A stretch of DNA of 64,000 bases from Haliclystus octoradiatus (Eukaryota; Cnidaria; Staurozoa; Stauromedusae; Haliclystidae): assembly GCA_916610825.1 (NCBI GenBank), contig OU744447.1, positions 5,525,402-5,589,401 of the forward strand, read 5' to 3'. The translations under genes were made by a program, and so were the position numbers. Below are positions 1-64,000 of the stretch, one piece after another. Numbering within the stretch: the stretch's first letter is position 1; each line of letters starts with the position of its first letter. Under the pieces are notes generated by a model that worked only from the letters and a program-made list of their open reading frames with translations, ran no database searches and had not been told where the DNA came from.

Positions 1-2242
1 TGGTATTGTTTTCCTTTTACCACTGCGCATAGTTCTTGTTACACCTAAATCTATAAAACGAGAAACATGACTTCAAAAAATATCTACTTTAAGACAAGTT
101 TAAATGTATATATTTTATCATTACTCCGTCAAAGCAACAAAGCTCAATCGATATTCAATATGGGCGCCTAGTAAACAAGTAAATACATTGATTTGGAAGA
201 TTAATGATATATAATGTGGATACTTCCCCGTAAAAAAGTTCATGAGTTCACGCATGCACACAAAATTGCCCAGAAGTTCATAACTTTGGGGCACTTTCAC
301 GTTTATTAACCAGTTCATGAACCGGTTCAAGTGACCGTAGTTAATTATTGGAGCTATTGCTCAAATACATAACTGCATCCTGCTTCTCTAGTGGTCACCA
401 TTTCCTTTGTTATACCGCTGCGAAAAATATGTTGATTCTAAGGATGCACTGAATCGGGTATTTGGTCATCAGCCGAATAGTCAGTAGCCTATTTGGCACT
501 AAAAGTCTAATATTCTGCAAATTTTTCGGCAAATCTTTGGATCATTTCTTGATTTTTTTTTGTAATTCAAAATTTTGCTGTGTTGGGTTTATTACGCATA
601 CTGGAAATATCAAAATAATGTCTGACAGTTAAAAGTGATGTCCTCACGGAGATTACATTGTATTTTCGCCTCGTTTAACGTTTTGAAAAATATTAACGAA
701 AGCGCGATCTTCTGTTGTCATGGCAGCATAATTTCCTTTCAAATCACAAACAAAACATTTTGTAAGTTCTTTGAATATCAAAAGTAAAGTTTTTATAGTT
801 TTCACATTGATTTGAATGTTATAGTGATGAAGGAAATGTCATTTAAAACTGTCTGTGTGAAGATCCTTAATCAATTTAATGATTTAAAAATCATCATGTT
901 TGCTCAATCAATTAATTGTCATAGCAACGAAGCCCAAACAGGACCAATGGCGCGTAATTTGAGATCTCTTTTGTTATGTTTACTAGGACATTGGACAATT
1001 AGTATTGACCATTCAAACAAGCAAAATACATCAGCTTTGAATATTTTGTCTTGTTGTGAATTTTGTTCTTTTGTTCTTTTCCGAAAATGTTTTAATTTAT
1101 TTTATAAGAGTCAAATTGATGTTCAGATGTTAGAGTACTTTGGCAAAACAGCCGATTTTTCCTAGTCGATCCCTAGTCGATATCATGAACAGTTCATGAA
1201 TGGTTCATGATGAAATTCGGCCATTTAGCGTTCATGAACTGTTCATTAACTCCTGAATTGCTTTTCGCAACGGTACATATAGGCCTTATGGATTATTCCT
1301 ATTGTCTTTCCATGTTAAGACAATTGAGTCTCAAACTTTTATTGAATCGATATAGAAAAAGAAATAATTCTACCTAATAATTCTACAAATTCTATAAGTC
1401 AATAAGTCATTGCGTAGAAAATGCAGTTTCAAGCACTGGGCAAATGACAGCAACATTTGCGTAACTTATAAATCCTTTAAAAATCCTTGTCAGTTAGCCA
1501 CTCTTTCAATTTTGTCTGACGTGTTGGATCTTGTATTTATTTGTCGCATTGTGTTTGATGGCCATCAAACATTTTTTAAGGGTTTCGTTCAAAATTTATC
1601 AAACACGTTGTGATGACCTCCTCTCCAAGGCTTCCCTTTAAAATCAGTACAGACCTTCTGAGATGTTCTAGAAAAGTTTTGAGAAAATCGATCTGTGTAG
1701 GCTAGAGGCTCTTAAAAATATTGCTTCAAAACATGAAAGACATATTTCTGATAAAAACAGGTTTGCTGAGTAAAAATTGTCGTTGTTTGTTTGAGTTCCA
1801 ATAAATGTTATTTTCGTAAATGTTAGATATTTTGTAGCCTATTACGAAGCTAGTCACCAATTTAACTGGGCCTAGCGTTTTCAACATCATTTTGATTGTA
1901 ACATACAATCCTGAAATTGTAAAATGAAGGTATACTATTGTTGTCCCACAGGTCTACAAGTTCATAGCTTCACAAACAGTTCATATAATTCATGAATATA
2001 GCTTGTAAAGTTCTTGATGAAACGATCTTAAGGCACAAAAAAATATTGAAGGCATAAAATTGACCAGCGACCTTTTTGCTTGGTCTTCGAATTCGGTGTG
2101 TGATGCACTGATATATTCACTATTTTACTCGAAAAATGGCATTCAATTTTGAATTTTGAGCCCTCAAGGCCTGATGTTCAATTTTATGTCTTCAATTTAT
2201 GAAAATTGTCCATTGGCTCTTTCCCAGTGAGTTTTATCCTAC
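1..2242. other. AT-rich stretch without a recognised gene
   Basis: Only short open frames occur and none looks like a known domain. Around 445-540 the sequence ATGCACTGAATCGGGTATT and a following CCGAATA word recall the ends of eroded hAT elements, but no matching second end was found. GTTCATGAAC-type palindromic words recur near 280-320, 1185-1250 and 1960-2020. If the BAH exon at 2243-2703 belongs to a live minus-strand gene, this stretch would be its downstream intron, but no further exon was seen. Confidence 0.5.
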
Positions 2243-2703
2243 CTTGCTTCTTTCTGATATTGTTTGTTATGTATGATTTATGAAATTCAGTAATAGGAAT
2301 AACCTCGTTTTGTCGATTAAAACAATATCTTATAAAATAAACTAATTTATCTTGAACTTCTGGCAGAACAGGTGAATGTAACAGTTCGATAATTGTACAT
2401 TTCCCACAAATAGTTTCAGCATCAATTATTTCAATACTTCCATCCACGCCATTATCATCGTCTTCATCCTTGATAGGTAGAAATAATTCCTGTGGGCTCA
2501 TCTTTCTAGGAAATTGACTGCTAACTTTCTTAGGTAACTCTTTTCGTGTGAAGTACCACAATATCTCTGCTTTATGCGGCGAATTATTGCAGGCATCTTG
2601 ATAAAATGATAATAATTTTCCACAAAGACAATCTCCTTCATGATCAGATTTAATCCTCACATAATCTCCAATGTTATATTTTGCACCATTAATACTGCAT
2701 GAC
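2243..2703 (-). CDS. Internal exon encoding a BAH domain (ORC1-like)
   Basis: Read on the minus strand, this exon is preceded by a pyrimidine-rich acceptor (TTGTTTTTAG, ending at 2704) and followed by a donor AAG|GTAGGA at 2242. Its 153 or so codons are open. The translation has the BAH pattern: YNIGDYVRIKSD at the start, a GKLLSFYQD strand, AEILWYFTRKEL, then PQELFLP, and DAETICGKCTIIEL near the middle. BAH domains bind nucleosomes or other proteins in chromatin. The order IGD..LI / KLL..F.D / W..R..EL / QE.F / ETI.G matches ORC1 best from memory, but BAHD1-like or other BAH proteins are possible. No AAA+ exon or other ORC1 part is visible, so this may be one exon of a gene with large introns or a stranded copy. 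BAH is fairly sure; ORC1 is a guess. Confidence 0.55.
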
Positions 2704-3134
2704 CTAAAAACAACAAACACGATAAATTTATTTTAATAAAAGAAAACTTGAAATTCATTAAAATTTGTAAATCAAAATAAAACTTACTAAGATACTCTTA
2801 ATAAAACAATAATGTCTTGATCTACTTCTTTTTTATTCACTCAAGCTAACAATCATGCTTAAACTTGGATTAATTGTTCTGAAGTTATGACGATTTAAAG
2901 TTGACCTACCGGTATTTTTTTATCGTGTGAACTTAAAATCCAACATAAGATATTACATATATTATCTTATCGTGTGAACTTAACGTGCAGGGGTTTTCCA
3001 GGATTAAGAAAACGATCCCAGAAACTGAATCTTCAATTGAATTTTGAAACTCAATCGAGAAACATATTTTTTTTTAAGTTTTTCTTTTTTATTTTCATTT
3101 ACATGTTGATGCAATTCCAGGTTTTGAATTGAAA

Positions 3135-3415
3135 TATAGTTGAACATTAATAGACAGAGAATCAGACAATAATATTTGCTACTTCAAATTTCACACTGGA
3201 GCGATAATTGAATTCAAGTTGATCAAGTCAATCAATTCAAGTTGAATAGATCATTGCCTGATGTTCGCTCCGGCGTAAAACTTGAAGCAGCAAATATGAC
3301 TGTCTGATTCTCTGTCTATGATTATTATCTAAGATCTTCTATTTATTTATTACATTGAGCCCATAATATCTTATCAGTAAGACAACGTTTTACAATTTAT
3401 TATAGTTGAACATTA
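3135..3415. mobile_element. Foldback insertion flanked by 15-bp direct repeats
   Basis: The 15-mer TATAGTTGAACATTA occurs at 3135-3149 and again at 3401-3415, as expected for a target-site duplication. Between them, 3150-3319 is an imperfect hairpin: ATAGACAGAGAATCAGACA on the left matches the complement of TGTCTGATTCTCTGTCTAT on the right, and arms of about 65-80 bp can be followed through GCTACTTCAA and GGAGCGA. A tail of about 80 bp (3320-3400) lies outside the hairpin. No coding capacity. The long duplication would suit a retroposed element better than a cut-and-paste one; the class is unknown. Confidence 0.5.
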
Positions 3416-3934
3416 CAGTTTTTGAAACATATAGATGATCATTTATACTTGAAACTGGATAGAGTAATGTTATTCATATTGAAAATAGAAATATGAAAAA
3501 TCGATTATTCGAATAGTAAAACGAAGTATTCAATTATTTAAATTAATTTTAAATATTTTGTTTCCAAATATTAAGCAACCTTTCTTGAATAAGCGTTTCT
3601 TCAAAATCAAACGCTCTTTTCACCAATATAAAATACGAAACAAACATGTGACAAATCTTTCACACCGACGTCTGTTGCATGTTTGAATGGTCTAAGAGAC
3701 TCCCCCTAATTACTATAGCAAGGAAAATCTGGAGTCACGTGCCATTATAGTTCTATTTCAGACTCTGTAGCTACGACAATTAATTGATCGAACAGACGAG
3801 ATGAAACACGAAGCGCATTGTTTGAACTTGTTTTTTTTTACTATTTTTTGTTAAACTTCCATTGAATCAATGACATTAACCAATACCAATATTCTTATAC
3901 TTCAAAGTACCATTGGATTACTTACTAAGAAATG

Positions 3935-4779
3935 GTGCTACATGAATGCATTGCTGGTTGACTAGCTCAAATCCCGCTTTCTTTTTGCTGCCTCATTTTC
4001 ATGACTGGAAAGCGGGACTTGTGTCCTTTGAGAGCCGTTGTGCAGAATCCTGCACAACGGTATTTTGTTTGATCCTATTATTTCATAAATGTTCACCCGC
4101 TCATAAGGCGGAAAAAGATGGGGCACCCAACCAACACAAACAAGTTCTCTAATACTGATAACGTTTTAAAGAATCTTAGGCTCCTGGAATTAGAAATGTT
4201 TACAAAACGTTTAGAATATTCAATGTTCATTCACATCTTACAAAGTAAGACAAGTAATTGTTTTTTAATATAATAGTTTGGTCTTTTGTTAGACGTAGCA
4301 AATGACAAATGACAAATGATCAGAACAAAATATTTACGATATTCAGAAATCACGACTTCGCAAGGTTTTTCAGGAACGGGAATGTGATCATTATTTGATA
4401 TTACATTAATCCTGTTTGTATTTCGTCTTGCTCTACATGTAAATAATCACTATAATTTGTAGTCACTCTCTTTATAAGTAGCCTAAACCTTTGAAGCATC
4501 AACATGTAATAAATGTCATCTTTCAGAACTCTACACATACTCAATAGCTTCGCAAATTTCAGGCTCCATAATTGTGAATGACGAGAGAAGGATTTCAAGT
4601 TGCACATTGACTCCCTGGAACACTAACAGACTATGTGCGTCACTTCCTGAAAACTGAAGCGGTTTCTCTGTGTTTAAAGACAATAGATTTCTCAAAGGAC
4701 ACAAGTCTCACTTCCCAATCCATCAAGATGGGCATAACACAGAAGTGAGACTTGAGCAAGTCAACATTGCTGGTAGCAT
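3935..4779. repeat. Inverted repeat pair around a 650-bp spacer
   Basis: The segment 3935-4033 (GCATTGCTGGTTGACTAGCT ... GACTTGTGTCCTTTGAGA) is matched in reverse complement by 4690-4779, with the shared block GACTTGTGTCCTTTGAGA exact and the rest diverged. The spacer 4034-4689 shows no coding signal. It could be an old foldback element or two opposed copies of a dispersed repeat; no target duplication was found. Confidence 0.4.
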
Positions 4780-6532
4780 AAAAAGAATAGGGGACAAAAA
4801 TATGTTTTGCCCCCTTTTGCCCCATACCATTCTCCTCTTTTAAACTCAATATTTGAAAAACAACAGACTTAGGAAAAAATCCTGGAATAATCGCTGATGT
4901 GTCAATATCTCATGACATTAGCAAAATTTTAGAAAAATAATTTTTACAAGAACAATGAGCCATAATCGTGTCCATGAATCGTTTCTGGTTTAATGGTTCA
5001 GTTCAAACATCATTCAAAGCATTTATGTTGAGGACGAACAGTAAATATTTAGCTTCAGTCAATATAAAGTAGGCCTACTTAGGCCAACGAAATTTGATTT
5101 ATAGTTTCTCGTCAACTTTTTTTGAAAATTTGGGGAGGCTTTTTCATTTTCCTTATCCATTATTATTTCTTATAGAAAATGAAAATTCGAAAAAATCTAC
5201 TACTTAAGTTTTTAAGCAAACATTTTGCGCTTTAGTGTATGCATGCCCCTTCAAAACGTCTGATTTAAGGTTATCAATTGAACGCTTGCAATCAAAACCA
5301 AGATGGTCATGAATATCAAGACAACAAGAATTATTCATTTAAACACAAACATAATCTCCTAAGAAGGTAGGCCTATTTACCGACAAGTTAACATGTCAAA
5401 GTAAATGTTGCAACGCTCTAGCTTTTTCATATGTGCTTATCAGGCCTTGAAATAATGGCCAGAAGTCTACCAGTCACTGTGGCGGATGTAAGCGACAATT
5501 TGCCGGTCATCTCCGGAAATTTACCAGACAACAGTAGAAAACATTTTTCAAATGGTTTTTCTAACACGTAAGGAAATTGATGTAATATTATTACTTTTTC
5601 CAAAGCATAACATTTACTATATGTAAGTAATATAAATTATTTTGAATTGATAGTGTAGTTGTTGTATGTTTGTAATTATCAGAGCTGTGTAGTAGGCTAC
5701 ACAGTTGTTCTAAATTGTTGACATCATTTATGCTGTTTTGCTGATTGGATCCTTTATATTTTACATATGACATTTCTTCGTGATAAATTCTAGTTACTCC
5801 GATATGTAAATATAGTGACAAAAACTTCTGTCAAAAGTAGCCAAACAAAACTGTGAACAGAAACTACGGATGAGACGATTGTTCTGAAAACAATCGATTT
5901 TGCCGAAAATTGGCGCCAATTGTTACTAATCGGAAAATAGTCGGCATCGGCAAATCAACCATTTTGTCAATCGTTAAGCCGATTGTTTTCAGACAATGAA
6001 ATTCAATATAAAATTTCTGTATTTGAAAATTGATTAATTTAATGTTTTGATGTCGTCTTAATTAAAAGTTTCTATTGTTCAGTGCAGTCGTTTGTTTTGT
6101 TTACATCGTATTGTAACTCAGAACGTTCGTCGCTCTGTTTTGTTCACATCGTTTTGTAATTCAAAACCTATTCAAAACATTTGAATGATTCCTCATGCCG
6201 CTTGACACCTTCTACTGTTGTGAAGTGAAAGAGATAAACACATCAGAGTTGACGAATAAAACATGTGAGCATGGTTGAATGAATAATTTTATTCCGAAAG
6301 AAAAAGCGGCCGTCGGGTTTTATTTCGTAGAAAACAGTTTTGAAAATAGTTAAAGTAGTTGCATTATCTTAAGGCCTGGGCCAACGATACAATATTTTTG
6401 TGCAACATTTGTTTTTGTATGCTATTTAATGGTCAATAAAATGTTGTAAAACTTGAAAAGCATCTAACGAACTATATGTAGGCCTACTTATAATAATGGT
6501 GATAATATGTAAATCAAATATGTTCCCAAATA
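4780..6532. other. Non-coding stretch
   Basis: No recognisable coding region. Around 5865-6000 there is a run of CGATTGTTTTC-type words in both orientations (for example CGATTGTTCTGAAAACAATCG), probably an eroded inverted-repeat element, but ends could not be defined. Confidence 0.4.
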
Positions 6533-6542
6533 GAAACATTAT

Positions 6543-7344
6543 GGACGTGGATAGAGTCCCGGTAACCGGGTCTTTGGTTGAAAAAAGCAAGAGTCCCGGT
6601 AGTCCAATACGCATGCGCAGAACGCTTTTCTGTCTTCGAAATGTGTAAAAAAAACTTTCAATTTTCTTAAACAAAGTTATATCTATTTTAAAAGTTATTA
6701 AAAAGATATCACATTTATTTGATAATAACATTGAGGCAAATAGGATAACTTGTGAAAACGATTCAACATTTGTGGAAGTACAGTAAATGCTTGATTTAGC
6801 AGAAACACAAAATTATTTAATCGACGTCGAGTTTTTCACGATGGCCGACGGATACATTCAAGACGTTCAACAAGCTGAAATTAGCCTGAAATCAGATCTC
6901 ACATTTGTAGAATGAATATAATATTTTGCTGCCTAAACACAGTGTATCAACCATTTGTAATTGTTTTCTGTCAATAAAATCAGCAACAACATAGTTTCAC
7001 GATCATGATAGCGGCTAGCCTAGCCAAAGAATCGCTGTTTTCACTTTGTTCCATAAATAACAATGTGGAAAACTTTGAAGAAAACATCTAAAGCAGTGCT
7101 TCCTTATATTTATCGAATATATATATAGATGTATATCAGCATATCAGATTATAAATTGATCAATGTCGTTTAATTTTCACTAAAGAATTTTCAATCCCAT
7201 TGCATCGAAAAGCCGTGAAAGAAATGAAAATACGATATTGATGTTTCACGCTTTGACGCTTGGCGTTGTGCGCGTGCGCAGTTGACTGCCGGGACTTTAG
7301 CTTTTTTCAACCAAAGACCCGGTTACCGGGACTATATCCACTTC
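6543..7344. mobile_element. Long-TIR MITE (Mutator-like) with 10-bp target duplication
   Basis: Inverted ends contain AGTCCCGGTAACCGGGTCTT followed by TGGTTGAAAAAAGC on the left (6555-6590) and the reverse complement on the right (7285-7333). Similarity continues inward to a CGCATGCGCAGAACGC-like block, giving arms of about 80 bp. GAAACATTAT stands on both sides (6533-6542 and 7345-7354). About 800 bp with no transposase frame, so a non-autonomous element. A 9-10 bp duplication with long inverted ends points to the Mutator group, but the assignment rests on structure only. Confidence 0.65.
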
Positions 7345-8213
7345 GAAACATTATACAGGCCAATTAACTCTTTGTTGTAACGTAAGGCCTTGAGGAAATG
7401 TGAAAATTGGTTTACTTGTTTAGTCCATGAAATGCTCGCGATTCGGGAGAGAGAAGGCCAACTCTCAACACTCAGACCAACTCCATCCGTTCAAAACTTC
7501 TTTTATAGAATCAATAGAATGGAATAAGTCTAACTGTACCATAAAGATAGTTTGTAAATAATTCCCTTCTTTCTTTTGACCTGATGATGGATATCATGAA
7601 TATAACCGAAACGTTGTCTACAACTACTTGCTTGGAGTTTCATATCACTATCTTTTGTCATACAATAATAATATTCATGAATTAATTCTGTTATAACATT
7701 TGACATTTGTCATGGTTTCGGGTCCTGTATGATATACAACACAGCTATTGACATATTTGACTGTAGTAGGCCTAGTTGTATAGCCCAAACAAAAAAAATC
7801 GGATTATTGTCCTCCTGTCTGGCCGTCTGCCTTCAAAAAGAAAAATCAAAATAGGCCTACTAAATAAATGGAAAACTGAGAATCTCAGATTTGAATCAGA
7901 TTACTAAACACTGCTTTAACTTACTTGTGACGCTTCTTGCGATTTAATTTTACTCCTGGATCTAACCAAATAAACTCTATGTCATCCTTTTCATAAGCCA
8001 TTAATGATTATGCCTATATGGTAAAAATAAAAATCTGTTTTGAAGTTTAGAATCTGCAGAGAAAAATTCAGCGATTTTCGCAGGGGAAACTGACATTTCG
8101 CAACAGCCTCGTTTAATTTTTCGCGCGAAGAATTTCTCTTTAGGTAACTTGTAGGGCTTGTAGCCTGCTCGCAGACTCATTAGGGAGGTTTTAGATTTTG
8201 TACAGCTCAGCTG
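7345..8213. other. Non-coding stretch with a hammerhead-like motif
   Basis: No gene is visible. At 7581-7612 there is CTGATGATGG, then an AT-rich loop, then AACCGAAACG, which resembles the conserved core of hammerhead ribozymes carried by some retroelements (see the finding on this motif). Near 8160, TAGCCTGCTCGCAGACTC resembles the ends of the TAGCC-terminated hairpin elements found elsewhere in the window. Confidence 0.35.
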
Positions 8214-10720
8214 AATAGATTATGGAATACAGGGATTGGCACATTATTGGAAATTATTTTTAACTGCTTATTTGAAACATATTTATGTTTGAACAACATT
8301 TTCCATGGTATTGTCATGTGAACAAAAGTTGTCTATGCTTCATTCAACACTACCATTTTTAAAAATTTACGGAATAATATTCCTGTTTCTTCGTCGTGTG
8401 AGTAACATCTCCACAAAAACGCTGATCAAGATTACTAATTGTGCTTCAAAAAGTTAAAAATCTTTCCTGTAGAAAAATTAATTTATGTCCCCGGGGGGTA
8501 ACTCCCATACTGCTGCTATACGGGGACGTGCCAATTTTTTGGAGTCTATACTCCAGATGAGAAATATACTTTTTGAGTAAATTTCAGAATATTAAACGTT
8601 TTGGGTCCCATTTCGATTTTTTAGAGAATTTGGGAAAAAACTGAATTTGAAGGCTGAAAACTGAAAACTGGATTTGAACTTTTACCCATAAAAAGCACCC
8701 TAAGCCTATATAGAAGCACCTTCCCTGGAAATTTTGAGTAGCATTTTAACAAAGATATTTGGGACTTTTCGGATATTTCACATTTTTCCAAAGTGACAAC
8801 CCCCATCAATGTGGCAGTTGGAGTTACCCCCCGGGTTTATGTCACATGCCAATGGTATAGTGTCTCAATTTTCCAAAATTGAGCCATGTTGCCTAGGATA
8901 GCATAAAAATAGAAAAAATTCGGAAAACTCCATTGACTTTATTTCTCCTCCAACAAAATGGCCGCCGTGGAGACATCTGCCTCCAAAGAGAAGTCACGTG
9001 GTAAGCACTCTAGTACTTATACCTCTATGGATTGGTAACTCTATTGTTCTCGTTATCCTACGTTGCTCAAATTTTTTTTGAAGTTTTATGTTTTAACAAT
9101 GTTGAATAGAGCTTACTTTAAATGTCCATGTCCATTTAATTACGTTTAAACAAAATAACGAGTAGATATGGCCAATTTTAGTTCACCCATGTTTTGCGTT
9201 ATATTTCATTGAAATATTGCTTTGATAATTTTTGCAAATTGCAAATTAATGTTTGTAACTTTGCAAAAGAAAATTTAAGTGATTGAATTATTATAAAAAT
9301 ATATTTATAACTAACAAATCACAATCAAGCTGAAATGTTCATTGAAAAATAAATGCGCTTCTAATGACATGAATACAGTTTACAGCTAGGCGGCCTAGGC
9401 CAACGACCTACAGTAACACAAAATGGAGTCAACAATTTTCATCACATAACACACAATCCGGATAGATATGTATCACAGCAGATACAATGAACGCACTACA
9501 AAAATTTAGCAAGCAATACACAGAATAAACAAGATATGATGCAAATATCGATAACTGGTTTGGTAAATTTTGAACACTTGTAAAAACACATTCAATGTCG
9601 GTTTGTTACATTTATGATTTCGTTGTTACACTCACATTTACAATGAAGTTTACACAATATCAAATTATGGATGTTCATCTTATTATTCAGCTATTCAGAT
9701 TAATGTTGAATTGCTGTTTCTTTAAAGTTTGAATTTTCTTTTAATTTGTTCCATAGCGATTTCTTTATCAATTCCAGTTTCTCTTTCAAGTTACAATACA
9801 AGCAGTAAGCCATGTCGTTCGTGTACGAAAATTATCTCACTTCATATATTAGATTATAATAACTTGTAGACAAATAAACATAAATTTATCAGTATTGTTA
9901 TTCTCTAAACCAGAGTGTTGTACTGCTGCATCCAAGATAGATTAAACTTTTGGCTTCTGCAAAACATTCAAGATTCAAGCGTGTTTGCTTCAGGAGTCCA
10001 TCTGATTTCATGATGATTAATTACGAAATTTTTTTCACCGTTCCACATTCACAACAATAATAAATAAATTTTCCGAAAGTGCTCATCCACGCAATGAATT
10101 CCAGATAGATGTTTTTATTACTGACGAGCAGATTGTAGGGAAATAGACCAAAACGTTGAACATATTTGATACATAATCTCCAGAAATGTCTCTGAAAATA
10201 ACTCATTTGTAGTAACTTTTGAGAATGGCAGATTCATTTTGCCGTGAACATATACCATCATCTTCATCGATGGAAAATTTTATATTAATTTGTTTTTAAT
10301 GTGTGCGAAGGGTTACCGATACCGTTAAACAGCCTTTAGATTTGCAAATCTTTCAGCAATGTTAGCACAACGTAAACTTTTCTGTATGCTCGTTCTTCTA
10401 AGCTTTCATCGATTGAGTTCGCCATTTTCTTCCTCGCCTTCCACGTTTAAGAAATTCGAAGTACTGAAAATCACTGCTATTTAATTGACCATCCATTTCA
10501 AAATAATGAAATAATCAAGTTGACTTTAACTAGCCACCTTGAAGATATGAAAGTTGGTGAAATGAGTAGAACAATCGACCGCGTTGTTGAAATGACACTT
10601 GCGAAAATTTGCCACAAAATTCTGTGTCGGGTGGAGAGCACGTGTTTCCGGAAAATCTCATCAAAAACATATTTCGTGCCCAGACCTTAGTTACCAATCC
10701 CTGTATTCTATAATCTATGG
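8214..10720. mobile_element. Possible 2.5-kb element with inverted ends
   Basis: AGATTATGGAATACAGGGATTGG at the left (8216-8238) is matched by its near-exact reverse complement at the right (10694-10717). The left part (about 8280-9040, with 8490-8835 removed) is shared with 25430-26010, so it is a dispersed repeat. No transposase frame is seen. The inner stretch 9050-10690 has no recognised gene. No target duplication could be read, so the outer limits are uncertain. Confidence 0.4.
8490..8835. mobile_element. hAT-type MITE, CCCGGGGGG ends, 8-bp target duplication
   Basis: Starts CCCGGGGGGTAACTCC and ends with the exact reverse complement GGAGTTACCCCCCGGG. TTTATGTC flanks it on both sides (8482-8489 and 8836-8843). 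The 346-bp body is non-coding. The related repeat at about 25940-25965 runs across this position without the insert, which acts as an empty site. The 8-bp duplication supports a hAT-like mobiliser. Confidence 0.8.
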
Positions 10721-10732
10721 CTAAAGCTACGA

Positions 10733-10780
10733 TAGCCTGTGTCACAGACCAAAACATGACAATGTCTGTGACGCAGGCTA
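10733..10780. mobile_element. 48-bp hairpin element with TAGCC...GGCTA ends
   Basis: TAGCCTGTGTCACAGAC pairs with GTCTGTGACGCAGGCTA around a loop of about 14 bp. The 9-mer AAGCTACGA flanks it directly on both sides (10724-10732 and 10781-10789). Nothing else fits in 48 bp, so it is a terminal-inverted-repeat-only derivative. A 73-bp relative lies at 28576-28648. Confidence 0.75.
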
Positions 10781-10804
10781 AAGCTACGAGTACATCTTTC
10801 TCAT

Positions 10805-13146
10805 TGCACACTTCTAGACACTTTGGAACGACACTGCCCTACTAGATGGAGACTAATAAGACGAAATCAACCAGCATGGCTAACACCAAGACTTATACAA
10901 AGTATTCGCACAAGAAACAGACTATGCCACAGATATTTGAGATGCAAAAGCGACATAAATAAAGAGATCTATCTTGACGCTAAGCGTTCAACATCTAAAT
11001 TGCGAAGACAAGAAATCAAAATCTACCTAAGCAACGCAGCTGATAAAAGCAACACCACATCAGAGTTTTGGAAAACACTTGGTCCTATGCTCCCTCGGAG
11101 AAAAGGAACATACAGCAAAGCGATATATCAATCTTACAAGGAAACCGTCTACAATCTGATCCTGCTGTTGTCTCTAACCTTTTGAATGACGCATTTGCTT
11201 CATATTTGGCTAAACCGACAACAGAAAATGAGAATTACAAGTCACACGCATATGTGGAAAAAATTCAGCAACTTCATCAGAATTCCTTGCGTGTCTTCTC
11301 ATTTCGACAAATCACGACATCAGAAGCACAAACAGCACTCAAAAGCTAAAACAGCATAAGTCACCAGGAGATGATGGCTTGCCAAACTGGCTCTTGAAAA
11401 TCTGCAGCTACATTATGGCAAGTCCTCTCATGAAAATCTTCAACAGATGCATTACAGAAGGAACTTTTCCAGAACATTGGAAGATGGCGCACTAATACCA
11501 TTATTCAAAGCACGCGATCCACTTAGTGAGAATAACTACCGTCCAATCACTCTTTTGGCAGCTCTTTCCAAAGTGTTCGAACGACTTCTCAACTACCAGA
11601 TGTTACATCACATGACCGACAACAGGTTATGGTCCAACACATTGTCCGGATTCCTGCATGGACACTCATGTGAGCATGCCATAGTAAAAATCACAGAGGA
11701 TTGGAGACAGGCCCTGGACAACCACCAACTAGTTGCTGTTGTTGCATTTGATCTGAGCAAAGCTTTCGATTCTGTTGACCACGCCCTTCTTATTGCTAAG
11801 ATGAAAGCGTATGGTTTCTCTGCCACATCAATGAAACTCATCAGAAATTACTTATCCAATCGTCGTCAACGCGTCCAACTTGGTGATTCCTACTCTACCT
11901 GGAAATCAGTAACTTGAGGTGTGCCTCAAGGCAGCATACTGGGACCAACCTTATTTAATATATTTGCAAATGATCTCAGACATTTTTGTTCATCACCACT
12001 AAGACAATATGCTGACGACACGACCGTTTACTGTACAAGCAAGTCACCTGTTGTCCTTCATGGAATGATCAAAGACAGCGTTGATTCTGGGGTTGATTGG
12101 TTTGATGTAAACAAATTGTCCCTCAATACGAACAAAACACAGTACATGGCAATGGGCGGACTCCTTCCTGATCTTCAAATCAAAGACACAGTTGTAAAAC
12201 ACAACAATCATCTTAAAATCTTGGGAGTAACATTAGACAGCAAGTTGTCATACAAAGAACACATCGAAAATATCTGCAAGACAGTTTCCCAAAAAGTTTC
12301 CTACCTAGCTCGATTACAGAATTTCCTGCCCAAACACTGCAAAATATCCCTTATGAAGACGTTCCTCCTCCCACATTTTACCTTCGCCAACTCTTTATTA
12401 TCATCAATTACAAAAGAGCTTCAAAATCGTCTTGATAAATCGTTATGCAGAGCAGTGAGGTTAACACTACACCTGAATAGGGATTATCCTAGCAAAGAAT
12501 GTCTCACAAAGCTTGGTATAACATCTAACTCGCTACGTCACGCAACCTTGGCATCACTAGTGATTCTGACTTGGAAAACTCAAATGCAGCTTTCTCCAGA
12601 GTACTTTACACAACTGTTCAGCTCTGTAAATGGTCGCACACGAGCAGCTACAAGGAAAGATATTAACATACCAAGATTTAATTTGAAATGGGGCCAGTTA
12701 TCTCTGAGGAGAGCTGGAGCAAAAGTATTTAACAACATTTCCAAGTCATCCCCTGATGTCCTCAGTACAAATACAAGCAAGGCACTGAGAAGAAATTTGA
12801 ACAATGTCAATCTAGTTTCAATATACGAACAAGTTATAAATTAACAATTTATATCAGTGGAATGATGCCAGTGTATATATATATTTATTGATTTCAATTT
12901 TAATTAATTAATTTATTTTTAACAGCTGTACCAATTTTTTTTTTTTTTTTTTTTTAATCATAGACCTCTGCATACAAATTAAGTGTATTTATTTAAAAAT
13001 TTAATATTTTCTCTCCTTATATGCCTGTATAAATTTAGTATAGTTTTTAATCTCGAGATTGTAAAATGTGTCTTTTTTTTGACAACTACCTATTACGGTA
13101 GTAGATTTTCGAGTCTAAATAAATAAATGATGATGATGATGATGAT
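10805..13146 (+). mobile_element. Non-LTR retrotransposon (CR1/Jockey-type LINE), 5'-truncated, broken
   Basis: The copy begins in the linker before the reverse transcriptase and runs to a (TGATGA)n tail at 13117-13146. RT motifs are spread over several frames: NYRPITLLAALSKVFERLL (about 11534-11590), VVAFDLSKAFDSVDHALL (11735-11790), GVPQGSILGPTLFNIFANDL (11919-11978) and the catalytic QYADDTTVYC (12006-12035), then the C-terminal LKILGVTLDSKLSYKEHI and a region ending at 12844. Defects seen: frameshifts near 11160, 11350 and 11485 and a stop codon just before GVPQGS (11915-11917). The endonuclease half is missing. It is related to the copy at 15900-18945, not identical. A poly-T run lies in the 3' UTR near 12937-12955. 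Confidence 0.9.
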
Positions 13147-13740
13147 TGCACCTCACTTCTGCGCATTGGGGGGAGTCCCTTTGCTTTGAAACCTGTACTG
13201 ACTGTACTGACGATAAATGTATCTTATCTTATGCATCTATAATGTGACCAGAGACATCTGTTTACAAGAGTTGAGACACGATTTCATATGCCGCTATGGT
13301 CTCCTATTGGACAGATGCCAATCACGTGATTTTTGGACGCCATTTTTGATTTTTCGGAAACAGGTTCTCATTTCAAGTATTTCAAGTGAAAAGCGTGAAT
13401 AATACAACATTCTTCCGCACAAATAGATTGCTTTGGTACTGATCTCCTTGTTTCGGAACACCTTTCGGCGCGAAACATGAACCACGGATTAAATGTTTTG
13501 ATTTCATTGCTTTGGTTTATTTTTGAAATAAATCGTATTTCTACTAATTGTAACCTCCTTGATACATCGTAACTAAACTAAACCTTACAACAGGTAATGC
13601 CATTATGAAGGGCAATAATTTGGAATATTGTTGAAGATTTGGGCTTTGCCATAAAGCCATATTCCAATTTAAAGCCGGGTTTAAAGACATATTGCCGATA
13701 TTTAATAGTTGATTTAATTTGATTTGATTTGATTTATTCG
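13147..13740. other. Short dispersed repeat and non-coding DNA
   Basis: About 13270-13390 (GTCTCCTATTGGACAGATGC ... GCCATTTTTGAT) resembles 37210-37310 in the same orientation, so it is a dispersed repeat of about 110 bp. The copy at 37210 ends in a short AAGT-type run (near 37318-37332), as SINE or LINE tails do. The rest shows nothing recognisable. Confidence 0.4.
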
Positions 13741-14470
13741 TCATATAAAGTGCCAACAGTATCTACCATCAATACCATAAGCCTCCAGCTTGATTAATAA
13801 TTCTTCGTGACAAACTGTGTCAAATGCCTTACTGAAGTCGATACAAGCAGAATCAATTTGTAAATAAATTTTAATTTCTATATATGCCACCACTGCTGCA
13901 GTTGCAGGCTGACCTTCGAGCAAGCTGAAGCCATATTGTTCTTAAGTAATACTGTCATTATAAAGCAGATAATGACGCATTTGTGAAGTTAAAACAGATT
14001 TAATACATAACTCAAAATGTAATCCAGGTTAATGAAATTGGACGGTAGTGTTGTCTGAGGTGTTGTCGAATGGAAGATTTACCCTTCTTGAAAATTAGCA
14101 CAACAATAACAGTTTTTCAAATTGAGGTTACGTAACGCAGTTGGCCGGTTAATAGAGATAACTCGATATTTCTTATAGAGCTGATGAGATAAAGGCAATG
14201 CTATACTTCTTTGGCTTTTGACTTCAAAAAGAGCATGCGGGATAGCCATCCAGTGAGCGTGATGTTTTATTTGGATTTAATAATTCTAATACATTTGATG
14301 TAGAAAATTGAAATAAATTGACGCTTCACCCTGGTTGCACTGATCTTTCAAATTCATGAGTGTTGCTATCGTCCTTGCTGAAAACTGAGGTGAAATAGTT
14401 ATTAAGCACAGCAGATTTGTCCGAGTCGTCAATTGTCAGCTCACCTTCAGCGTTGTATACAAGAGGTATA
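13741..14470 (-). mobile_element. Antisense LINE reverse transcriptase fragment
   Basis: Read on the minus strand, pieces of a CR1-like RT appear in the right order: LNNYFTSVFSKDDSNT from about 14450-14360, IVVLIFKKGKSS followed by HYRPISLTW near 14110-14030, and IDFSKAFDTVCHEELLIKLE ending near 13785. Stops and frameshifts separate them. No YADD motif or tail is seen, so both ends are cut. Confidence 0.75.
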
Positions 14471-14529
14471 GACTGTAAATGTAGCTAACGAATAGAATTT
14501 ACAGCATCTAACGAATAGATCAACAAAAT

Positions 14530-15765
14530 CTAGGAGATTGATGAAAGATATGGTCCATATTTAAATAAATCAAAGTGCGAAGTCATTCCTAGCCAGCCAA
14601 CAAACATACCAGCAAAATCGAAGGACTTCAAGCAAACATACATACATGATCTGGAGCTCCTTGGATCCCCAATAGGAAACTCAGCGAAGAGCAAAATTCT
14701 TGCAAAGAAAAGCATTGATCTAGAAATAATAAAGAAAAGGTTGAAATCATTAGACTCGCATCACACAATATATTTACTTCACCACTGCTTCTTATCTCCC
14801 AAAATATTACACATTATGCGCTCATCTTGCTGCATTGACCGTCCAGAATTGAAGGATTGGGACAAAGAAAGTCGTAAAGCTCTTGAAGAGATCGTAAACA
14901 TAGAAACGAATGCTACCGCATTGAAACAGACAACTTTACCATTATCACACGGTGGTACTGGTGTGAGATCTATAACATATAGACCTTGCCTCTTTGGCAT
15001 TCGCCGCATCAGTGATTGGAATTGGAATCTTGCTACAACCTTTCCTACTCCATAATGCCTTTAAAAGCAGGAAAATCGCAGGATACAATGTCAATCAAAC
15101 GATGGGAATATACAAACGAACTCAATCCACCATTTCCACAAAATAGTAAAAAATAATGAGATAATGAACTCGCAACAGCAGAGGCAGAAACATTTCCAGA
15201 AGAATGCTCTCCCATTGATAGAGCTTGTTCACTTGTCTGCCAATGCAAAGAATTGGGTGCCTGGCTGAATGCTCTACCTTCTTCATCTTTTGGGCTGCTA
15301 TTGGACAATCAACAACTACGTATAGCTTTGTCCATCAGACTCGGTCTCAAAATCTGCGAGGAACACATTTGTCGTTGTGGTGTGCCTTTACTAGAAGATG
15401 GACATCATTCATGGTCTAGCATATAAAAAATCAGTTGTTCGCTGGTCAAGACACTCTGAGGTGAATAAAATCACCAATTATTCCTTGTCTGTTCCCTTGG
15501 ACGAAAGGTAGATGCCTCGTTTGGGATTTTGCTAGTGTGGACACTATAGCTTCAACGGACTTGCCTTTTTCAAAGCAAGATGCAGGACTGCATGGTGGCT
15601 AGCCAAGCAGAGGAAAAGAAATAAAGTAAAATTACTCAGAGCTATCAAAGAATTGTTATGTCCAACCAGTTGGAATAGAGACTTAAGGCCCTTTTGGTCA
15701 CAAGGCAAAATAAATTTAAATGAGATTGGAATAATCGTAATTAAATCAGCAGTGGAAAACGTGCA
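14530..15765 (+). mobile_element. Eroded RT C-terminal region of another retroelement
   Basis: In shifting frames the plus strand reads LNKSKCEVIPSQ (about 14555), then DLELLGSPIGNSAKSKILAK (14650-14710), LPLSHGGTGVRSITYRPCLF (14935-14995), and after a frame change WLNALPSSSFGLLL, ALSIRLGLKICEEHICRCG and DGHHSWSS (about 15262-15417). The order KCE / ELLG / LPLS.GG.G.RS / WLNALPSS / CRCG..... GHH is a pattern I know from the C-terminal part of polymerase genes in repetitive elements of aquatic invertebrates; I cannot name the family. There is no intact frame and no end could be fixed. Confidence 0.6.
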
Positions 15766-15899
15766 AGGTATTTATTTATTCAAAAAGTAAGCATTGCTAT
15801 AAAAAGGAGAAAATCCCACAAGGACAATGGCAAAACTCTGATAATGGACAGTCAGCAAATTAACTTATTTATTTTGATCAAAACAGGGTTAATTTTTTT

Positions 15900-18800
15900 A
15901 ATATTTATAGATAAGATATAATATTCAGTGTTTACAATAAAGCAGATTCTTATATTCCAATTTTAGAGCAAAATTTAATGGATATCTTATGTATCTCAGA
16001 ATCTAAATTAGCCTCTTCTGATCCAAACTCGAGATTTTATATCAACAACATTGATTATAAAATGTTTAGAAAGGACAGAAATCGACATGGAGGCGGCCTC
16101 CTGGTCTATGTATTAAATACAATGAAACCAAGACAAAGACCTCTGTTCTATAATGGGGACAAAGAAATCCTCTGCATTGAAATAGACCTTAAAACAAAAA
16201 AAGTTGTCATGGTATTTGCTTACAGACCACTTCCTTGCAATCCGGCTGAATTCTTATCTGCTTTGGAAATAACTATAAGTCAAATACGTCTTGCAAACTT
16301 AGATTTCTGTATAGCTGGTGATCTGAACTTTGATTTACTTAAACCTGAATCAGCAGGTAGGCCACTGCAGGAATTTATAAATGACAATTCGCTCGTAAAC
16401 CTAGTAAGCACAGAAACACGTCCAGTATCTAGATCGTTGCTTGACGTAATCATTACAAGCTGCCCAAGTCTGTATGATGAAACGATAGTAATACCACGAG
16501 CTGAAAGTGAGCACTCAATGGTATGTGTATCTGTTAAAAATAAAGTCAAAAGACCAGAACCTATTCGCTTTAAGTATAGTGTAACAACGAAACTAGATCA
16601 GGAGGCATTTTTATTAAGGACGTAGCAAAAAATACATGGGAAACGTTGGCTAATAGGACAGATTCTTCGACATGCAAGATCATACAGGAGATTGAGAAGA
16701 TAATCCCAACGTCTCTTGAAAGCCACTGTCCAACTAGATGGAGAGTCATCAGACCAAGTAAGCCAGTTTGGTTGACACCTAGTTTAATCCAAAGTATACG
16801 GACACGAAATCGCTACTATCATAAGTTTCTGAAATGCAGAACTGTTGAAAGCAAAGAGAGATATCTCAAAGAAAAACGAGCAACTTCAATGGCCAGACGG
16901 CGTGCAATCAAAGAGTACATGCATGATATCGTAGAAGATGATAAGACGTCACACAATTTTTGGAAAAAGTTAGGACCACTTCTTCATCGAAAAAAGGGAA
17001 ATAGCAGCCGATCAACAATATCCATTAAAAATGGAGATGTCATTGAATCGAGACCTTCAATAGTCTCAAATATATTGAATGATGCCTTTGTAGCTCACAT
17101 GGAAACTAATCCAGCCACATCAGCTGATTATTCATCACATCCATCTGTTCAAAGAATCAAGAATGTCATGGGAGTGAAAGATTTGATCGCCTTCAATTTT
17201 GAAGAGATAACATCATCTGCAGTCAAACCAGTCCTACAAAATCTCAAAGCAAGAAAAGCACCAGGTGAAGAAGGATTACAGAACTGGGTTCTGAAAATTT
17301 TGAGCAACGCCTTAGCATGGCCTTTGAGCGTAGTTTTCAATCGCTGCGTTATCGAATGTACATACCCCAAACATTTGAAAGATGGACTTGTCACACCAAT
17401 CTATAAAGCCGGTGACCAGCTGATAAAGACTATCGACCAATCACTCTTCTCAGCGCCCTCTCCAAAGTGTTTGAACGACTTTTGCATGGACAGATACAAA
17501 CATATATGATCGACAACAATCTGTGGTCAGCATCTATCTCTGGCTACTTACGCGGTCATTCCTGTGAATCTGCTCTACATAAATGTACAGAGGATTGGAG
17601 ATCTTCACTTGATAAGCGCGAAAGTGTTGCGGTCGTTGCTTTTGACCTTTCGAAAGCTTTCGATACTGTTAACCACGACCTCCTCATATCGAAGGTTAAT
17701 GCATATGGATTTTCAAACAACGCATCAACTCTAATTCAGAGCTACCTTCACAACAGAAGGCTACATTTGAGAATAGGTGGAGAAATGTCCAACTGGCAAA
17801 ATGTACCGTCTGGTGTCCCACAAGGCAGCATATTAAGGCCAATACTCTTCAACCTGTTTTCAAATGATCTATTCTTGTTCTGCAAGACATGCTCAATTCG
17901 ACAGTATGCAGATGACACCACAATATATTTTTCTGCAAAAAGCTAACCTATTCTTCAGAAAAACATCGACACTGGAGTCAAGGATGTTGTATCATGGTTT
18001 GAAAGTAATAAGCTGTTATTGAACAACAACAAGACACAGTATATGGCCTTAGGCGCTATGTCACCCATAATTCTTGTTAACGGCATTGAACTCAAGTCAC
18101 AGAAACAGTTAAAACTTCTAGGAGTGATGCTGGACAATAAACTAACATACAAAGAACATGTTGACGCGATATGTAACAAAGTGTCCGCCAAAGCATCCTG
18201 CATAGCAAGACTAGAATCATTTTTACCTGAAAATTTCGCAAACTTTCGCTTATAAAAGTATTTATCGTACCAAATTATACTTTGCCAATTCACTCCTATG
18301 CTCCCTTACGAAACAACTTCAAAATCGCATAGATAAATCCTTTTGTCGAGCAATCAGGCTAGTGCTTCATAAGAAACCGTCATTCAGCTCATTCGAATGC
18401 TTTTCTGAAATGAAGATGCCTATAAAATCACTACGGCAGCAAAGCCTCGTCTCTGGTACACAAATTGCATGGCAAGTGCAACACAGTTGTGCGCCAGCAT
18501 ATATATCAGAGTCATTCCGATTCAAAAGTAGCAACACACGGGCAGGAACGTCATGACTTTGAAATTTCAAGATACAATCTAGCATGGGAAAAAACTCAGT
18601 TGTAAGAGTTGGTAGCAAATTATACAATGAACTTTCAAAGGATACCAATTCTGAAATGTTAAAAATTAACAACAGACATTTATTTAAAGCTTGGCTATCA
18701 TCTAAGAATTTGGTAGAAATGTACAGTACATTTTAAATTAACTTTTAGCAATAACAATAGCATAATATCAAATACATGTATACATAGCTTAAACTACATT

Positions 18801-18945
18801 ATTTACGTATATACAAAACTTAAATTACATTATTTACATATATACATTGCTCGACATTCTGTAAAACATGCCTTCGGCAACTTCACATTTTTTTTTGTGA
18901 ATGTAGAATTTGAGGTAAAAGAAATAAATTGATGATGATGATGAA
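15900..18945 (+). mobile_element. Non-LTR retrotransposon (CR1/Jockey-type LINE) with endonuclease and RT, broken
   Basis: The endonuclease domain starts near 15915 (VYNKADSYIPILEQNLMDIL), with ISESKLASS, GGGLLVYV and the catalytic-type AGDLNFDLL and SEHSMVCVSV, ending at a frameshift near 16617. The linker (16646 on) matches the start of the copy at 10805 (CPTRWR.IR...P.WLTP.LIQSIRTRNR). RT motifs follow: KAPGEEGLQNWVLK, a frameshift near 17440, VVAFDLSKAFDTVNHDLL, GVPQGSILRPILFNLFSNDL and QYADDTTIYF (to 17934). A stop follows at 17944, then LLLNNNKTQYMALG and LLGVMLDNKLTYKEH, and decay after 18255. The 3' UTR ends in AAATAAATTGATGATGATGATG (18921-18943), the same tail type as the other copy. 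The extreme N-terminus of the endonuclease is missing. Confidence 0.9.
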
Positions 18946-19704
18946 TACTATAGTCAGTTGCATAGTAGGGATAAATTCATATTTTATTGTTATTTTATCG
19001 TTATTTTGATATTTTCATATACAAATTTTACAAAGGTTTGTTTACAATAATAAAATATTTTAATATATAATTTAAAATTTAAAATTAATAAAAAAAGAAA
19101 ATATATAAAAAATGCAAACATAGATGACTAATTATAGAATCTTGTGAGAGAGACATCATCCAAGAGTGCCTTTTTACCTTCTACATCAGACTATTTTACA
19201 GCGGAATCATATTTTTGTTTATCATAATGTTTTGAATAACTGTTTTGCTGTATCAGAATTGTTACGTTATCTATAAGCACACTGGCGTCAACACCTCAGC
19301 AAAACAAATTATCAGATTACAATAATAACGCCGCTAAGTGATAAAAAACCCTCTTGGGATCAACCTTGGGATCAACTATGCGGAACGTATTGTGCGATAA
19401 AACGCACTGCGTGATAACGTATCTCAATAATAATAAGTTGACTTTGACCGCATTTCGGCAGGGACAAAATAATTTAACGTATTACGCGATAAAACGTATT
19501 CTACGATAACGTATTATGCGACATTGACTGTACATCGATATATGTTTTTTTCAAATAATAAAATCTATACTTGCATGATGATCGCCGTATGGCGTGAAAC
19601 TCAGAGTAGCGAGAACAGTATGTCTCTTTTTTGACGCATTCTATTTATTTATCTATATATCTACATATAATATAATATGAAGTAAAAACATATAATATAT
19701 GACA
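18946..19704. other. AT-rich non-coding stretch
   Basis: No gene. The region 19380-19530 carries repeated words built on GCGATAAAACG, CGTATTATGCGA and similar. At 19574-19600 there is ATGATGATCGCC-GTAT-GGCGTGAAAC, one of the hairpins discussed under the hammerhead-like motif. Confidence 0.4.
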
Positions 19705-20100
19705 GTGCTCAATGTTTGTTAAGACAGAGCATGATATAGAACAGAATCGAAGATGAGGCAGGTGCCTATATCCGTTACTTGGACTTTCACGCGTATATTT
19801 TGCGACGATCAAACAGTTTACAAAATAAATCGTCTGATGATCGCAAAATAAACGCGTGAATCTCCGAGTAACGGAAAAGGCTCTTGCCTCATCTTTGTTT
19901 CAATTCCATATCTACATGGAAAGAAGAGACAAAGATGAGGCAAGAGCTTTTTCCGTTACTCGGAATTTCACGCATTTATTTTGCGATTATACCGTCTGAT
20001 GATCGTGAAATAAAAACGTGAAACTTGGAGTTACGGAAAGGCTTTGTCTCATCTTTGTCTCACTTTTATATTATGCACTGTTTTAACAAACATTGAGCAC
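19705..20100. mobile_element. Foldback element containing two hairpins in tandem
   Basis: The outer ends GTGCTCAATGTTTGTTAA (19705) and TTAACAAACATTGAGCAC (ending 20100) are exact reverse complements. Inside lie two head-to-tail hairpins, about 19751-19903 and 19930-20064, each with arms reading GATGAGGCA...CCGTTACTCGGA...TTCACGC...TTTTGCGA. Each loop side carries CTGATGATCG followed by CGTGAA. No protein is encoded. It lies about 500 bp upstream of gene A. Confidence 0.65.
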
Positions 20101-20625
20101 TTTCACTATGTGTTTTACGTTCTATTACATTATTGTACTTGGAAAGAAGATATATATATATCGATGTATTAACATGCATAAATTGAATTGGCAACTTAAA
20201 TACTAATAATTAAACTAAGTCACGTTTGCCTGTAAATCCATTTTTAAAACTATATTTAAATAGACCTAATTTTCAGCGAGAAAGAATCAGAAATCAGTTT
20301 TTCCATTCCTAAATAGGTGGCAATTGTCATAGTCTTTAAAAAATCTGAATTTTAAATGGTACGCTATAGATATCTGCAATTCTCTTTTAATATTGAATTG
20401 AAAATAATTTCTAGAATACCGAAAAGTACTCCTCTTGGTAGTCTGTTAACAGATACCCGATGAAACAAAACACGCTCTGGTGGCTACATTCATGCGAAAA
20501 TCCAACAGCTAAATAGATTATACTAGCTTGCTACGCATAATGATATATTTAAACGTAGCACACGTCAAGTGGATACACTGTCAAACTTAAGCAGCATTCA
20601 TCGCCATCGAATTATCTTCCTAATC

Positions 20626-23600
20626 ATGATTGCTTTCATTAAAGTGCTTCGAAAAGCATGTGAAAACCCACGTCAAACAAAGATACTTCTAACCATGTGG
20701 CTGTTGATATCTTCAACGTATTTTGCAGCATCTGGAATCTCAATTAAATATCGTTTTAACCATGGTTACATCAGCAACAGTCCATCTTTGATACTGCGAA
20801 CAACTTCTGCAAATTCTGCAAACAGATGTGGTATTTTATGTTCTGTGGAGACATTATGTCAAGCATTTGATTACATCAGAACATTGAAGCCAATTTGTAT
20901 TTTACTGAAAGCGCCTTCTGATAATCTAATAGCAAAAAGTGAAGCCGTTTATGCGTCGGTAAGCAGAATAAAGGACTACACTATTTATGTAGGATATTTT
21001 CTATGATTATATCGACTTTTAGGGTGATTGATGCCGCAATAGTATATATTAAAATATTTTTATAGTTTTTAAAATTGCCTTAATCAATTATCATTTTGTT
21101 AGTCAAATGATGATTCTTGAACTTTTCTTCGAAAAGTTGATTGCGCATGTCCGACATTCTTTTCTACAGAGCTATTCCAAATATAGATGTTTGGGAAACT
21201 GTTAGAAGTACGCCCAAGGATGGCACCAGGATTATTCAACAATGGGGCTAAGTCCCTGACCGGGGGTTTCTCTATAGAAAACCTTTGGAGAACTGCTTTC
21301 TATTTCTGAAAAGATTTCCCCGGTAATAAGATCTTCTTCCCTGATGAGGGAGTTGGATTTCACAGACATGGCAGGTGTAGTTCCTCTCTTCTGCTATCAC
21401 CCCTGACTACGACATATTTTGAACGTATAAGCAATATTGTATGGTAAAATATTAATGATGGTTCAATATAAACCTTTTCTATTTTGTTTTCGTTGGTCTA
21501 CTGTAATTCAAGCAAAACGTTAGCATGCAGAAGACATATTGTCCATCCAGAACTCTTTATTTAGCTATCAAAACTTTCATTCTCTATCTATCAATCAATT
21601 TTCTATCTAAATTTTCCCTTGCTATAACGATCGTAGACGTCAGTCTTCGTTCTTTTGCCGTTGTACAAATAAGTCGTGAAATCACGCAGTAATTCAACTC
21701 AGAACTATCAAAACATCATCAACAACGTCTGATATTTGAGCTAAATAAACTGTTTTTTCTAAATAAGAAACAACAATAACAATAACATTTTAATACAATA
21801 ATATTCAATAATCTAAATATACAACAGTGTGATCAGAGTATAATAATCGTCATACCTTCGGTGCGGCTTCTGCACAACGGTGTAGACCGAGCGCCACAGA
21901 ACTAAAACAACAAGTTTCTCCGGGCAACTTGAAAATCACATGAGCGTTCAAAAGTGTTCATAAAAATATGCTGAGCAATTACCTATTCCTTGTTTTAATT
22001 AATATCTATTGTAAACCTTTCAAAAATCCAATTTATATTTCATGATTCACGGTCAGAGCCTTCTTATCATTTTGAGAAAATGCTGGATGTGAGCTTTATG
22101 GTCAAGATTTTGCGAATTCATAGAAGCATGACGAAAACACAAAATGTATGAATTAAGAGGGCTCTGACCGTGAAATGATTTATAAATTCATCTCTGGTAA
22201 GCTCCACAATAACATTTGACCAAAACAAGAAATAGGTAATTGTTCAGAATATTTTTACGAACACTTCTATGTGATTTTCAAGTTGCCTGGAGAAACCTGC
22301 CGTTTTAGTTCTGTGGCGCTCGGTCTAGTGTCTAATAAAATGTATAGCCGGCGATAATAAAATTGGAACTTCTCTCCAACTCGCTCCAACTAACTCTGAT
22401 CCTATTTTACAGAATACATATTTTCGTACAAGAAACTAGAAACATAATTTAATACAAAAACGAAACTAAACTAAGACAAAGAAAAAGTAATTACGTAAAC
22501 TGAAAAGTAAATTTAACCAATAGGATATAAGATCCGTTTAATCTAAATATATTTTAACCAATAGGATATAAGATCCGTTCAATCTAAATATATTTTAACC
22601 AATAGGATATAAGATCCATTTATGCAATGACGTCTACGAAACTATCTATACGGAACTTCAATCCGATTATAGGAAGTATATTTACCTTAGCTATTGTGAA
22701 ACTACTTTTAAATGTTCTATTTGTTGTACTAAAGTAAAGGAATCTCCATAAGAGGGGAATCGTCGATTACACTTGCTTTGTGTCTTAATGTACAATGTTT
22801 AATGTTTAGGTTTTCTGATAATAGTTTTAATATTATTATTTCTAGGTTACACCATTCAAAAGTAAGTATATCTGATGAGAAGAGAAACTATTTCACTTTC
22901 TTGGATATCATTTTGGCATTACAGGTCCAGCGACTAAATGTGATATATTACATTATCCAATCATCATCTGTTATTCGAGGATCAATAATATAAAGCGAAC
23001 GGTACATAGCTTAGCTGTCAGGTACCTCTGAAAATATTAAAACAAACCTTTACTATGATCATATAATGTCTAATCAACAAGATATTAAATTAGCTATTTT
23101 ACAATATTTTTTGATTGCCGTCAATGAATTTTGATTTTTTTCATAGTGTATAACTATAAGTGAATATGAAACTGTTGCTCGATTGTATGATTCGTTATAG
23201 ATTTTTACTATCGAATCTAAATGGTCAAGACTTTTCTTGAAATTTATAATAAAACAAGCAGGGAGTCGTTTGTTTAATATTTTAATTCTGGCAGCCTGAA
23301 ATGAAATTAGAATTCCTTTGAGATACGTTCATATTTTACCTTTAAGTCGAAATTTTAAAACAATGGAAATTTCAAAGAACCGGAAAACAAATCAGAAATA
23401 TAGGAGATACTGAGCTTGATCAATCTTTCTAAAGTAAATAATAGTGACGTCGTCGCGTAAGAATACACGCACGCATCCATGATACCATTACTGTGTAATT
23501 ATAAATCATATGACTCTACTTCTATAACGTATGTAGTTTCGTAATAAAAAGTCAGTTCTATACATAAGAAATGCAAGCGTGTTCTTTGTCTAGAACGACG

Positions 23601-24161
23601 CAGCAATAGTCAGAAGAGACTACCAAAATACTGATATGGGAAAAAACTATTAGTACGGGATTCTCCGCTCTAATGCACAGATGGACTATAAAAGTCTGTT
23701 TGAGTCGCTGACTTAACATAAACATACATGCTTGATATTATAATCCCTTCATTCTATTTTCAGATCAATTAGTGGGATTACATCCGATATGTTTCGATGG
23801 TAACAATGATGGTTTTGGCTCATTTGTTTTCAATGGGAGAAATGATGAATACTATATTCGTCTTATTCATACATCTGGTTCCATTGCATGTGATATTTTT
23901 AGTGGGATTAAGCATCCATTAACCTGTTTTGATTTGACAATATTTCCTGTCTTGACCGATTTCAATAATAAAGTTTTGATTAAATCGTTCCTTCCAACTG
24001 ACGGCCTCACAGTAAAGACAATCAATGTCATTTCAAAAAAGACAACAAGGCTGAATACAGGAGAAGTTTATCGCTTATGGATGATAGAAGACCTGCAAGA
24101 TCTCGATGATATGGATAATTCTGGAACGACATGCGTCTATGTTTTTGTTACTCCAAAGTAA
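20626..24161 (+). CDS. Gene A: predicted secreted PAN-like protein with an unnamed C-terminal domain
   Basis: Three exons are proposed: 20626-20958, 22846-22861 and 23764-24161, giving about 248 residues. Donors are TCG|GTAAGC and AAA|GTAAGT; acceptors are TATTTCTAG and TATTTTCAG. The phases fit: exon 1 ends on a whole codon, the 16-bp micro-exon leaves one base, and exon 3 starts with two. The N-terminus is hydrophobic (LLTMWLLISSTYFAASG), so a signal peptide or anchor is likely; a start at the ATG at 20695 would give a more typical signal peptide. Exon 1 has the PAN/Apple-like pattern RCGILCSVETLCQAFDYI with a further Cys. Exon 3 encodes a domain of about 130 residues: YYIRLIHTSGSIACD, a second Cys, a VLTDFNN stretch, GEVYRLWMIEDL and NSGTTCVYVFV. 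This matches the last exons of gene B and 60554-60954. Similar C-terminal regions occur, as I recall, in uncharacterised invertebrate PAN proteins. The function is unknown. Confidence 0.7.
21883..22327. mobile_element. Foldback element in intron 1 of gene A
   Basis: TAGACCGAGCGCCACAGAAC at 21883 pairs with GTTCTGTGGCGCTCGGTCTA ending at 22327. Arms of about 190 bp continue through CAACTTGAAAATCACAT, the complement of AGGAATAGGTAATTG-like sequence, and CACGGTCAGAGCC. A loop of about 80 bp separates them. Non-coding. Only GTG could be read as a shared flank, so the target-duplication type is undecided. Confidence 0.7.
22515..22620. repeat. 41-bp tandem repeat, about 2.6 copies
   Basis: The unit AACCAATAGGATATAAGATC, followed by CGTTTAATCTAAATATATTTT, starts at 22515, 22556 and 22597. 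The copies are almost identical, so the array is young. It sits in intron 1 of gene A. Confidence 0.85.
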
Positions 24162-24500
24162 TTCTTCAGTTATCTTTTACGCATATTGATCTATTGTAAC
24201 TATTTACTGTATCCATATCACATTGTGATTGACTTTCTTTAGCTTTCTGTTCGGACATTATTAAATCCTTTTTACTGCCAAAAGATGCTTCTATAATGCA
24301 ATTAGTTAGTACACGCGACTACTATACGGAGGGAGATACTAGAAAAAACTGTTAATGCATTAGATAGATTTTAAACTACTCTAAAATTACTATTGATCGT
24401 TAGTTAATTACAAATTTAAGATTATCCAATCTGAAAATCTAATCTGAGCTTAATTATGCCTAATTCATTACAACGACTACCTATATTTAGGAGTTCCGAT
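24162..24500. other. 3' flank of gene A
   Basis: No coding signal. I saw no canonical AATAAA close behind the stop codon, so the polyadenylation site is not located. Confidence 0.4.
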
Positions 24501-24544
24501 AGCCTCTTGAAATACTTAAAAATAATTCTTCAACATACTGTAAA

Positions 24545-25420
24545 ATACTGTCCTACTATTGAAGTTTGTCCGGTAGTGTACTGTAATTTTCTGATTTTCT
24601 GTTATAATATTTGATTTGTCTGGATTGCTTTGCCGTATTATTTTTCCGTTTTCCACCCGTTCAGTTCCGTGCATAGTTCAGTACTGTTGTATACTATACG
24701 CATGCGCATAACGCATGCTTAAGAGTAAGAACACTCATTCATATCTTGTACGCTAGAATACATGGCACAGTTGATATAGGAATAATCCTTCATTGACATT
24801 TTATTAATTTTATAATTTTATATTATTTTAAAAATGTCAACTACTACTAGAGGCGCAGCTGAAGCGAAAGACAGCGATGGTGCTGATGATTTAATGGAAA
24901 TATCCGAAGTGATTTTATTATTAAAGAAAATGATGTCAGACCAAGAGGTGAACGTAAGGGAACAACACCGTAAAATCGAAGGGAATACTAAAAACAAGGA
25001 ACCTCTACGTTATGCGCATGCGTACAGTATACAACAAGTACTAGCCTCATTCCATCATGGCCCTCATTTGCGTGCTGCACTTCAGGCGCCACGCAAACAT
25101 GAGGGCCGTGATGGAATGAGGCTAGTTTAGTACCTCTACACAGGACGATAATGCAGGATAATATTTAAAAGAGAAGATTTCAGTGGCAGAACAAAGAGGG
25201 AATGCTACTTACTATCATGGGTACCTTTATTTATGATGACGTTGAGAACAATTTTGAAATAGATTAATTAGATAAATTAAATTAGGCCCAGAATAGGGGA
25301 ATATTAGGCAAATTTTCAAATGACACATAGTTCTGTTTTAAGTTAACATTTTATGGAATGTATATATATATATATATGTATGAAGAAATAAATGATATTG
25401 ATGTTTAAAAAAAAAAAAAG
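24545..25420 (+). mobile_element. Poly(A)-tailed retroelement or retrocopy
   Basis: The unit ends with AAATAAATGATATTGATG and a run of 13 or so A at 25408-25420, which suggests a reverse-transcribed, polyadenylated RNA. A frame starting at 24834 (MSTTTRGAAEAKDSDG..., acidic, then EISEVILLLKKMMSDQEVNV with helical character) is open for about 60 codons before it runs into the hairpin at 25042-25124. GTTGTATACTATACGCATGC (24686) and the near-complement GCATGCGTACAGTATACAAC (ending 25036) form an inverted pair of 28 bp around the frame. It could be the 5' part of a gag-like gene. The left boundary is not defined. Confidence 0.35.
25042..25124. mobile_element. 83-bp hairpin element with TAGCC...GGCTA ends
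   Basis: TAGCCTCATTCCATCATGGC pairs with GCCGTGATGGAATGAGGCTA; the stem is about 34 bp with one or two mismatches and the loop about 15 bp. No perfect target duplication was read: the flanks AAGTAC and GTTTAGTAC share only AGTAC. By ends and size it groups with the elements at 10733-10780 and 28576-28648, but the inner sequence differs. Confidence 0.6.
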
Positions 25421-25429
25421 TTCGGTATA

Positions 25430-26010
25430 TCTTGAATCATATAGGTATAAGATATAGAGCGCTGCCGCTAACCACGTGACCTCCACTAACGCTGACTTTA
25501 GCCATTTTCTTGGAGGGAAAACAATGGTGTCGTGACGCGTGGCAGCTTTGACGGGAAAATAAATCAAACAAAAGATCAGCTGTTTTGAGTGGAGAAAGTT
25601 TTACTTGTTTCGAGAATTGGTTAACAACGGTTGAATTGGATTGATTGATTGAACAACATTTTACATGGTATTGTCGTGTGAACAAAAGCTGAAGGGCCCT
25701 GAAGGTAATTGCCGATAATAATTCCTAATAAATCATACTTTTAACAATTTAATTGTTCAAAATCGTCATCAAATAGCTGTTACCCAAGACAACCAAGAAA
25801 CACTTGTCTATGCTTGATTCAACCCTACCTTTGGTTGAAAATTTACGGAATAATATTCCTGTTTCTTCGCCATGTGAGTAACATCTCCACAAAAATACCG
25901 ATTAAAATTACTTGTGCTTCAAAAAGTTAAAAGTCTTTCCCGTAGAAAAATGAATTCTACGTGCCAATGGTACAGAGTCTCAATTTTGCCAAAATAAAAC
26001 CATGTCAATT
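25430..26010. repeat. Dispersed repeat, second copy; empty site for the 8490-8835 MITE
   Basis: Blocks such as GAACAACATTTTACATGGTA, TTTACGGAATAATATTCCTG, AACATCTCCACAAAA and TGCTTCAAAAAGTTAAAA appear in the same order at about 8280-8460. At 25950-25965 the sequence runs from GTAGAAAAATGAATTCTACG to TGCCAATGGTA without the MITE present in the other copy. The left end (25436-25530, complement of CACGTGGTTAGCGG...) matches 8940-9040 inverted, so the family has inverted ends. Confidence 0.65.
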
Positions 26011-30278
<4,268 letters not shown>

Positions 30279-30479
30279 TTTTATCGTAAAACTTGATTAA
30301 CCTTGGTTTCATTTATAGTATATGACATATAATATAGTTTGAAAAAGAGGGATGTTAAACGAGATGGGATATTAACCGAAATTACATTAAGCGATTTATT
30401 AGTTAAGTTTACATAGAAAACAGAAAACGGTTTTTGAAAATTAGGGATATTAAGCGAGGTGGGATATTGACGAGATCGT

Positions 30480-31400
30480 CTGTATAGGTTATAGGTGAGA
30501 GAGTAATTGAGGTGGCATCGCCCTATCGAAATGCTCCCATACCACTCGTCTGTATCAATATGAGTGGCTCTTCTCTCTAAGAGCAATGATTGTAAATGCT
30601 CTTTGGTGATCTCATACATGACACTGCAGCTCAATTTCTTCAGATTTCATTGGCAGATAGGACTTGATTGTTAATCCTCAACGATGTACCGCAGCTCCTC
30701 GTGATGCAATACCCTCTGGACCATTCCATCTGCTAATGTTGTACTCTCATTTGACGTTTTAGACGAAGTTAAGGCTGAAGTTGACCTTATATATAGGGTT
30801 ATGAAATTATCGAATGTGATACTGGTCACTGATTGGTTGTTATTGATGATTGTGTCAGGCAGGCTTCGTGAAACCGTAAAATTACGGCTTTTGGCTTGAA
30901 ACTCTAAAACGCAACAAAATGGCAACACAATAAAATGGCGTTAATAAGAAGCAAGGGCTTTGTTTGATAGAGCAAATAAAAATACCCTTCACATTCAAAT
31001 TAGCAACAAGAAAACATAATTACTTTTAAATCAAATTATAAATTAAAAAAAGTATATAAAACCCCCTTGTTTCTGCCCATGGTTCTACAGCATTTTTGTT
31101 TTGTTGATAAACGCCAAAGCCAAGCGGCACGATACATTTCAGACAGTATCGCACTGCTTTAAAAGTATAAACGCATAGGATCCTGTATTTGAATAGCTGA
31201 ATAATACTTTAAATCTTCTTTATAAATAATATATGCATTCAGATTTAACCAATGCTTTTTGGGTTTATTTTAATCTGTTTTATAACTTGTTGTAGCTTTC
31301 CTCAAAAAGCGCATCATGTTTTATTGAAAGTCCGCGCGCGTTCTAGTCTCTACGATGACAACATTTAAGGATAATTTAGATATGATCATTATTTTGAGCT
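30480..31400. repeat. Dispersed repeat, most complete copy
   Basis: The left part (CCATACCACTCGTCTG ... GAGCAATGATTGTAAA ... CTCAATTTC) recurs at 37365-37500, and the right part (GGTTCTACAGCATTT, TTTTGTTGATAAACGCCAA, CTGCTTTAAAAGTATAAAC, TTCTAGTCTCTACGATGAC) recurs at 40735-41240 and resumes at 45294. Because this copy reads through GATGACAACATTTAAGGATAATTT, it serves as the empty site for the foldback element at 41243-45284. No protein is evident. Confidence 0.75.
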
Positions 31401-32127
31401 TTTTAATGTCAGAATAAACAAGTTATTTATTTTATGAAACAAATAGAGAACGGATATCCTTCTTAATACGAACAGTTTGGGTGCAATGGGACATTGAAGA
31501 GTCCAAAATCACTCGCCTGGCAGCTCTTTTGATTGTGTAAGCCTCTTTTATGTCTCATTACGCACCCAGCATGATCGTATCAGAGTATACATAAGATTCA
31601 GCACCGTTTCCTATTAGTTAATCAGAACTGAAGTCCACCTGCTTTGTCAACTGTCATCTATTTTATCAGTAATACAAAGTATTTCTAATAATTAAATTAT
31701 ATTTTATTTTATTTGCAAATTTTTATGTGTACGTGAATGTACACATAAAAGAAAAAATCAGACATTCATATTTGCTACTACAGTATTAGTTTCACGCCAA
31801 GGCGATCATCAGGCAATTTAATCTGTGAAAAATATGTGATACATTCTATGGTATATATATAAGCAGCTAATTTTATTGTTAAGTTTTCTATTGTTTATAT
31901 TTGGTAATTACATTGTTCTTTAGATAATGGTTCCTGTTTATTGTTAAGATTTAAAGTTTGATAAATAGAACTTATTTTGATGTCGGCATTTGCTGATCAT
32001 CTCTGTTTTTTTATTTAAAAGTTTTTTATCTGAACAAATGATATGGTATTTTTCAGTGAGGCAAAGGTCACATTTCTTTGATTTGCTGTTTTATGCCGTT
32101 GCAGATGATAATATGGACCAGTCTATT
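31401..32127. other. Non-coding stretch
   Basis: No gene. At 31789-31812 (minus strand) there is CTGATGATCGCC-TT-GGCGTGAAAC, a hairpin shared with 19574-19600. Confidence 0.45.
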
Positions 32128-32600
32128 GACACACGATAGAACCTGTTCTATTATATGCTTCTGAGACGTGGGTTCTATCAACCTCACTATTGACCCGACT
32201 TGACTCAGCTTATGACGCCATGCTTCGGCATGCTTTAGGAGTACATTGGCCCAACTTACTGTCTACTGCTAAACTTAGGAAACTTTCCCCTTCTGCCTCT
32301 GCTATTGCTCACCAACGTCAGATGTCTTTTTTAGGTCACATCGAAAGATCAAAGACGTATGCCCCTCAACCGCTGCATGACATCCTTCATTGGCAACCGA
32401 AGGAGATGCTTCGACGGGGCTATGGTAGAGTAGTATCTTTTCATAATGTTTTGTATCGTGAATTGTGTTATTTAAAAGTTTCTTTGTCAGCTATGTCTGA
32501 CCGTGTTTTGTGGCGTTCTTTATGTAGCAAATATGTAAGGCGTAAGAGGGACGGCACATTCCTATAATGTGACTGTCTATACTACTACTACTACTACTAG
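32128..32600 (+). mobile_element. 5'-truncated partial copy of the 32601-34600 LINE
   Basis: From GACACACGATAGAACCTG at 32128 to GGACGGCACATTCC and TAATGTGACTG, this piece repeats 34138-34590 with only scattered differences. It encodes the RT C-terminus (LDSAYDAMLRHALGVHWPNL ... RRKRDGTFL) and is open to its own stop at 32567. It ends in a (TAC)n tail at 32578-32598. It keeps a Trp codon (near 32513) where the downstream copy has a stop. Confidence 0.85.
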
Positions 32601-34600
32601 TCTATTGTCACAAGACAATGGTCACGCGTCTCTTGGGACTGTGACGCAATGATCACACAAGTAAGATATGAATTGAAACTTGCTAAAAAAAAATTACGTG
32701 ATTGTTCTCCTACTATACACAATATCAGTCTTTTACAATCTATTGTTGATCAAAAAACAATAGATCTCGCAACCGCTCATAACGCCCTAATCGAGCGTGA
32801 ATTAAACGCTATAATTTTAGCGGTAAAAACGGCTAGTAATAGTAATAAGCATTGTATAGCATGGAAAGAGATAAGGCGTCTTAAGAACCCATCCCACAAG
32901 TCCTTATTAGTTGAAGCGTATGATTCTGTCGAGGCAAACAGTATGATTCGTAATTATTTTTATGATTTATATAATCCCCCATCCTGTCTACTATCGTTAA
33001 ATAAATTAGCTCCACCGCCTAACTTCTCCCCTCCTGATATGTCCAATTATAATACTTCTCCTGTTACTAATGACGAATTATGCTCTATTCTATTTTCTAT
33101 GAAACCCCTTGCGTCTCCTGGACCAGATGGAGTCCCCACCCTGGCACTTCGAGAACCTCTTGTACAATATGAGCTACTTACCATCATAAATGCCGTTTTG
33201 TCAGGGGAGCAACAATTAGTACCGGGTCAATGGCGAAGATCTGCTGTCATCACCGTCAACAAGAACACATCTAGAGACCTAGACCAACAGAGGGGTATCA
33301 CTTTAAGTTGTACTGCAGGGAAAGCTAATAATAAGATTCTACATAAAAGGCTGGCGTCAGTAATTGACCCATATTTAAGATACAATCAAAATGGTGGCAG
33401 GAATAGCCGGTCAACCTTAGGCCAAATTCTATCAGCTAGGATATTGTTAGAAGGCTGTAGGACTCATCAAAAAGACATTGTTGCAATTTTTATTGACTTC
33501 AAAAAGGCCTTTGACTCTGTGTTAAGATGCAGAATCCCAGAAATATTAGATTTCTATAATGTACCTATTGTTCTTATCGATGCTATTATGTCCTTTTATT
33601 CTTCTACTTCGGCTTTTGTTAGAGCTCACTATGGTGATACTGATGATTTCCCGACAGCTTGTGGAGTACTACAGGGTGACACATTGTCCCCTTTTTTATT
33701 TACACTATTTATTGATTATGTTTTTCGTATTTCATGTCCTGACTCTTCCGGTTTCACCCTTGATCGTCGTAGGTCTTCACGTCATCAAGAGCGCAGCGTA
33801 TCGGACCTCTCATTCGTTGACGATATTGATATCTTAACAAATAGCATATCTGATGTACAACAGCTTCTTGATGAAGTTGAACGGGTTGGTAAAACGGTAG
33901 GCTTGACAATTAACACGACTAAGACGAAATTTATTGCTTTAGGCATAAAACAGGCACACCTTGCAACATCTAATGGTGACATAGAACTTGTAGATTCGTT
34001 CAAGTACCTAGGTTCTGTACTTCCATCTTCTTCAGATGATTTAACACAACGTAGAGGCCAGGCTTGGGCAGCCATTAGAGGTCTGAATAAATTCTGGGCG
34101 TCCGATGTCAACACTGACGTTAAGTTAAGACTGTTCAGACACACGATAGAACCTGTTCTATTATATGCATCTGAAACGTGGGTTCTATCAACCTCACTAT
34201 TGACCCGACTTGACTCTGCTTATGACGCCATGCTTCGGAATGCTTTAGGAGTACATTGGCCCAACTTACTGTCTACTGCTAAACTTAGAAAACTTTCCCC
34301 TTCTGCCTCTGCTATTGCTCACCAACGTCAGATGTCTTTTTTAGGTCACATCGAAAGATCAAAGACGTATGCCCCTCAACCGCTGCATGACATCCTTCAT
34401 TGGCAACCAAAGGAGATGCTTCGACGGGGCTATGGTAGAGTAGTATCTTTTCATAATGTTTTGTATCGTGAATTGTGTTATTTAAAAGTTTCTTTGTCAG
34501 CCATGTCTGACCGTGTTTTGTAGCGTTCTTTGTGTAGCAAATATGTAAGGCGTAAGAGGGACGGCACATTCCAATAATGTGACTGTATATACTACTACCA
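32601..34600 (+). mobile_element. LINE with a nearly intact reverse transcriptase ORF
   Basis: One frame runs from 32649 to 34523, 624 codons. It holds RT motifs in order: SFKYLG-type elements plus LASPGPDGVPTLAL (about residue 155), RGITLSCTAGKANNKILHKR, IFIDFKKAFDSVLR, GVLQGDTLSPFLFTLFIDYV, the catalytic LSFVDDIDIL (an F-V-D-D box), TKFIALG, FKYLGSVLPSS and the C-terminal LYASETWVL. The last motifs are found in RTE-like and related LINEs; the clade is not certain. The endonuclease is missing upstream, so the copy is 5'-truncated. A TAG stop at 34521 cuts the last dozen or so residues compared with the partial copy at 32128. The near-intact state suggests recent activity in the family. Confidence 0.9.
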
Positions 34601-35734
34601 GTTTATTGTGTATTCTTTTTTGTCGTTTTTGAGTGTCCAAATATGTTTTGATAATTCCGTTGAGTTAATGTATTTTTCTTTCTTGAATGTTAGTTTGTGT
34701 TGTGAATATCTATCTTTAAATGTCCCTTCTGTCAGGCCGATGTAGTTTTGTCCTTCCGTATTTTCTTCTGTTGTGATCCTAGCGTTGTATACGACGCTTG
34801 TTTGAAGACATTTGTTCTCTAGTGCTCATGTTGTTTTATTTCTGCAGTTGCATAATTTATTGGGCTGCGTGTTTTGTGTTTTCTGCGGATTAATTATGTT
34901 ATTGTTGTGGGTGGTTAAGATCGCTTTCATATTCTGTGTGCAACTTTAACTAACTTTCACTGTGTTAAGGTTGAATATCTTGTGATGTGGATGCTGTTTT
35001 CTAAAATGTTTTGAAAGAAGCTTGAGAAATATTTTCCCAATATTGTTCTTAACGCTTTTATTGAAGGGTGGATTAAACCAGGTGATCTGTCGCCGTCTAT
35101 TTTTTCTGCTCCTGGTAGTGCGCGGGACGTACTTAAGATCGCTATTATGGCCACTCGACTTTAGGGCTGTCTCGTATACGTGTTTGTTTTTGTCAAATAG
35201 GTCTTCGTTTATAGATAGATCGGATAGTCGTTGGTTAATTGCTGTTGGAATATGTTTTATTATGTTTGGCGGGTGGTTTGATTTCGTGTTAATGTATGAA
35301 GGTTGATCGCCTGGTTTTCTGTAAGGGTAGTGAGTTGAGTTTGATAGATTAAAGGTCACGTCTAGAAAGTTAGTAGTTTCTAGATTAGTGTCGATCGTTA
35401 TCTTTAAGCCAAGTTCTTTAAAGGTTCTAATTATTCTTTTCTTAATACTTTCTGTTTGCGGTCCGGACTTTCTTTCTAGGACAGCTAGTCCATCGTCTCT
35501 GTACAGTCCAATGCTGTTTAAAACCAGGCGATCAACCTTCATACATTAACACGAAATCAAACCACCCGCCAAACATAGTAAAACATATTCCAACAGCAAT
35601 TAACCAACGACTATCCGATCTATCTATAAACGAAGACCTATTTGACAAAAACAAACACGTATACGAGACAGCCCTAAAGTCGAGTGGCCATAATAGCGAT
35701 CTTAAGTACGTCCCGCGCACTACCAGGAGCAGAA
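34601..35734 (-). mobile_element. Penelope-like element: RT C-terminus, GIY-YIG endonuclease and inverted partial copy
   Basis: On the minus strand, 35542-34946 encodes the Penelope-type RT end: IGLYRDDGLAVLERKSGPQT, LGLKITIDTNLETTNFLDVT, PYRKPGDQPSYI, SNHPPNIIKHIP and RLSDLSINEDLF. The frame continues past one stop (at 34946-34948, where relatives have VSYSC) into a zinc-type CNCRNK stretch, a second stop (near 34832) and the GIY-YIG nuclease core VVYNARI ... NYIGLTEGTFKDRY with SKHIWTLK, ending near 34605. The RT start is absent. 35520-35734 repeats 35104-35318 in reverse complement (215 bp arms, nearly identical). Such inverted partial copies at the 5' end are known for Penelope-like elements. 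It is inactive as it stands. Confidence 0.9.
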
Positions 35735-35818
35735 TTAGCAAAGGCAAGCTTTTGACCTCGAGTTAGCAGACTCTACTGTTTACCAAACTTACATTTTGAC
35801 AGTGAGTCTGCGAGCAGG
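35735..35818. other. Hairpin remnant with TAGCCTGCTCGCAGACTC end
   Basis: GAGTCTGCGAGCAGGCTA ends at 35820, and TTAGCAGACTC at 35765 looks like its shortened partner. The same 18-mer occurs inverted at 8172-8189. It is probably another member of the TAGCC-ended hairpin group. Confidence 0.4.
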
Positions 35819-36260
35819 CTAGAACATTAGTTGATGCGATGTTATTCTGTCTCTAACAAAAAGCCAACCTAGGTGACTTTGCATATCAGAGACACAAGTG
35901 CGATAGTTACAACAGAGCACTGTCCTCATTCCTCTGCTTCTCAATCTCTGGTGGCGATCTAGATGTTCGGTTTTACAGTCCCCCCATACGAAAGTGCAGT
36001 AGTCAAAGTGTGGCAAAACAATGGTGTTGTTAATAGTTCTAGCTGCTTCTTGCAGTATGAAGCGTCTCACATATTTCAAAACGCCCAAGCTTCTATTTAG
36101 TTTCTTATTAATTGCTACGAAATGTTTGTCGAAAGATAGGGTATTGTCTATTTTAATGCCTAGGTATTTTAAAAGATCTACTCTTTCGACAGGTTTGTCA
36201 TCCAGCTTTATTATTAAATCGACGTGTTCTTGTTTATTAAGTTTTGGCCTGGAGCCTATT
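35819..36260 (-). mobile_element. Antisense LINE RT C-terminal fragment
   Basis: Minus-strand reading gives SRPKLNKQEHVDLIIKLDDK, DLLKYLGIKIDNTLSFDKH, NRSLGVLKYVRRF and TIVLPHFDYCTFVWGDC, the usual end of CR1/L2-like RT proteins. The frame is open for about 145 codons. At about 36255 it joins directly to the endonuclease fragment of a different-looking LINE, read in the same direction. Confidence 0.8.
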
Positions 36261-36910
36261 GACAAGGGGGTAACAAGCATTAAAATCACCACACAACATA
36301 ATAACATCACGGGATGGTATATCAACTAAGATAGAAGATAGCTGAGCATAGAAAAGGGAGGCCTCGATCTGTCTCAGAGCAGTGGGAGAGTAAACAGAGA
36401 AAACATGTACGATAGGATCAAATCATTTAACAGACACTTCTAGAATACGGGATGAATGAGAATTTACACGAACATAACGAACATCAACACACGGACTACA
36501 TATAAATCCTACACCACCAACACCATAACATTCAGCAGACGATGTAATAAATGTACATTTATTATCTAAATCAACATAACGAATATGTTCGTCGTGGATA
36601 ATACGATGTTCCTGAACAGCAACAAACAAAAAATGGAACTTACGTGTGAGTGCAGCTAACTCTTTCTGTCATCACGGACACTTCAGGGTTCTGGAGTTGA
36701 ACGTAGCGATACGATCAGGCGGAGGGGGTCTTTCGCTGAAGGAGATAATGTGCTATCTCCATTAGGAACTCGATTGCGAGATCGCAGTGCTGATCCAATC
36801 AAACTTGAAGACTTCGGTCTGTGACGATTTCTATTTCTATTACGATGTCCGCAGCTACGATTTCTTCTTGCTGAAAGTGCTTTCTGAGAACGGAAGCCTC
36901 GTCAAAAAAC
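36261..36910 (-). mobile_element. Antisense LINE endonuclease fragment
   Basis: On the minus strand, a basic arginine-rich stretch (36900-36730) is followed by RIATFNSRTLKCP, two stops, ELAALTRKFHFLFVAVQEHR, GVGGVGFICSP, HVFSVYSPT and DVIMLCGDFNACYPL (ending near 36262). These are the ordered motifs of a LINE apurinic endonuclease (ATFN..., VQEHR, GGVGF, YSPT, GDFNA). RT motifs that should follow are absent because the CR1-type fragment begins at once. Confidence 0.75.
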
Positions 36911-37340
36911 CTTGGCTCAAGTTTTAATTGAGGAGATGGAATGATGGTAATTTTCTGGCAACTACAGCAACTAATAAAAGTGCGTATAAAGGTTAATAAA
37001 ACTTCAAACAGAAACCGGAAACCGCGCGTCGAAACACGTCCGTTCTTGATGAAAGCCTCACCTCACTCCGGAACCCCTAGAAGGAAAGGGGAATACTCTC
37101 TTCCTCTAAGGGAGAGGGTCTTCGCTGCTAGGTTTTTCAGAGGTGCCTTGCTGAAATCCTGGATTCAACCCTGGGTTAGAGCCATCACTTCACAAAAGTT
37201 GGAACACGCTTTCATGTGCTCTTATCGTCTCCTATTACAAAGATGCAAGACAGTCATGCGATTTTTGAACGCCATCTTTGATCTTCCAGGAAAATGATTC
37301 TTATTTTCAATAAATTAAAGTAAGTAAGTAATGCAGAAGG
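36911..37340. other. Non-coding stretch with a dispersed repeat
   Basis: A 118-codon frame exists at 36941-37297 but has no recognisable domain. 37210-37310 matches 13270-13390 (see there) and is followed by a short AAGT-type tail near 37318-37332. Confidence 0.4.
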
Positions 37341-37640
37341 TGTCGCCCTCCCGAAGGTACCCGTACCACTCCTCTATCTCTAGAGGAGTGGCTTTTTTCC
37401 ACAAGAGCAATGATTTTAAACGCTCTTTACTGATCTCAGCCGCGACACTACAACTCAATTTCAACAGATTTCATGGCTGACAGGTTTTGATGCGTTGCAT
37501 CTACTCACAATGCAATTCTCTCTGTACCAGTCCATCCACCATCCATCCTTAGATGGTACTGATTTGATGTTCATATAAAATCAAAGCTGAGTTGAGCTTA
37601 GGGGGGATTTGAACCACAGTCGATTAGATATGATCCGATC
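37341..37640. repeat. Dispersed repeat, third copy (left part only)
   Basis: CGTACCACTCCTCTATCTCT ... GAGCAATGATTTTAAACGCT ... CAACTCAATTTC corresponds to 30537-30650. Divergence is moderate. The right part of the family is not present here. Confidence 0.6.
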
Positions 37641-39843
37641 TGGCATCCGATTCTGTTGCTCTGCCATCTGAGAAATCCTAATCCTCCTATTTTCAATAAC
37701 AAATGTACAAGCAAATCAAAACATGAAGTAATGTGTTTATTGTATTTGTACAAAGATTTACACATAATGCTGCAAAATACAAAGAAATTAAAAAACTCTA
37801 AAATGGCGTCAAGTTGTGTGTAACAGTTTAGTAGCATTGACAGCTTCATCGAAGAACAAGGCCGACCTAAAAAACCCAAACATATCAATCTCCTTCAATT
37901 ATTTTCATTACTAAATTAGTGGAATCATGATTTATATTTGATGCAGTTAGTTTTCCCCTAACTCCAGAATTCAAGAAAGAAGTTCTAGAAATCTTTTTGA
38001 AATATTTATATTAAATTGAGAATGAATAAAATGTGTACGAACGAAACACAAACGAAATTTTCTTTCTTTGTATACTATAGTTCCCAAAGAGAGTTCAATT
38101 TTTAACTTAAAAGCAGTAAAGCTACAGCATGAAATACAACACGATATTCCAACAATCTCAAATGTGTTATACGGCCGCTGCAAATGATGTGACAAAATTG
38201 ACAATGAAATTGTTTCGCAAGCAAAGCAGGGAAAGCTCAAGATAACCAATGAAAAGATATGATTTTAATATTTGATGAAATTGTAGCTATTACGAAAGTA
38301 TGGAGACATGAACATTAACATGATATAAAAATAATAAAAATACCGTGTTACTTCATTGTGAAAGACGCTGATGCCATGGCTGAAAGAGTAGCCACAGGAA
38401 TTCCGTCAGACAATGAGAACTGCCATACGTGGAGAAGACTCACGAGAGGCTTGATATTTGGCAGAGAGGCAGGTACGTAAGGAGAAAACGGGAATGCATC
38501 AGAAAAACTCACAAGCCGACGCGGCGAGTGATTTTGCCTTCAAGTTTGCTCCTGAAGTGACTCGAGTGCGCCAAGTATTGATAGCACATACTGTGAGCCA
38601 ATTGCTTTTTACATCACTTCTATTAAGCATTTACATGACTTTCTTGCTCATGAAGTATTTTTGAAAACTCAGGATCAAATTGAAAATCCTCATTCGTGAT
38701 ATCAAATGGTGATTTGGCGTCAAACTCTAAACCAATCAGATTGATCGAATCATTTTCGTTATAATACAAAAGCAATATATATATTTTTCCAGGTCCATCT
38801 TTTTTAAAAAAAACTACAAAACAATCCATCAAAGTCCATCACAACTTCAAATAGCTCGTTCATACATCTATTTATTCTGATTACTAAAAGGCATATATCA
38901 ATTTATTTATTAATACCTTATATATGCGTTCGAAGAATTTAATGCTCGATAGTTGTTCGTCATCATCTCGATTTCATTGGCTTCAGAAAGTAGAATTTAT
39001 GACGCATTTAAACTTTAATCCCCTTTTTTCAAGATTTGAAACTATCACTTTTTTAAATGATTCTGTATCAGAAAATTGGCAAAGTAATGTATGTATGTCA
39101 TGTATTTTATTTGCCAACAAGGTACCTCTCATTACCAAAGGCCACTTATCATTATAATTTAATAATATGAAGGTACAAATTATTGAAGGTTCTTTGTAAA
39201 ATTAACCCTATAAACAATTTGAGTTTTAATTTTCTATTGATCAACATTATTGAAAGGTGGGATAAATGAAACTCAAAATAAAATAATATATCAACTATTT
39301 GAAAAAATAATAGTAATTACCAATTCATGTATAAATTTAAATGCAAAATTGGCCGGCAGCCTTGCGCTTGGTTTGATCCCGCAAGGCGCAATGGTCAATT
39401 TGATGCCTTTTATGTATTAACAAAACAACTGATCAAAACGCCGAACATTAGAATAACATACACTAGGCTCCACTAGGCCGAACATACGCTAGGCTCTATA
39501 GTATAGAATATATTAGTATTTTTTTTAATCATCTGATCTGTTATGTTCTCATTAAACATACAGTATGATTTCATACGTAGGATTTTATTATCCTTCACAA
39601 CAACAACACATTCTGATCATAGTATAACACCTACATGTGACATAGTGAAGTACAAGGTGTTATATGCATGACCGCATAACAACATCTGTGCTATATCTAA
39701 TCGTAAATGCTCGCAGCACGTATAAACTATTTTTCATCATTCCATATCGCGCTATGCTATATGAGAGTAATCATAAGTGACAACATATTTATTCTCCGTT
39801 TAGTGTCTGACGCCGCGTTCAGCGATATGAAAATCTAATAAAA
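37641..39843. other. Intergenic stretch upstream of gene B
   Basis: No gene is recognised. 38140-38420 shares blocks with 62400-62640 (GATATTGTAGCTATTAC-like, then GACGCTGATGCCATGGCTGA), so it contains a dispersed repeat. No clear TATA box could be assigned to gene B. Confidence 0.4.
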
Positions 39844-42800
39844 ATGGCTGATAATTATCAACTGCGTTTATTTTCTATTCTCTCATTGTGTTCCTTCACT
39901 TTATCAATATTATTAACAAATCCTTCATGTAATGCTCCTGGGATATTTGAATTGTACATGAACTCTACTGCAAATACAAGTAGTTTGATTATTGGCATTT
40001 CAACGATGAGCTCTTTCACACAGTGTATATTCAATTGTAATAGAAATTTAGAATGTGATGGTCTTGATTACATAGATGGTATGAAAGAGAAGAATTGCAT
40101 CTTATTTTCCTATTTCCATCTCAAACTTTTCGTCTTGGATGGAGTCACTCATGCTGAAGTAAGTTGTATCATATTACTATTTTTTTTTTTTTGTTATGAA
40201 TTCGTAGTGTCTGGAAATGGAAGTGAGGTCTGAGCTCTCATTTATACGTTGAGCCATTTACGATGTTTATTTGTATTTTTATGCATGTCCGATTGTATGA
40301 GAATTGTCTACAAAGCGGTAGTAGAAGATGGTTAAAAACCTAACTATGAAGGCGACTTCTGAAAGAAGACCTACTCGCTGATGTCGCAGTGACATAAAGA
40401 TGATAATGTAGATGATAAAGTGTTCCACCAGTAGTCACCTGGATTTAACACAATCAGAAAATTGTTTTTTTACTGAAAGTATTTTGAAATTTGATTTACA
40501 TTTGAGATTTGATTCTCATATTGATAAATGTAATGTTTCCTGAGAATATAAAATCATTTCCAATTCACAGTTGATTTCATATAAATTATTTTACTTGTGA
40601 TTTATTTGTTTCAGAAACAAAATCAATCATGGCCAGGTATGAATGTCCACAATATGTCCGGCAATATGTGTGTTAGTACAATTTCATTAGTATTGAAAAA
40701 AATAGTTACTGTAGTGTCATATTAAGACATTGTAAAATCATCGAACGCGATGCTGATCGCTGATTTTGTTGTTGTTGATGTTTGTGTCAGGCTACATAAA
40801 ATCGTAAAATTACGGCCTTTGACTTGAATCCCCATAATGCAAACACTTTTAAATCAAATCATAAATTAAAAATAGTCTATAAAACCCCCTTGCTCAATTT
40901 TTCTGTCCATAGTTCTACAGCATTTCTGTTTTGTTGATAAACGCCAACGCCAAGCTGCAGTTGGCGTTACCTTTACGATAAACTTTAGTATTTCACTGCT
41001 TTAAAAGTATAAACTGACTCTATATGCGTATAGCGGAATAATACTCTAAATATATAATGTTAAAAAATTATGTATCCTCTTCTATATAAATAATGCATTT
41101 AGAATTAGCCATTGCTCATTGCGTTTATTTTTAATCTGTTTTAATTCCATTTTTAAGACTTTTCGTAGCTTTCGTCGAAAAGCGCAACATGTTTCTATTA
41201 AAAATCTGCCCTCGTTCTAGTCTCTACGATGACGCTATTTTAATGTCTGTGAAGTTAGACTCATATTCGTCTGGACGAATATTCAAATAGACCTATATTG
41301 GAGTGCGTTAAATAACGCTTCGCACAAATGCTGTGAGCATAACAGACATACTAATGGAAGATTTACGAAGTGAAGAAACCATATAAACTACAAAAAATAT
41401 ATAACAAAGTCGATAAATGCAATATGAATTATCGTAAAGAAAATAAATTATCAAAACATATAAAATCGCACCAAAAAATTGAATTATTCATTTGACCGCA
41501 GATAAACGCATGACTGATCAAATTAATCACGGGTGTTTAGACAAGAACATGGATTAACAGTGTTTGCGTAACAGTATGGAATATAAAAACAGACGAATAT
41601 TCAAATTAACAGTGTTGTATGGAATAAAAAACAGACGCATATTCAAATTATCACGGGTTTTGATTTAAAACTTTGGACGAATATTCAAATTATCACGGGT
41701 GTAATCTAAACTTTGGACGAATATTCAAATTAACAGTGTTTCGTATGGAATATAAAAACAGTCGCATATTCAAATTATCATGGGTTTGATCTAAAACTTT
41801 GGACAAATATTCAAATTAACAGTGTTGATCGTATGGAATATAAAAACAGTCGCATATTCAAATTATCATGGGTTTGATCTAAAACTTTGGACAAATATTC
41901 AAATTAACAGTGTTGATCGTATGGAATAAAAAACAGACGCATATTCAAATTATCACGGGTTTTGATTTAAAACTTTGGACGAATATTCAAATTATCACGG
42001 GTGTGATCTAAACTTTGGACGAATATTCAAATTAACTGTGTTTCGTATGGAATATAAAAACAGTCGCATATTCAAATTATCATGGGTTTGATCTAAAACT
42101 TTGGACAAATATTCAAATTAACAGTGTTGATCGTATGGAATATAAAAACAGTCGCATATTCAAATTATCATGGGTTTGATCTAAAACTTTGGACAAATAT
42201 TCAAATTAACAGTGTTGATCGTATGGAATAGAAAAACAGACGCATATTCAAATTATCGGCTTCCCCTCTCCTCTGTATGTAATCCCTGTAATTTATATTA
42301 TAACATCCCGATTTTACGAAATTATATACAATATTTAAAGACGAAGCAGGGAAGCAAAAGTGATCCAGGGAGATAGAGTCCCGTGCTGAAATAGAGCGAT
42401 TATGGAGGAATTTCCAGTCACTAAACAGAGATTTCTTGTCTGTTTACTATTTCCTAACGAAGCTCTAGCACGTAATTGGCAAGCGAATATAATTGCAAAT
42501 ACAAATTCACCTGGAACGAAATATCAGGAGGTTACGCATGGCAGCACAAAGTTAAAGAAACATCCGTTGATTGTGTAACACATCCTCTAGCATGCAGTGA
42601 TTTACTGCTCAATAATACGAATGATGCTTACAATGTCATCACAACTGTCCCTGCATCATCTATTTCTAATCCTATTGAAATTCTAAAATAAAATATGAAC
42701 GAAACTCTTATTTCTGAAAAAACGGTAGGTTTTGGAAAAATTTATCAAAGAATATTGCTCAACAATATCACTGTTATTATTCTACAACCGACGTCACAAC

Positions 42801-45800
42801 AACCACGTAATGTCAAAGGCAAAGTTGTATAACTATAAAAAGGTCAAATAGAAATGGACACTCAAATTATTTGTTTTTCCAATGTCCTCCTATTGATGAA
42901 TCAGCTCAAACACAACCAGCATCAAAACCAGTAAAAATCCAAATCAAAATGTACAACAGAACAATAGTGTCCAAAGTTTTAGATCCAACCCGTGATAATT
43001 TAAATATACGTCTGTTTTTTATATTCCATACGAAACCCTATTAATTTGAATATTCGTCCAGAGTTTAGATCAAACCCATGATAATTTGATTACTAGCGTC
43101 TGTTTTTATATTCCATACGAAACACTGTTAATTTGAGTATTCGTCCAAAGTTTAGATACAACCCATAATAATTTGAATAAGGGTCTGTTTTAATATTCCA
43201 TACGAAACCCTATTAATTTGAATATTCGTCCAGAGTTTAGATCAAACCCATGATAATTTGAAAACTAGCGTCTGTTTTTATATTCCATACGAAACACTGT
43301 TAATTTGAGTATTCGTCCAAAGTTTAGATACAACCCATAATAATTTGAATAAGGGTATGTTTTAATATTCCATACGAAACCCTATTAATTTGAATATTCG
43401 TCCAGAGTTTAGATCAAACCCATGATAATTTGAAAACTAGCGTCTGTTTTTATATTCCATACGAAACCCTATTAATTTGAATATTCGTCCAGAGTTTAGA
43501 TTAAACCCATGATAATTTGAATACTAGCGTCTGTTTTTATATTCCATACGAAACACTGTTAATTTGAGTATTCGTCCAAAGTTTAGATACAACCCATAAT
43601 AATTTGAATAAGGGTCTGTTTTAATATTCCATACGAAACCCTATTAATTTGAATATTCGTCCAGAGCTTAGATTAAACCCATGATAATTTGAATACTAGC
43701 GTCTGTTTTTATATTCCATACGAAACACTGTTAATTTGAGTATTCGTCCAAAGTTTAGATACAACCCATAATAATTTGAATGAGCGTCTGTTTTAATATT
43801 CCATACGAAACACTGTTAATTTGAATATTCGTCCAAAGTTTTAGATCAAACCCTTGATCATTTGAATGAGCGTCTGTTTTTATATTCCATATACGAAACA
43901 CTGTTAATTTGAATATTCGTCTAGAGTTTAGATACAACCCATAATAATTTGAATAAGGGTCTGTTTTAATATTCCATACGAAACCCTATTAATTTGAATA
44001 TTCGTCCAGAGTTTAGATTAAACCCATGATAATTTGAATACTATCGTCTGTTTTTATATTCCATACGAAACACTGTTAATTTGAGTATTCGTCCAAAGTT
44101 TAGATACAACCCATAATAATTTGAATAAGGGTCTGTTTTAATATTCCATACGAAACCCTATTAATTTGAATATTCGTCCAGAGTTTAGATTAAACCCATG
44201 ATAATTTGAATACTAGCGTCTGTTTTTATATTCCATACGAAACACTGTTAATTTGAGTATTCGTCCAAAGTTTAGATACAACCCATAATAATTTGAATAA
44301 GGGTCTGTTTTAATATTCCATACGAAACCCTATTAATTTGAATATTCGTCCAGAGTTTAGATTAAACCCATGATAATTTGAATACTAGCGTCTGTTTTTA
44401 TATTCCATACGAAACACTGTTAATTTGAGTATTCGTCCAAAGTTTAGATACAACCCATAATAATTTGAATGAGCGTCTATTTTAATATTCCATACGAAAC
44501 ACTGTTAATTTGAATATTCGTCCAAAGTTTTAGATCAAACCCTTGATCATTTGAATGAGCGTCTGTTTTTATATTCCATATACGAAACACTGTTAATTTG
44601 AATATTCGTCCAAAGTTTTAGATCAAACCCGTGATAATTTGAATATGCGTCTGTTTTTTATTCCATACGAAACCTATTAATTTAAATATTCGTCTAAAGT
44701 TTAGATCAAACCCGTGATCATATTTGAGTAAGCATCTGTTTTTATATTCTATACGAAACACTGTTAATTTAAATATTCGTCTAAAGTTTAGATCAAACCC
44801 GTGATCATATTTGAATAATGGTCTGTTTTTATATTCCATATACGAAACACTGTTAATTTGAATATTCGTCCAAAGTTTTAGATCAAACCCGTGATAATTT
44901 GAATACGCGTCTGTTTTTTATTCCATACGAAACCTATTAATTTAAATATTCGTCTAAAGTTTAGATCAAACCCGTGATCATATTTGAGTAAGCATCTGTT
45001 TTTATATTCTATACGAAACACTGTTAATTTAAATATTCGTCTAAAGTTTAGATCAAACCCGTGATCATATTTGAATAATGGTCTGTTTTTATATTCCATA
45101 CGAAACATTGGTAATTTGAATATTCGTCCAAAGTTTTAGATCAAACCCGTGATCATTTGAATATGCGTCTGTTATTTTGACATCTGTTTTTATATTCCAT
45201 ACGAAAAACAATTAATTGAATATTCGTCCAAAGTTTTAGATCAAACCCATGATAATTTGAATATGAGTCTAACTTCACAGACATGCTATTTTAAGAGAAT
45301 TTACATATAATCGTTATTTTGAGGGTATATATTGCCATTTCAAAAACAATGGATTTGGACAGAACTTTTTTCAGAAAGCTGTTGGAAGCCGAAGGTTTTA
45401 CGTCTCAAAATTCATCTCAAGTCTAATTCTGTCATTTTTAACCCGGGTACCAGTATCGTTGCGTAGCAATAAGATAACCCTGATGATGTGATAAGTATGT
45501 GCTATAAAATGTTGAAACAAAAAGCTACAACTTTGAAGGTGTATATCTCTTTTTGGAATATGTTATATTTTATGAAAAGTAGAACATCACGATCGTGATG
45601 AACAGCTTTTTTTATTTTTAATAAAAAAAAATAAAATACATCTTTTCAGCCTGTAACAATTAAAACGTAGAATCATGGTCAAAAATCGCGGTAAAACTCT
45701 CTTGTGGAAAATAACATCGTCCATTTTATATTTCCAAAAGGTGGGACACGAGAATCTCCAAATTCCATGTTCAAAATCAATTTTGAGGGGGAAATAATCG

Positions 45801-46813
45801 CACAATACAAACACGCAAAAGGGTCATATCTGGATAGAAAAAAGGTTCTATCCAAATCCGTGGTGTAAAAAAAGGCGATATAAACTTTTTAATATTCTGC
45901 ATTTAGATGACATATAATTGTTTAGCTGTTCACTTCTTGATAAAGAATAGCTAAAAATAGAAAAGTTTCAGAACGTTAGAATTACGAGAATATATATTAA
46001 TTTTGAAGTTTTACCTACTTATTCATATCCATACTTTTGAATTCGTTACTCTCCAGAATTCGGAACTTCCACCTATGTATACTGTAGAGAATTTACATTT
46101 GAAACTCTAAGCATTGATGACTTTACCAGTCTTCAATATGTATCAATGTATCGACAAGTTCCTAGCCTAGTTTGGGTTATGCTTTTATGATCAAAGTATG
46201 CCTTTGCATATATATGGGGAGTCGAAATTATATGCATAAAAGAAAAATTCCAAACCTCATACCTGCATCTGCCTGATAGTCAATCTCATTCAATTACTAA
46301 ATAGTCCACAACTGCCGCATGTATTATTTCCATCAAAAACTTATTTGTGTCTATATATTTAGGTTTGATAATTTTTACATTTCAGACTATATTTCGATTG
46401 GATCAGAATTCTTCATCAAAGGAAAAGCAGACGATTATTCTGCATTCAACCATGGTTGTGCTACTGGTTACTATTGGATTAAACTGATTTGGCAACACGG
46501 TGGGGTAACATGTTCTCGAAATCACTCTTCTGTACCATTCTCTTGTCATCATCCTTCTCAACAGAGAATCCAGATATTGTTAACTGATGACCACAACAAG
46601 AATGGTATTGTTAGCAGATTTATGAGCACATCTGGTGATATTGTCACTTCTAAGATAATTGTGTCTGAAAACTATGTCAATTTGGTCCAAGGCAAAGAAT
46701 ATCGGTTTTGGTATAAAGAAGGTATTACTGGTTTTAGTGCTAATAATGATGGCACAACATATTTCTCTGTTTCTCTGAAACATGTCGTTGCTGATTCTTC
46801 CACTTGCAATTGA
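39844..46813 (+). CDS. Gene B: predicted secreted PAN-like protein with an unnamed C-terminal domain
   Basis: Three exons are proposed: 39844-40158, 40616-40637 and 46386-46813, giving 254 residues. Exon 1 ends at the strong donor GAA|GTAAGT in phase 0. The 22-bp micro-exon (acceptor TTGTTTCAG, donor CAG|GTATGA) leaves one base, and exon 3 (acceptor TTACATTTCAG) begins with two, so the frame closes exactly. The start gives a good signal peptide (LFSILSLCSFTLSILL). Exon 1 has the PAN/Apple-like pattern QCIFNCNRNLECDGLDYI with a later Cys. Exon 3 carries the shared domain: GYYWIKLIWQHGGVTC, VPFSC, LTDDHNKNGIVSRF, GKEYRFWY and DGTTYFSVSLK. The paired Cys residues suggest an extracellular fold. 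The 5.7-kb second intron contains the foldback element at 41243-45284. The function is unknown; a secreted adhesion or ligand-binding role is a guess. Confidence 0.75.
40735..41242. repeat. Dispersed repeat, copy split by the foldback element
   Basis: Blocks shared with 30807-31370: TTCTACAGCATTTCTGTTTT, GTTGATAAACGCCAACGCCA, CTGCTTTAAAAGTATAAAC, CTAGTCTCTACGATGAC. The repeat resumes after 45293 with GAATTTACATATAATCGTTA, matching AATTTAGATATGATCATTA of the intact copy. Confidence 0.8.
41565..42255 (+). repeat. Left satellite arm, about 8 units of 85-88 bp
   Basis: Units read ATTCAAATTAACAGTGTT-GATCGTATGGAATATAAAA-ACAGACGCATATTCAAATT-ATCACGGGTTTGATC-AAACTTTGGACGAAT. Some units are nearly identical (for example those starting near 41815 and 42115), which points to recent duplication inside the arm. 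Confidence 0.9.
42256..42959. other. Central segment of the foldback element
   Basis: About 700 bp of non-repetitive DNA between the arms. The plus strand has a 71-codon frame at 42476-42691 (starting at a non-ATG codon) and, in another frame, FPNEALARNWQANI near 42450, which faintly recalls THAP-type sequences. Neither is convincing, so I call it non-coding cargo or a decayed gene. Confidence 0.35.
42960..45270 (-). repeat. Right satellite arm, about 27 units of 85 bp with a 170-bp higher-order pattern
   Basis: Same unit as the left arm, in reverse orientation: GTCTGTTTTTATATTCCATA-CGAAACACTGTTAATTTGA-GTATTCGTCCAAAGTTTAGA-TACAACCCATAATAATTTGAA. From about 43000 to 44450, two unit types alternate (ends ACACTGTTAATTTGAGTATT and ACCCTATTAATTTGAATATT), giving a dimer of about 170 bp repeated seven or so times. 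From 44600 to 45100 another block of about 260 bp is duplicated almost exactly (starting 44618 and 44878). Confidence 0.9.
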
Positions 46814-47426
46814 TATTTCTTGGTAGCAACACAACGTATATCTGAATTTCACCAGTTCATTCTCCATTAATTAATTCTATTTATTTTTACTTCGTATTAT
46901 CTGGTGTCTGGTGAACATAGATGAACCACTGTTACCATTTGGGTTTGCTTGGCTAAACGACGACAAATAGGAAGCTTCTGTTTAGTATGGATTTGATTAA
47001 AATAAGAGCAGTATTATTGTCTATAAAAATAGGTTAAATAATTCAACTTGATATAGTATATGTACATCTGCAATTTTAGCAAACATTTTTTTCGTAATGG
47101 TATTCACTACACCGAAGTGCCAAAGGCCCTTGTTATTCGGTGCGGAAATTTTATTATGAGTTCCTGTTACTTGTTTTGAAGATCGCGCTACTTGTTCGGA
47201 GATCCCATCACTTGTTCAGAGATCCTGTAACTTGTGAGATTCGAAGATAATTATAGCCGTGACAAGTATGGATGACCGTCATTTATATCAAAATTTCTAA
47301 TTCTGGATCGTAAGTCTTTGGAACTATGGTAATAACATTGTAGAAATAATATAATACCGGGAATAATTTATAACTAATACCCATTTGCAATCTAGCTTGT
47401 GTATAATAATTTATGTTTAATGAGGG
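46814..47426. other. 3' flank of gene B
   Basis: No gene is seen. No canonical AATAAA lies close to the stop codon. Confidence 0.4.
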
Positions 47427-47559
47427 ATTGAATCACTCTTGTGAGTGGGTTATCGGAATTTAGACCCCCGAGTTCACTAACAACAAACAAGAAATCCATA
47501 CCATAAACGAGGCCGCCGAGTCTAAATTTCGATGGCCCACGAACAAGAGTGATGTAATC
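47427..47559. mobile_element. 133-bp hairpin element
   Basis: GATTGAATCACTCTTGTGAG ... ATCGGAATTTAGACCCCCGAG pairs with CGAGTCTAAATTTCGATGG ... GAACAAGAGTGATGTAATC. Arms are about 45 bp with a few mismatches; the loop is about 40 bp. No clear target duplication. Confidence 0.6.
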
Positions 47560-47629
47560 ATTTTAATAATCATGTAACATAATTTTTGTCTGGAACATCA
47601 ATTATCTCTCATCAATTTCACAACAACAA

Positions 47630-48136
47630 TGATTTGTTTTTCTAATTTAATGGGTCATTGATTTTTCATTAAATACAATTGGAATGAAATTCTTACGAAT
47701 ATCATTTCAAAATATGACGCGAAGATTGCAACATAATTGTTTTTCAAACATATGTGCAATATTAAAAATAAAATAAGAGTTACATTTGAATATAGCAAGT
47801 CCCAAGTTGTTACTTTTTGAATTTCTAGACCTATACCTGCACGCTTTTATGTGTTTTGAAAATGGCGACAAGCTGCGACAGATTGAATATTTTTTCAAAA
47901 TCAAATTAAATGTATACTCCGAAATTAAAAATTCAACTTGAGAAATTCAAAAAGTAACAACTTGGGACTTGATATATTCAAATAAAACTCTTATTTTATT
48001 TTTAATATTGCACATATGCTTGAAAAACAATTATGTTGAAATCTTCGCATCATATTTTGAAATGATATTCGTAAGAATTTCATTCCAATTGTATTTAATG
48101 AAAAATCAGTGACGCATTAAATTAGAAAACAACAAA
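47630..48136. mobile_element. 505-bp foldback element with 195-bp arms
   Basis: 47630-47825 and 47942-48136 are inverted copies with few differences, for example AAGTCCCAAGTTGTTACTTT against AAAGTAACAACTTGGGACTT and GAATGAAATTCTTACGAATA against TATTCGTAAGAATTTCATTC. A 116-bp unpaired centre separates them. Non-coding. Confidence 0.8.
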
Positions 48137-51100
48137 TTACTTATAGGCTAAGGGTCTAAAAACTTATACATTTTACCTGTTAAAAATAGTGCTAAAGGTA
48201 AAACAATGGAACAGAAAGGAAACCAATTCAATTACAATATGTTCTATTATGCATATATTTACAAAAAAAGACGAGAACGGATAGAGTCACTCTGAGTATT
48301 GAGAGTCGGTTTCCTTTCGTGGATGATTAGCATTTAGTGAACCAAACAGTCAAACTTGTTGTTACATTTTCTCACTACTGAAAACAGTTTTTGTGAATCA
48401 CTGATAGTCCTATTGTGTGAATGTAAGTGTAAGTGTCCGACAGCCGAGCTCAATCCACCGTGTTTACTAATTTACCATGCTTAAGATTACTATCAAAAAA
48501 ATGTTTTGAAATCGAAGAAACGTAGACTAATGTATAATAGTGAAATCAACAATTTAGAGCTGGAAACAAACGGTTTGACAATTTAACAAAGTCAAGGTCC
48601 TTAATTTATTAATAAAACAAAATACCGCTGATCACTTTTCTCAAAATTAAAATACAAACATTTCACTTCTCTGAAGGGTTACTTCAATGTATTGTCTGTG
48701 GGGACAGTGATAAAACAATCTGGTTTGAAATCAAAGCAGCCTAGGCCAAACGTGGTGTTGAAATCAACAATATAGCGCTGTAATGAGTTGTTCTAGTCAT
48801 TGACATTTGCGCATGTGCAACACCTGTAAACAAGCTTTGTGAGAAAAAAAAGCTTTCCAATAGTTCATCAGATCTATACATTCTGTGTTTCACAGCATAT
48901 AGCAACATATCATTAACATGTTACGGCTTGTGTTGCTGTATACCGCTTTGTTATTAAAGTAAACACTTCATGAAATGTTATCTTTTTTTAATAATTTTGG
49001 ATTTCCCTTATTGTAAAACCCAAAATCATTTTGATCTATATTAGATTTCTTACTGAAAACATGATGTTACCATGGAAGCAATTTTCAGAATTAGTACAAA
49101 TTAAATAATATCATAATCCCTTTTATCTGTTAGATAAAGTATTTAGGCCTCAAGAGAGGCATTTTTAAAAACAATTTTAAATTTCCCTTTATGCAACCCA
49201 AACCGCATTTTGATCTATAATTGACACTTCAGAAATATCTACTAAATATATAATTTTATTTGGGAAAGTGAGAAGTAATAAATATAGTTCTAGATTTTGT
49301 AAGGCTTCCTTATTCGTCATTACATTTGCTCTAATCATTTTAAATGTTTCCATCCGTTTAATACGACCTTATATATACGCCTAAAGTCACTAATAGCTTA
49401 ACAGACCTGAAAAACACATGACGTCGTTCCGACCAAATCCGACCTCCATGTAAGTCGAAATCGGTCGGAGCGTGGTCGGATAAAGTTAATTGATCAGAAA
49501 TCCGACGAAATTTGGTCGGAATTACGTATTGTAGTGACCACAGAACTTCGTCTTTCAGACCGAATATTCCCGACATCGTTCCGACTCCGAAGCGACGTAT
49601 TATGTTTAGCGGGTAATAAACATTATATTTTGACAATTCATTGTCACCAAAGTAATTATGCAAGAATTTAATCTGGAATGGTTCCATAAATACATGACCT
49701 TATATTCATGCAATGAGATACACTAACAAATGCCTATATGAGATTCCTCCGAATACCTATATGAAGACAATAAGATCATGATGTATTATGCTATTGGCCC
49801 CAACTTTATTTAGTAATCTGAAAGTTTTACCTCTCAAGTTTCGGTTTTGGACCTACAATCATTACTAGTTTGAAATTTTTTAGCTCTACTATAATGAGCA
49901 TTCTTATTCGTGCTCACAAAGCTTACGTTGAATCTGTTTTCGGACCAGAATATCCAATATGTAAAACTTTGTGGAACAAATATATTCAACTTATATAGAA
50001 CATCTGCAACGCTCATATACTGCAAAGAGGGCTACGTATTTTTAAAAGAGAAGAACTTTCTTTTACCATTATGAAAATGAAACAAATTAAATATATTTCT
50101 CATCTTATCCCTATCGATTGGTAGACCTGTGCCACATGCCCCTGTATTTCACTTTATTTGCGGCCGCTTCGTATAGGGGACGTGTAAAATTTAAGTGAAA
50201 AAAGTGATGCGCTCATTTCAGAAAAATGAAATGACCAATCACAGCCAAGCATCTGTGACTTATCTTGGATCTATGCAGTGATTGGTCTAATTACCTAATT
50301 TATGAAATTATTTCGTGACGTATCTCATGATATTTTCCAAACATTTTTGCACAGCTCCAAGCAGCTACACTTTGCTCGTTTTGTAAGTGTTTCGTAGTAG
50401 TTGAAACCAAAGATTTTAAGCTTTTCAGCTCAATCCTATATTTGTTTAAAATAGCAACATGCTTTTAATGGGTATTCGTTTTATCTTAAGATATGCCTGC
50501 TTAACAAAGTTTATAAACTACCGAATATTGCTACGCTGTTTAATACGCTGGCTCGAAGGCAACTTGGATGTGTTTTCTCGTAAGGTTTAAAGTTTTTAAA
50601 CTTGATTTTATGTTTTTGTAATATATTAACATGCTTTCATTGCATTTTTCAATCATTTTATCTGGAGATGTGCCTTCTGAATGCACAATCGATTGATGTC
50701 GAACTGTAGGCCTAACACGTGCAACTTGGAAGAAAACATTGAATGCCCTAACAAATAATAATTTGCTCATGTTGAAACACTCGTCGCAGCAATTGTGAAG
50801 ATCAACATACAAATTAGACTTTGATTACTTGTATGAGTTGAAAAAAGCTCCTAAACTGGCATTAAACGGTAATTATCAGCATGCAAATATTGCAATTTTC
50901 CGCGAATGTGGCTGACCACTTTTCAGTCTAGCGGCATAACATTGGACTTCATTATGGATATTTTATCATTATTTGATAGATTGGATTACAGATAGTACTT
51001 TTCTTTGATGTTAATGATTTGAATACGTCTACTATACTCTATTATTAGTAACATCAGTAATATTTCATTTGTGTGGTAACAACATTAATATATTAGTTCG

Positions 51101-51282
51101 GCTCAATGTTGTTTTTTCTTTAATACTTTGTAGAAGTTGTGCTTCATCTGTTTCTCAATTTATATCTGCAATATTTATTCGCTTTGATCGAAATGTCTAG
51201 GATTTGGAAAGCTACAACTAAATTACTTTTTGTTTAAAAATTTCAAATCGATTTTAATTGTGTGATGTCGATAAAAACGTTA
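48137..51282. other. Long non-coding stretch
   Basis: I see no gene here. The longest frame (49358-49687, minus) is rich in GTCGGA/TCCGAC words at the DNA level, which suggests an internal repeat rather than a protein. No element ends were found. Confidence 0.45.
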
Positions 51283-54200
51283 GGCTACGGTTATATGGAC
51301 GCGCCGAACTCAATTCGCATTTGGGGTTATACAGACGAACCAAATGTCAACGATCTTTAAAAACTGGCCAAAATGACACGTGATAGGAAGTAGTTTTCTT
51401 GGAATTATACCGCATGGTTTGAAACCAGAGTGTTTTGTTTGCATTATATTTCATTTTCAGTGATTCTTTCGTTCTATCTTGCCTATCAATAGTTTGAAAC
51501 TTGTATAAGGTAGTAATTTAAAAGGTTTGCAAGCATTTTTATGGGAGGAAGTTTTTGTTCTAACAAGGCATAGTTCTCAGAGCAAATTAAATGCGAATTT
51601 CCATTAAAATGACATGTTATGATAAAAGCGACCCCAATTCTAGTGCTGATGCATTGTGATTGACTCATGATTTTAAGCTTTAATTCATGATTTTGGAAAA
51701 CATCAGCTTCCCTGTCAGCCATCTTTCAATCATATAAACAAGTCACCATAACAACTTCCCAAAAGCGATGTTCTTTCTATCGCATTGCCATGGAAACATT
51801 CTTTAAAATAATTTATGATTTGCACATCCCCCGGTTAATTCCGGCTTATTGCCATATAAGGTAGATATAGGAGCTCAGTCACGGCACCGTGAGTCGAATG
51901 TATTTAGTTCGGTGCGATGATAGCTCGCTCGTATAACGCGGAGATGAATTTAATTCATGGAGAAGAGCTCCGCACGTCAAGGCTTGATAGTCCAGTCAAT
52001 CTAAAATTTGACCAAGGACAAATTGCAACACAAGCTTTTTTTATGGAATATAGGGTAGAATTTTATGCTGAACAACATATCAAAAATCGAGAAAAATCGA
52101 AGTGGCGGAAGGTGCTCAATTTTATAGAAATTAGTTACGGTCGGCATGAAAGCGAGGCTGTTTCATTTAGGGCTAAAAACTGAGCGATATTTCAAAAAAT
52201 AAGAGAATGTACGCAATCAAGAAGAACACACTCAGTGACAAAATATAATTGCAGAAAAAAAATCATAAGTTGATCAGTATAACAGAAAAAACCATAACGA
52301 GGCTAAAAAATTATATTAGGGAATTTACTGAACTTTTACTGTACTATCACCAATAACAAATGCGCATTAAAAGAGGCTTGGCATAAGAACACGCATTAGC
52401 TCCTTGCAGATAGAGGCAAATCGATGTACCTAACGATTATATTAATTAACTACCAGGCAAATATTAAAATATTAAATTCTATTCAAATCGGCAAAATCAA
52501 AATAAATCTTATATAAATCAAGTAGACCATCCCGTACAAAGTAAGGATGCGTCTAATCACCCTCAGTAGTGAAATGGGTATGGTCCAAGAGTCCAATACC
52601 AATAATAGGAACATTCCTGACATCATAAAATCATATCTAGGTTAGATAGAATGTATATATAAATCCATCCCATAGGCATCACAGATACATCTAACCCCCT
52701 CAGTAGTAATAGGTGTGGTCCAAGAGTCCAATATCAAGAACAGGAACATTTCTGACATCATAAAATCATATCTAGGTTGCATAGAATATATATATAAATC
52801 AAGTAGACCATTCCATATGGATATTAGATACATCTTATCACCCTGAGTAGTATAATATGTGTGGTCCAAGAGTCCAATACCAATAACAAGAACATTCCTG
52901 ACATCATAAAATCGTATTTAGGTTAGATAGAACGTATATATAAATTAAGTAGACCATCCCATAGGCATCACAGATACATCTAACCACCTCAATAGTATAA
53001 TAGGTGTGGTCCAAGAGTCCAATATCAAGAACAGGAACCTTTCTGACATCATAAAATCCTATCTAGGTTGTATAGAATATAAATATAAATCGAGTAGACT
53101 ATCCCATATGCATATTAGATACATCTTATCACCCTCAATGGAATAATAGGTGTGGTCAAAGAGTCCAATACCAAGAACAGGAACATTTCGGACATCATAA
53201 AATCATATCTAGGTTGTATAGAATATAAATATAAATCGAGTAGACCATCCCATATGCATTATAGATACATCTAATCACCCTCAGTAGTATAATAGGTGAG
53301 GTCCAAGAGTCCAGTACCAATAACAGGGACATTTCTGACATCATAAAATCATATCTAGGTTGCATAGAATATATATATAAATCGAGTAGACCATCCCATA
53401 TGCATTATAGATACATCTAATCACCCTCAGTAGTATAATAGGTGTGGTCCAAGAGTCCAATATTAAGAACAGGAACATTTCTGACATCATAAAATCCTAT
53501 CTAGGTTGTATAGAATATAAATATAAATCGAGTAGACAATCCCATATGCATATTAGATACATCTTATCACCCTCAGTAGTATAATAGGTGTGGTCCAAGA
53601 ATCCAATATCAAGAACAAGAACATTTCTGACATCATAAAATGATATCTACGTTACATAGAATGTATATATAATTCAAGTAAACCATCCCATAGGCATTAC
53701 AGGTACATCTTATACATATATATATAAATCAAGTAGACCCTCTCATAGACATTATAGTTACATCTCATCATCCTCAGTAGTATAATAGGTGTGGTCCAAG
53801 AGTCCATAACTTTCACCATCATAAACTTTATCTATGATTATAAAATAATGTAGATGTTGAATACAATGGATGTATATTTCTAATAAAACCATTCAAAATA
53901 GATTGAAGAGACATTCAACCATTGTTGCAATAATTAACATGTGTGGTCTAGGGGTCCACAGAAGATAACAAGAACATCCTCAATTGCTCAAAAGATATCT
54001 AGGTTGCACGATACCAGACAGGCAATGTTTGTAAATTAGGGGTTGAGCAACAGTTGGGGCCTTTTACGGCTCATCAGGACGTGTTATTGCCCTAAATTTT
54101 GTCTGTGAAATCGTGAATAGGCATTCTTATCTACGTTATTGCGTTATCGATGATTTTTGCGTTATAAAAAAACAAAAACATGAAGTTTTACAGAATATTT

Positions 54201-55638
54201 CAGATAAAATCATAGCAAAATTCCCTATTTGGGACGCCAGAATTCAAAAAGTTCTCAAGGGGGTGAATCTCCAGACCCCATTTCAAGACTTCAACCCTGT
54301 TTTCCTATTTTTATCATGCAAAATTTTTATTATTTGCAAACACCTTGTTCACCATTCAAACTTTGCAATTTTGCATGTTCAGCTAAATATTATTAATATG
54401 ATTTAAAAGCAGATAGGTCTGAATTGAATCAATTTCAAGAAAGCTCTTTCGTTTGAATGCATGAAATTTGAAACTTTCATTATGCTATGCGTGAAATTGT
54501 ACAGATTGAGTATGTAAATACGTTATTGCCATGGCATATAGGGGGCCAACAGTTGTGTGCACTCTTACACGGGGTGCATTAATATGCTGCCAAACTATGT
54601 CAGAAATAAAGATAATAGGCCAACAAATGTTATTAGTCCTGTGTTGGATCACTCAGCAGAATTGATGCTATCATGTGTAATACTGTTACAGCAGAGCCCA
54701 TAGGAATTGGCAATTGTACATGCATTTACATCCAAATATCTGGGAGTCTTGCATCCTGTCTAAACCACTATGTCTTAACAAACAACTGAGAACTGAATCC
54801 TTATGATCATTTTAATTTTCACATCATGAATTCATGATCATGCTACATATCGAACAAACATTAGAATAATTGAATATAAGTCATTAAAAATATGTTTCAC
54901 TTACTTTTAATTAAAATACTGACCTTGATTTTGGAAAATAGAAAGCCAATACAATAAGTGTTATGCCCTATTGAATATCTACAGATTTTTGCTTTGAACC
55001 TTGTCCTTGATAATGCCTGTCATCCTTCGTTTTCCTCTGCAACATAACACTGGGAGACTTTTCGAACTGATAACATTCCATTATGAATTAATTCGTGAGA
55101 GAGTTTCTTCGAATCAAATATCTTTGAGTACCAAAATTAGGAGGAAAGTGTACCATTTCACCATTAAACCATAAAAAATCATACGCAAACCTGAATGATA
55201 CGCGAACGATGTCTACCATCTTGTTGTATTGTCTTTCGATCAAAATTTGACAGTTTTCCGAAAACATGTCGCGCTCAGCCTGTGCGCAGACGTTTAGATG
55301 GAGGCATAATGGCGTTTTAGAAAGGGTTAATAATTTGTGACTTTAAATGCAAATAAAGTAATGTTCCGCCACCTCGATTTTTCTCGATTTTCAGTATGTT
55401 GTTAAGCGTTAAATTCTCTTTTAGAATCTGTAAAAAAAGCTTGTGTTGCAATTTGTCCTGGGTTCCGTGTTTTTTCGATCTAGATTGACTGGACTATGAC
55501 GTGCGGAGCTAGCTCGACGCACTTAATGTTTTTGAGGAATGTTGATGAATCGAATGGTGTTATACAAAGCGCGCTATCATGAGATATAATTCGAATGAAT
55601 GAATCAATTGAGTTCGGTGCGTCCATATAACCCTAGCC
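51283..55638. mobile_element. Harbinger-like non-autonomous element, 4.36 kb, TTA target duplication
   Basis: Ends GGCTACGGTTATATGGACGC and the complement of GCGTCCATATAACCCTAGCC match over about 33 bp with three mismatches, reaching CCGAACTCAATT. TTA is present on each side (51280-51282, 55639-55641), as in PIF/Harbinger elements (TWA). A second, subterminal inverted pair lies at 51930-52110 and 55345-55515 (blocks AGAGCTCCGCACGTC, TCCAGTCAATCT, GGACAAATTGCAACACAAGC, ATCGAGAAAAATCGA). There is no transposase frame. An array of 145-bp repeats occupies the middle. 53970-55290 shows no gene. Confidence 0.65.
52510..53960. repeat. 145-bp satellite, about 9-10 units, inside the Harbinger-like element
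   Basis: Units contain GGTGTGGTCCAAGAGTCCAA, GAACATTTCTGACATCATAA, AATCATATCTAGGTTGCATA and ATAAATCAAGTAGACCATCC. The word GTCCAAGAGTCCA or a near variant recurs at about 52583, 52718, 52864, 53009, 53154, 53299, 53447, 53591, 53788 and 53945, giving a period of 145 bp except near the right end, where units decay. Confidence 0.9.
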
Positions 55639-56316
55639 TTAATCTCCTCCCGTCTTGACAGTTGTTTTCGTTTACTGCTGCCCTTGGCCTGCAGATACTT
55701 GACAGCAGGCGCTCGTGGAGCGCATGCGTATTAGGGTCAGAATTTTCTCAGAGCATCTATTTTCTATTATAGTCGAAACCGACTAGGGTACTATTCGATG
55801 AGCTGCATTCTGATTGGCTGCTCAATCGTTGACTATTTTATCATAGTCAACGCTGGCAAATTCCCTAGCAAATTTTAAAAAGTAAACAAGGGTTCGCAAA
55901 TGTTTTTGAATCAAAATTTTATACGAATTACGAAAGTAATTATAATTCCCATCCCTGAGAAAACAAAACAAGTAACAAAATCTGAGATGAAGTTGCAACA
56001 TGTTCAATGGTAAGCTATGCATATACAATTCAAATCTTATTTAACAATCTTCTTACAACTTCTCGCTACTTTATTGCAGATATAAATTAGTCCGGTAGTC
56101 AGCTCAAGTTTATAAACAACAAACTTTTATATTACAAACTGCAAACATGTATGTATTTTCAGATACTCAATAGTTACCTTCTCAAGTTTGCTATTTTGTG
56201 GTGCTGTATTTTGTTAGCCTGCGTCCAGACTGTGTTGTGTTAAATTATTAAGTATAGAACTTGTGTTGTTTGTATAGTATATTGTCTAAGCGAAGGAGGA
56301 GTTGATCATTTGTGTC

Positions 56317-58066
56317 TGTAGGAACCTTCCTGAACCATCTAGAACATTCTAGAACATAGGAGAACCTACATGACTCCCCGCATGACTCACAATGACCATG
56401 CATGATCTAGCAGCTTCTAGCATTTATCTAAACACTATAAATACAGTAAATGAAAACTATGAAAACTATGAGAACTTAATGTACAGTCTACTATCAACAT
56501 GTCAACTTGGAATTAATATTATTATTCATAAGAAGAAATATACAAATCAATTCAACCTACGTTGTTATTATTATTTCTTCAACATAATTCTACAGTTCTC
56601 ATCAATTGGTCCGTCGAATTATAAGAACAACTCATCAATTGGTCCGTCGAATTATAAGAACAACTCATCAATTGGTCCGTCGAATTATAAGAACAACTCA
56701 TCAATTGGTCCGTCGAATTACAAAAACAACTAATTATGAATAATCTTCAAGACTTTACAACATAATTTATAATCTGAAAGTATTTTATTACAACATGGAA
56801 TTGAACACAACATTTTATTCACGACCGCGGCATCAAAACAATATAACTAGATTGATTTTCACACTGAGGAACAATGGCATTTTACGTAACTAATCAAAAC
56901 ACGCAGAAAACACATGAAATTGAACTAAACACAAGAAATGGAACTAAACACAAGAGTGGAACTATGGAACTACACACGAGAAATGGAAATAAACACAAGA
57001 AATGGAACTGAACACAAGGAATTAGATTACCCAAAACTGAAGAGACTGAATTAAAAAAGTAAGATTTTAAAATACTGAACATAAACCATAGAACATTCCA
57101 ACATTTTGGAACTTTTAAATATTGAACACTAAACATTGGACATTCCAACATCATAAAACTTTTAAATATTGAAACATTCAACATTCAACTAAGAACATTG
57201 AAACACAATGAACACACTAAGAATACTAAATGAACTAAGAAACACACAAGAACACACAACAGAGTTTAAAATTGAACACACAAGAATAAGCAACAACTCA
57301 TGAAAATACTGAATTCATCAAACATACAAGAATAAGCAACAACTCAAGAAAATACTGAATTGATCAAGCACACAAGAATGAGCAACAACTCAAGAAAATA
57401 CTGAATTCATCAAACTCACAAGCAAAAAAATATGACTATAAAAGAAACATTGAAGATTACCAAGCTCATAGAAGAAACTGAAATTAAACCAAATATAACA
57501 CTTGTATGAAAATTTCTTTTTCTGGAGATCCAAAGCAATTAGACAGATTGGTATGCACCAAAATTGTAATGAATTTTCTCATTAACTGTTATGCAATTAG
57601 TCTATAAGCATATCTAAAACCTTCATTAATAGCTTCTACTATACCATAATTACTTACATTTATATTTACATACATTTATTATTTACAATTTAGCATATAT
57701 TAAAGCATTAATCTTTCTCATTTTTAGCCTATATCATGCATTTTTATTTATGGCTCCGCCATCTGGCGGGGGGAGTTATGTAGGAACCTTCCTGAACCAT
57801 CTAGAACATTCTAGAACATAGGAGAACCTACATGACTCCCCGCATGACTCACAATGACCATGCATGATCTAGCAGCTTCTAGCATTTATCTAAACACTAT
57901 AAATACAGTAAATGAAAACTATGAAAACTATGAGAACTTAATGTACAGTCTACTATCAACATGTCAACTTGGAATTAATATTATTATTCATAAGAAGAAA
58001 TATACAAATCAATTCAACCTACGTTGTTATTATTATTTCTTCAACATAATTCTACAGTTCTCATCA
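56317..58066 (+). mobile_element. Small non-autonomous LTR retrotransposon (TRIM-like)
   Basis: Two 288-bp direct repeats, 56317-56604 and 57779-58066, appear identical, begin TGTAGGAACC and end TCTCATCA. A 4-bp duplication TGTC flanks the element (56313-56316, 58067-58070). A primer-site-like TGGTCCGTCGA starts 2 bp after the left LTR, and a purine tract GGCGGGGGGAG precedes the right LTR. The internal 1174 bp is A-rich, with AAGAAAATACTGAATTCATC-type repeats, and has no gag or pol. Matching LTRs imply recent insertion, driven by an unseen autonomous relative. The family is undetermined; a 4-bp duplication would fit Ty3/Gypsy or BEL. Confidence 0.85.
56598..56729 (+). repeat. 33-bp tandem repeat across the LTR/primer-site junction, 4 units
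   Basis: The unit CTCATCAATTGGTCCGTCGA plus ATTATAAGAACAA starts at 56598, 56631, 56664 and 56697; the last has two changes. The first seven bases of unit 1 are the end of the left LTR, so each unit recreates an LTR end followed by the primer-site-like word. Confidence 0.9.
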
Positions 58067-58770
58067 TGTCCCGATGTTAAAAAATACCAATGTTATAATT
58101 CCTATATTTGTAAATTTTTTGTTGACTTTCTAAAGTGACATTCCTACTCGCTCACCAAATGTTCAAAGTGCTCCGTACGTTCGAAAAGGATTGATACAGA
58201 ATTTAATGGAAAATAAAACATTAGCTGTTAATAGCTTCTTTGAATTTTTCTTCACTGAACTATAACTGTTACTGGATTTAACTCACTCAAAACTACGTTG
58301 TATATTTTCATCAAATGAAATTTATCCTCCAAATCCGAAAGTCTTCCTAAATGTGGCCTGGCCAATTTTGTTTATCACGTGACAATCTGATTGGTTTGCA
58401 TCGAATTAAAATCACGTGAACAAAGCTAACCAATATGATTGAGTCATTGCTTTTGCAAGTCTAGTGCAGTGTCGGCAAAACGGCTTTGTTTGGTCGGCTA
58501 CGCAGACTTGACACTTTCCTTCAGAAACGTTTTAGTCTGGACGCAGGCTATATTTTGTAGGAAGTATTAATATCCAACTGTTTTGTTTTAAAAATTAAAT
58601 CTGAATCAAGTCAAATCAAAATTCATTCTCCAAATCACGACGCTGCAGTCGTCATGGATGCCTTTGATTGACGGTTGTATTTAAAATTAATTATGCAGAA
58701 GCGAATAAATAGTTGGAATTTATATCTTTTGATATGTTTTGCTTGTATACCACTAGTCGGTTTCTACTAA

Positions 58771-58868
58771 AACAATTAGACAACTCGCCCTTGTTGTCTA
58801 CCGTCTTGAATAGTCACCTCGGCGGTCTCGGTGGACGGTAGACAACTCGGGGTCGTTGTCTAATTGTT
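58771..58868. mobile_element. 98-bp hairpin
   Basis: AACAATTAGACAACTCGCCC and TTGTTGTCTACCGTC on the left pair with GACGGTAGACAACTCGGGG and TCGTTGTCTAATTGTT on the right. The centre has a GC-rich CACCTCGGCGGTCTCGGTGG. It abuts the mariner-like element. No target duplication was read. Confidence 0.55.
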
Positions 58869-59120
58869 AAATATGGCTTTATGCAACTCTAACGGTTTAC
58901 ATGACAGAGCATCTTCTGGTAGAGAATTTCATGGAATAACTAATCTGATGGAAAAATAGTGTTTGTAAGTGTCATATTTGTTTCTTTTCGATGCATAAAG
59001 CCCTAATGAATGCCTAGGCAAAGAACACTTTGAATGCTGATATAATATATGAGGTATCAGTCCTTGGAAAAAAAGTTATGTATAACTTAAAGGTTTCTGA
59101 ATAAATGATGATGATGATGT
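58869..59120 (+). mobile_element. Truncated LINE 3' end (tentative)
   Basis: The stretch ends in GAATAAATGATGATGATGATG, the tail type of the LINEs at 10805 and 15900. No RT sequence is left, so this is a short 5'-truncated copy at best. Confidence 0.35.
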
Positions 59121-59456
59121 GTGAGGAATTCATTTGGATCTAAGAAATCATCTTGGTTTTACATCATTCTGAATACCATATGCATATCAAATTTCAAACG
59201 ACGTAATCCCAACGTCTCCAGTTCGAAGTAATCGAGACGGACTTGATATGACTTGCAGATGTAATTTTTCAAACAAAAATATTTTTAAAGGGGCGCTGCT
59301 CAAGAATGTTTACGCGTAAGAGAGGCACATGTTCCATACAGAAGTGGATGATTCGAGCATAGGAAGTAAGTATACGTAGTTGGGTACGTAGTAAATGCTT
59401 TCACGAACAGTTCTGATTATTTTCAGAAATGAAGTCAATCTACGGTGGCCAAGGGG

Positions 59457-60263
59457 CAGTGTTGTAAATACTCGTTACTAAAGTAATGCGTTACTCGTTA
59501 CTCGTTACTTTTGGAGTAATTTTAGGAGTAATTAGTTACTTTTTTGAGAAAAGTAATAAGTAATCTAATTGATTACTTTTTGAAGTAACGAGTATTATTT
59601 GAGAGAAAGTAATTGACGTTACTTTTCAAATTACTTTTATGATTACAAAATATTTGCTTTGTTGTCTTGTGATAATTTTCAAAGGCGTTTCTGTCACTAA
59701 GTTCCGCTTTTTATTGTTCTGTCTGCGATGCAATCTCACATTATTTGCAGCTTTCACGAGAGCTATTCAAACCAGGTGGATTGTGTGATATATGACCAAT
59801 AAACCCTATCCCATAACCTATTCTTCTCTGAGATCTGACATTGTTCTGTTGATCAATTGATTCAATAGTTTTTCACTTTTTATTTGAGTGAGTTTCGAAT
59901 ATTGAAAAGATGATGTAAAATTTATGGCTATATGAATAGATTGATCGACAAAAATAAACCATTTTGATAAATCAAATGAAACCATTTATTTGGCAACTTT
60001 ATTAAAAAGTTTTCAACGTCAATTTATCCTCTGCTGCAGTCACCAGTATTAAATTAATATTATTAATTCGATCGTTCCCCTTCGTAAAAAACAAGATGGC
60101 CGCCATGATTGTCAAAACGAGACATGTCATTATCGAAAGGGAGGCAAAATCTTTTGTTTCATAAGTTAAAGTAATCATGAAGTAATTAGTAATTAATTAC
60201 TTTTGAGGAAAAGTAATTTGTAATGTAATTTATTACTTTTCAAAAGTAATTCTCACATCACTG
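59457..60263. mobile_element. hAT-type MITE with CAGTG ends and 8-bp target duplication
   Basis: Begins CAGTGTTGTAAATACTCGTT and ends AATTCTCACATCACTG; terminal CAGTG/CACTG is typical of hAT elements. CCAAGGGG stands on both sides (59449-59456, 60264-60271). Subterminal zones are dense in GTTACT/AGTAAC words on both sides (59474-59640, 60175-60250), as in transposase-binding regions. No transposase frame in 807 bp. Confidence 0.85.
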
Positions 60264-60553
60264 CCAAGGGGTGATATACTGCCTGTTGATTTATGTAGAT
60301 TAAGATTCGATTCTCAGCTTCGAATGTTTTAAAGTCAACACTGTATGTATTCACCAATTGTTTCATAATGCATATATAAAATAAAAAACCGCAAATTGTT
60401 TGAAAGTGCTTTTATTTTTGAAACCCCACATTCATTGAAAAAGCTTGATGATAAAATCACGTGTTTATAACTTTACTATAAGAATTTATTGATAAAACCA
60501 TCACAGAAATGCTCGATTATATACTGAATAAAGAAAATATAGAAAAATGACTG
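60264..60553. other. 3' flank of the minus-strand exon
   Basis: On the minus strand, AATAAA lies near 60405-60413 and near 60485, in reach of the stop codon at 60554, so either could be a polyadenylation signal. Confidence 0.4.
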
Positions 60554-60954
60554 TTATTGTTCATGATGAGCAGCTTTAAAAAGAACAGTAAATATGCTCG
60601 TGCCACTGTTATCCTTAAACCAATTGTCTGAATACCAGAATCTGTATTCTTTCCCTTGCTCTAAACGAATAAATGTTTTTGAAACAACAACTTTTGAGTT
60701 TGAATCATTACCGTCTGCACTTTCAAATTTCGAAATTATTCCATTGAGATCGCGGCTGTCAGTTAACGAGACAAGAATAGTTCCCTTAGCATTTCCACAC
60801 GCGAATGGCGTTTCAACAGCAGTCCCAACACATTTGACATAACCACTTTCCCATACTAGTTTAATCCAATATAAACCAGTACTGCGAGCATGATAAAAAT
60901 TTGAATACGATTTTTTTCCAGTGAGATAAAATTGTGTTCCAAATCGGATATAAT
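60554..60954 (-). CDS. Gene C: last exon of a third member of the gene A/B family
   Basis: The exon follows the acceptor TCAATTTTATAG and begins with two bases before the first full codon, the same phase as exon 3 of genes A and B. It encodes about 133 residues: YIRFGTQFYLTGKK, GLYWIKLVWESGYVKCVG, TPFACG, LTDSRDLNGIISKF, FIRLEQGKEYRFWYSDNW and NSGTSIFTVLFK. It is closer to gene B than to gene A. No micro-exon or PAN exon could be found on the minus strand from 60955 to the right edge of the window. The gene may have a long intron running out of the window, or this may be an orphan exon. The orientation is opposite to genes A and B. Confidence 0.65.
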
Positions 60955-63790
60955 CTATAAAATTGAATAGCACAAAAGAATATTTTCAGAGCAATATACA
61001 TTGTATAAAGAAAATAATCACATCTATTGATTTACCATTAAAATTATCTTTGAAAACAATTGATAAGGAGAGATAGCAAAGGGAAATCACTCATGGAGCC
61101 TGAATTCAACGCTTTAAAATCGTTTCCTTCAACTGACCATCCCTAACTTTCAAAAGAAAGGGAATTTGCAGAATCAATTAATTATTTTACTTAAACTGTC
61201 GATGATGTTTTTGTACTACATGATCCAGAATTGCACATATTTATTACTTACAAAAAATCAACACTTATGATTTCAAACTGTCGATAATCGATTTGGTAAA
61301 CACGGTTTCAACAAACAAACTTTCTGATGGTAAATGCTTATTTATTTTCTCTGACTTGATAACTTTCTTCTAAATTCTGTCACAATCTTCTTAAGATATA
61401 ACTCAGTCGCGGAATTAGAACGCACCGTTCTGTTTTCGAACATCCGTCGTTTGCTGATCTACCTTTCCTTCACCTTGATATTCTCCACTCAAGAATCTTT
61501 GGTACAAATAATGCTTATGAAAGATGTCAGAAGCTCTAAGCTCAACATCATCGAAGTTTTATTTCATAAAATTATTGAAATTTGAGCCTTTAGAAAAATT
61601 TTCCAAAAAAAAGAGCTTTCATACTATTAATAATGTCTTCAATAAATTACATTTGCATACCATTTGTTGAGAATGTATTTAAACATGGGAGATAGCTGTT
61701 CTAACTTGCAGTCGGACTGTTTCTTTATGGAGAAATGTTGTGAGGAATTAATAATAATAACTATTAGATAAGTATCAGAAATACAGCAAATACACCTAAC
61801 CACGCGTAATAATCAGTAAAATATGTAATTATTTATTTCACGATGTTTCATGACATATAGCATGTCTTTATTAGTATAGATAAGCTCTTTTTATATACTT
61901 AATTAAGGGAACAATACAATATATAATGAGTTGTTCCTGTGTTAATTTCAATTCCCCGAGGAAGTCCTATTCCAACAAGAATAATAATTCCTTAAAGAAT
62001 ATTTTGTTAAACATGATACAAGCGATTTTGATAATAACAATAATAATATCTGTCAGGAAAATGTTCAACTGTAACAAAATTGCAATGGATTTATTTAGTA
62101 TTTGTTTGTTTGATTATGTGTTAGTTGCCTTCAATCAATAAAATACGGATAGATGACATCTTTATTGTCATACATTGTGCTTTAAAATATTAACAATATA
62201 AATGATAATGAGAAATGATTGTTTTAAAGTTCATTGTCTTCATTGGTTTATCAACATCTTTTGATTCCATAAATTGAAGGGTTTCTGCTATGTCTTATTG
62301 TTGATTAATGGACTATTCTGGGTCTCATTAATCAAACTGGAGAATTCCCTCAGGCACTTCTATGACATCCCTTGACAATAGCCTTGCAGCCATCATTTGA
62401 AGTTTTGACATAGTATAGCTATTGAAGTCCATTTCTTGATGATGTGGAAGCTCAAAATAACCAGCGAAAAGATATAATCTGAATGTTTGATGATATTGTA
62501 GCTATTACATAAGTATGGAGAGATGAATATCAGCATGATATAAAAAAAATCCAAATACCGTGTGGCTTCATTATGAAAGACGCTGATGCCATGGCTGAAG
62601 GAGTAACCAAAGCGATTGCTGACAATGAGGACGATAGTCGTTGCCATTGTAAAGATAGCCGTTGCAAATCCTGGTGAATACTGTTTAGACAACTGTTTTT
62701 GCGGAGAGACTCCGATAAAGTTGGCACGAAACCATGTAATAATAATATTACATAATAATATAAACTGCAAAATGTAGTATTATTATATATATAATAGTAA
62801 TATTTCTGATCATAATTTTTATTCAGGCATTTCTCTTTACTAAAATCAACAATAATACAAAACATTTATAAATCAGCAAGCCTTCGGCTTACGGCTTGGG
62901 CCTGGGCCTTGCCGCTTCGCTCTGATAAGATTTATCGCCGGATTGCTTCGCAATCGGTCAACGCAATCGGTTGATGGGTTCACAGTAAATTATTGCAAAT
63001 GCTACAAAATGCCTGAGAATTACGTAATCGGAAGCATTAAAATTGTAATAAAACTTTGAAACTTTAAAATTGAAAAAGTATCAAAGCAGTTCTACCAGAT
63101 TAAAGATATAAAAATGAAAAGGAATGTCTACAACATTTAAACTATTGAACCCTCACGCAGCTCCAACAGATGAAAGCATTGTAATTTCAAAGGACCCAAA
63201 TGCTATTCTTATTTGTTAACTCTTACATGCTCATATGTCCTAATGGTGTTATTTTAAAATGGTCCATCTCGACGATAATATTAGAATTTAAATAAAGTAA
63301 AAAGCATAAGAATTGGATTATTGGATAAAGAATTCCATCTTACTGGATATAGTTTATTTAATCAAATTCCAACGGGAAAATAAGAGAATTGAATTTTGAT
63401 AAGATAAACATCGGCAAATTTAGATATTTTCAAACATTTTTTGCTGTCCCTTGAATCCACTTACCACGAATATCGTTAATGTCCAGGTATTTCACGGTGC
63501 CAAGGGCAGGTCTTTTGTTGTTTAAAATATTCCAGCTGACTGATTTCGAGAGCTGCCTCAGAAAAAGCAGTGAACTATTTCCAGATGTTGTCGTTTTAAA
63601 ATCGTTTTTTTTCGATGATAATATAAAGATTTAAATATAATAAAAGGCCAAACAATAAATATAGATTTCAATCTTACTGGTATGTGGTGTCACATTGAAT
63701 TCTAACAGAATTATAATTAAGAGGATTGAGAAATTAAAGTTCGTCGACTTCGGACTTTTTTCGTAATTTTCTTAATTTTTCGTAAGGTAA
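60955..63790. other. Stretch without a recognised gene
   Basis: Would be the intron and 5' region of gene C if that gene is complete. 62400-62640 is a diverged copy of 38140-38420. 62880-62960 is a short GC-rich island with GCAAGCCTTCGGCTTACGGC and GGATTGCTTCGCAATC, small hairpins of unknown role. Minus-strand frames at 62393-62865 have hydrophobic runs but no known domain. Confidence 0.4.
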
Positions 63791-63799
63791 TTGATTTTT

Positions 63800-64000
63800 A
63801 GCTCTATATGCTTAATGCTCAGGGAAGCTGCCTTGGGCCAATACTGTTCGTGCTTTACACCAGTGGAATTTTCAAAATTGTGTCAAACCATCTGGCGAAT
63901 GTTCACTGTTATGCTGACGACACCCAGCTCTACCTGTCCTTCAAGCCATCGCCATCTGCACAAGATTCAGCAATAAGCACCATGGAAAAATGCATCGAAG
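63800..64000 (+). mobile_element. LINE reverse transcriptase fragment, cut by the window edge
   Basis: In frame, the plus strand reads AQGSCLGPILFVLYTSGIFK (the box after the VPQGS motif, with A for P), NHLANVHCYADDTQLYLSFK with the catalytic YADD, and AISTMEKCIE. This is the core of a CR1/L2-type RT. It starts abruptly near 63806, so it is 5'-truncated, and continues past 64000. Confidence 0.85.

What the first reader, a model, noticed from the sequence alone, without database searches (positions are those of the whole stretch)
41234..45293. Foldback transposon whose arms are opposed satellite arrays
Seen: 26-bp exact inverted ends, 9-bp duplication GCTATTTTA, and arms made of the same 85-bp satellite in opposite orientation (about 8 units left, 27 right). 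The repeat at 30800-31400 reads through the insertion point (CTCTACGATGAC then ATTTAAGGATAATTT), so insertion into an existing repeat is supported independently of the duplication. Known: foldback elements such as Drosophila FB and sea urchin TU have this design. Inference: the array was spread or seeded by transposition and then grew unequally in the two arms.
Basis: partly seen in the sequence, partly recalled or inferred. Interest (0 to 1): 0.85.

Follow-up and report, generated by a model that had tools for sequence, protein, structure and literature searches.

The report
Foldback transposon family with satellite arms
This is one copy of a jumping-gene family in an animal-like genome whose two ends are mirror-image arrays of a short satellite repeat; it is a clear new example of a design already known from a few other animals.

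Summary
In detail: 26-bp exact inverted ends (41243-41268 / 45259-45284), 9-bp duplication GCTATTTTA, and opposed arrays of an 85-bp satellite covering about 8.2 and 27.2 units. The joined flanks align at 75% through the junction with 31022-31398. Of 20 other stretches fetched, 13 hold complete elements; 12 have exact 9-bp duplications and one has a single mismatch. Arms run from 1.8 to 77 units, uncorrelated between sides. The 2707 satellite cores counted in the genome are close to the ~2812 that the elements predict, so no large free satellite is apparent. A few copies carry decayed transposase-like exons, tentatively of Mutator (MULE) type; profile tests are weak. It is a foldback family like Tetris, Rehavkus or Tm1: a new member of a known kind. 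The window copy is atypical, having lost the right subterminal domain.

The parts
41234..41242 (.). left target-site duplication GCTATTTTA
41243..41268 (+). left 26-bp exact terminal inverted repeat; in other copies the terminus of about 46 bp contains the satellite motifs AGACGCATATTC and TGGACGAATATTCAAAT
41269..41573 (+). left subterminal domain, mostly not satellite, shared with other copies (window left end 94.5% to the consensus end)
41574..42257 (+). left array, about 8 unit lengths of the 85-bp satellite (40 + 45 bp half-units)
42258..42962 (+). centre, 705 bp, a module also found in other fetched copies (L009 twice, L016, L023, L024, L027); no Pfam match in the two peptides tried
42963..45270 (-). 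right array, about 27 unit lengths in opposite orientation; overlaps the right TIR through shared sequence
45259..45284 (-). right 26-bp terminal inverted repeat; runs straight into satellite, the 264-bp subterminal domain of other copies being absent
45285..45293 (.). right target-site duplication GCTATTTTA
40845..41242 (+). left part of the older repeat into which the element inserted (continues at 45294-45323)
31022..31398 (+). uninterrupted copy of that older repeat (further match 30804-30900)

Best explanation
The feature is one non-autonomous copy of a multicopy DNA transposon family of foldback architecture; the confidence given is for this. Shown: shared ends, 9-bp target duplications, and inverted arms that are arrays of one 85-bp satellite which appears largely confined to the elements. 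Tentative: the family was mobilised by a Mutator-superfamily (MULE-like) transposase, remnants of whose exons lie in a few copies. Inferred: the satellite arose by duplication of the terminal motifs GACGMATATTC / TGGACGAATATTCAAAT, was carried to new sites by transposition, and then expanded and contracted mostly within each arm by local duplication (unequal exchange or slippage), with some arm-to-arm copying. The window copy lost its right subterminal domain, most simply by recombination between the CATATTC motif of the TIR and the same motif in a satellite unit (inference).
For: 139 TIR ends, reversed control 0. 9-bp duplications in 14 of 14 complete elements examined, window included (13 exact, 1 with one mismatch), all of different sequence. 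Opposed arrays in all 14. A 46-bp centre at 13 places genome-wide with 0-1 mismatch, in 7 of the 14 elements, with arms of 4-48 units. Satellite cores 1322 forward / 1385 reverse, control 0; none in the window outside the element; 708 cores on 35 ends x 139 ends predicts ~2812 against 2707 observed. TIR-to-unit alignment score 34, maximum 25 in 2000 letter shuffles. Nearest-neighbour units: same arm 45% (shuffled 7%), opposite arm 7.4% (3.0%). Arm-to-arm copying: L and R ends 100% identical over 311 bp in L009 and L010 though 2-3% from consensus. Transposase-like exons: one piece matches at 3 places; another at 5 places with 95-100% identity, 4 of them inside or beside elements, the fifth not examined. 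The exon with a DATG...D pattern aligns with an uninterrupted stretch elsewhere in the genome at score 89, maximum 55 in 2000 shuffles.
Against: No intact transposase inside an element was found. The exons scanned and the relative have no Pfam match of note. hhalign against MULE domains of the same genome gives E 0.35 (probability 0.2%), and E 0.015 (probability 3%) with the relative added: not significant. Of 85 MULE matches, the 20 loci held show none of these ends in their 3.3 kb. 7 of 20 fetched stretches have only one end, so broken copies are common. L055 is a cluster without an end in 2.8 kb. Mean unit identity is slightly higher between opposite arms (91.0%) than within arms (90.2%) when pooled, though within-arm is higher in 10 of 14 elements, lower in 3 and equal in 1.
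Confidence: 0.9

Rival explanations
1. A free satellite existed first and was captured between transposon ends; the elements are secondary carriers.
For: One satellite cluster without ends was found (L055). Free arrays on contigs other than C1 cannot be excluded, because the listing shows only the first 100 places.
Against: The satellite total is near what the elements predict; 13 of 14 clusters listed on C1 lie near an exact end; the terminus itself contains the unit's motifs in the same orientation.
Confidence: 0.07
2. The inverted arrays are not a mobile element but an inverted duplication made by recombination at this locus, with the short direct repeat by chance.
For: Inverted arrays can arise by such rearrangements in general (knowledge).
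Against: The same bounded structure with a different 9-bp duplication occurs at 13 other fetched places; the older repeat reads through the insertion point.
Confidence: 0.01
3. The family belongs to another superfamily (for example P-like, as Galileo does), the transposase-like exons being of another type, captured or unrelated. Its confidence was raised from 0.2 to 0.3 on re-reading the hhalign probabilities.
For: No Pfam MULE match; hhalign probabilities 0.2% and 3%. Galileo shows that foldback architecture arose in the P superfamily (PMC3573991, passages).
Against: 9-bp duplications, within the 8-11 bp of MULEs (PMC6446971); the exons sit inside or beside elements at 4 of 5 near-identical places; the D motifs align in register with MULE domains.
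Confidence: 0.3

Closest known systems
Tetris, Drosophila virilis (PMC4079207; abstract, outline and passages seen)
   Same: Apparently non-autonomous foldback; TIR = outer flanking domain + tandem repeats (~220 bp) + inner domain; 8-10 bp duplications; repeats share a 37-bp stretch with the flanking domain; arms vary in repeat number.
   Different: Unit 85 bp; here 14 complete elements examined and 139 ends counted, against 3 structurally complete copies there; no large free array seen here, whereas TIR-220 also forms long arrays; transposase-like exons in some copies here, none found there. Sequences were not compared.
Rehavkus, incl. Rehavkus-1_TC of Tribolium (PMC6446971 and PMC10218199; passages seen)
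   Same: 9-bp duplications; satellite in the inverted termini (TCsat23, 164 bp, mostly five and eight monomers); MULE-related transposase.
Tm1, Meloidogyne (PMC3169594; abstract and two sections read)
   Same: Mutator/foldback family, composite TIRs of variable repeat number that differ between the two ends, 9-bp duplications, multi-exon transposase.
   Different: Repeat motif most often 14 bp, 1-9 units; its transposase matches Pfam MULE and FLYWCH, ours does not.
Galileo, Drosophila (PMC3573991; passages seen)
   Same: Long internally repetitive TIRs with independent tandem-repeat changes in the two TIRs; repeats proposed as secondary transposase-binding sites.
   Different: P superfamily; about 210-bp repeats, two or three copies in the passages seen.
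Drosophila FB and sea urchin TU
   Same: Inverted arms built of tandem repeats.
   Different: Not compared by sequence here.

Membership tests
Foldback (FB-like) elements, by architecture | long inverted arms made largely of tandem repeats, variable in length | tested here: met
   14 of 14 complete elements
Foldback (FB-like) elements, by architecture | multicopy, flanked by target-site duplications of about 9 bp | tested here: met
Foldback (FB-like) elements, by architecture | sequence homology to Drosophila FB | not tested
   no FB sequence was compared
Mutator (MULE) superfamily | 8-11 bp target-site duplication and long TIRs | tested here: met
   9 bp; 311-bp non-array ends plus arrays; range from PMC6446971
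Mutator (MULE) superfamily | MULE-type DDE transposase encoded by family members | tested here: inconclusive
   decayed exons with a DATG...D pattern; no Pfam match; hhalign E 0.35 and 0.015, probability 0.2% and 3%
Rehavkus | PHD finger in the transposase | tested here: inconclusive
   no Pfam PHD match in the three exon pieces scanned, but the coding region is incomplete
Rehavkus | 9-bp duplication and satellite next to the TIR | tested here: met
   definition from PMC6446971
Tetris | sequence identity of termini with Tetris/DAIBAM | not tested
   no Tetris sequence was compared

The most novel reading that the evidence does not exclude
The 85-bp satellite is a transposase-binding-site array that evolved out of the transposon's own terminus and exists only as mobile inverted arms. 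Arm length is then a selfish trait (more binding sites, better mobilisation) that changes at or between transpositions by local duplication and arm-to-arm copying, giving a natural series of 4 to 48 units per arm around near-identical 46-bp centres in which to test how a satellite is born.
Probability: 0.25. Interest if true: 0.6.

Novelty: new member of a known kind. Interest (0 to 1): 0.42.

Why it matters
It shows a satellite that appears still largely confined to its transposon of origin, with a series of elements that share a near-identical centre but differ widely in arm length. That makes the proposed route from foldback transposon to satellite DNA (suggested for Tetris) directly testable, and adds a further family to the few described.

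Tried and rejected
Autonomous partner among Pfam MULEs: 85 matches, of which the 20 loci held were checked and none has these ends in its 3.3 kb; the other 65 were not checked. Pfam, NCBIfam and PDB matches for the exon pieces: none meaningful. Viral contigs: 12 pattern matches, none a relative. The window centre as a gene: two peptides, no Pfam match. The mitochondrial COX1 contig was located but not read. Passages of PMC8277862 and PMC13359780 were seen and not used.

Chance and local inverted duplication were rejected.
Full report
Setting. The window is G000:C2:5525402-5589401 of an unnamed 262-Mb, 33-contig genome. One contig carries a COX1 with in-frame TGA, as in animal mitochondria; I take the host to be an animal (inference).

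Observation. The element spans 41243-45284 (4042 bp). Its ends are exact inverted repeats of 26 bp and it is flanked by GCTATTTTA twice. TRF and a unit map give a + strand array at 41574-42257 (8.2 unit lengths) and a - strand array at 42963-45270 (27.2) around a 705-bp centre. The 85-bp unit is two half-units of 40 and 45 bp that begin alike. Joining the flanks without the element and one duplication copy gives a sequence that aligns at 75% over 431 columns, through the junction, with 31022-31398 of the same window: an independent sign of insertion.

Family. Searching the genome with 41100-41500 gave 317 candidates, 40 scored, and 41 matches including the window itself; in 39 of the other 40 the similarity starts at query position 134-145, the element's first base being 144, and in one at 173. 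The 26-bp end occurs 78 + 61 times at <=2 mismatches, reversed control 0. I fetched 20 stretches covering 26 of those 40 matches: 5 chosen because a facing partner was visible in the list and 15 from the rest of it. All 5 and 8 of the 15 hold complete elements. 12 of these 13 have exact 9-bp duplications and L024 has one mismatch; the duplications all differ in sequence. The other 7 (L014, L016, L020, L021, L022, L026, L028) show one end only. Complete elements are 1717-8030 bp long.

Plan. The 13 other complete elements begin and end with a terminus of about 46 bp and a subterminal domain of about 264 bp, followed inward by opposed arrays. Departures: arrays interrupted by other sequence in L009, L012, L019 and L023; a duplicated left end in L027; arrays meeting almost directly in L012, L013 and L019; a right end read slightly differently in L019. 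The window copy departs more: its right TIR passes directly into satellite. In 7 of 14 elements the arrays meet at one 46-bp centre, found at 13 places genome-wide with at most one mismatch. Other inner sequences are a 2.1-kb segment with transposase-like frames (L010, 98.7% identical in L028) and the window's module, also in L009 (twice, inverted), L016, L023, L024 and L027 and elsewhere (50 matches including itself, 40 of 89 candidates scored).

Arms. Which arm is left is arbitrary. Unit lengths range from 1.8 to 38 on the left and 5.3 to 77 on the right, uncorrelated (Spearman -0.02, n=14). Elements with the same 46-bp centre have arms of 4.4 to 48. Over 422 full units from 14 elements, the nearest neighbour lies in the same arm for 45% (7% with shuffled labels), in the opposite arm of the same element for 7.4% (3.0%), and in another element for 47% (90%). 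This points to mainly local duplication with some exchange between arms. Pooled mean identities are less clear: same arm 90.2%, opposite arm 91.0%, other elements 88.9%; within-arm exceeds opposite-arm in 10 of 14 elements, falls below it in 3 and equals it in 1. In the window copy the arms are less alike (83%) than either is within itself (87-90%), fitting separate growth. Arm-to-arm copying is suggested by L009 and L010, whose two ends are identical over 311 bp though 2-3% from consensus, while the other 11 elements have 91-98%; the mean within an element is 96.3% against 94.7% between elements. The window's T at TIR position 19 is in both of its ends and in no other of the 100 exact ends listed, but the end in L014, which has one further change, also has it, so it may simply mark a subfamily.

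Is the satellite ever free? A 30-base core occurs 1322 + 1385 times at <=3 mismatches, control 0. In 21 loci (14 elements, 7 one-ended places) I counted 708 such cores on 35 ends; scaled to 139 ends this predicts about 2812, against 2707 found. The loci were not a random sample and ends with more than two mismatches are not in the 139, so this is approximate. Of 14 clusters in the listing, all on contig C1, 13 have a listed exact end within about 1.6 kb (by eye); the 14th (L055, 2.8 kb fetched) has none. The listing is capped at 100 places, so other contigs were not surveyed this way.

Origin of the unit. The terminus contains AGACGCATATTC and TGGACGAATATTCAAAT, both found in the unit in the same orientation; alignment score 34 against a maximum of 25 in 2000 letter shuffles, and 22 on the other strand. 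The satellite therefore plausibly arose from the element's own end, as proposed for Tetris (37-bp shared stretch, PMC4079207). That such repeats are extra transposase-binding sites is proposed in print for Galileo (PMC3573991); here it is inference.

Transposase. L010, L028 and L053 carry a 154-residue frame, a second frame of 147, 95 and 80 residues respectively, and in L028 only a 172-residue frame. The 147-residue piece matches at three places (four matches, two adjacent). The 154-residue piece matches at five places with 95-100% identity, two of them over 82 residues only: C6 (a complete element, L010), C8 (between listed facing ends 18 kb apart, flanked by opposed arrays), C10 (beside a one-ended array; no left array or end in the 15.3 kb examined), C1:721932 (between opposed satellite runs near an end) and C11 (not examined); two more matches are 38-40% identical. 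The 172-residue piece has a DATG...D pattern. It has no Pfam match of note but eight weak genome relatives at E 0.003-0.04, besides a 65% match over 55 residues at C4:23264269 whose surroundings I did not read. One weak relative, read as an uninterrupted 133-residue stretch, aligns at score 89 against a maximum of 55 over 2000 shuffles. Comparison with MULE domains of the same genome (10 stop-free of the 20 loci) puts the D motifs in register but is not significant: E 0.35, probability 0.2%; E 0.015, probability 3% with the relative added. That the pattern is typical of animal MULEs is recalled, not tested.

Comparison. Tetris, Rehavkus, Tm1 and Galileo share the design. Text searches for foldback with satellite DNA, FB-NOF/Phantom, foldback with bryozoa, and Rehavkus turned up these; I noticed no paper on this exact family in those listings, but without a sequence search that is weak. 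I file it as foldback by architecture, MULE type tentative, Rehavkus or Tetris membership untested by sequence.

Noticed in passing
28567-28657: A 73-bp near-perfect hairpin (28576-28648) flanked by a second 9-bp duplication, GCATGTATG, between two LINE-like frames (by eye). Some 40 places in the genome match mainly its core (82 matches counting both strands, 40 of 86 candidates scored); folding z-score -11.3, flanks included. Looks like a tiny MITE family; duplications at the other places were not checked.
   Followed up: partly
29254-30278: About 342 copies of ATA, 99% matches, a 1-kb nearly pure triplet array just after a LINE-like frame.
   Followed up: no
52510-53713: Tandem array of a 146-bp unit, 8.3 copies.
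   Followed up: no
46301-46813, 60554-60985, 23736-24161: Three open frames that look alike by eye, the first two sharing YWIKL.W..G, without a Pfam match: perhaps a local gene family.
   Followed up: no
G000:C7:23971035, 23994364, 24017314: Three ends of the family about 23 kb apart, each followed by the window's centre module at 676, 676 and 1031 bp (the third has a 355-bp duplicated end): looks like a tandem segmental duplication that carries the element.
   Followed up: no
G000:C2:4349239-4349521: Two facing exact ends only 283 bp apart, too short for two subterminal domains: apparently a minimal, array-less derivative.
   Followed up: no
L041 (G000:C11:15726236): A 465-residue frame with a MULE match and a cysteine-rich start that looks PHD-like by eye, of interest for the Rehavkus question; none of these ends in its 3.3-kb locus.
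   Followed up: no
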